40,615 bases of DNA from Methanobacteriota archaeon. Lineage in GTDB: Archaea; Thermoplasmatota; Poseidoniia; Poseidoniales; Thalassarchaeaceae. This document shows positions 1 to 40,615 of the stretch, piece by piece (positions within the stretch are counted from its first letter, which is position 1; each line of letters opens with the position of its first letter). Below the pieces are notes generated by a model. It did no database searches and was not told the DNA's origin. It saw only the letters and a list, made by a program, of their open reading frames with translations. Location of the stretch: assembly GCA_002713585.1 (NCBI GenBank), contig PATD01000044.1:1-40615 (forward strand). The letters are read 5' to 3'. The translations under genes and the position numbers were made by a program.

Positions 1-496
1 CGCTGGACATCGCCGTATACAGAAGGGGGACCCTATACTCGTAGACATTGTACATGTGCACCGTGGTTACATCACAGATATGACGCGAATGTTCAGTGTC
101 GGTGAACCTGAACCAATCTGGAAGGAGCGGCTTGAACAGATGGAAGAAATCGCTGCAAAAGTACGCAATTTACTCTCACGAGGTGACAGCTGTGAGATGG
201 CCTGGGAAGCAGGACTGGGGATGGCGAGAAACATGGGGTATGATGAACACCTAATGGGTATGCCCCCAGAGCAGGCCCGCTTTTTGGGCCACAGTATCGG
301 GTTAGAACTCGATGAGACTCCTGTCGTCGCTGAAGGATTCGATCTCCCACTAGAAATTCAAGGCACCATGGCAATTGAACCGAAGGTGATCTACTCCGAA
401 GGGGCAGTTGGGATAGAGGACTGTTGGGTGCGTACCGAAAATCGTATGGAATGTCTGTCCAGCGGTGAGGCTTTCCCTTCGTGGTCTGTCTGGTGA
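1..496 (+). CDS. Peptidase M24 family (Xaa-Pro aminopeptidase/dipeptidase-like), 5'-truncated by window edge
   Basis: Frame is open from the window start: 'GDPILVDIVHVHRGYITDMTRMFSVG...GHSIGLELDETPVV...IEPKVIYSEGAVGIEDCWVRT' is typical of the pita-bread fold with metal-ligand D, H and E residues. Stop TGA at 494-496. Confidence 0.88.
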   Translation, partial: AGHRRIQKGDPILVDIVHVHRGYITDMTRMFSVGEPEPIWKERLEQMEEIAAKVRNLLSRGDSCEMAWEAGLGMARNMGYDEHLMGMPPEQARFLGHSIGLELDETPVVAEGFDLPLEIQGTMAIEPKVIYSEGAVGIEDCWVRTENRMECLSSGEAFPSWSVW

Positions 497-549
497 CCTC
501 TGAAACAGAATGGCGATACTTGAAGTGCCTCGATTCATGACTCTATGAC

Positions 550-1344
550 ATGGCGAAACCTTGGGCCCCATCACACATCGCCGAGGTCGCTAAAGGACTC
601 GGCATTGATCTTCGGATTGGCGGAGATGTCAAGACCGCGCTCATTCCAATCCTTGAAACTGAGCTCCGTCGAATCACGAAAGAAATGGAAGATAAGACAC
701 TAGAAGCCGATCCAGATAGGAAGACACTCGGCGACCCAAGTCGAACTCGTCTCGGCTTCAACCGAACTAAGGGGATGATGAGTGATAATCTACGCCGAGT
801 CGATTCCGTTGCTGCTGCGGCCACAGTTTCTGCCAATGAGCGACTAGAAGCACACCTGCTCCACCTACTCCGAATAGCATCACAAGTAGCAGCACGTGAA
901 CGAGTTGGGACAATCAAAGAACGGCATCTTGAGAAGGCGCTTGAACAAATAGGGATTGTTGCCACAGATGCAACCATAGATGAAAGTCCCACTCCAATCG
1001 AAGCCGATCCAATCGCAGAAGCCATCCAACCGGGAACCGGAGAAATCCTCTCTCCAACAGTCCTTCGAGACATGAGTCGCAGATTCGGAGGGCTTCCTCT
1101 AGACAACGATGCACTCGAGGAGTTGATTCTTGTCTACTATGATCATGCAGCAGAAATCCAACTTGATCTTCAGGAGAACCTGAACACTCCCGGCCGCATA
1201 ATCGATACCCTCGACCGCTTCCAGACACTCGCGATGCTTGGATGGATGCGGCGCATGCTACGTCACGCTGGTGAACGTGCGCGTGAACAGAACGCCCGAA
1301 AAATCACTTTGGAGCACATTGTCCACATCGATCCATGGGACTGA
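550..1344 (+). CDS. Putative histone-fold protein (two histone-fold-like units with insertions)
   Basis: 264 aa. N-term 'PWAPSHIAEVAKGLGIDLRIGGDVKTALIPILETELRRITKEM' resembles archaeal histone alpha1-L1-alpha2. 'RVGTIKERHLEKAL' and 'ARKITLEHIVHI' resemble the L2-alpha3 motif 'RKTIKAEDIELAV'. By-eye alignment only. Confidence 0.6.
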   Translation: MAKPWAPSHIAEVAKGLGIDLRIGGDVKTALIPILETELRRITKEMEDKTLEADPDRKTLGDPSRTRLGFNRTKGMMSDNLRRVDSVAAAATVSANERLEAHLLHLLRIASQVAARERVGTIKERHLEKALEQIGIVATDATIDESPTPIEADPIAEAIQPGTGEILSPTVLRDMSRRFGGLPLDNDALEELILVYYDHAAEIQLDLQENLNTPGRIIDTLDRFQTLAMLGWMRRMLRHAGERAREQNARKITLEHIVHIDPWD

Positions 1345-1360
1345 ATGGAGGTTGTGAAAA

Positions 1361-1648
1361 ATGTCGATGCGGCAAAAGCGGCTGCAACGCCGGGTCCTCA
1401 ATATCATCCGTGGTTGGAACGATGCACACGGGACACCGCTGCAAAGTCTGATTGAAGCTATGGATATTAGCGATGATGCCAATCTCACACTCCATGTCAG
1501 TCCATCTCGTCCACACTGCCCATGTTGTCTCTACGACCTACAAGATCTACGTGAAAGGTTGATCGAAACCAAAGGATTGGTTGGGGTCCGACTTGAAATC
1601 GTTGGCATCCCAGATGCTTCCCGCTGGACACGTACATTGAATGAATAA
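1361..1648 (+). CDS. MIP18/PaaD (DUF59)-like small protein
   Basis: 95 aa. 'LTLHVSPSRPHCPCCLYDLQDLRERLIETKGLVGVRLEIVGIPDASRWTRTLNE' resembles the C-terminal half of the DUF59 fold; the N-terminal DPE motif is not evident. Confidence 0.5.
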   Translation: MSMRQKRLQRRVLNIIRGWNDAHGTPLQSLIEAMDISDDANLTLHVSPSRPHCPCCLYDLQDLRERLIETKGLVGVRLEIVGIPDASRWTRTLNE

Positions 1649-1680
1649 ACGACTGGAACTCGGACTCATGTAGATTGCTT

Positions 1681-1830
1681 TCAATCGTATTCTCTTTCCC
1701 ATCGGCGTTGATGGCGCTTCTCAACATCATCTAACTTGCTTCGGACCCGTGTCCAAAGCCACCAGATAGCAACCCCCAATGCGATGATATCGAAAATGAA
1801 GAAGGCGATTAGTAGCGGTTCCATCATCAT
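1681..1830 (-). CDS. Small single-pass membrane protein (49 aa)
   Basis: Manual translation: MMMEPLLIAFFIFDIIALGVAIWWLWTRVRSKLDDVEKRHQRRWEREYD*. One N-terminal TM helix followed by a charged tail. Absent from the supplied track, which appears to start at 60 aa. Confidence 0.6.
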   Translation of the reverse strand: MMMEPLLIAFFIFDIIALGVAIWWLWTRVRSKLDDVEKRHQRRWEREYD

Positions 1831-1834
1831 CAAC

Positions 1835-2128
1835 TCACAACGGCGGAATCACATCAATTACACATGATGAGACAGCACGTCCGATGCAAGTCAAAATTGC
1901 ACCTTCTGATACGATTTCTTCGTCTAATCCAGGTGGGAGTGGATCAAGTCCATCCACTTCACCACTTACAAGACGCATCATGCAAGTACCACAAGTTCCA
2001 GAAATACAGATCGAAGGGATATCAAGACCTGCTTTGCACGCGGCTTCTAGAAGCGTCTCATAAATTTCCACCTCAATGGTGGCCAAGGGAAGAGAAGCAC
2101 GCCGGAATCGAATCACCGGCTTGGACAT
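1835..2128 (-). CDS. 2Fe-2S ferredoxin (plant/adrenodoxin-type fold)
   Basis: Contains 'CISGTCGTCMMRLVSG...ILTCIGRAVS', i.e. the C-x4-C-x2-C ...C cluster-binding pattern. Confidence 0.85.
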   Translation of the reverse strand: MSKPVIRFRRASLPLATIEVEIYETLLEAACKAGLDIPSICISGTCGTCMMRLVSGEVDGLDPLPPGLDEEIVSEGAILTCIGRAVSSCVIDVIPPL

Positions 2129-2137
2129 CCGGTCGCC

Positions 2138-3223
2138 TCACCGATCTTCCCAGCGAGTCCAACGTCCGGTCTGCTTGTTGAAGTAGAGACCTGCCTTCTT
2201 CATCCACTTGTTGAACTTCGTCGCACCAGCACCGGTGCTGATGATGAAATCTTCACGATGCTCCTGAGCCTGAATGTAGCCATGAACTGCGAGCGTTTGG
2301 TCAATCCACTCATCGATGCTCATTAGACCACCAGCAATTGAGGACTCTTCGACTGCTGCAACCGCCTCATCTGCGCTAGCACCAGTGGCCTCGAGATCGG
2401 CACGAAGCATGTCAGCCACGGAGGGGGCACGATCGGGCATGGGCGGATCATAGTGAGGCATACGTGGAGGCGTGTCAGGAGATATGGTGATTGAGTTTGA
2501 TTCAAGAGAACCCTCTACAACCATGGCCATTGGCGCCATAAATTCGTGACCACAATCCCAGCAAATGAAAGAGAAGTTATCAGTATCGTCTAGGTTACGG
2601 TTACCCCCTGCAGGTTCCAACTCTTCATTGCATTCTGGGCAGGAATGAAAAGTGATGGAGGGCACAATCTTTCTCCGAAAATCCACAATGTCTTGCGGTG
2701 TTCCAACGAGTTCCAGCATCTCATGATCACGGGCTGCTTCGAGTCCACGGGTCTCAAGTTGATCTCGAAGCTTGTTCCGCTGCTCGTCCTTGGTCTCATT
2801 GTCATGATTCGTTTCAATCTTCACAATGAGTTCAATCGTCTTACCCAGTCGATTCATGATTGTCTTCTGTGCACGGAACTGCTCGAGTCGAGCCATCCGG
2901 CGTCGTTCTCTATTCTCATTAATCTCAGCAATGACATCCTTCTGCTGGCGCTTGAACCGCTGCTCATCGATGCGGTCCATCTCCTTCTTCTCAGCGAGAA
3001 CCTCTGCAAGGAATCGCTGACGACCGGCTTCGCGTGGGCCAGATTGGACCGCTGTAACCACGCCCTGAGCAATCTCCGGCTTGAGGCCGTAGTTCTGCTC
3101 AAGTTGTTCTTGTGTGAGTTTCTTAATTTCTCCAATCTTGAGGCCTGCATCTGAGAGGATGTCTGCCGTGTTCTCATCGATCCCGCGACGTAGAAGTGCG
3201 AGATACGTGTCCTTCTTTGCCAT
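2138..3223 (-). CDS. Conserved hypothetical protein with N-terminal helix-hairpin-helix-like region and central zinc ribbon
   Basis: ATG at 3221-3223 preceded by a purine-rich SD-like 'GAAGGTGGGAAT'. 'GIDENTADILSDAGLKIGEIKKLTQEQL' and 'CPECNEEL...FICWDCGHEF'. The track ORF extends to 3295, but this internal start fits better. Confidence 0.6.
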   Translation of the reverse strand: MAKKDTYLALLRRGIDENTADILSDAGLKIGEIKKLTQEQLEQNYGLKPEIAQGVVTAVQSGPREAGRQRFLAEVLAEKKEMDRIDEQRFKRQQKDVIAEINENRERRRMARLEQFRAQKTIMNRLGKTIELIVKIETNHDNETKDEQRNKLRDQLETRGLEAARDHEMLELVGTPQDIVDFRRKIVPSITFHSCPECNEELEPAGGNRNLDDTDNFSFICWDCGHEFMAPMAMVVEGSLESNSITISPDTPPRMPHYDPPMPDRAPSVADMLRADLEATGASADEAVAAVEESSIAGGLMSIDEWIDQTLAVHGYIQAQEHREDFIISTGAGATKFNKWMKKAGLYFNKQTGRWTRWEDR

Positions 3224-3338
3224 ATTCCCACCTTCTTTCGCGCACGACCTTCTTTTAATGGACTCATTGGCGCGAATCCCGGCCGCGCATTCCACCCGAG
3301 TCCGGTGTTCGCTATCAATCCGACGCGAGAAATGGGCT

Positions 3339-4247
3339 TCAATCAGGCTCGAAAGCCTCGATTTCTATAGCCAAATGAATCCAATCATCTGGCGAGAGAA
3401 GATCAGGTCTAGAATCAACGTCAATTTCAGTTGTCTCTAGGACAGAATCGATTGCGTTCGACCATCGTTCGCGATACCAACCAGGAATCCGACTAATGCG
3501 TTTTGGATTCAAACGGAGCATGCTTCTCACCTTACGACGGCGTTGAGTGAAAACGTGCTTTACGATTAATCGATGTAGGCGATGATTTAGGATTGGAGGT
3601 AATGCTTCTTTCCTCGGAACAAGACAAGCAATTTGAGAATGTACACGTGGGGACGGAACGAAACAATGTGGTGGCACGACTGGTCCGAGATTTACCTCCC
3701 AATCGAGTGCTGTGTTGAGTCCGAGTGGACCAACTGAATCAGGTCCACCATGCATGGCGAGCCTATGCGCAAACTCCTGTTGAAGGAGAAGGACCACGCA
3801 AGAAACCGATGAGGCGCCAGGCTGGTTACGAATCCGATCGATGAGTGGACTGGATATCTGGTAGGGTATATTTGCAACAATATGCGTCACATCGGGCCAT
3901 TTGACGTTCAGAGCATCTCCTTTAATTAATTCAAGACGGCCGGATTCGATCTCTTCAGTAAAATTACGATTAAGATGGTTAATCGCCTCCTCCTCGATTT
4001 CGATTCCAATAACTGTCGCTTCAGTCGAAAGAAGATGAAGCGTCAGCGAACCGGGCCCTGGACCAATCTCAAGAACACGGCTATTTGGTCCGAGGGGTTG
4101 GTTCACTTCAGCACACATTTCAATTGCACTGTAAAGGGCCTTCTCATCGTGGAGATAATGTTGTCCAAGGTCCCTATTGGCTCTACTCCGGTCAAGTAGG
4201 AGGTCAATCAACAGACGTGCGTCCACGTCGTCCATGGAAACGCTCAC
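3339..4247 (-). CDS. rsmA: 16S rRNA dimethyladenosine transferase RsmA/KsgA
   Basis: 'DLGQHYLHDEKAL...VLEIGPGPGSLTLHLL...VVANIPYQISSPLIDR' is the KsgA SAM-binding and NIPY motif set. Genomic position next to DUF655/rpoF/L21e is classical. Confidence 0.93.
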   Translation of the reverse strand: MSVSMDDVDARLLIDLLLDRSRANRDLGQHYLHDEKALYSAIEMCAEVNQPLGPNSRVLEIGPGPGSLTLHLLSTEATVIGIEIEEEAINHLNRNFTEEIESGRLELIKGDALNVKWPDVTHIVANIPYQISSPLIDRIRNQPGASSVSCVVLLLQQEFAHRLAMHGGPDSVGPLGLNTALDWEVNLGPVVPPHCFVPSPRVHSQIACLVPRKEALPPILNHRLHRLIVKHVFTQRRRKVRSMLRLNPKRISRIPGWYRERWSNAIDSVLETTEIDVDSRPDLLSPDDWIHLAIEIEAFEPD

Positions 4248-4774
4248 CCAGCCCGGATGAGCATGTTGAGGATATTCGGGAGCATACCGGGATCGCCGAG
4301 CTCCTCTGCGAGCCGAATCGCAAGAGCCTCAGCAGTATCGAAACCTGCAGATTCATCCACAGCATCGAAGTCCGCCCAGCCCGCTCGGCCACGCTTCTTC
4401 ACCATGTCCTGAGCCTTAGATGGGCCCACACCAGTGAGTAGTTGGAATGCGTGCATCTTACGATTAATTGGGCCACCCCGATTGTAGAACATCATGAAAA
4501 CATCTGGATTCGCCCTGATAATCTCGGTTACAGTACTCACGAGATCACCCTGTGTTGTACTTGATAGATCACGATGGCGGAGCATGCCAACAATTCCTTC
4601 TCCGTCGGTCACAGTGATTTGTTCACCAGTGCTGCCGCCACGATACCGGACAAGATAGAGGCCTTTCTCTGTAATAGCATGGCTAACACCCGGAGCAACA
4701 CCTTGTGGTGAATCATCGATAATGCGAATGACCCATTCCCCGCTCAGGTCGGGACCGCCCGGTGTAGGTTGCAT
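4244..4774 (-). CDS. DUF655-like protein (HhH-containing)
   Basis: Located between rpoF and rsmA as in many archaea. 'HAFQLLTGVGPSKAQDMVKKRGRAGWADFDAVDE' is a helix-hairpin-helix. Internal ATG at 4772-4774 chosen as start. Confidence 0.7.
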   Translation of the reverse strand: MQPTPGGPDLSGEWVIRIIDDSPQGVAPGVSHAITEKGLYLVRYRGGSTGEQITVTDGEGIVGMLRHRDLSSTTQGDLVSTVTEIIRANPDVFMMFYNRGGPINRKMHAFQLLTGVGPSKAQDMVKKRGRAGWADFDAVDESAGFDTAEALAIRLAEELGDPGMLPNILNMLIRAG

Positions 4775-4830
4775 GTTCTTCAGGCCTCCAAGGCAGTTCC
4801 AACTCAAGTGTGTTGTGCTGCGAAACACGA

Positions 4831-5190
4831 TCAAATCGTCTGTTTCACGTGGGTAATGATCATCTCAATATCAGATTCACTGACTTGAATCCGGAATGGA
4901 GCTACAATTACACGAATCTCTGCAGGCGTCTGCGGGCGAATCTCTGCAATCTTAGAACGGATGAAATCATTCTCTGCGATGCTCTCGACATCAGCGAGAG
5001 CTTCGTGAAGTTCGCTATGGACCTTGGATGAGGTTGCGCTTCCTCCACGGTTAGTGCTGGCGGCCCACTCAGCGTGTTCCATTGCCATCTGCTGCTCACG
5101 TGACTGCTCTTCGCGTGAGTCGTTCGCAGCCTGGAGTAGGTCACGGACGGTAGCGAAATCGATGTACTTCTTTTCCGACATAGATATCAT
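4831..5190 (-). CDS. rpoF: DNA-directed RNA polymerase subunit F (Rpb4)
   Basis: 119 aa. 'YIDFATVRDLLQAANDSREE...ALADVESIAENDFIRSKIAEIRPQTPAEIRVIVAPFRIQVSESDIEMIITHVK' plus position downstream of L21e. Confidence 0.85.
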   Translation of the reverse strand: MISMSEKKYIDFATVRDLLQAANDSREEQSREQQMAMEHAEWAASTNRGGSATSSKVHSELHEALADVESIAENDFIRSKIAEIRPQTPAEIRVIVAPFRIQVSESDIEMIITHVKQTI

Positions 5191-5477
5191 TCCGTTGGGC
5201 GTAAGTGCTCAGGTCGAGCGAGGACCGACTTGTTCTTGTTCTTGTCTGTGAACTCAACAACATATGCACGACCTTGCTTTGCAACAATCGTACCGGTCAT
5301 TCCTTGGAAGCGACGGTGTGGCATACCACCCTGTTGACCTCCATCAAGAACGATGGAAACGCGGTCTCCTTCAGCATATGGATGCATGACGCGACTAATG
5401 TTGACGCGCCCACGCTCACTCTTGGAACGCTTCAGAATACGACGGGTGCCTTGACGGGTTCCGTGTGTTCGACGCAT
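5187..5477 (-). CDS. rpl21e: 50S ribosomal protein L21e
   Basis: 'MRRTHGTRQGTRRILKRSKSERGRVNISRVMHPYAEGDRVSIVLDG...PHRRFQGMTGTIVAKQGRAYVVE'. Confidence 0.95.
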   Translation of the reverse strand: MRRTHGTRQGTRRILKRSKSERGRVNISRVMHPYAEGDRVSIVLDGGQQGGMPHRRFQGMTGTIVAKQGRAYVVEFTDKNKNKSVLARPEHLRPTE

Positions 5478-5565
5478 GGCGATGCCTCCTCTGGGATTCG
5501 GTCGACCAATGTCGCATTCTTAAGTCCGTCGCACGCTAGAAACGGTTTCTTCAATGGACATATGC

Positions 5566-6981
5566 TCACTCTGCATGGATTTCGAGGACATCCAACCAAA
5601 GAACCTCACATGCCCGCTCGAGAACCTCTGCCACAGATGGTGTGGTTCGTCCATCGTCTGAATGAACCATCTCCTTGACGTAAGTCCCGGTCTGACAACG
5701 AACGTCAAATTGAATTTCCTTATCCTCGACAACGATGTTTTCTATCGAGACAAGTTCACGCTTACGTACAAGGTCTGAACGACGGTGTGCAACACGCTTT
5801 GGTGTCCTCTGCTCAAGCATTACACCACTAAGCGCAAGGATCCTCTGCTCGGCATCCTCCTGATCTAACGGATCGCCTTCAATCGCGAATCGGATGCGAT
5901 AGGATTTCTCAGCCTTCGTCTCCTTGATGCGGGCAACCTCTGGACGTGTTGAAGGTCGCAATTCGTCGACCTCGACAAGGCCTTCAGCACCCTCTGCAAT
6001 TGAAGCGAGTAATCCTTCAATGTCTGGTGTCCTCTTCTTCGGTCGCTTAACCTCAATGACAAATGGGCGCCCTCGGCCTAAGCATCGCACGTCGATATCC
6101 TCGCGCCCCATACCGTGAAAACTGGTATCATCTGCCTCCAACAACTTACGAATGGGTTCGCCGACTAGGTCTTGAACTGAATGTAGGTATTGTAGCCCCG
6201 TCATATCACAGGATGTGCAGCCACCATCTCGGCCCTTACAGGCCCGGCATGGCCAACGGGTCTGGGGCACCTCGCGAGACATCTTACGGTACCTTCCATA
6301 CAAGAATACAGGGCGCACCTCTGCCTTCACACGAAGGGTTAGTGAATCCACTAAAATCATCACATCAGGGACCTCCTTGACCATATTGATCTCCGTCATT
6401 TTCTCCTTTAGAGCAAGTTCGACAGCTGCTGCGAAAGATGCCTTGAGGGGTGGTGCACCTCGCGCACCAAACCGCTTCCGAAGGTAATCTTCCTCTTCCA
6501 CTAATTCCTTGCTAATGTGGTGACCCATCTGAAGGGTGTTGAACTCCACGCCCTCCGTCTCACGCAAAATTCGCACGACAATATTCTGAATATCATCAAA
6601 GAGATCCTCACAAAATGGACAGTAATCAGTGTTGATTTCGGAAAGCATCGAATCACGCTCGATAGCGTCCACACGAATGCGAGCCCCGTGTTCTCTAGCG
6701 GGAAGTCCGCCCTCGTTCAAGCGACCTCCAATGCGAGCAAGACAATGATCGCATGCACCTAGGCGAATCACATGACGAATTCCCATAGGAGCAGGGCACG
6801 GTGGCGCTTCCATGTCACGAAGCGCTGGGGTGTCATCCTCGAAATCATCCTCGTCGTCGAGAACATCCTCAGATTCTTCCGAATCATCTACTGGGACCAA
6901 ATCCTCCCATGGATCGATGGCCCCGCCATAGCCAGCTGAAGCATAATCCAACCACTCGTCTTGGTCGTCTTCAGTCATCAA
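5566..6981 (-). CDS. pus10: tRNA pseudouridine(54/55) synthase Pus10
   Basis: N-terminal Cys motifs 'CDHCLARIGGRL...CPFCEDLF'; 'GREDIDVRCLGRGRPFVIEVKRPKKR' catalytic region; C-terminal 'GTYVKEMVHSDDGRTTPSVAEVL'. Confidence 0.93.
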   Translation of the reverse strand: MMTEDDQDEWLDYASAGYGGAIDPWEDLVPVDDSEESEDVLDDEDDFEDDTPALRDMEAPPCPAPMGIRHVIRLGACDHCLARIGGRLNEGGLPAREHGARIRVDAIERDSMLSEINTDYCPFCEDLFDDIQNIVVRILRETEGVEFNTLQMGHHISKELVEEEDYLRKRFGARGAPPLKASFAAAVELALKEKMTEINMVKEVPDVMILVDSLTLRVKAEVRPVFLYGRYRKMSREVPQTRWPCRACKGRDGGCTSCDMTGLQYLHSVQDLVGEPIRKLLEADDTSFHGMGREDIDVRCLGRGRPFVIEVKRPKKRTPDIEGLLASIAEGAEGLVEVDELRPSTRPEVARIKETKAEKSYRIRFAIEGDPLDQEDAEQRILALSGVMLEQRTPKRVAHRRSDLVRKRELVSIENIVVEDKEIQFDVRCQTGTYVKEMVHSDDGRTTPSVAEVLERACEVLWLDVLEIHAE

Positions 6982-7059
6982 ATCGCCTCCTCACTACAGG
7001 TAGACAGACCCGCAGGGTGGATAATTAGAGCGCAGGCATCCTGTGATTTGAGGCTTCCT

Positions 7060-7380
7060 TCATTGATCAACATCTAATCGGTCAAGCGCGATGTCTGTTA
7101 TGTGCTCAAAAGACCACAATCCACTGGAGCACCCACTAGTCCATGTGAATCGAACTGCATATCTTCCAACTGCCTCCGCCTTCGGCATCTCAACCCGGAG
7201 ACGTTTGACTTCCTCAGCAAGCCCCAATCTTCGATGTGGATCTTTCCAACGTGGTCGACACTTAGCACATGGACACCATGCACGTAATTCATGATAAGGA
7301 AGGTTGAGTTCATCTCCATCGGCGTAACGTAAAGTGATAGATTCGTCTCCACGTTCGAGTTCCTTCAATCGGTCCGCCAT
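7060..7380 (-). CDS. DUF971 domain protein
   Basis: 'ITLRYADGDELNLPYHELRAWCPCAKCR...AVGRYAVRFTWTSGCSSGLWSFEHI' matches the DUF971 pattern. Confidence 0.8.
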   Translation of the reverse strand: MADRLKELERGDESITLRYADGDELNLPYHELRAWCPCAKCRPRWKDPHRRLGLAEEVKRLRVEMPKAEAVGRYAVRFTWTSGCSSGLWSFEHITDIALDRLDVDQ

Positions 7381-7395
7381 GTCTGATGCACTCCA

Positions 7396-10300
7396 CTATT
7401 CCGATTCCAACCCTTCGTCTGAACGTATGAAATCTAAGTAAGCCACGATACGTAGAGCCGCCGGGGCGAGTATCAACGAAGCAATGAGAGATAACGAAAT
7501 CATTAGAGCGCTAAACAGTCCAAATGTCGAAAAGAAGCCCATTGACGATCGAGATATTACAATGAAACCTGTGATATCACTGAGTGCGGAACCCACTAAA
7601 GCAATTCCACTCGCTGCACCTACAGCCGAGAGCGCAGGCAGAGTATCCAACCCGTTAAGACGCTCCTCTCTAAATCGTTCAACAACATGGATGACATAAT
7701 CAATTCCAACACCGAGAGACATTGTCGCAATGGCGACAGTAACCATGTTCAACCCATAGCCAAACCAAGCAATAGCACCATACAACCAAACAACTACTAT
7801 CAGAATTGGGCCTGTTGTTAGAAGCGCAAGTGATAGGGCCTGCCCCCCCCATATAGGTTCGATAATCAGGGCAAAGATGGCCAGTGCAATGGCTACCTCA
7901 ATCGGAACGGAGTCCAAGAATACACCGAGGGAAATTAATCCACCTGCAAATAGAAGCATCCCTATTGGACCGATGAGGACACGGAGCTTTCGATCTGGTA
8001 CACTGATTAGGGAACGCACCCAACCTCCACGGTTTTCGGAACTACGGAACCCCCACCAGAGAGTGACCAAACAGAACAGAACGCCTAGACCGAGGGAACC
8101 CTGGAGTTCCTCTTGCATACGCGAAGCCTGAACGTAGCGAGTGATAGGAGAACCCGTCTCTATAGTCCAAGTAATTGGATACGACTCATTGGCAGTATCT
8201 CGATCGGTACGCTCACGCAAGGGCGTTGCTGATAGATTTTGCAAAGGTGCAAGATCACGATGTAGTTCCGCAATCGCTAGTTCAACCTTGTCGAATTGTT
8301 CTGGTTGACGCAGCCCAAAACGAAGCACCATTCTATCAAAAGTAGCATTGTTACCATCCAAATCTAACCACGGTTGAGATGAATTCAAGGATTGGCTGGG
8401 CTGAATGAAGTTTGATACAATGCTTGCAGGAATCATTGGATAGCCTCCACTCTCAGGAATTCCATGCAAGTACATGTGTCCAAAGAAGTAAGCAATACAA
8501 CCACGATCTTCGAAATTAACGAACAATTGAGTGGACCCCCGGTAAGGACAATTTACTCCATTCTCAGGAAGCGAAGTATCCCATCCCGTAGCCTCGAAGG
8601 GAGTTGAATTGTACCACAATGCAAACTGAGCATATTCCAGTAATTCATCAATTGCAAGAAGTTCTACGGCTCCAGATGGTTCGCGTGCAAACCGATCCGG
8701 ATCATCTGGACTTAATTTGTTCATATTGTACCTTAGTTCCTTGACAGCGTAGAGAACATCGGGGTGAGTGAGGTCGCCCTCAACAAGGATTTCTGCAGGT
8801 TCTCCTTCCTCAGCAAACCGCTCGTTTACGAGGAAAACACCCGTAGCGAAATCTGATTCATCATCAAGAAAATCCTCTACTTGAAAATCACCTTCAAGAT
8901 TCATCATCGCTGGAGCTGCTGCAGCTGTGACAAGAACAGTTAGAAGAAACACAGCTGGTGCCCAAGCACCAGAAATACGAGCAGTAAAGGCTAACCACGA
9001 CTGGGGAACAAGACGAATGAGGTCTGTAGGTTCAGGTAGGAGACGTCCCCGATTCCGAAGCCATCGATCTACATCTAGGCGAAGCAATGGGACCCATAAA
9101 CCAGTCAATATGAAGGCGGCCATGACTCCAATTGCGGCTTCAAGACCGAAGGAACGTAAAGCTGGAATCCCAGAAAACATGTTTGCCATGAATGCCGCAA
9201 TTGTCGTCAAAGAGGTCAGCATGATAGCGCGACCAACCCTATTGAGGGAAATCATCGCTGCTGTCTCAGAGGTCTCACCTCTTCGTCGCTCCTCCTTGTA
9301 TCTATGTAGTGCATGAAGGCTGTCGTCAATACCGAGAGCTAGAATGAGAATTGGAAGCAGATTTGAAAATTGAGACCGTTCAATCACTTCCAACCCAGTT
9401 CTATCGCCGAACAAAATGAGGAGACCGATGGAGCCTTGCATCCAAACAAGGCTTAGCACTAATCCGATTCCAACAATGCCAACATCTGACCAGCGACGAA
9501 GGCTGAACCAAAGAAGTACCATGATTGCTACACCCATCAGCACGATAAGCCAAGCACTCGAGAGAAGTTCTCGATTAACTTCAACATTCGGTGATTCGCC
9601 GATTAACAAGGTGGATGTAAAACGGTCTTCAGTTCGAATCAAGCCTTCGAGATCTAGGTATAACCACTCTGTTGAACATGGATCTGCTCCATCATTGATT
9701 CGATCAAGGCAAGCGTCGGTAGAAAGTGGCGGTGGATCCGCTTCAAAGCCAAGGCCAGAAACCGCATATCCCCAATCCTGTTCTGCATCGGACCATGAAA
9801 AAGTCCAGCCATTAGCAAGCATTTTCTCACGGTCATACTGAATCAACAGCCAAGCCGATCCTGCAGACCATCGTCCTGGAATCCATTCGGCACCAACCCA
9901 TTCTTCTCCATCCAACGTCCCATTTACAGGACCAATTACTGGTGAATTTGAATCAGGAACGAATGCTCGATCATTGGAGAGCCACCGGAGGAAAGCACCG
10001 TTGCTATTATTCGCCATTCGGTGAGCTGCCAAGTCGATATGAGCCTGTGTAACATTAGAATCATCGTAGGTTAGACATTCAAGTTCTCCACAGTCCGTCC
10101 AATTTGTCTTGGGTGGAACATCTACGATGAAAAACCCATCAGCCTCTTTGCTAGGTTGAGTCAATAGGGTATCATTACTCATGAATGACCGGAAGTTGTC
10201 TGGGAGAGACAGGACACCATCTACTGGTGTACCTGTTATGTCTGACACTAATGGGCCAAAATGGTCCGCTGTTTCGTGCTCTTTGACGATGTTTGCCTTC

Positions 10301-10662
10301 CGATCGAGTTCCTGCAATACAGTGAGATTCAGAATGCCTCCATCTGGTGACTTAATCCCTTCACCAACACCAGAATAGGTAGCCATTGTCATAGGATCAA
10401 GTGGTCCTGTGACATCCGGAATTAGGGTAGAATCAGTGACAGTGAAAATGTAACCCAAAATTACACCATTGCCAGTGAATTCGTCTTGAATAACTCGAGT
10501 TGCATCTAATTCAGGCGATTCTAGGTCGTAAGATTCGATGTCGGCAGGAGTGAGGCTTACAGGTAATCCAGGAAGAACGAGTAAGGTCATGAGTCCAATA
10601 ATCAGGTGAGTTCTCTTACGATTCTCAAACAAGGATTTGGCGAATACCGAGAATCCTGTCAT
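7396..10662 (-). CDS. RND superfamily (MMPL/Patched-like) membrane protein
   Basis: 1088 aa. Two TM blocks, each with 'LALGIDDSLHALHRYKEE' / 'MSLGVGIDYVIHVVERFREE' (GxxxDD/D helix-4 motifs), separated by large extracytoplasmic loops. Confidence 0.88.
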   Translation of the reverse strand: MTGFSVFAKSLFENRKRTHLIIGLMTLLVLPGLPVSLTPADIESYDLESPELDATRVIQDEFTGNGVILGYIFTVTDSTLIPDVTGPLDPMTMATYSGVGEGIKSPDGGILNLTVLQELDRKANIVKEHETADHFGPLVSDITGTPVDGVLSLPDNFRSFMSNDTLLTQPSKEADGFFIVDVPPKTNWTDCGELECLTYDDSNVTQAHIDLAAHRMANNSNGAFLRWLSNDRAFVPDSNSPVIGPVNGTLDGEEWVGAEWIPGRWSAGSAWLLIQYDREKMLANGWTFSWSDAEQDWGYAVSGLGFEADPPPLSTDACLDRINDGADPCSTEWLYLDLEGLIRTEDRFTSTLLIGESPNVEVNRELLSSAWLIVLMGVAIMVLLWFSLRRWSDVGIVGIGLVLSLVWMQGSIGLLILFGDRTGLEVIERSQFSNLLPILILALGIDDSLHALHRYKEERRRGETSETAAMISLNRVGRAIMLTSLTTIAAFMANMFSGIPALRSFGLEAAIGVMAAFILTGLWVPLLRLDVDRWLRNRGRLLPEPTDLIRLVPQSWLAFTARISGAWAPAVFLLTVLVTAAAAPAMMNLEGDFQVEDFLDDESDFATGVFLVNERFAEEGEPAEILVEGDLTHPDVLYAVKELRYNMNKLSPDDPDRFAREPSGAVELLAIDELLEYAQFALWYNSTPFEATGWDTSLPENGVNCPYRGSTQLFVNFEDRGCIAYFFGHMYLHGIPESGGYPMIPASIVSNFIQPSQSLNSSQPWLDLDGNNATFDRMVLRFGLRQPEQFDKVELAIAELHRDLAPLQNLSATPLRERTDRDTANESYPITWTIETGSPITRYVQASRMQEELQGSLGLGVLFCLVTLWWGFRSSENRGGWVRSLISVPDRKLRVLIGPIGMLLFAGGLISLGVFLDSVPIEVAIALAIFALIIEPIWGGQALSLALLTTGPILIVVVWLYGAIAWFGYGLNMVTVAIATMSLGVGIDYVIHVVERFREERLNGLDTLPALSAVGAASGIALVGSALSDITGFIVISRSSMGFFSTFGLFSALMISLSLIASLILAPAALRIVAYLDFIRSDEGLESE

Positions 10663-10740
10663 GATTAAATCATGATTACCCCATAGATGAATATTCGTTA
10701 ATAGTCAACGATGTTAAACGATAGACGTAACGGTATGCTA

Positions 10741-11637
10741 TCATAATCCCAAAGTACGGAGTTTCTCAAGAGTTTCAATCATCTCAGATGTTAGTTCACC
10801 CACGTCCTCAATCGCCAATTCAAGATCAAGAGGACCTTTTTTCCATCCTTCATTTGGTATCCTTCTCCGGTCCCCAGGTTGACTCCCCGCATCGATTTGC
10901 ATGCGAATCGTACGTCCGGATGGTGTACTGAATTCCACATTGCCCCCAAGTAACATCGTAGTGTAAGGAACATACAATGTCTGAACCAAGCGTTCCGATT
11001 CCCATCTTCGACCTTCTCCCGGGTCAACTCTTACCATTAGGATCAGATCACCAGGTGTACCAATAGGATGCTCATTGCCCAAGCCGCGTAACCTCAAACG
11101 ATGGCCATGAGCAACGTTTGATGGAATTGTAACTGTGACTGTACTTTCCCGACGGTGAACCCCACGGCCGTTACATACGGCGCAACTAGAACCGGTACGG
11201 AATGTGTTTCCATCGCATCTGTTGCAGCGACGCAAGCGACTAAGTTCGAAGGGAACCTTACCTCCAGATTCAGCTAACGATGATGATACATCGATGCCTA
11301 ATTCGATATCGATGCCTCTCTTCGGAGCCTCTCGAGGGCGCTCTTGCGCCCCACCACGCATCATCTGACGGAGGAGATCATCCAGACCACTAGGGCCTGG
11401 CCCCCCACCAGAGAATCTTGCAAATTGCTCGGCTTGGTCATGCTCCCTGCGCTTCTGAGGGGTCCCAATGGCATCGTACGCTGATTGGATTGATTTGAAT
11501 CGCTCCTCTGCCGCTGGATCCCCCGGATTGCGATCGGGATGATGTTGCCGCGCAAGGCGGCGGAATGCCCGCTTAATCTCGGCATCTGAAGATGATTGGT
11601 CGATACCCAGAACCTGATATGGGTCGCGTCCGTTCAT
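10741..11637 (-). CDS. DnaJ-family (Hsp40) co-chaperone with a reduced zinc finger
   Basis: J domain 'DPYQVLGIDQSSSDAEIKRAFRRLARQHHPDRNPGDPAAEERFKSIQSAYDAI' including HPD. Zn region has only 'CNRCDG' and 'CAVCNGRG', then DnaJ C-terminal domains. Start set to ATG at 11635-11637 rather than the track's 11973. Confidence 0.88.
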   Translation of the reverse strand: MNGRDPYQVLGIDQSSSDAEIKRAFRRLARQHHPDRNPGDPAAEERFKSIQSAYDAIGTPQKRREHDQAEQFARFSGGGPGPSGLDDLLRQMMRGGAQERPREAPKRGIDIELGIDVSSSLAESGGKVPFELSRLRRCNRCDGNTFRTGSSCAVCNGRGVHRRESTVTVTIPSNVAHGHRLRLRGLGNEHPIGTPGDLILMVRVDPGEGRRWESERLVQTLYVPYTTMLLGGNVEFSTPSGRTIRMQIDAGSQPGDRRRIPNEGWKKGPLDLELAIEDVGELTSEMIETLEKLRTLGL

Positions 11638-11716
11638 ACAATGCCATGGTAACCGTCCCATTTCAAGAGCAACCCACTGACCCAATCGATATAACCAAGG
11701 AAAATGTAGCGGGTTT

Positions 11717-12406
11717 ATGCAAGAACACCTCGAGTTTGACCCCTCATACACACTTTTGACCCTCGCCTGCTCACCAAATGAGGCTGTAAATGTCGAACCT
11801 GGAGCAATGGTTTCTATGGCAGGTATGCAAATGCAAACTAAGTCCAGTGGAGGATTTCTCAAGGGCCTCAAGAAGATGGCGTTAGGTGGCGAGTCATTCT
11901 TCCTCAACACCTTCACCGCTGGCCCACAGGGCGGTTGGATTAGCCTTGCACCTGGAGCGCCAGGCGATATCAAACACCGCGATATTCAACCTGGACGTCA
12001 GGTCTTCATTCAGGGTGGGTCTTACCTAGCTTCTACACCAAACGTGCAAACTGACACTAAATTTCAGGGATTCAAAGGCATGTTCTCTGGTGAATCTGTA
12101 TTCTTTATTCGTGCCTTCACAGAAGATGGGCAGCCAGGACGCACTTGGTTCAACTCCTTCGGTGCTATCAAGGAAATTCCCATTCAGCCCGGCCAGGTCA
12201 TCACAGTAGATACAGGCCATGTCGTTGCTTTCGATGACACTGTGACTTATGAAATTGGTAAAGTCGGAGGGATGAAATCGCTATTCCTAGGTGGAGAAGG
12301 TCTCGTAATGCACTTCTCAGGCCAAGGCAGTGTGTGGATCCAGACAAGAAATGTTGGAAGCCTTGCTTCCAAGTTAATCCCATTCCTACCGTCCCGTGGT
12401 AACTGA
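11717..12406 (+). CDS. AIM24 / TIGR00266 family protein (copy 1)
   Basis: 'VEPGAMVSMAGMQMQTKSSGGFLKGLKKMALGGESFFLNTFTAGPQGGWISLAPGAPGDI...VDTGHVVAFDDTVTYEI'. Confidence 0.88.
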   Translation: MQEHLEFDPSYTLLTLACSPNEAVNVEPGAMVSMAGMQMQTKSSGGFLKGLKKMALGGESFFLNTFTAGPQGGWISLAPGAPGDIKHRDIQPGRQVFIQGGSYLASTPNVQTDTKFQGFKGMFSGESVFFIRAFTEDGQPGRTWFNSFGAIKEIPIQPGQVITVDTGHVVAFDDTVTYEIGKVGGMKSLFLGGEGLVMHFSGQGSVWIQTRNVGSLASKLIPFLPSRGN

Positions 12407-12426
12407 TTGACTGATAGGTGAAAGAA

Positions 12427-13152
12427 ATGCAGAATCACATAGAGTTCGATCCCGAATTTGCACTACTTACAGTGTCTGTAAATCCGGGTGAAACAATCCG
12501 CGCCGAGTCAGGAGCGATGGTTTCGATGGCAGGGGTCGAAATGGAAACGAAGTCAGGGGGCTTTTTCAAAGCACTAAAACGGAAGATTTTCGGTGGTGAA
12601 TCGATTTTTCAGAACTACTTTACTGGCGGTCCACAGGGTGGCTGGGTCATGATTGCACCTGGGACCCCTGGAGCGATTGTTACGAGGGATTTACAGCCTG
12701 GAAAGGCAATGTTTTTGCAATCCGGCGCCTATCTCGCATCGACACCAAATGTCGAAATGTCAACTAAGTTTCAGGGTGCTAAGGGACTATTCTCCGGGGA
12801 ATCTATATTCTTCCTCCGATGCTTCACAGAAGAAACTCCAGGGACTTTGCACTTCAACTCCTACGGAGCAATCAAGCAAATTGATGTACAACCTGGTCAA
12901 GAAATTACGATCGACACCGGCCATGTTGTTGCCTTTGAGGAGGGGCTCGAATACCGGGTTACAAAGGCAGGGAATATGAAATCCGCCATTCTTGGTGGGG
13001 AAGGTCTGGTAATGATTTTCTCAGGTCAAGGCCGATTGTATACACAGACACGGAATGCACAGGGCCTCGCTAATGTGCTTGCACCATTTGTTCCAACGAG
13101 CAACAGTGGAGGATCTAGTGCCCTCAATATTGCCGGGGATCTCTTTGGTTGA
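12427..13152 (+). CDS. AIM24 / TIGR00266 family protein (copy 2)
   Basis: Strong end-to-end similarity to 11717..12406. ATG 12427 lies just after 'AGGTGA'. Confidence 0.88.
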   Translation: MQNHIEFDPEFALLTVSVNPGETIRAESGAMVSMAGVEMETKSGGFFKALKRKIFGGESIFQNYFTGGPQGGWVMIAPGTPGAIVTRDLQPGKAMFLQSGAYLASTPNVEMSTKFQGAKGLFSGESIFFLRCFTEETPGTLHFNSYGAIKQIDVQPGQEITIDTGHVVAFEEGLEYRVTKAGNMKSAILGGEGLVMIFSGQGRLYTQTRNAQGLANVLAPFVPTSNSGGSSALNIAGDLFG

Positions 13153-13190
13153 GACCACATACTCAAGTCCGGTCGATTCTTCCTTGACTC

Positions 13191-14441
13191 ATGGAGCCGA
13201 GGCGGGTCACCTCAACTCGCCTCATCACAGAGGCTGGCCGAGTGCATCGTGGTGATGTCCTTCTCTTCAGTGATGGATCATGGTCTGAAAGCCACGGAGA
13301 CGAAGATGTCATCGAGACCATCGATGGTTCAAATCGTGTAATTACACGCTCATTCCAAAACTGGCACACTCACTTACCGATGATTCTCAATCGCAGCATG
13401 GGCGAGGGGCTACCGTTAATGGAATGGCTGCAAGCATCGATTTTTCCAACGGAGCGGCATGTAACCAAAGAACTGATTGAAGTTGGAACGCGAGCAGCTC
13501 TTGCTGAACTAATCGCAACTGGGACAACTTTCGCTTGTGACATGTACCATCATCCTGATGCTATCGCTCCAGTGATTGCGGAAAGTGGGATTCGTGGAAT
13601 CGTATGTGGGCCAACAACTGATTGGCCTCCGTCAGCACAGGATATGTCAGACAGTGGAGAGGCGCTCAAAAATCTCGAGGGGCTTCTCTCAGAAGAACCT
13701 CTAGCAGATGGAAGGGTGCGTTACGGAATAGCTGCTCACGCTGTTTACACCTGTTCTGAGGAGACGCTGCTCCGAGCGTCTGAACTTGGACGGCGGTACT
13801 CAGCACCGGTCCACATTCACACTAGCGAAACAAGGCAGGAAGTAGCAAATTGCCATGCAGAACATGGTATGTATCCAATTGAATATCTGGACTCTATAGG
13901 GTTCCTCGAAGAAGGAACCGTTTGTGCACACTGTGGCTGGGTTACTAAGAAAGAGATGAGGATTCTTGCTGAGAAGAAATGTCATGCTGTACATTGCCCT
14001 ATCAGCAATCAGAAGTTAGCCTGCGGTGGCACGATGTCTTATCCTGCAATGAAGGAAGCCAACGTCGATGTTCGACTTGGGACCGATGGAGCTGCTAGCA
14101 ACAACTCATTAGACATGCGCGCTGAGGCTAAAGCCGCTAGCCTAATTCAACGCCATGACCACTGGGATGCCCGAATCCTTGACCCCGTCGAGACATGGCA
14201 GCTCGCAACCAAGGGAAGCAAAGATTGGATTACATGGGATTTGAACGATGTTCGTCTTCGACCTACAGGACGCGATGATCGACGGCTCCTCGCTAATCTA
14301 ATCTACAGTGGAGGGCGTGTCCTTGATGTCTTCGTGGACGGCGAGGCTATACGGCGTGATGGTGTTACCCTAACCATCGATGAGTTAGCATCCATAGAGC
14401 AGTTAGAGGATAGTGCTAGAGAATACTATTCTCACATTTAA
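13191..14441 (+). CDS. Amidohydrolase, 5-methylthioadenosine/S-adenosylhomocysteine deaminase-like
   Basis: 'NWHTHLPMILNRSMGEGLPLMEWL', 'VHIHTSETRQEV', 'CAHCGWVTKKEM', 'RLGTDGAASNNSLDMRAEAK' match the metal-ligand pattern of this subfamily. Confidence 0.85.
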   Translation: MEPRRVTSTRLITEAGRVHRGDVLLFSDGSWSESHGDEDVIETIDGSNRVITRSFQNWHTHLPMILNRSMGEGLPLMEWLQASIFPTERHVTKELIEVGTRAALAELIATGTTFACDMYHHPDAIAPVIAESGIRGIVCGPTTDWPPSAQDMSDSGEALKNLEGLLSEEPLADGRVRYGIAAHAVYTCSEETLLRASELGRRYSAPVHIHTSETRQEVANCHAEHGMYPIEYLDSIGFLEEGTVCAHCGWVTKKEMRILAEKKCHAVHCPISNQKLACGGTMSYPAMKEANVDVRLGTDGAASNNSLDMRAEAKAASLIQRHDHWDARILDPVETWQLATKGSKDWITWDLNDVRLRPTGRDDRRLLANLIYSGGRVLDVFVDGEAIRRDGVTLTIDELASIEQLEDSAREYYSHI

Positions 14442-14581
14442 TCCGATACTGATCTCACATCCAGTTAGGAATGTTCAAAGAGTTCCGGAAACGGATTTAG
14501 GTTACTGGGGAGCTATTTGCTGAGAGGTTGCTTCGGTAACGACCCACAACCTGATCTGGGTAATTCCAGCGGAGGGAGGAA

Positions 14582-16054
14582 ATGGAACCAACACTTGCAT
14601 ATGGATTATTGATTGCAACGATTGGCCTCTTTGGCTATATCGGATACAAAGCCGCAGATGGAAAGGATATCGAAGTCGATGAATTTCTTGCAGCACGAGG
14701 TTCACAATCTTCGATGCGTATTGCACTGAGCCTATTCGCCTCAGGCATGGGGGTATGGATTCTATTCGGTCCATCCGAGGTCGGCTACTATGGCGGGTTC
14801 TGGGATGTCGTTGGTTACGCTGTTTCCGCGTCCACACCATTCCTCCTTCTGGCATATGTCGGACCAATGATACGTGCATCACTTCCTGACGGTGTTACAC
14901 TGGCAGATTACGTACGTGCTCGACTAGGGCGAACTATGCAAATCTATGTCGGAATCATATCTATCCTCTACATGTTCACCTTCCTTTTTGCTGAATTTAC
15001 AGCCATTGGGAAGGCAAGCTCGATTCTTGGTGGACTAGACCCTCTAATCCCGATGATTCTTATCGCGGCCGCAACGGCGGGCTATACCGCTCTCGGGGGT
15101 TTACCGGCTTCACTAGCGACCGATAGAATCCAAGCATTGACTGTGATTACTCTATTGACAAGTTTGGGCCTCCTACTAATGGCGCAGATGTTTAGCGATG
15201 GACTAGGAGAATGGATAAATCAGGCCAAGGCATTCAACCCGGAGGATGAATGGAGTGTAGGTAGCATGAGTTACATGGATTCATTCGCATCCGGGTTAGC
15301 ATTGGTCATAGCAATCACTGCCGCTGAAATGTTCTCCCAAGGAAACTGGCAGCGCACCCACGCTTCTGAGTCGCCTGAAGCACTACAACGGGGCGCATTG
15401 ATTGCCTCATCGATGGTGTTTCCTCTAGTCCTCATCATGGGAATCCTCGGAACAGTTGTTGCCGGAAGAGGGGCTCCAATGTTCGGTGATGTGTACGACC
15501 CATCTTCCGCTTTCTTCATCTTAATTGCTGATGCTGGGATCCTTATTCTCATACTCTTCTTGGTCCTTGCAGTAGCATTAGTATGCTCCAGTGCAGACAC
15601 TTTGTTGAATGCGATTACTGCATCTGTAACACGTGACCTTTCAGATGGTCGAATGAATCTCTCCCAAGCTCGTATCGTTACCATCTGTTTGATGCCGATT
15701 GCCGTATACTTAGCAACTGGTCCAACTGTATTCGGATTTACCTTCGATACAGCCAGTGTGTTTGGTATCTTCCTATTCGCCGATTTATTGGCTGCCGCTA
15801 CCGTAGCACCAGTTCTTCTAACTCTCTGGAATCGTATCACATCTCAGGGCGCACTCGCAGGTGCCATTTCCGGATTTCTTGGCGTTATTCTCTACGGAAC
15901 ATTTACTCAGGACCTCATGAAGGGTGTTGAGTACATCTACAGGCCTGTAAATGAATACGGATTAGCAAATCTGAATGTATTCCTGTCGGCCCTAATTACA
16001 AGTGGGCTGGTAACAATTCTAGTATCATTAGCCACTGTTTCCAAAGAAGAGTAA
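14582..16054 (+). CDS. Sodium:solute symporter (SSS) family transporter
   Basis: Multi-TM protein with 'AARGSQSSMRIALSLFASGMG', 'TAGYTALGGLPASLATDRIQ', 'EMFSQGNWQRTHASESPEALQRGAL'. Confidence 0.88.
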   Translation: MEPTLAYGLLIATIGLFGYIGYKAADGKDIEVDEFLAARGSQSSMRIALSLFASGMGVWILFGPSEVGYYGGFWDVVGYAVSASTPFLLLAYVGPMIRASLPDGVTLADYVRARLGRTMQIYVGIISILYMFTFLFAEFTAIGKASSILGGLDPLIPMILIAAATAGYTALGGLPASLATDRIQALTVITLLTSLGLLLMAQMFSDGLGEWINQAKAFNPEDEWSVGSMSYMDSFASGLALVIAITAAEMFSQGNWQRTHASESPEALQRGALIASSMVFPLVLIMGILGTVVAGRGAPMFGDVYDPSSAFFILIADAGILILILFLVLAVALVCSSADTLLNAITASVTRDLSDGRMNLSQARIVTICLMPIAVYLATGPTVFGFTFDTASVFGIFLFADLLAAATVAPVLLTLWNRITSQGALAGAISGFLGVILYGTFTQDLMKGVEYIYRPVNEYGLANLNVFLSALITSGLVTILVSLATVSKEE

Positions 16055-16085
16055 GCATTCACTACTCTTCAGTGGCATTCCTTCA

Positions 16086-16778
16086 CTAGATACGGCGGGC
16101 AGGGATTCCTCCCCACACCTCACCGGGTGGAATCTCTGTCCACTTAGGAAGAACTGCTCGAGAGGCGAGAACGGATCCGTCTCCAATCGTACATCCAGGA
16201 TTGATGAAAGAACCTGAACCAATAAGACAGTCCTTTCCAATCCGAACTGGGGATAGAACAAGTTCACCCTTTTCGACGATATGTCCATTGATTGCAGCCC
16301 CTCCACCAATCACCGTTCTATCTCCTATGTGGACCATGAAACAGTCATTGATGGAGGTCGAATTAAGTTGCGCACCCTTACCTACCTTGCAACCCATCAA
16401 TCGATAATAGAACGAACCAATGTAGGATGGAACTACCAGACCTAGTTGATTGATTGCCATTCTGTGCAGAGCACCAAGCATCCCCCATCGCACTGTTGTG
16501 AAGGATCTCAAAGGTACCCTCCCCTCAGGAAGCCGAGGTCTTAGAATAGCACCAATGAAACCTACCTCAAAGAGTAGAAGGCCAATCCATGAAATGTAAC
16601 TCAATCCTGCTCCGAGACCTAGAGCAATTGATCGAACGATAGGATCCCAATCCGCACTCTCCATCCAGAGGCATGTCATTGCATAAACAGGAGGAATGAG
16701 CGCTACACCCCACACAATACCTGCGAGAAGGAAGAAGATAGTCGTCAGCAAATGCTGAGCGACATCGAAAGTCCCCAA
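16086..16778 (-). CDS. Membrane-anchored left-handed beta-helix (hexapeptide repeat) protein, transferase-like
   Basis: N-terminal TM segments followed by 'GCKVGKGAQLNSTSINDCFMVHIGDRTVIGGGAAINGH...IGKDCLIGSGSFINPGCTIGDGSVLASRAVL'. Confidence 0.75.
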   Translation of the reverse strand: MGTFDVAQHLLTTIFFLLAGIVWGVALIPPVYAMTCLWMESADWDPIVRSIALGLGAGLSYISWIGLLLFEVGFIGAILRPRLPEGRVPLRSFTTVRWGMLGALHRMAINQLGLVVPSYIGSFYYRLMGCKVGKGAQLNSTSINDCFMVHIGDRTVIGGGAAINGHIVEKGELVLSPVRIGKDCLIGSGSFINPGCTIGDGSVLASRAVLPKWTEIPPGEVWGGIPARRI

Positions 16779-16782
16779 AAAA

Positions 16783-18630
16783 TCACTCTTCCTCTATGGA
16801 CCTGCCCTTATTTCTTGCGTCTTCAGCTTCAGCTTCAGCAATGCCTTTTTGGATATCTACACGTGTGAAAAGTGCAGTTCCAGCAAGGATGACTGCTACA
16901 ATTGTCAGGATCGCAACTCGGTCATCGGATACTGCCACGGTCATCGCATATACTAGGGGGCCGACAACGGCAGCCGCCTTTCCGATGAAACCAAAGAATC
17001 CAAAGAATTCCGTCGTCCTTGTCCTTGGAATTAGTAGAGAGAACAAACTTCGAGCCTGAGCACCCGCGGTACCCATAACCATGCCTACCATCATCCCTAG
17101 GAAGACGAACTGTAATGTGACCGTCATGCCCAGTGGACCCCATAGATTGTCCCGCATGAACATCGCCCAACCATCCAAGGGTCCATCCCCTAGATTGGCC
17201 GGATGATTATCTCCAACTGACTGTTTTCCATCCTCTGGACCACCAATGAATGAGAAGGAGAATCTGTGATCTGTGTTGTTCACCATTAGCATAGTCATCT
17301 GAGATGCATCCTCTTTTGTCAATGACGTTCGAGTATGATCTGTGTTTGATTCAGCACCGTCAATTGTTGTATCAGTAAGGTATGTGAAGTAAGTATCTCG
17401 GAATGATGCATCTCCTTCACCGTTTAGTGAAAACCAAGAGTTTGCAGTGCAGCAGGCCTCCTTATCGTATAACACAACAATCTCGTAGATGTCGTTATTA
17501 TCATCGAAATTGAACTGGAAATCGTGGACTTCGTGATTATCTTCCATCGGGAGAGGGGCGAAGCCAGTTGCAAGAACTGCAGCGACACAATAGACCATTA
17601 GAGCAGAAGTAAGGACTTTCTTAGTACCGAATCTCTCTGCGGCTCGACCTCCAATATATGACATTGGAATTGCAACAAGATTCACGGTTAGAAGGAGGAA
17701 CATCACCGCCGAAGGAGGTAAGCGTAGAACCGAATCACCGTATGCACTTGCCATTGCAGCGATAGTATTCACACCATCATAGAACAACAGATACGAAACC
17801 AAAAATATCGAAAGGACCGGGAACTTTCGAATCTCACGGAAGGTCGTCATGACCTGGTTTACTGCTACCTTGATTGCGTCACCAACACTATCGAACTCGG
17901 TTGGATTTGGGATTTCAGGCTCCGGAGTGTTACGGAATAGCGGCATTCCCCAACCAAACCACCAAAGTGCAGATGTAACGAATACAAAGGACATCTTCAT
18001 GTTGAGTGATACCGATTCTGGAAGTGGTCCAATCAAAACAAGAAGATGGACAATTAGGATGAGGCAACCCCCACCGAATCCGTATACATACCCAATCGAT
18101 GAAACTCGATCCATCGCTTCACGTGGAGCAAGATATGGCATGAAAGCGTAGTAAATCACATTCCCTCCCGCAAAACCGATATTTCCAATCACGATGAATA
18201 TCGCTAACCAAATATAGGCTGTATCGCCCATGAAAGGAGCTAACCCCATGAGAGCAGTGAAGACCACTCCCACGATTGTGTAAACCCACAGAATCTTCTT
18301 CTTGATAGGTACGCGATCTGCGATTACGCCTAGGATTGGACTACAAATTGCAATGAACAAACTGGAAGCCGTGAGAACGAGGGAATAGTAGGAAGCGCCT
18401 GTGATGTTTGCACCAAAGAACTCAGTTCCCCCACCCGTTGCAGTATTGAATAAACTCGCAGTCAGCATTGGTGCAACTACAGTCACTACGGTAAGGGCAA
18501 ACGCCTGATTCGCGAAATCATAGAGATACCACCCCTTGAGCGCCTTTTTCTCTTTAGGAGACATTTCATTGAGAATCGCAGAAACATCTACTCCTTCTAT
18601 CGATTCTGTTGACGAAACAACATCGGCCAT
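16783..18630 (-). CDS. MFS transporter, UMF1/Atg22-like, with large internal soluble insertion
   Basis: 'KGWYLYDFANQAFALTVVTVVAPMLTASLF' and 'GVIADRVPIKKKILW' are characteristic. About 130 polar residues interrupt the TM core. Confidence 0.83.
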   Translation of the reverse strand: MADVVSSTESIEGVDVSAILNEMSPKEKKALKGWYLYDFANQAFALTVVTVVAPMLTASLFNTATGGGTEFFGANITGASYYSLVLTASSLFIAICSPILGVIADRVPIKKKILWVYTIVGVVFTALMGLAPFMGDTAYIWLAIFIVIGNIGFAGGNVIYYAFMPYLAPREAMDRVSSIGYVYGFGGGCLILIVHLLVLIGPLPESVSLNMKMSFVFVTSALWWFGWGMPLFRNTPEPEIPNPTEFDSVGDAIKVAVNQVMTTFREIRKFPVLSIFLVSYLLFYDGVNTIAAMASAYGDSVLRLPPSAVMFLLLTVNLVAIPMSYIGGRAAERFGTKKVLTSALMVYCVAAVLATGFAPLPMEDNHEVHDFQFNFDDNNDIYEIVVLYDKEACCTANSWFSLNGEGDASFRDTYFTYLTDTTIDGAESNTDHTRTSLTKEDASQMTMLMVNNTDHRFSFSFIGGPEDGKQSVGDNHPANLGDGPLDGWAMFMRDNLWGPLGMTVTLQFVFLGMMVGMVMGTAGAQARSLFSLLIPRTRTTEFFGFFGFIGKAAAVVGPLVYAMTVAVSDDRVAILTIVAVILAGTALFTRVDIQKGIAEAEAEDARNKGRSIEEE

Positions 18631-18726
18631 ACTACTCGCAGAGAGCCATTAGCATATCAACATGCAACCGCATGGTGCCGGCTCATCTATGCAAATACCT
18701 ATCACTCAAACGCCTTCCGAGAAACG

Positions 18727-19875
18727 ATGACTGGGGGGCTTCTTGGTACGGGTGACCGAGCGGTTAAGATTCATCATCTAGTGAAAGCACCGGAGAATAC
18801 ACCGGAATCAATCCGAATCCGTGAATCTTGGGATGCTTCTAGGCCGGCTACTGTCTATACCACTCCTGAACGACTTCCTGATGGAACTCCATGCACAGCC
18901 GCTACCGTCATTCTCCGAACTAGAGGTTGTGAATGGTGGTGGAAAAGTGGTTGCACTTTCTGTGGATATTTCAATGATGTACGAGATGATGTGACAAGTG
19001 AGGATTTGCATGCCCAATGGGAAGAAGCAAAACGACGCACAAATGACTTTGAAGATTGTAAAATGGTCAAGGTTTACACTTCTGGCACATTCTTTGAAGA
19101 TCGAGAAAATCCAGCTGATTGGCAGGAAGCCGTTCTTCGAGAAACCTACGAAAGGGGATTGCACCTGATTATTGAAGCTCAAGCACATCTCTGCAAAGAG
19201 GAAAAAATTCGATGGGTGGCCGAAAGACATCCAGGATGTACTATCGCAATAGGTTTGGAGGCCTACGATGATAATGTCCTCCGATTCCACTGCAACAAAG
19301 GATTCAACACCAAACAATGGCACCGTGCTGTGGATAACTTGCGCAAATACGGACTAAGGGTGAAGACATATCTCCTGTTCAAACCACCATTTATGAGCGA
19401 AGGGGATGCGATTGCTCAGACCGGAAAATGGATTCGGGCTGTTGCCCCTTTATCCGATGAAATCTCAATCAATCCGATGAACATCCAGAAGAAGACGATC
19501 GTGGATCGTATTCATCGTGCACGACAGTATCGGCCCCCTTGGCTCTGGAGTCTCATTCAACTCATCGAGGATGTGCATGAAGACGTTCAACCAGTTTCAG
19601 CAGAAAAGGCGGGCATGGGTACACGTGTCATTGTCCATCCTACTGCTGCCGGAATGATTCGAGGGTCACACAACTGTGGATCTTGTGATAGGGAAGCAGC
19701 AGCAGCTATTGAACGGTACAGTGTCTCTGCCGATTTACGTGAATTCGAAGGGATTGATTGCGAATGTCGTGCTCATTGGCGTACTGAAATAAAACTTGAC
19801 CAATCCCTTCCCACTCCAATGGGTATCGGACGAGACCGGAGAGCTCCTGTTACCGACATCCTTCGTGCACCGTAA
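18727..19875 (+). CDS. Radical SAM protein, archaeosine biosynthesis RaSEA (TIGR01210)-like
   Basis: 'TVILRTRGCEWWWKSGCTFCGYFNDV' (radical SAM cluster with WWW-SGCT-CGY signature) and C-terminal 'HNCGSCD...CECRAHW'. Confidence 0.78.
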   Translation: MTGGLLGTGDRAVKIHHLVKAPENTPESIRIRESWDASRPATVYTTPERLPDGTPCTAATVILRTRGCEWWWKSGCTFCGYFNDVRDDVTSEDLHAQWEEAKRRTNDFEDCKMVKVYTSGTFFEDRENPADWQEAVLRETYERGLHLIIEAQAHLCKEEKIRWVAERHPGCTIAIGLEAYDDNVLRFHCNKGFNTKQWHRAVDNLRKYGLRVKTYLLFKPPFMSEGDAIAQTGKWIRAVAPLSDEISINPMNIQKKTIVDRIHRARQYRPPWLWSLIQLIEDVHEDVQPVSAEKAGMGTRVIVHPTAAGMIRGSHNCGSCDREAAAAIERYSVSADLREFEGIDCECRAHWRTEIKLDQSLPTPMGIGRDRRAPVTDILRAP

Positions 19876-19983
19876 ACAGCAATCTTCGTCCTATTTCAAA
19901 CATAGATATCGCCCAACGCTTAAGGGCGGCAGAATGGTGGCCAACAATGCCCAACTGTGGGTGATTCCCTGGGGACTTATTCA

Positions 19984-20262
19984 ATGGAAGACGACGGCGG
20001 ATATGGCCTGCTTGATTACATGCGCTCTGATGAGGAGCCTGAACTAGGAAGAACAGTAGTCGGTTTCGGAGCGATGGCTCTACTTCTTTTTCTGGTTCTC
20101 TACGAAGTACTATTCCCTGGACACGGTCTCCCAGTAATCAGTGATATTGTTCCCCTTGTGACAGGTGTGATGGACAGTGGCATCTGGTTTTTCATCCTTG
20201 GAATCATGCTAGGTTTCTTCTCTCTCTTGGCGAACATTTTGTTCAAGGCGGTACAGGACTGA
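19984..20262 (+). CDS. Small membrane protein with two predicted TM helices
   Basis: MEDDGGYGLLDYMRSDEEPELGRTVVGFGAMALLLFLVLYEVLFPGHG...WFFILGIMLGFFSLLANILFKAVQD. Start ATG 19984 preferred. Ends 9 nt before the next gene. Confidence 0.7.
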   Translation: MEDDGGYGLLDYMRSDEEPELGRTVVGFGAMALLLFLVLYEVLFPGHGLPVISDIVPLVTGVMDSGIWFFILGIMLGFFSLLANILFKAVQD

Positions 20263-20271
20263 GGTGATATA

Positions 20272-22005
20272 ATGGATACAATCATTCAGATGATGCTAAT
20301 CTTCTGGGGATTACTAATCCTCTTCGCATGGCTCCTACGCAACGGCATGGGATTCGTTGGCGATGCACTGGCAGGTATGACCGGTTTCATGCTTGGGAAG
20401 GCACTCGGCCCGGGTGCGACCTTACTCGAAGGACGATCAGGAAGTGCCTCCTCAAGTTGGATTCATCATGGACTCATCTGGCTCTTTGTCGGAGCTAGCA
20501 TTACATTCGTCGATCTCTGGCTTGGCCATTCTCCTAATGACCTCTACAGCCTCCAGTCATGGAGTTGGAATATTAGTGGAGACTCTGCTTTCGTTCCATC
20601 TGTATTCGCTACTTTTGCAGGTGGCATACACATGATCCTCATCGGTGCAGCACTCCACATTATCCCACGGATGGCAAATCATTCTCTCGCATCCGAAGGC
20701 AATGCTGGGCTAATGGCACTCGTAACCTCTCTAGGTGTATTCACCGCAATCATCGGCACACAGTTCGGTAACGATATCGGGAACCTCATTGCTTTCGGCG
20801 GAAATACACTCGTTGCATTCGCCGCACTAGCCATCATCGCGAATGTCCTACTCACCGTTAGAGAGCAAGAAGGGCGCATTGAAATTCCACAATGGTTCTT
20901 CCTTTTCGGCATGATTGGTTACTTTGCTGCACAGATTGGATTCATTGTGAGCGGACCAGGTAATGCATCAACCACTCTTTGGATGATGCTTTTCCTCCAA
21001 AATGGCATTTACTTCGGTGGTGCAGCCTTCGGACTAGTGTACTACGCAGTTCCTGCAAGTACTGGACAACCTCTACCAAGTCGTTCTTTAATCGGCTTGA
21101 CTCTGATTGGTACTATCCTTACAGTATCACCAAGCGGTTATGATCCAGCAATGCTTGGATTCGCTGAGATTGCCCTTGGTCCACTGGAGCACGGTGTAAC
21201 AGAGGGGCTAAGCCTCGCCGCATGTGGGACAGAAACATCCTGCACGGGGACTCTTGTCCTATCTGTCTTAATGGCGCTGGCAGTTCCAGTAGCTTTCATG
21301 TTTGCAGGGAACGTACTCGCCGCAATCCGCCGCAGTGGTGCCCTGTTTGAAGACACTGCTCTGACAATGATTGCATTCGGGGCACTCATGACGCCTATCT
21401 TTGCTGTTGCTTCGCTATTCACAACGTTGGACTCGATTTCAGGTTCTGGTGAGCTTGCAACTGCGATCTCCAGTGTCCGTCTAGGCTCGCAGTGGGGTGC
21501 TTACATCCCGCTCGTTCTAGGTGGTGTCCTTGCCATCTTACCTGACATTACGGGCCGTGAACTCGATAGCCAATCAGAAGGGCGACGAGCGACTTACTTC
21601 CTAGCTGTAGGTGCAATTGGCGCTTTTGTATTCTCCTTGGCAGCCGACTTCGCAAACATTTCCTTTGCCGAAGCGATGATTATCGCTGATTCTGAGATTG
21701 AAGGAGCTGTTAGCAGCACGGCAAGTGAGCTAATGCCAATCGCCTCGGTCCTATTCTATGGCGCTGTTATCGGTGTTTTGTTCATCACTCAGAATGTAAT
21801 CCGAAGTGGTAGTACGGGAGCACCCGCAGGCACATTCGAAGCTGAATTCGATATCCTCGGACCCCAGAACTATGTCCTAGCTGGCCCCACTACCGTACGT
21901 GACCTTCTGACCGCTGGTGTAACACTCGACACAATGATCTCTCCAGAGGATAGTGACGATGATGGTGATCACGTAGGCCCAACACACCTCTCCGAAGAGG
22001 AGTGA
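20272..22005 (+). CDS. Heme-copper oxidase subunit I-like integral membrane protein, apparently lacking metal ligands
   Basis: 577 aa polytopic. Three recurring HCO-I-like loop motifs: 'ALHIIPRMANHSLAS', 'YYAVPASTGQPLPSRSL', 'LAILPDITGRELDSQ'. Canonical His positions appear substituted. Confidence 0.6.
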   Translation: MDTIIQMMLIFWGLLILFAWLLRNGMGFVGDALAGMTGFMLGKALGPGATLLEGRSGSASSSWIHHGLIWLFVGASITFVDLWLGHSPNDLYSLQSWSWNISGDSAFVPSVFATFAGGIHMILIGAALHIIPRMANHSLASEGNAGLMALVTSLGVFTAIIGTQFGNDIGNLIAFGGNTLVAFAALAIIANVLLTVREQEGRIEIPQWFFLFGMIGYFAAQIGFIVSGPGNASTTLWMMLFLQNGIYFGGAAFGLVYYAVPASTGQPLPSRSLIGLTLIGTILTVSPSGYDPAMLGFAEIALGPLEHGVTEGLSLAACGTETSCTGTLVLSVLMALAVPVAFMFAGNVLAAIRRSGALFEDTALTMIAFGALMTPIFAVASLFTTLDSISGSGELATAISSVRLGSQWGAYIPLVLGGVLAILPDITGRELDSQSEGRRATYFLAVGAIGAFVFSLAADFANISFAEAMIIADSEIEGAVSSTASELMPIASVLFYGAVIGVLFITQNVIRSGSTGAPAGTFEAEFDILGPQNYVLAGPTTVRDLLTAGVTLDTMISPEDSDDDGDHVGPTHLSEEE

Positions 22006-22014
22006 ACGGAACCC

Positions 22015-23289
22015 ATGAAGATCGGTTTGGTCGGTAAACCAAATGTCGGGAAGTCGACCACGTTCGCAGCATTAACCGAGACTTCGGTTGAAATTGCAAA
22101 CTATCCCTTCACTACGATTGAAGCAAATGTCGGTGTTGCATGGCTACCACTGAGAGATGATTGTGCCTGCAAGGAGCTTGTCAACAAAGCCGAGGATGCT
22201 GGTCGCCCCCTCGAATCAGATGTATCACGAGAAGGAAGTGTCTGCACGCCTCGTTCAGGTTCATGCATTGGACATCGCCGCATTGTTCCCGTAACTCTTG
22301 TCGATGTAGCAGGCCTTGTTCCAGGAGCACATAGTGGACGTGGGAGAGGCAATCAATTCCTATCGGATCTCGCTAATTGTGACGCACTAATCCAGGTAGT
22401 GGATGCTTCAGGCACTACTGACCTCGAAGGAAATCCCTCCGGAGAAGGAGCCTGTGATCCACTTGAGGAACATGAATTCCTCATCGGTGAACTAGATGCA
22501 TGGATTGCCAACATTCTGACTACATCTTGGTCGAGAGGAGCGAGGAGAGCTCAAGCTGAAGGGCAAAACGCGCTAATCCGATATGTACATGATCAGTTGA
22601 GCGGGCTAGGAGCTACCGAGTCCATTGTGGTCCATACTCTAAACACCTTCACTTCGGATCATCCTAATCTCCCAGTCCCGTGGTCTTGGCCAGAAGATAC
22701 TGTGCGCAATCTTGCTTCGAAATTTCGAGAGGCCCTATTTCCGGTCCATATCGCTGCCAACAAGGCGGACCTCGCCGAACCCAAAACCTGGTTAGCACTC
22801 AAGGAAACTGTCGAGATTATGGGAGGTCTCATTCAAGCTACCTCGGCAGAAACGGAACTAGCACTTCGCCGAGCATCAAAGGCTGGTGCGATAGATTACA
22901 GACCAGGAGACAACTGTTTCTCAATCCGTGAAGACGCTGAAATCAATGATGCTCAGCGTAAGGGGATCGACGCTCTACAGAAGCGGATTGAGGTTCTCGG
23001 AGGAACTGGAGTTGTTGCCTTACTATCTGCCGTTGTCTTCAATCGGCTAGATCGTATCGTAGCGTATCCTGTACAAGACGAATCGAAGTGGCTTGATGGT
23101 GAAGGGCGCATACTTCCTGATGCTCTACTCGTAAAACGGGGTGCAACAGCAAAGCACCTTGCCTACGCAGTCCACACCGATCTCGGTGATGGTTTCATCC
23201 GCGCCACTGATGCGCGTACCGGTCGAGTCATTGGAGCTGATCACGAACTATCAGACAATGACGTAGTGAAAATTCACGCGAAGACGTAA
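22015..23289 (+). CDS. YchF-like Obg-family GTPase/ATPase with C-terminal TGS domain
   Basis: G1 'GKPNVGKST', G3 'VDVAGLVPGAHSGRGRGNQFL', 'AANKADL', and a C-terminal TGS-like region. Confidence 0.9.
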   Translation: MKIGLVGKPNVGKSTTFAALTETSVEIANYPFTTIEANVGVAWLPLRDDCACKELVNKAEDAGRPLESDVSREGSVCTPRSGSCIGHRRIVPVTLVDVAGLVPGAHSGRGRGNQFLSDLANCDALIQVVDASGTTDLEGNPSGEGACDPLEEHEFLIGELDAWIANILTTSWSRGARRAQAEGQNALIRYVHDQLSGLGATESIVVHTLNTFTSDHPNLPVPWSWPEDTVRNLASKFREALFPVHIAANKADLAEPKTWLALKETVEIMGGLIQATSAETELALRRASKAGAIDYRPGDNCFSIREDAEINDAQRKGIDALQKRIEVLGGTGVVALLSAVVFNRLDRIVAYPVQDESKWLDGEGRILPDALLVKRGATAKHLAYAVHTDLGDGFIRATDARTGRVIGADHELSDNDVVKIHAKT

Positions 23290-23982
23290 TCACTCAGTGG
23301 TTGGATCATCAATGTTCAGAACGGGTTCCATTGCTACTTCGAAGACAACCGCTGTCCATGTGACGTCATAATCCTGACCGTCATCTCCATTCGCTATACT
23401 TGCTGGGAAAGGGGCTTCGACAACATCAGCAGTGATACCAACAAGCCATTCCCCACGAGCACTCGAATTATCGGACCAACGTGCAGAAATTTCAGACATC
23501 TTTGCTTCATCCTCGTAGGTTACTCCATCGTAGCCTTCGACAATTACCCAAGTCATGGAGAAGGCGTTTCCACCCCCACAATCTCCAGAGCCTGATTGAT
23601 CCTGAAGTTCGCCAGATACACCTACCAAATCCGATTCCCCAGAACCACCATCATTGAATCCGACATCGTCATTATCGTTGCAACTGACTTCAATAGTTAC
23701 TGACGCTACATTTCGGCTCTCACCAATCATTTCCTCAGTGAGAAGGAATAACGAATCGAAAGCCTCGCCATCACTAAGTTCACCAGTATTCTCTGTTTGA
23801 GTGAAGGACTCTTCCGTGAATGAGATCGACCAAGTACCGGATGCATCACTAACACCCGCATCATCGAGACCAACAAGACTCGGGACGAGAGCGAAGTAGA
23901 TGGGGAAGATTAGCATGAACAGAACTGAACCACCGAACATCGCCTGATTGCGACGATCCTGGAAGAATTCCTGCATGTCCAC
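23290..23982 (-). CDS. Hypothetical membrane-anchored secreted protein
   Basis: 230 aa. Single N-terminal TM 'AMFGGSVLFMLIFPIYFALVPSLV' then an acidic extracytoplasmic domain. No family recognised. Confidence 0.65.
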   Translation of the reverse strand: MDMQEFFQDRRNQAMFGGSVLFMLIFPIYFALVPSLVGLDDAGVSDASGTWSISFTEESFTQTENTGELSDGEAFDSLFLLTEEMIGESRNVASVTIEVSCNDNDDVGFNDGGSGESDLVGVSGELQDQSGSGDCGGGNAFSMTWVIVEGYDGVTYEDEAKMSEISARWSDNSSARGEWLVGITADVVEAPFPASIANGDDGQDYDVTWTAVVFEVAMEPVLNIDDPTTE

Positions 23983-24025
23983 GAATCACAACGATGGATT
24001 CCTGTTCTTCAATGTCCCGCCGAAG

Positions 24026-24559
24026 TTACTCTGACTCATCAAGAGACAGAGGGGGCCAATCAACCTCGATTTCATCCACCCGTTTCACCTTAGGATCCAA
24101 TCCCCACGCCTTTAACCGGCGACGTGAACGACCATACTCCGGTAAAAAATACCCAATACGACTGCGTTCACCGAATGTCCATCGATTCGGCATCCTAGGT
24201 AGTTCACGCGCCCATGCGCGAATGAAAGACGGCCACATCTCGTGATCTATAACATCGGGCAAAACCCATTCAGTCGTAGTGATTTCTCCTGCTGAACCAG
24301 GTGTATGAGACCAAGCCTGCATAGCAGCACCTTCCAGAGGACCGTCATCAATTAGAATACCAAAAGTGCGAGCTGATTGCTGAAGTGGGATGATAATCGC
24401 CATTCGGTGTACTGGTCGTTTACCTTCGTGCCGAACTACACGCCAACCCGCAGCTTCAGCAGCTAAGCGGAAGGCTCGAACGGTATCGACGGGGCCGACA
24501 CAAACCGGAATCTCATGCACAGTGGCGTGTTCCACAGATTGGAGAAGAGGTGTTGCCAC
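24026..24559 (-). CDS. Hypothetical protein (177 aa)
   Basis: Coherent ORF starting with GTG (24557-24559), in-frame TGA shortly upstream (24575-24577). No family recognised. Confidence 0.6.
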   Translation of the reverse strand: MATPLLQSVEHATVHEIPVCVGPVDTVRAFRLAAEAAGWRVVRHEGKRPVHRMAIIIPLQQSARTFGILIDDGPLEGAAMQAWSHTPGSAGEITTTEWVLPDVIDHEMWPSFIRAWARELPRMPNRWTFGERSRIGYFLPEYGRSRRRLKAWGLDPKVKRVDEIEVDWPPLSLDESE

Positions 24560-24692
24560 ATCACACTTCGGGAATCATGCCCGAACGCAGAGGGGGTGAT
24601 CTGCTCTGCGGCGTCCGTCCGGATAGCCGAACGGCCGGGTTATTCTCGAACCAACCCGTCTTAGACGGGGATCTAGGATGTCTACAGCGAGA
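24560..24692. other. Structured intergenic region with multiple inverted repeats
   Basis: TTCGGG(24567-72)/CCCGAA(24580-85); CGCAGAG(24586-92)/CTCTGCG(24604-10); GGGTT(24637-41)/AACCC(24653-57); CCCGTC(24655-60)/GACGGG(24664-69). Confidence 0.55.
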
Positions 24693-25007
24693 TTAGCCGA
24701 AGAGGTCGCCGAGGCCGCCGAAACCGCCGCCATCATCTTCCGCTTCTTCCTCTGCAGCAGGCGCTTCTTCAGCAGCAGCAGGTGCATCAGCACCACCACC
24801 GCCAGCGGGCGCAGCAGCAGCCACCGGAGCAGCAACAGCAGTAGCCATTGCATCACCGATGTCAACACTAGACAAGGATTGCACAAGAGCCTTCACTCTT
24901 GCTTTATCTGCATCCACACCAGCAGCTGTTAGAACAGCTGTGACTGTCTTGTCGTCAATTTCTTTCTCAGCCGAATGTAGCAACATAGCAGCGTATACGT
25001 ATTCCAT
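24693..25007 (-). CDS. rpl12: 50S ribosomal protein P1 (L12e/L12p)
   Basis: 'MEYVYAAMLLHSAEKEIDDKTVTAVLTAAGVDADKARVKALVQSLSSVDIGDAM', Ala/Gly hinge, C-terminal 'GGGFGGLGDLFG'. Confidence 0.95.
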   Translation of the reverse strand: MEYVYAAMLLHSAEKEIDDKTVTAVLTAAGVDADKARVKALVQSLSSVDIGDAMATAVAAPVAAAAPAGGGGADAPAAAEEAPAAEEEAEDDGGGFGGLGDLFG

Positions 25008-25030
25008 TTTTTTTCACCTTCTTTTTTTGT

Positions 25031-26050
25031 TCAACCGAAGAGATCTCCGAGGCCGCCAAAGCCGCCTTCATCTTCTTCTTCTTCCTCTGCCTCAGCCTCT
25101 TCAGCTGCCGGAGCAGCCTCCTCACCAGTAGACTCAGTTGTAACTGCAGCCGTTTGAGCTGCAGCACCGAGCATCCCAGCGAGTTCGTCGTCCAGGGCAG
25201 AGGAATCAAGGTGACCCGCAAGGGCCAATGCGCGCGAGTGTGCGCGAGACATGAAGATCGGGAGGGTCTTTTCATTGGAAACACCCGCTTCGATAGCGAC
25301 ATTGAATGCTTCACCGCTCGCCTTGGCAAGCAAGGTAGGCATGGTCTCAGAAGCATACCATGAGATGTTACAAGCAAGATTGAATGCACCAGATGTCGCC
25401 GTAATGACATCTGTGCGGAATGCATCGTAATCGATATTCAGTGAGTGGGCCGACATGACCGTCCCTTCTTCAAGAACGCCCGAAAGAATGAGCCCGATCT
25501 CAATCGGGTTGATACCTAGTTTGGAGAGCATCATACCTAGATCCCCTTCGATTGCCTGGCCTGCTTCAACGACTGTGGTAGTCTTCTGAATTACGACCTT
25601 GCCCTTGTCGATCTTTGCTGGAATTCCTACAGCACCTAACTCACCAACAATAGGTCCTGGAGCAAACTCGGTCTCACCCTGTTCAACAACTATGTCCTCC
25701 GGAGCAAGCTCTCCATCCTTTGCAGCACGACCTTGCCGGGTCTTGTTAAGTTCATCAGAAAGTTGGAACGCATTGTATTGATTGGTGTGGACAAGCATGG
25801 GCTGGACGACACCATCGAGAAGTGTCTCTAAATCATTCTCCTGAAGACCTGCTTCACTCCAAGCACGACGAATCAGAGTCTTCTTGGCCATGGTAGCAGT
25901 CATTCCATCACGAAGATTCGCACGCATATCGAGCATGTTAGTAGCAGGTACGCCAGCAATATCGACGATGCCGACAATACCTGGCTTAGCCAAAACGTCC
26001 TGAAGAACTGCGACACGATCTTTCTTCCATTGTGCTGCCTTTGGAATCAA
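25031..26050 (-). CDS. rplP0: 50S ribosomal protein P0 (L10e)
   Basis: 'AAQWKKDRVAVLQDVLAKPGIVGIVDIAGVPATNMLDMRANLRDG', C-terminal 'EEEEDEGGFGGLGDLFG' shared with P1. TTG start overlaps the L1 stop (TTGA). Confidence 0.93.
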   Translation of the reverse strand: MIPKAAQWKKDRVAVLQDVLAKPGIVGIVDIAGVPATNMLDMRANLRDGMTATMAKKTLIRRAWSEAGLQENDLETLLDGVVQPMLVHTNQYNAFQLSDELNKTRQGRAAKDGELAPEDIVVEQGETEFAPGPIVGELGAVGIPAKIDKGKVVIQKTTTVVEAGQAIEGDLGMMLSKLGINPIEIGLILSGVLEEGTVMSAHSLNIDYDAFRTDVITATSGAFNLACNISWYASETMPTLLAKASGEAFNVAIEAGVSNEKTLPIFMSRAHSRALALAGHLDSSALDDELAGMLGAAAQTAAVTTESTGEEAAPAAEEAEAEEEEEDEGGFGGLGDLFG

Positions 26051-26691
26051 TTGACCACCTCCACCTTAATCGATGGACCCATGGAGGTCTTGATGTAGCA
26101 AGAACGAAGATTGTTGGTTCCACGTTCCAGTTTCCCTACAACGCGTGTCCAAACCGCCATTGTGTTATCAGTCAACTCTTCAACGGACTGAGAACGAGAA
26201 CCGACTGCACCATGGAACGTAATCTTGTCACGGGAACGAATCGCTGTCGTAGTCCGAAGTCCGGAGGAAAGAGCGGCAATGTCCATGACTGGTGGAACGG
26301 GCCGAGGCATCTTTCCACGAGGGCCGAGAACCTGTCCAAGGTAACGACCGACGTTACCCATATGCGGGACCTCTGAAAGGAAGAAGTCGTGTTGCTTGGC
26401 AATCTTGCGGGCACGTTGGCGGTTGCTGCCAAGATCCTCGATCGTAGTCGGATCAATAACGTGAACTCCCGCATCCTTAGCCTTTGTAGCCATCTCTCCA
26501 GAGGCAAACATTGCAATCGAGATATCCTTGCCACGGCCATTAGGTAGGCGAATCTCTTCCTGAATTCTGTTACTTGGATTCTTGAGATCAACATCCTTGA
26601 TGGTGAACGCAATCTCAATAGTTTCTACGAACTTACGCTCGGGCGCCTCATCGAGGGCCTGTTGAATTGCTTGCTGAATCATTTCTCTCAT
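26047..26691 (-). CDS. rpl1: 50S ribosomal protein L1
   Basis: 'RKFVETIEIAFTIKDVDLKNPSNRIQEEIRLPNGRGKDISIAMFASGEMATKAKDAG...LGQVLGPRGKMPRPVPP'. Confidence 0.95.
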   Translation of the reverse strand: MREMIQQAIQQALDEAPERKFVETIEIAFTIKDVDLKNPSNRIQEEIRLPNGRGKDISIAMFASGEMATKAKDAGVHVIDPTTIEDLGSNRQRARKIAKQHDFFLSEVPHMGNVGRYLGQVLGPRGKMPRPVPPVMDIAALSSGLRTTTAIRSRDKITFHGAVGSRSQSVEELTDNTMAVWTRVVGKLERGTNNLRSCYIKTSMGPSIKVEVVN

Positions 26692-26749
26692 TCGTCGTCA
26701 CCTCCACGGTCTACGAGGGCTGTCCCCTCTCCCGTACTGCGTGACAGAC

Positions 26750-27028
26750 TCAGGCAAAGTGCGCTTCGAACGCCCCCTCCTTCATCTGCTTCAATGCCTC
26801 TTTGGGCTCGAGTCCTTCCACCTTCACGCGCATAGCGACACAGGTGCCCATAACTTCACGACAACGCGCAAAGAGTGTAGCACCGGTGAGGCGGTCCTGT
26901 TGCTTGTTAGCGACCTCTTTGATCTGATCCATTGTCAGATTCTCCGTCGACGCTTCCCAACTCCCGTTGCACTTGGCAACACCAAGAGTCTGGTTGATGA
27001 CGTGAGGTGTCTCGTTGCGTGCAGACAT
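26750..27028 (-). CDS. rpl11: 50S ribosomal protein L11, C-terminal domain only
   Basis: 'ETPHVINQTLGVAKCNGSWEASTENLTMDQIKEVANKQ...REVMGTCVAMRVKVEGLEPKEALKQMKEGAFEAHF' aligns with archaeal L11 CTD. ATG preceded by 'GGAGGTGATTAGAGG', with an in-frame TAG 6 nt upstream. Confidence 0.85.
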   Translation of the reverse strand: MSARNETPHVINQTLGVAKCNGSWEASTENLTMDQIKEVANKQQDRLTGATLFARCREVMGTCVAMRVKVEGLEPKEALKQMKEGAFEAHFA

Positions 27029-27089
27029 CCTCTAATCACCTCCTAGCATCGCGCCGACTTGCTTCCTCTATTTAATCGAACCGAATTGC

Positions 27090-27968
27090 TCACTCGACCC
27101 TCTGAGTCACGCGAACCTGATCACCACGGACAGTGAGAGGGATAGGAACCATTGCATCAAACAACTCAACGGTGATCTCCTCCTTAGTGTCTGAAATGTT
27201 GGTAACACGAGCACGTTGTCCCTTGAAGGCGCCCACGCGAACTTCGACAACGTCGCCCTCAGAGATGCCAGCTGTTGCTGCTTTGGGCTCAAGATGAGGG
27301 AAGATATCGCGGAATGGTGCCTCACCACCGAGGACCTTTCTCACATTCTTCATTGGTGTGGTTCGATTACCGGCACGCCCGATGATTTTCTCAACATGGT
27401 GTTGAGCAGATGCTTCGACAAAGATGTAACCACGCATGTGGTCCGACTGGAGGACTGCATGAATCTCATCCACAGTGTCAGCTAGAGAACCGGTGCCACT
27501 TAGGCGCGCACGAATCTCGTTGGCTGCGTTTGCTTCCTGACCGATGGATGTCTTGAGAATGTAGAGGAACGTTCCCACGTCTCCATACATTTCAACGAGC
27601 GATGGGATGGTATAGCGGTCGCTTTCGTTGTCCTTACGCATATCACCCGGATCAATCCACGCTGCCTGGGAGTAAAGAGCAGCTGGATTGACCATCGTTT
27701 CAGAGGTTTCGACAAGGATTGGAGTGACGTCTGTTAGACGATTACCAAAAGCGAGACCGCGAGGAGCACCGGTTCGAATATGCTTCATTGACTCACTCGA
27801 AATACCTGTAGCTTCTGTAACCCTGTTGAAGACAACACCAAGGTCTTCTGCATCACCAATACCAAAGACGCCATCCCATGCGAGAGCGAACTCGCTGACG
27901 GCATCTGAGCGCTTTAGGATAAGCACCTTCTCTTCATTGCGGAGGAAAACGACGAATGCATTGGACAA
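27090..27968 (-). CDS. spt5: Transcription elongation factor Spt5 (NGN+KOW) with N-terminal degenerate Nudix-like domain
   Basis: C-terminal NGN 'TFLYILKTSIGQEANAANEI...DHMRGYIFVEA' and KOW 'EGDVVEVRVGAFKGQRARVTNI'. N-term 'SNAFVVFLRNEEKVLILKRSDAVSEFALAWDGVFG...' resembles Nudix. Gene order secE-spt5-L11. Confidence 0.88.
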   Translation of the reverse strand: MSNAFVVFLRNEEKVLILKRSDAVSEFALAWDGVFGIGDAEDLGVVFNRVTEATGISSESMKHIRTGAPRGLAFGNRLTDVTPILVETSETMVNPAALYSQAAWIDPGDMRKDNESDRYTIPSLVEMYGDVGTFLYILKTSIGQEANAANEIRARLSGTGSLADTVDEIHAVLQSDHMRGYIFVEASAQHHVEKIIGRAGNRTTPMKNVRKVLGGEAPFRDIFPHLEPKAATAGISEGDVVEVRVGAFKGQRARVTNISDTKEEITVELFDAMVPIPLTVRGDQVRVTQRVE

Positions 27969-27982
27969 CTCAAATCACCTCA

Positions 27983-28276
27983 TCATGGCTCAAACTGGAC
28001 GCTCTCTGTAGGAGGAGAGGTCAACCAGTCGAAGAAAGAAGGGAGAAGATTGTCCATTAGCCATAAGACTCCGAATCCAATCGCTCCCAGTACAAACATA
28101 CCAATGCCACAGACGATAACCGTCTGGCGGAATTCAGTCTTTGATGGCTTGCGCGCCATCTTGATGATGCGCGCCCAGTCACCTCTCTGGCGGCGCCTGA
28201 ACCATGATTCGATTTCATCCTGCATGGCTTGCGCTCGTTGTTCGATACCATTCGAGCCATCGCCTTCATCGGACAT
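27983..28276 (-). CDS. secE: Preprotein translocase subunit SecE / Sec61 gamma
   Basis: 'RARIIKMARKPSKTEF'-type amphipathic helix (here 'WARIIKMARKPSKTEFRQTVIVCGIGMFVLGAIGFGVLWLM') and position between ftsZ and spt5. Confidence 0.88.
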   Translation of the reverse strand: MSDEGDGSNGIEQRAQAMQDEIESWFRRRQRGDWARIIKMARKPSKTEFRQTVIVCGIGMFVLGAIGFGVLWLMDNLLPSFFDWLTSPPTESVQFEP

Positions 28277-28343
28277 GGTACAACCTCAGCCTTCGATGCG
28301 ACTTCCGTGTCCCATTTAAGCACAACGGAGCGAGCAAAGGCAT

Positions 28344-29549
28344 TCATGTGATGAATGTCGCGGACCTTGAACGAATTCCCTGAGAACGGTTCTGGAGGGA
28401 TGCACCATGAATTTGTTCACTTCGCACACCGGTTAGAACAATGAGGACACGGAGTTCTTCTTCCATGGATTCGTCCACCGTTGCACCCCAAATGATACGT
28501 GCATGAGGATTGATGCTCTCGCGAATAATCTGTGCACACATTTCCGCCTCTCCCAATGTGAGATTCTTACCAGCAACAACGTTGACTAAAGCTCCACGTG
28601 CATCAGAAACATCGATGTCCAGAAGAGGAGATTCTAGTGCTTGACGAGTTGCATATTCGGCGCGATCGGGGCCACGTCCCTCGCCATAGCCAATCATTGC
28701 CGTGCCTCCTCCATTGACCATGACTGAACGGAGATCCTCGAAGTCGAGATTCACAAGACCCTCCTTTGAGATTAATTCGGTAACACCGGCTATAGAACGC
28801 ATTAGTAACTCATCCGCGACGCGGAAGGCGGCTCCAATGGGGAGATCACGAACGCCATCAACCTCGAGTAGACGGTCATTAGGAAGTACAACAACAGTAT
28901 CACAGACTTCACGCAAGCGTTGCAGGCCCCAATCAGCATTCTGTCGCCTCTGAGTTCCTTCAGAAGTGAATGGGTAGGTGACTACACCAATGGTAAGAGC
29001 GCCTGCCGCCTTCGCTAAACGTGCAATGACATGAGCACTTCCTGTACCTGTGCCCCCACCTAGACCAGCAGTCACAAAGGCTAGATCACAATCATTGACG
29101 GATTCTGTGAGATTACGTTCTGACTCTAAAGCAGCCTTCTCACCCATCTCTGGATCTCCACCTGCACCTCTTCCACGAGCTGTACGACCAATCAGCATCT
29201 TGTGTTCTGCATTGACCTTGAGAAGATGCTGTGCATCCGTGTTGATTGCCCATCCTACCACGTATTCATCGTCGAGGAGGCCTTCATCTGAGAGGCGAGA
29301 TACCGTATTATTGCCGCATCCACCACATCCGAAGACCCGGATTCTAGGCTGCAAGGTCTTGAGAAGATTAACGAGATCTTGTTCTCCTGGGGAGTGCGTC
29401 TGTTGCGCTTCAGGCGTGTCTTCTTGAAGCTCTAAAACACGGTCGATTATATGGCGCATGCGTGCAGCGTGCTCGCAGCCATCATAACCATATCGTCGTC
29501 GATTGCTTGCTGCATCCCGTTTCTGAAGCCTCTGCATAACACCGGGCAC
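28344..29549 (-). CDS. ftsZ: Cell division protein FtsZ
   Basis: 'VFGCGGCGNNTVSRL', tubulin signature 'GLGGGTGTGSAHVIARLAK', 'NADWGLQRLREVCDTVVVLPNDRLLEV'. GTG 29549 or ATG 29537 start. Confidence 0.94.
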   Translation of the reverse strand: MPGVMQRLQKRDAASNRRRYGYDGCEHAARMRHIIDRVLELQEDTPEAQQTHSPGEQDLVNLLKTLQPRIRVFGCGGCGNNTVSRLSDEGLLDDEYVVGWAINTDAQHLLKVNAEHKMLIGRTARGRGAGGDPEMGEKAALESERNLTESVNDCDLAFVTAGLGGGTGTGSAHVIARLAKAAGALTIGVVTYPFTSEGTQRRQNADWGLQRLREVCDTVVVLPNDRLLEVDGVRDLPIGAAFRVADELLMRSIAGVTELISKEGLVNLDFEDLRSVMVNGGGTAMIGYGEGRGPDRAEYATRQALESPLLDIDVSDARGALVNVVAGKNLTLGEAEMCAQIIRESINPHARIIWGATVDESMEEELRVLIVLTGVRSEQIHGASLQNRSQGIRSRSATFIT

Positions 29550-29583
29550 CTGTGAAGCAAACAGTCAAGCCAGTGTAGCCTAG

Positions 29584-32500
29584 ATGGAGTCCATGCTTCG
29601 CTGTAGGTGCCGGACCGGACTCTCATGGTTCTTACTCCTGCTATTCATCCTACCCAGCTTGATGATGATGGGTGAACCATCTGTAATACCTCTCGATGAA
29701 GATAATACGAAACAACACAATGTTCAGCCTCTACAATGGACTAGAAACGTTCACCCTCCTGAAGGCGGAGGGCTACAAGCAGACCTCTGGATCCCCCAGA
29801 CAAATGGTGCCCTGTGGGCATTGGATTTCTCACCCAATGAGAAACACATCGCAGCGGTTGACATCGACCAACGCTGGTTAATGGTCTGGAATATCACCGA
29901 TGGACGCACTATCATGACTGCCGCACATCCAGACCCACTCGTCGATGTTATCTGGCTCGATAATAGTCATGTCATGATTGCGGATTCAGACGATGATCTC
30001 GTGGTTTTTGAGATTGAAGACAATGGAGGATCGTGGCCTATGAACACCTCCAGTGGCTATCAGATGTCCTGGGCGAAAGGTTTCACTGGAGCGAAAGACG
30101 GGTTTCTCTGGGGAATGGATCTATCAGAGGACCGGAGCCGAGTTGTCATCTGCGGTGAAATCGATGACCCCAACATCTCTGGCGAAATTGTGAGCGTCGA
30201 AACGTCCTATCTGACTGGAGGCCAAGGCACACCCACCACGATTTATACCTCAGATCAACCAATTGACTGTTCCTTCTCTCCTAATGGAAGCATGGTCACA
30301 ACCGTGTTACGGAACCCCTCGGGCATCGTAAATCAAGACCGGGTCGTGGCGCATAATATTCCCGATCTATCCCCCCTATGGGACCGAGCAATTGGTGGCG
30401 GAGAAGCTACGGCATGGGCAATTGACTGGGAACCCAATGGAATGGGGTACACCATCGGTTGGAATCGACCAAGTGAAGGAGTCGTTACACACTTCCGACA
30501 CAATGATGGTATAATCGACTGGTATTCACCAATTCCACAGGATGTATCTGCTCTCGAATGGAGTCCCATTGGCGATGTACTCGTTGTTGGACTCCATGAT
30601 CCTGGACGGATGATGATTATTGATCAGATAGGTACCATTCTCAACGACTTGGGTTGGCATAGCACGGTCTCTGCAGGAACAGGAGTACCAGCCGATGTAC
30701 TCGACGTCTCTGTATCACTCGGGGGTATGATGGCATCTGCAGGCCGAGATGGAAGCATCGAAATTTGGAATGGTCCTGCTTCGATGCCCGAACTTGTGGC
30801 CGTGCTCGGCAACCACCTCACGCGCGAAGTGTCAATGCATCCACGATTCAATCTCCTAGCTATGGCTGATTCATCGGGAACGATGAGTGTTCGAAACCTT
30901 ACCACTGGAGGCATAGAGCGACAATGCTTCCATCCAGATCATGGTATGCCCTTGGATGATATCCCATACGCAAAGAGTGTTGATTGGGGCGATGATGAAT
31001 CCGTCCTGATTGGATTCAGTGACGGAATTATTGTTGCCTGTGATGAACAAGGTAAGAATATCCTACAGAACGATCTCTCCAGCCAAGGCACCTTGGAAGT
31101 AATGGGGAGAGTCCGTTACCAATCTACTGAACTCATCGTTGCGACCTATGGAGAGAATGCAACAAACACCAGTGCAGACGGAGTGATTACGGTTCTTTCG
31201 AGTTCATCGGGGCAATCCCTCCGTCAATGGAATTACGATGAGGTCCATTGGACCATCGCTTTTGGACCAAATCAAGAAATTATGAGTTCTGTTAGCCAAA
31301 GTGGACAAGTTAGGACTTGGTCTACGATTGACCCTGATCCGATGATGTGGACGGACAATGGAGTCGCCTATAGTCACGAGAACTACTCAGGAGCGAATCA
31401 GTGGTTCAACGAATATCCAGTGCTTGTTACTGGTGGTTGGGATGCAAAAATCAAGATGTATGATTCCACACAACAGGTCCTCGTCACAGAAATAGATGCT
31501 GCAAACGAAATTTTCGACTTCGCACTGGATTCTCAAGGCCCCCGCATCATTGTCGGTTCGGGGGATTCTACCACCTCGTCTACAGGGCGTATCCAGATTT
31601 TTGATCTAACTACGAGCAATCTGATCACTTCGATGAACACCATCGGAATCCCAAGAGGTATCGAACTCGATCACGATAGAAACGTGGTCCTAGTGAATCA
31701 TACTGGAAGCATAGTGCGCTTCGTATCTGATGTTGATCAAGATGGAGTGCCAGACGATGTTGACGCATTTCCAAACGACCCAACCCAGTATTCCGATTTG
31801 GACGAGGACGAGTTCGGAGACAATCCTGCAGGAAACCAACCTGATTCATGTCCCGAGCAACCAGGTGTTTCCTACGTGGATCGATACGGATGTATCGACT
31901 CGGATGGTGATGGTAGGTCTGATCCAACTCCAAATTGGTTAGCACATCCTCTCGGACTTGCTGATGCATTCCCAGATGACCCATACCAATGGTTGGATAC
32001 TGACGGTGATGGAGTAGGTGATGAACACTCATTCACAGTTGCAAGTAACGGAATGAGAATTGACAACGGAGATGCATTTCCTAACGACCCAACACAAATC
32101 ACAGACCGAGATGGGGATGGATGTGGTGACAATTACACCTATTCAATCGACGACTTGGGTTACCGCGTACCAGCGAATGGTGATGCATTCCCAAACGATC
32201 CCCTCCAATGCCACGACCTTGATGGCGACAGTATAGGAGACAATTATTCCTACACCGTAGACCCTGAAACCGGTCTCTTAATCGAAATAGGTGACAAATA
32301 TCCATTCGATCGATTAGCTTGGCATGACCCTGATGACGATGGATGCGTTCCATCGAGTGCAACTGACATCCCATATGATTACGATTCGACCGATCCTCTC
32401 GTATGTGCTGCACCAGAAGTTTCTGAACCTCAGGTAAACAATACGGATTCGAATGTAAGCCAACCTGAGTCCGATGTCGATAGTGATGAAGATGGTGTTT

Positions 32501-32865
32501 TGGACACAGACGACCTTTGTCCAAGTGAACCAGGCGTGTCTGCGAACGGAGGGTGCCCAGTCACATTTAACGATGAAATCAATACCGAAAATGAAAATGA
32601 AAATCGGGGGGAAGAAACAGCCTCCGATAGCGGAGGGGGGCTATTGATTGCAATTATCTTCGGACTTCTCATGATGGCGGGAGCCGGTTTCCTAATTATT
32701 CGTAACAAGGAGAAAGGCACCTCAGACTCTGGAACTCCAATCCAAGAAATAGAACGATGTCCTGAATGCAACGGTGTTGCACAAGAGGCAGTGGAGAATG
32801 GTAATCGGTGGACGTGGTGTCCAGCCTGCAGAAAATGGCTTCAGTACAAAGGCCCAGCGTCTTGA
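29584..32865 (+). CDS. Large cell-surface protein: signal peptide, WD40-like beta-propeller, TSP3-like Ca-binding repeats, C-terminal TM and cytosolic zinc ribbon
   Basis: Signal-like 'GLSWFLLLLFILPSLMMMG'. WD-like repeats; 'DQDGVPDDVDAFPNDPTQ...DGDGVGDE...DGDGCGDN' repeats. TM 'GGGLLIAIIFGLLMMAGAGFLII', then 'CPECNGVAQEAVENGNRWTWCPAC'. Confidence 0.8.
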   Translation: MESMLRCRCRTGLSWFLLLLFILPSLMMMGEPSVIPLDEDNTKQHNVQPLQWTRNVHPPEGGGLQADLWIPQTNGALWALDFSPNEKHIAAVDIDQRWLMVWNITDGRTIMTAAHPDPLVDVIWLDNSHVMIADSDDDLVVFEIEDNGGSWPMNTSSGYQMSWAKGFTGAKDGFLWGMDLSEDRSRVVICGEIDDPNISGEIVSVETSYLTGGQGTPTTIYTSDQPIDCSFSPNGSMVTTVLRNPSGIVNQDRVVAHNIPDLSPLWDRAIGGGEATAWAIDWEPNGMGYTIGWNRPSEGVVTHFRHNDGIIDWYSPIPQDVSALEWSPIGDVLVVGLHDPGRMMIIDQIGTILNDLGWHSTVSAGTGVPADVLDVSVSLGGMMASAGRDGSIEIWNGPASMPELVAVLGNHLTREVSMHPRFNLLAMADSSGTMSVRNLTTGGIERQCFHPDHGMPLDDIPYAKSVDWGDDESVLIGFSDGIIVACDEQGKNILQNDLSSQGTLEVMGRVRYQSTELIVATYGENATNTSADGVITVLSSSSGQSLRQWNYDEVHWTIAFGPNQEIMSSVSQSGQVRTWSTIDPDPMMWTDNGVAYSHENYSGANQWFNEYPVLVTGGWDAKIKMYDSTQQVLVTEIDAANEIFDFALDSQGPRIIVGSGDSTTSSTGRIQIFDLTTSNLITSMNTIGIPRGIELDHDRNVVLVNHTGSIVRFVSDVDQDGVPDDVDAFPNDPTQYSDLDEDEFGDNPAGNQPDSCPEQPGVSYVDRYGCIDSDGDGRSDPTPNWLAHPLGLADAFPDDPYQWLDTDGDGVGDEHSFTVASNGMRIDNGDAFPNDPTQITDRDGDGCGDNYTYSIDDLGYRVPANGDAFPNDPLQCHDLDGDSIGDNYSYTVDPETGLLIEIGDKYPFDRLAWHDPDDDGCVPSSATDIPYDYDSTDPLVCAAPEVSEPQVNNTDSNVSQPESDVDSDEDGVLDTDDLCPSEPGVSANGGCPVTFNDEINTENENENRGEETASDSGGGLLIAIIFGLLMMAGAGFLIIRNKEKGTSDSGTPIQEIERCPECNGVAQEAVENGNRWTWCPACRKWLQYKGPAS

Positions 32866-33675
32866 TTAGGACGACGAATAGGAATGGTAGTCCATCGAAG
32901 GCTGCAAGGAATCTATTGCTGCAGCAAGGCGAGCATCTGCTTCTCGTTCACCAGCTTCAATCTGTGCGGCTTCAGAATCAATTTTCACCAAACAATACTT
33001 CCCCCGTTCATTGATTCTTTTGTTCAAACCCAATGACGGATCAACTACACCATTCAAGATACTCTTGATTCGGTCAAGGCTCACCAATGCCCCGTCACCA
33101 TTTCGCATACCCATAACTCCGCCAATACGCTCCACACCTGGACTTCGATCGAGTGCATCGAGAAGTTGCAACGCGTCCCGCTTTCCTCCCTTCAAAGACC
33201 CTTGAATTCGCCAGCGTGATCCAAGTTTGGAAAGACGTGCTTCGAGATGATTCGCATCAATACGGATTGCCTTGTTGAATCGGCTAATCGAGCTTCGTAA
33301 ACGGCCCCGCTCAGACTCGATACGCCCATGAAGAATTAGATCCTCAACTTCGAGTTGTTTCTCATCAGACCAAGCATCTGCATCCCCCGACGAAGAAATC
33401 TGCTTCAGGCGAACCCTGCGAGCCTTCGCTAAACGTCGTGCTGCAGAGTGGGCCTCCGAGTATTGACCTCTGAGATGTAGGATTCGGACCCATTCACGGA
33501 GTGCAGTAACAAGGACTGCATCAAGGTGAATATCTCGCTTTGAATGAAGTAAATGAGTCGATAACTCCTGAGCCATAACCTCAGCAATTTCGTAGCGTCC
33601 TTCCCCAATATAACTACGAATCTGGACGACCACCTTGGCCGGGTCGTCCATCCCGAACATGTGACCAAGCCTCAC
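32866..33675 (-). CDS. Hypothetical alpha-helical (TPR-like) protein
   Basis: 269 aa. 'YEIAEVMAQELSTHLL...LRGQYSEAHSAARRLAKARR...SISRFNKAIRIDANHLEA' has TPR-like periodicity. GTG start overlaps the stop of the upstream surface-protein gene. Confidence 0.6.
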   Translation of the reverse strand: MRLGHMFGMDDPAKVVVQIRSYIGEGRYEIAEVMAQELSTHLLHSKRDIHLDAVLVTALREWVRILHLRGQYSEAHSAARRLAKARRVRLKQISSSGDADAWSDEKQLEVEDLILHGRIESERGRLRSSISRFNKAIRIDANHLEARLSKLGSRWRIQGSLKGGKRDALQLLDALDRSPGVERIGGVMGMRNGDGALVSLDRIKSILNGVVDPSLGLNKRINERGKYCLVKIDSEAAQIEAGEREADARLAAAIDSLQPSMDYHSYSSS

Positions 33676-36600
33676 GATGAGCGGCGGCGCACAGAGCGAC
33701 GGCGGACTCGAGGACGAGAACCGCCCCCATCATCATCGTCATCGTCATCGTCATCATCCTTGGCCTTCCGCTTGGTGCGCCTCTTCGGACGTGCAACCTT
33801 TTCTTGGAACAGATCATCATCCTCTTCATCTTCGACCTGCTTATCCTCTGACTTTTCTTCCTTATCCTCTGACTTCTCATTAAGAGCGCCTAAATCTGCG
33901 CGGACATCGTCAGCAGAACCGCCTTCGCCTCCTCCCATGAAGTCGGCCATCCAATCATCTTCGTCGAGCATGTCCTCCTCATCACCACGTCGCTTTCTCG
34001 CAGGGTTAGCATTTGCCATCGAAGCAGCAACAATTGCAGCAAGGAGAAGGACCAGATTCAATCCACCCATCACATAGACAAGAAGGAACGTCCCAGAGAA
34101 CATTCCTGGCGATACACACCCGGTCGTTGAATCTACTTCGGTGTTGGAAAGTGTGCCCGGGCAACTATCCTCATCGTTAGGAACACCATCACCATCATCA
34201 TCAGGAACCTGCATATCTGCAACCTCTGTAGCACAAACAGTGTAACCAGAAGTGGATCTCTGACAAAGATCTACGATGAACGTGATTCGTACCTCTTCGA
34301 CATTTCCAGCTGAATCGCCCGCTTCGACTATCAGACGTTGCCGACCCTTCTCAGGCCAAGAGGCAGCAGGATCGAGATATTCGAACACGAAGGTCTTGCC
34401 ACCGTCATCGGCCGCAGTAATATCCGTAACGTTGAACCATTCCGTACGAATAATTGACGTCTGATCGAGCCCTTTCTCAAACTTGATTCGGACAAAGTCG
34501 ACACCCACGTCGTCTGTTACGCTACCATGAATCCGAACGTATTCACCGTAGAGGTAGGTGCTGTCCGGGCCAGGGGAATACATCTGGATATCAGGGTCCT
34601 CGACATCAATAGGCCATCCAAGAGTGACTTCAGTACGGGTGTTTCCGGCAATATCAACCAGAGTATATTCAACACGGAGGTTACTGTTGACTAATCCTGA
34701 AGGTACAGTCATTCGAAGTCGGTAAGTATCCGCCTTGCCAGGCACCTTCTCAGCACGAACAAGGCCTCCTTCTTCGGTAAAGGCATGACCATCGGTTGTT
34801 GTGACATTGATAACCGGGTCCTCGCTAAGTTCCTCGTTTACCTTGAAGAGGAGTTCGTAATCCCCTTGAGTCAAGGCCTCTGCAATGAAGTCCTCATCGT
34901 TGTCATCCTCACCTTCAACGGTAATGATAGCAGTAGGTGCTGTAGTGTCCTCATGAACTAACCATGCGTTGAATTCGTTTGATACAACCGTATTTTCATT
35001 GCCCCACTGATCAGTTTGAGTCACAGCATACCAACGATGTCGATCTATCTCATCATCAACGTCAATGCTGCGATACATCTGAGTGGTGCTCGCTGAAGGC
35101 TCGGCAATTGTCTCAAGAAGAGTCCACCCATTCTCTGTAGTCGCATTAGTAGTCAGGACAAGTTCATCTTCCCAATTCTCAATACCCCATGGATTTCCAG
35201 AATGGACCCAGAGGCCGTAAGTTTCGTCAACCTCTTCGAAATCATTGAGCCAAGTCACCAGAACATACTTCGGTTCCGCCATTACCTCTAACATTGGAGA
35301 TGACATTTGTGGAGCGCGAGGATCCTGAGTATCTTCGAGGATAGCGTCTGAGCAATTCTGAATGAAGCGAGTGTCTTCGTAAGTACCGTTAATGTACCCA
35401 TAACGGGCTTCACTCGTAACACAGTAGTATGTATTCTGGTAAACATTGTCTGGGACTGAAGCCTCAGTTGTCTGAACACCATCTGGCACAGTAGCTACTA
35501 GATCAATATTCGAATCATTCACAAGATCCGATGCAGAAGTCAATCGAGACCCGACTGAACGGTATACGTGGTAAAACTCACCTTCCGCACCCATCTGATC
35601 ATTCCATGTAATCGTAGTCATACCGTTGTTGTACACTGCAGACACATTAGTCGGTTCTGCAATCCACGGATTGAAGGTGTCTTCGAAGATTAACGTCGAA
35701 GTTGAACCAGAGGATAGGAGGCCATCATGGTTACCAATCCAATCGACTACACTCACGGCGTAATAGGACTCAGCAAGGACACCTTGTTGTATGGTGTAGT
35801 CAAACATCTCTTCACCCGCAGACGCCTCTCCAATGAGTTGTGCTCCTGTGACATTCTGTCCAAACGGAGTAGGACTACGCCAGATTCGGTACCCCTCGTT
35901 TCCATCCTCAATTGGATCATCAGACCAAACGATAGTGGTTGTACCAAATCCAGTCTCAGGGATTGCTGAGAAGGAGGCTGCAACCTCGATTGCAGGTGCA
36001 GGGGCCCGTGAATCCTCACGGACAGGACTTAGGAGACTATTTTGAGTCAGGAATCGGAAATCTTCGAAGCCCTGATCGACAATTGTAGCCGTATAGTACA
36101 CATTCCGGTCGACACCACTGGGGACACTGATACTGTATGAGCTGGTCCCGGCTGGAATATCCTGAGCGACTAGAGTGGGATTGATTTGGCCCCAATTTGT
36201 TCTGTTCGCCGGAATTGGATGCTCGTAGATTCGAATCGTGTAAGCGTTTTCTCCGGTCTCAATTAACTGGCCAGGGAAGAATACAGGTACTGTATTTTCC
36301 CATTCAAGGATTGTTTGTTGATTCGCACCATCGTAAGTCGCATTCAGATTGAATACCGAAGTAATCGCATGAGAGGTCTCATTCACAGCCTCGTAATTCT
36401 GAGAGACGTTCATCTCAACGAAGGCAGCCTCTGTGCCGTTCCCAAGCATTGTTGTTACTGCATAGTGATAGCTTCCCTCACTACTATGTGGAGTCAGATG
36501 AATGACTGAGCGTGCCTGATTCCGACAATTACCTACACTCCATTCCGCCTCACAAGCAGGAATACTAGCAAAATGGGTTAGATTGTCATTCTCAATATCT

Positions 36601-36869
36601 AGGGTAGTGATTGGCATATCTGATCGGTATACTCGGTAAGTGGCAACTTGAAGGTCATTCATCACTTGAAAATCGCCAGTATCCAAGTTATCCCATTGAA
36701 TGCGGGTGAACTCGTACGTCGGGTCCCAAGACACGGAGATGTTTCGGGCCTGTAAATCGGAATCAGTTACTCCAGATGCTGCGACCAGAGACGCGAAACC
36801 GGTCATTGACATTAGGACAAACATAAGGACAAGACCGAGAGACTTCATTCTCGCCATGACTGGACCCAA
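33672..36869 (-). CDS. Large cell-surface protein with fibronectin III-like repeats, Ca-binding motif, C-terminal TM and charged cytosolic tail
   Basis: N-terminal signal 'LGLVLMFVLMSMTGFASLVAAS'; repeated 'TTITWNDQ..EGEFYHVYRS' FN3-like units; 'PDDDGDGVPNDEDSCPG'; TM 'FLLVYVMGGLNLVLLLAAIVAASM'; tail with Asp tract then RRR. Confidence 0.8.
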   Translation of the reverse strand: MGPVMARMKSLGLVLMFVLMSMTGFASLVAASGVTDSDLQARNISVSWDPTYEFTRIQWDNLDTGDFQVMNDLQVATYRVYRSDMPITTLDIENDNLTHFASIPACEAEWSVGNCRNQARSVIHLTPHSSEGSYHYAVTTMLGNGTEAAFVEMNVSQNYEAVNETSHAITSVFNLNATYDGANQQTILEWENTVPVFFPGQLIETGENAYTIRIYEHPIPANRTNWGQINPTLVAQDIPAGTSSYSISVPSGVDRNVYYTATIVDQGFEDFRFLTQNSLLSPVREDSRAPAPAIEVAASFSAIPETGFGTTTIVWSDDPIEDGNEGYRIWRSPTPFGQNVTGAQLIGEASAGEEMFDYTIQQGVLAESYYAVSVVDWIGNHDGLLSSGSTSTLIFEDTFNPWIAEPTNVSAVYNNGMTTITWNDQMGAEGEFYHVYRSVGSRLTSASDLVNDSNIDLVATVPDGVQTTEASVPDNVYQNTYYCVTSEARYGYINGTYEDTRFIQNCSDAILEDTQDPRAPQMSSPMLEVMAEPKYVLVTWLNDFEEVDETYGLWVHSGNPWGIENWEDELVLTTNATTENGWTLLETIAEPSASTTQMYRSIDVDDEIDRHRWYAVTQTDQWGNENTVVSNEFNAWLVHEDTTAPTAIITVEGEDDNDEDFIAEALTQGDYELLFKVNEELSEDPVINVTTTDGHAFTEEGGLVRAEKVPGKADTYRLRMTVPSGLVNSNLRVEYTLVDIAGNTRTEVTLGWPIDVEDPDIQMYSPGPDSTYLYGEYVRIHGSVTDDVGVDFVRIKFEKGLDQTSIIRTEWFNVTDITAADDGGKTFVFEYLDPAASWPEKGRQRLIVEAGDSAGNVEEVRITFIVDLCQRSTSGYTVCATEVADMQVPDDDGDGVPNDEDSCPGTLSNTEVDSTTGCVSPGMFSGTFLLVYVMGGLNLVLLLAAIVAASMANANPARKRRGDEEDMLDEDDWMADFMGGGEGGSADDVRADLGALNEKSEDKEEKSEDKQVEDEEDDDLFQEKVARPKRRTKRKAKDDDDDDDDDDGGGSRPRVRRRSVRRRSS
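33725..33762. repeat. Trinucleotide microsatellite-like tract (cat/cgt) encoding an Asp run
   Basis: 'catcatcatcgtcatcgtcatcgtcatcatcc' on + encodes poly-Asp in the minus-strand gene. Confidence 0.75.
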
Positions 36870-36987
36870 TCCTAACTTGGCACCTGACCCGACATGAACT
36901 TGACGCCCCTCATGTCATCCATCGGTTAGTTCTGAAACCTCACGTTTTGGCCGGAAGAACCTTTCACGACAGTTGGGACGCCACCTC

Positions 36988-37614
36988 ATGGACGAAGAAC
37001 GCGTCATCAGCCCATGGCCTAACATCGTCAGTATGTCGAGATTAGGAGCAGTCCCCCTTATTCTCGTATTCTACCTCCTATGGTTCGACGGAGTAGAATT
37101 TCCTGAATCTTGGGCATGGTGGACTGTTCTCGCCGTATTCGGAATAGGGATGGCTACAGATGTTCTCGATGGCTATCTCGCTAGACGTCTTGACAGTGTC
37201 ACTGTTTTTGGACGCATGATTGACCCACTAATTGACAAGATCCTCATTCAATCAATGCTAATCCTAATGGCGGCATCACCATTGACAGCCCCCCTTGTTC
37301 CATCGTGGGCGGTGGTTCTAATTCTTGCAAGAGAGGTTCTAATCACCGGTTTACGAGGATACGCGGAGGTCCAAGATATCGATTTCTCTGCCAGCCCTCT
37401 AGGCAAAGGTAAGACAACTAGTCAAACAGTGACTATCCTGATGATTTTCGGTGGATTTGCTGTTCATGGATCTTCTATGGCAAACATGGTTTACGCAGAC
37501 ATCTGTTTCTGGATGATGATGTTTGCAACCTTCCTCACAGTTGCTTCTGGAATTGAATATGTGGTTCGGCTGCGAAGGTCATTATCTCAAGAACCAGAAA
37601 GCCAATCAATCTAA
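36988..37614 (+). CDS. CDP-alcohol phosphatidyltransferase (PgsA-like)
   Basis: 'DVLDGYLARRLDSVTVFGRMIDPLIDK' matches D-x2-DG-x2-AR-x8-G-x3-D-x3-D. Multi-TM. Confidence 0.88.
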   Translation: MDEERVISPWPNIVSMSRLGAVPLILVFYLLWFDGVEFPESWAWWTVLAVFGIGMATDVLDGYLARRLDSVTVFGRMIDPLIDKILIQSMLILMAASPLTAPLVPSWAVVLILAREVLITGLRGYAEVQDIDFSASPLGKGKTTSQTVTILMIFGGFAVHGSSMANMVYADICFWMMMFATFLTVASGIEYVVRLRRSLSQEPESQSI

Positions 37615-40600
37615 GGAAGGTCATCCGGCGTGGCATCGATGGCATTGAATGTCTGATCATGGAAGAATGAACCATCTTCCTGCTGCCACCACCAACGACC
37701 CTCTGGGTCAATGTAAGCCATGTGTCCTGTGGACTGATCGTACACCCCTCCCGCGACGAGATGGTTGTGATCGGGGACATGCAAAGTTTCGGCTTGATGT
37801 TGAGTGGTGTGCGCCAATTCTGAATCGTTTGGTTCATCTTCTGAATCATCTTCTCCCGCATCTTCATCGGTAAGGCCTTGTGATCGTAATCGAATCGCAA
37901 GTATGGCTGTAAAAATCGATAGGGTTACGATGCCCAGAGCAAAAAGCAGCGTAAGCAATGTGCTGACCCCCCCACTTCCTTTCAATCCTGAATTTTCATT
38001 GTCCGATGTTTCGATGTTTTCTGATTCATCAGGAGGTACTTCGATTTGAAATTGTAAAAATGTCTGCAAATTTGCCCCATCCGTCACCCGAACAAACAAT
38101 TCTGTGTTGTTCCAATCTCGCCACAAAATCAAACCATCTTCGCTATGTGTATTCCAAGTCAAATTATCATCGGACCATTCAATGCTTGATGGTCCACTGC
38201 CGAGCCCATCATCAATCGTCACCTCAACAACCAATTTGGATACTGGTGAGCGTGAGGCATTGACCTGTTCAATGGAAACTATCGGTACGTTTCGATCAAC
38301 ACGAATCCAAGTTGCATTCGCGGATCCTATGTTTCCTGCCTCGTCAACAGCTCGAACCTCAAACGAATATCGACCATCCATGAGCATCGTCAGATTCACT
38401 ATAGATTCATTTTGCGTGACTGGAGCCCACAAACCACCCGCCCATCGGACTTCATAGTGTGAAATTCCAGACAGATCATCAGCAACGGGTTGCCAATAAA
38501 TCGTAAGTTCGTCAGCGTGTTTCCATTCATCCATCGGGGTGATTTGAGGTGCAGGAGGTGGAGTCAAATCTGTCTCAATACTTGCATTTGCTGTGACGAA
38601 TCTCAATTGATAGGGGCCACCCGGCATCGCTGGATCCCAAGTAACTCGAATGTGGTACAACAGCCCAACGCCATCAAGATCATCGTTCAATGCTGAAATT
38701 GTCACCCAACGGACCTCATCATCGACTGTTCCTTGCCCAAGTGCACCCGAACCATTCAGTACGACGACTTCCAGATGTGCACCTTCAGCACTCAATGCAA
38801 CCGATGTTCGGTTTCCTGAATCGATGATAATCGCATACCAATCGACCACATCTAAACCTATGAGGCAACCATCCAACGTGAGGTTTGCATTCGCGCCCAA
38901 GTGATGCGCTGACGAACGTGTCGACGCCGCATCCGATTCAAAGCCACCATCCGTCTGCGGATTATCACATCCCGAGAGTGTATCACCTGCTGGTGGGGGA
39001 CTGTTTGAATCAATCGTGAATGTTGTATTAGATATACGAATATTGTTTGATTCATCATCCTCATAGTGCTCATCTCCAGAATCAATGACTAGAACAACCC
39101 ACCAAACACCATCTGTATCACCAACCAAATTGACTACTTGTGAATCGGCGATGGTTGAGCCACTCAGTAGTTCTGGAACTCGAGATTGTGAAAGGAGGAT
39201 GTCTCCACTTCCCAATGCACGATCTTCAGAAAGCCAAATCTCGATGTCGAAACCAAGAGATTCTTGCCCTAGATTTTCAGCTCCCCATTCAATCGATACC
39301 GTTTGGCCAGGTTCGGCCGAAACTGGAGATTCAACCCATGCGGCTAGAAGGTCGCGGGCTGGTGCTGAAATCGTGAAGGAGGTGCTTGCAGCTGCATTAT
39401 TCGACTCGTCGTCTTCTTCAACCTCAGATGCTGTGTCGACAATAACGACCCAGTGGAAATCTCCTATATGCTGACCCGGGATGATGATATTCCGCACAAT
39501 ATTTACTGAAGAACCACTGGTCAACGGGTCGACCCGGAAACTGTCCACTTGTGTGTCATCGGTTCCCGATTGGGCATCAAGCGATAACAACAGACGGGCG
39601 GTGAAAGAAGGTGCATCAGAACCACCAATATTGCTGACGTTGACGAATACAGTGCTCGATTGGCCGCTCACAGCATTGTTGGAATAGCCTATTGAATCAA
39701 TTACAATATCCGCTTGCTCTAAACAGAACTGTCCGCTTGATGGCATTGCATTGTTCGTTTCATCCATCTCTACAATCGAGTTATTTGGATCAACAAGAAT
39801 ACCCCAATACCAACAACCGTCTCCGAGATTGGAAGGGATACCAAGGTTGACTGATCCTGACCATGCACTACTTTGTGCAATGGTACCGGCCACATCTGAA
39901 CCGACCAGTACATCGTTGCCGGTCCCACTGATTGAAGAATCACTGGAAAGATAGATGCTGTAATCAACACTGCTGGCATCCTCCAGTCCTATGTTTGAAA
40001 TTTGAACTGAAACTTGTGCTGTTCCACCCCGAACACCGAATGCTGGTCCAGATATAGACGTGGGCTCCAAATCAGGGCCACAATCGATTACAGTCAATTG
40101 GGCACTGTTTGTGGCGACGATGTTGTTGGTTTCATCAGTCTCTGAAATGTAGTCTCCATAATCCACGTAGAGGCCGACATAATATGTGCCTGGCGTGATA
40201 GTCGTCGGAAGGGTTGCCTGTATACTTGAGTGCGTGTAGGAAGGAACATTTGCGGCTCCACTCGCATATCCAAGAGAGGTGCCAGTATTGATTGCTGAAA
40301 CTGAATTTCCTGTCGAAACTAGGGCTTCATAATAGTGAGAACCCGCATTATCAGTACCCAAATTAGTCACACTCAATGTGATGTAAATATCCGAACCTTC
40401 GCAAACTTGACGATAGCCAGAATCGACTGAAATCGAGGTTGCCTCCAAATCATAATCTGGAACCGTGATGTAAAGTGAATTCCCTACTTCGATATTGTTG
40501 GTCTCATCACCTTCAGACACTCGGCTGGTAGAATCTACGATGATTCCGAAATAATACGTCCCTTGAGCCAAATTGTTGGGCAGCGTCGGACTATATGTCC

Positions 40601-40615
40601 CACTTCGATATGATC
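37611..40615 (-). CDS. Large cell-surface protein with CARDB repeats, C-terminal TM and cytosolic tail; 5'-truncated at the window edge
   Basis: Repeated 'YYFGIIVDSTSRVSEGDETNNI', 'YYVGLYVDYGDYISETDETNNI', 'WYWGILVDPNNSIVEMDETNNA' units typical of CARDB. TM near 'LLTLLFALGIVTLSIFTAILAI'. Frame open to the window end. Confidence 0.85.
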   Translation of the reverse strand, partial: SYRSGTYSPTLPNNLAQGTYYFGIIVDSTSRVSEGDETNNIEVGNSLYITVPDYDLEATSISVDSGYRQVCEGSDIYITLSVTNLGTDNAGSHYYEALVSTGNSVSAINTGTSLGYASGAANVPSYTHSSIQATLPTTITPGTYYVGLYVDYGDYISETDETNNIVATNSAQLTVIDCGPDLEPTSISGPAFGVRGGTAQVSVQISNIGLEDASSVDYSIYLSSDSSISGTGNDVLVGSDVAGTIAQSSAWSGSVNLGIPSNLGDGCWYWGILVDPNNSIVEMDETNNAMPSSGQFCLEQADIVIDSIGYSNNAVSGQSSTVFVNVSNIGGSDAPSFTARLLLSLDAQSGTDDTQVDSFRVDPLTSGSSVNIVRNIIIPGQHIGDFHWVVIVDTASEVEEDDESNNAAASTSFTISAPARDLLAAWVESPVSAEPGQTVSIEWGAENLGQESLGFDIEIWLSEDRALGSGDILLSQSRVPELLSGSTIADSQVVNLVGDTDGVWWVVLVIDSGDEHYEDDESNNIRISNTTFTIDSNSPPPAGDTLSGCDNPQTDGGFESDAASTRSSAHHLGANANLTLDGCLIGLDVVDWYAIIIDSGNRTSVALSAEGAHLEVVVLNGSGALGQGTVDDEVRWVTISALNDDLDGVGLLYHIRVTWDPAMPGGPYQLRFVTANASIETDLTPPPAPQITPMDEWKHADELTIYWQPVADDLSGISHYEVRWAGGLWAPVTQNESIVNLTMLMDGRYSFEVRAVDEAGNIGSANATWIRVDRNVPIVSIEQVNASRSPVSKLVVEVTIDDGLGSGPSSIEWSDDNLTWNTHSEDGLILWRDWNNTELFVRVTDGANLQTFLQFQIEVPPDESENIETSDNENSGLKGSGGVSTLLTLLFALGIVTLSIFTAILAIRLRSQGLTDEDAGEDDSEDEPNDSELAHTTQHQAETLHVPDHNHLVAGGVYDQSTGHMAYIDPEGRWWWQQEDGSFFHDQTFNAIDATPDDLP

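Follow-up and report, generated by a model that had tools for sequence, protein, structure and literature searches.

A probably heme-free homologue of heme-copper oxidase subunit I retained across Marine Group II archaea

Subunit I of the heme-copper oxidases (HCOs) is normally defined by its histidines. To our knowledge, no other order-wide conserved family has kept the fold of this subunit and given up its heme ligands, and no heme-free HCO subunit I family was found by title or abstract in one open-access library, which does not in itself prove novelty. The family described here belongs to Marine Group II (Poseidoniales), the most abundant archaea of the surface ocean. The respiratory chains of this globally abundant marine group, which has no cultured isolates, have been described as containing complex I, complex II and a low-affinity cytochrome c oxidase (PMC6336850). 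Another archaeal lineage-specific family with distant homology to HCO subunit I, detected by HMM-HMM comparison, is the haloarchaeal fam02696, which PMC9258230 reports in Halobacteria beside respiratory genes.

The window analysed, that is, the whole stretch of 40,615 nucleotides from a member of the Thalassarchaeaceae (Poseidoniales; contig PATD01000044.1), contains the following genes of interest:

18727-19875 (+): RaSEA radical SAM protein (archaeosine biosynthesis), upstream neighbour (TIGR01210, 289 bits; synteny)
19984-20262 (+): 92-aa two-TM partner, upstream in essentially all loci, with a conserved ATG start at 19984
20272-22005 (+): putatively heme-free HCO subunit I homologue (open reading frame, AlphaFold2 model, Foldseek, hhalign)
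22015-23289 (+): YchF-related GTPase, downstream neighbour (NF007171, 447 bits; synteny)

The third gene, hereafter called pseudo-HCO, starts with ATG and encodes 577 amino acids with 12 core transmembrane (TM) helices preceded by one N-terminal TM helix. The protein matches no Pfam family and no significant NCBIfam family. Its AlphaFold2 model (pLDDT 79.6, pTM 0.83) was compared with the PDB using Foldseek: cbb3 subunit I was the top match (E = 7e-11, TM-score 0.73-0.76 by target length), followed by cNOR and then by ba3 and aa3, and HCOs made up all of the best 50 matches listed. The same model had no significant match in a viral structure library. At the profile level, the family alignment (50 loci) matched eight CcoN/NOR sequences in hhalign at 98.4% (E = 8e-15) over 425 collinear columns, with reversed controls at or below 0.4%, and the family HMM retrieved the ligand-bearing cbb3-type CcoN of Paracoccus and Sinorhizobium (E ~1e-19). 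A chance likeness between hydrophobic helices is ruled out by the reversed controls and by Foldseek. The preliminary description of this DNA, made from its letters, had proposed an HCO subunit I homologue; hhalign, the family HMM and Foldseek all bear this out, and no better non-HCO match stands among the best 50. The HCO-like loop motifs that it quoted are also present, each in the corresponding inter-helix loop. The conserved cytosolic segments are:

21040-21099 (+): TM VI-VII loop motif YYAVPASTGQPLPSRSLIGL, whose S270 is invariant in the family (alignment)
21538-21570 (+): TM X-XI loop LPDITGRELDS, also present in CcoN (alignment)
21895-21933 (+): conserved C-tail motif (V/I)RxLLxxGxxxDT, followed in Poseidoniaceae by an EF-hand pair that is absent here

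The gathering cut-off of Pfam COX1 (PF00115) is cleared by one distant family member (37.8 vs 34.8 bits), and the 577-aa protein itself has no match to this profile. In the tree, a long branch leads to the pseudo-HCO family, which forms a single clade with a support of 1.0, and it is C-type sequences that give the family its highest identity and profile scores. By fold and descent, the 577-aa protein is a member of the HCO superfamily. Its sequence relationships point to an origin in the C-type (cbb3) lineage, or in one close to it, rather than in the A-type oxidase of the host cell, and a recent duplication of the cell's own oxidase is ruled out by the strong C-type and negligible A-type profile matches.

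The metal-ligand positions were defined as the alignment columns occupied by histidine in all eight reference HCOs, and family counts were made over 111 members. They correspond to the following residues of the 577-aa protein:

20599-20601 (+): S110, in place of the low-spin heme b histidine of TM II (8/8 references, 0/111 family members)
20992-20994 (+): F241, in place of the Cu-B histidine of TM VI (8/8 references; histidine in 58/111 relatives)
21142-21147 (+): D291/P292, in place of the Cu-B histidine pair of TM VII (ungapped register, less certain)
21475-21483 (+): V402-L404, positions of the TM X histidine pair, V402 for heme b3 and L404 for heme b (8/8 references)

In functional HCOs, the low-spin heme is bound by histidines of TM II and TM X, the high-spin heme by a histidine of TM X and Cu-B (or FeB) by a histidine of TM VI and the TM VII pair; here these places are taken respectively by S110 and L404, by V402, and by F241, D291 and P292, the register of TM VII being less certain since hhalign places an indel there. 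Across the family, histidine is found in none of the 111 members at the V402 column and in three at the L404 column; on the ungapped register, it is absent from column 291 and occurs in 20 members at column 292. When a histidine within three residues of each ligand site, or any conserved histidine, cysteine or methionine, was sought, none was kept in all members, which rules out a displacement of the ligands to nearby positions. The alignment shows that the canonical ligation of both hemes has been lost across the family. The Cu-B site has decayed unevenly: some relatives retain one or two of its histidines, the complete three-histidine site is present in none of the 111, and the TM VI column is occupied by arginine, often with an acidic partner, in 29 members. 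The ligand sites had been mapped earlier to residues that are either correct or off by a few positions, and the accompanying claim that all ligands were lost holds for the 577-aa protein, in which all six positions lack histidine, but not for the family as a whole, more than half of which has the TM VI histidine. This last residue, accompanied in many of the 58 members by a histidine or aspartate in TM VII, could suggest that the family binds copper, zinc or iron through part of the Cu-B site, retained without the hemes. Yet no member has all three histidines, the present protein has a phenylalanine, and the arginine-acid combination rather resembles a polar pair, which makes a metal-binding function improbable.

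The pseudo-HCO is widely retained. Orthologues are present in 141 of the 146 Poseidoniales genomes, while a phylum-wide profile search gave no convincing match outside the order, and where relatives without ligands were sought beyond the order among plasmid proteins, the matches inspected were ligand-bearing cbb3-type proteins. Against two close relatives, dN/dS is about 0.05-0.08 (dN 0.03-0.06, dS 0.40-1.19), the same range as that of the adjoining YchF-like gene; the pseudo-HCO is under purifying selection. A pseudogene or a metagenome-assembly artefact is ruled out by these values, by synteny and by the presence of the gene in single-cell genomes. Virtually all of the ~130 loci whose contig extends far enough keep the gene order RaSEA, two-TM protein, pseudo-HCO, YchF-like GTPase, so that the pairing with a small two-TM protein gene noticed in this window is a fixed one. 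The partner is a helical hairpin of two TM helices with an invariant Glu-Pro ahead of TM1 (model pTM 0.34). The linkage of the RaSEA and YchF-like genes looks specific to the Poseidoniales, because the two genes lie on separate contigs in the outgroup genomes where both were found. Elsewhere in the window, an MFS/ATG22-like transporter (16783-18630, reverse strand) has a long polar stretch that separates its two matched halves.

The preliminary description had also suggested looking for a bona fide oxidase elsewhere in the genome. One is found on another contig, a canonical A-type cytochrome oxidase subunit I (PF00115, 462 bits), and canonical A-type COX1 occurs across the Poseidoniales. MGIII has an A-type oxidase and no pseudo-HCO gene, so that aerobic respiration does not generally require the latter. 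The presence of both proteins across the order could be explained if the pseudo-HCO were an assembly factor or chaperone of the true terminal oxidase or of another respiratory complex, a decoy subunit I that would hold partners during assembly. Nevertheless, this co-occurrence does not discriminate, as both genes are near-universal; the profile likeness is to C-type oxidases and not to the A-type enzyme that would be assembled, and there is no linkage to oxidase genes. Such a role seems unlikely.

Lysine and arginine are almost missing from the outer loops of the pseudo-HCO and present in its cytosolic loops, and this positive-inside pattern places the C-tail in the cytosol. With the membrane halves taken from the modelled helices, conservation in the family is higher in the inner half of the helices (2.38 vs 2.00 bits, p = 1e-7). 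The reverse is observed in the small set of reference HCOs: the heme-bearing outer half scores 2.67 bits and the inner half 2.39 (p = 4e-4). Conservation has shifted from the outer, redox-site half of the membrane to the cytosolic half. The invariant residues lie mostly at cytosolic ends and in cytosolic loops, the well-conserved TM I-II outer loop being an exception. The retention of the HCO fold could still accommodate a redox enzyme whose heme is held by non-canonical ligands. Yet there is no histidine, methionine or cysteine conserved family-wide that could serve, no CXXCH or Cu-A was seen in the conserved 92-aa partner, and conservation has left the very half where the redox site would be; we consider this reading highly improbable.

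In the sister family Poseidoniaceae (MGIIa), which makes up half of Marine Group II, the pseudo-HCOs bear an extra cytosolic EF-hand pair at the C-terminus. Two canonical DxDxDG Ca2+ loops are present in 31 of the 33 Poseidoniaceae members, and Pfam recognizes EF-hands in all seven of the members carrying the pair that were scanned. The Thalassarchaeaceae members, among them the 577-aa protein, lack it. When the module of one ATP synthase was searched in 136 genomes, the pseudo-HCO modules were 43-71% identical to the query. Of the strong hosts other than pseudo-HCOs, 44 were fetched and comprise 26 A-type ATP synthase subunits a, 16 NuoL and two NuoJ; this tally leaves out two more positions with strong scores, G076:C116 and G129:C29. 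Representative hosts are confirmed by Pfam, except that the NuoJ match is under the Pfam cut-off in a gene located between NuoI- and NuoK-like genes. The hosts track genus: the pair is inserted in ATP synthase subunit a in Poseidoniaceae genus g12 (L196, L197, L208-L231), in NuoL in genus g13 (L201, L232-L247 except L246), and it is found on NuoJ in the genus of the 577-aa protein, with a weaker NuoJ-like host in a fourth genus (L249). In the genome of the 577-aa protein itself, the EF-hand pair lies at the C-terminus of a NuoJ-like subunit encoded in the complex I gene cluster on contig C12 (L202:1402-2070, reverse strand). A congener (L246) also has a NuoJ-like protein with an EF-hand pair, its NuoJ being seemingly split into two open reading frames. 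In a tree of 93 modules, those of pseudo-HCO, ATP synthase, NuoL and NuoJ are intermixed and mostly apart from other EF-hand proteins of these genomes; one pseudo-HCO (L042) and two unrelated divergent sequences (L259, L261) are misplaced, an error that such short alignments allow.

Other C-terminal and EF-hand architectures were observed in the Poseidoniaceae. The predicted cytosolic C-termini of seven pseudo-HCOs (L034, L042, L044, L049, L051, L187 and L191) are SAP or SAP-like, with Pfam matches in L034 and L042 and similar tails in the other five; SAP is usually a nucleic-acid-binding fold. Proteins of about 600 amino acids have one or two EF-hand pairs in addition to a zinc-ribbon-like N-terminus (L248, L250, L251, L253-L255, L260, L262 and L263). 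By title or abstract, one open-access library showed no report of EF-hands in complex I or ATP synthase of archaea, which again is no proof of novelty. Calcium-binding lineage-specific families in these archaea are noted, without detail, in PMC9258230.

Several functions may be proposed for a protein with this distribution. One of them is a cofactor-free channel or transporter of ions or small molecules, in which the emptied heme cavity and the old proton pathways would conduct and which would be Ca2+-gated in Poseidoniaceae. The twelve-TM fold with its vacated internal cavity, the membership of a proton-pumping superfamily and the aspartate D387, conserved in the alignment towards the outer side of TM IX, are consistent with this proposal, and gating by a cytosolic EF-hand is commonplace. 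Nevertheless, the membrane core has no charged residue that is invariant in the family, the invariants being concentrated on the cytosolic side, and a channel would leave unexplained why the same module is found on ATP synthase and complex I. A channel is unlikely, though it ranks first among the alternatives, ahead of an assembly factor and then of a remnant metal site.

The suggestion that a cofactor-less oxidase fold was put to another role is well supported by the fold, the ligand loss, the purifying selection, the order-wide retention and the separate true oxidase, and the protein is very probably heme-free and not an oxidase. As to the role itself, the ion channel, assembly factor or structural paralogue named in the preliminary description are conjectural, and we tentatively lean, with slightly less than even confidence, towards a pseudoenzyme that would use its cytosolic side to scaffold or regulate the machinery of the proton-motive force, because of the conservation of the cytosolic half, the constant partner and the EF-hand module common with ATP synthase and complex I. 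The pseudo-HCO would have arisen from a C-type (cbb3-like) lineage and been present in the common ancestor of the Poseidoniales; it would not reduce oxygen, and may form with the small hairpin protein a membrane complex acting on complex I, ATP synthase and possibly also the true oxidase. Ca2+ bound to the EF-hand module might, in Poseidoniaceae, modulate or couple these complexes; in the species of the 577-aa protein, the module sits on complex I (NuoJ) instead. Yet several points speak against the scaffold role: a module in common is circumstantial evidence and no proof of contact; MGIII has an A-type oxidase but not this gene; RaSEA and the YchF-like GTPase are translation-related rather than respiratory and lend it no support; the Thalassarchaeaceae members have no EF-hand; and the conserved TM I-II outer loop means that the constraint is not solely cytosolic. 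A bolder version, in which the heme-free oxidase fold would be dedicated to organising the respiratory membrane and a Ca2+ module able to move between proteins (pseudo-HCO, ATP synthase, NuoL or NuoJ) would place oxidative phosphorylation under direct Ca2+ control, is rather doubtful. With the common module, the general mention of calcium-binding lineage-specific families in PMC9258230 gives way to a claim that can be tested, namely that Ca2+ would act on complex I and ATP synthase of these archaea. Whatever its function, a protein found in virtually every Marine Group II archaeon has so far had no Pfam or NCBIfam name.

Compared with known systems, the A-type oxidase subunit I of the same genome (PF00115) has only the superfamily in common with the pseudo-HCO: the direct profile match is negligible (3.6%), and the A-type protein retains its ligands and is encoded at another locus. 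NorB, the nitric oxide reductase subunit (PDB 4XYD, 3O0R), has the HCO fold and is the second-best structural match, but its profile match is weaker than that of CcoN and it retains its heme and FeB ligands. The subunit I of cbb3 oxidases (CcoN/FixN, C-family; PDB 3MK7, 8SMR) has in common with the pseudo-HCO the twelve-TM fold, the loop motifs and a collinear profile. It differs in having heme ligands and the cytochrome c subunits CcoO and CcoP, in whose stead the constant neighbours here are RaSEA, the two-TM protein and the YchF-like GTPase, whereas the pseudo-HCO has an extra N-terminal TM helix and its own two-TM partner.
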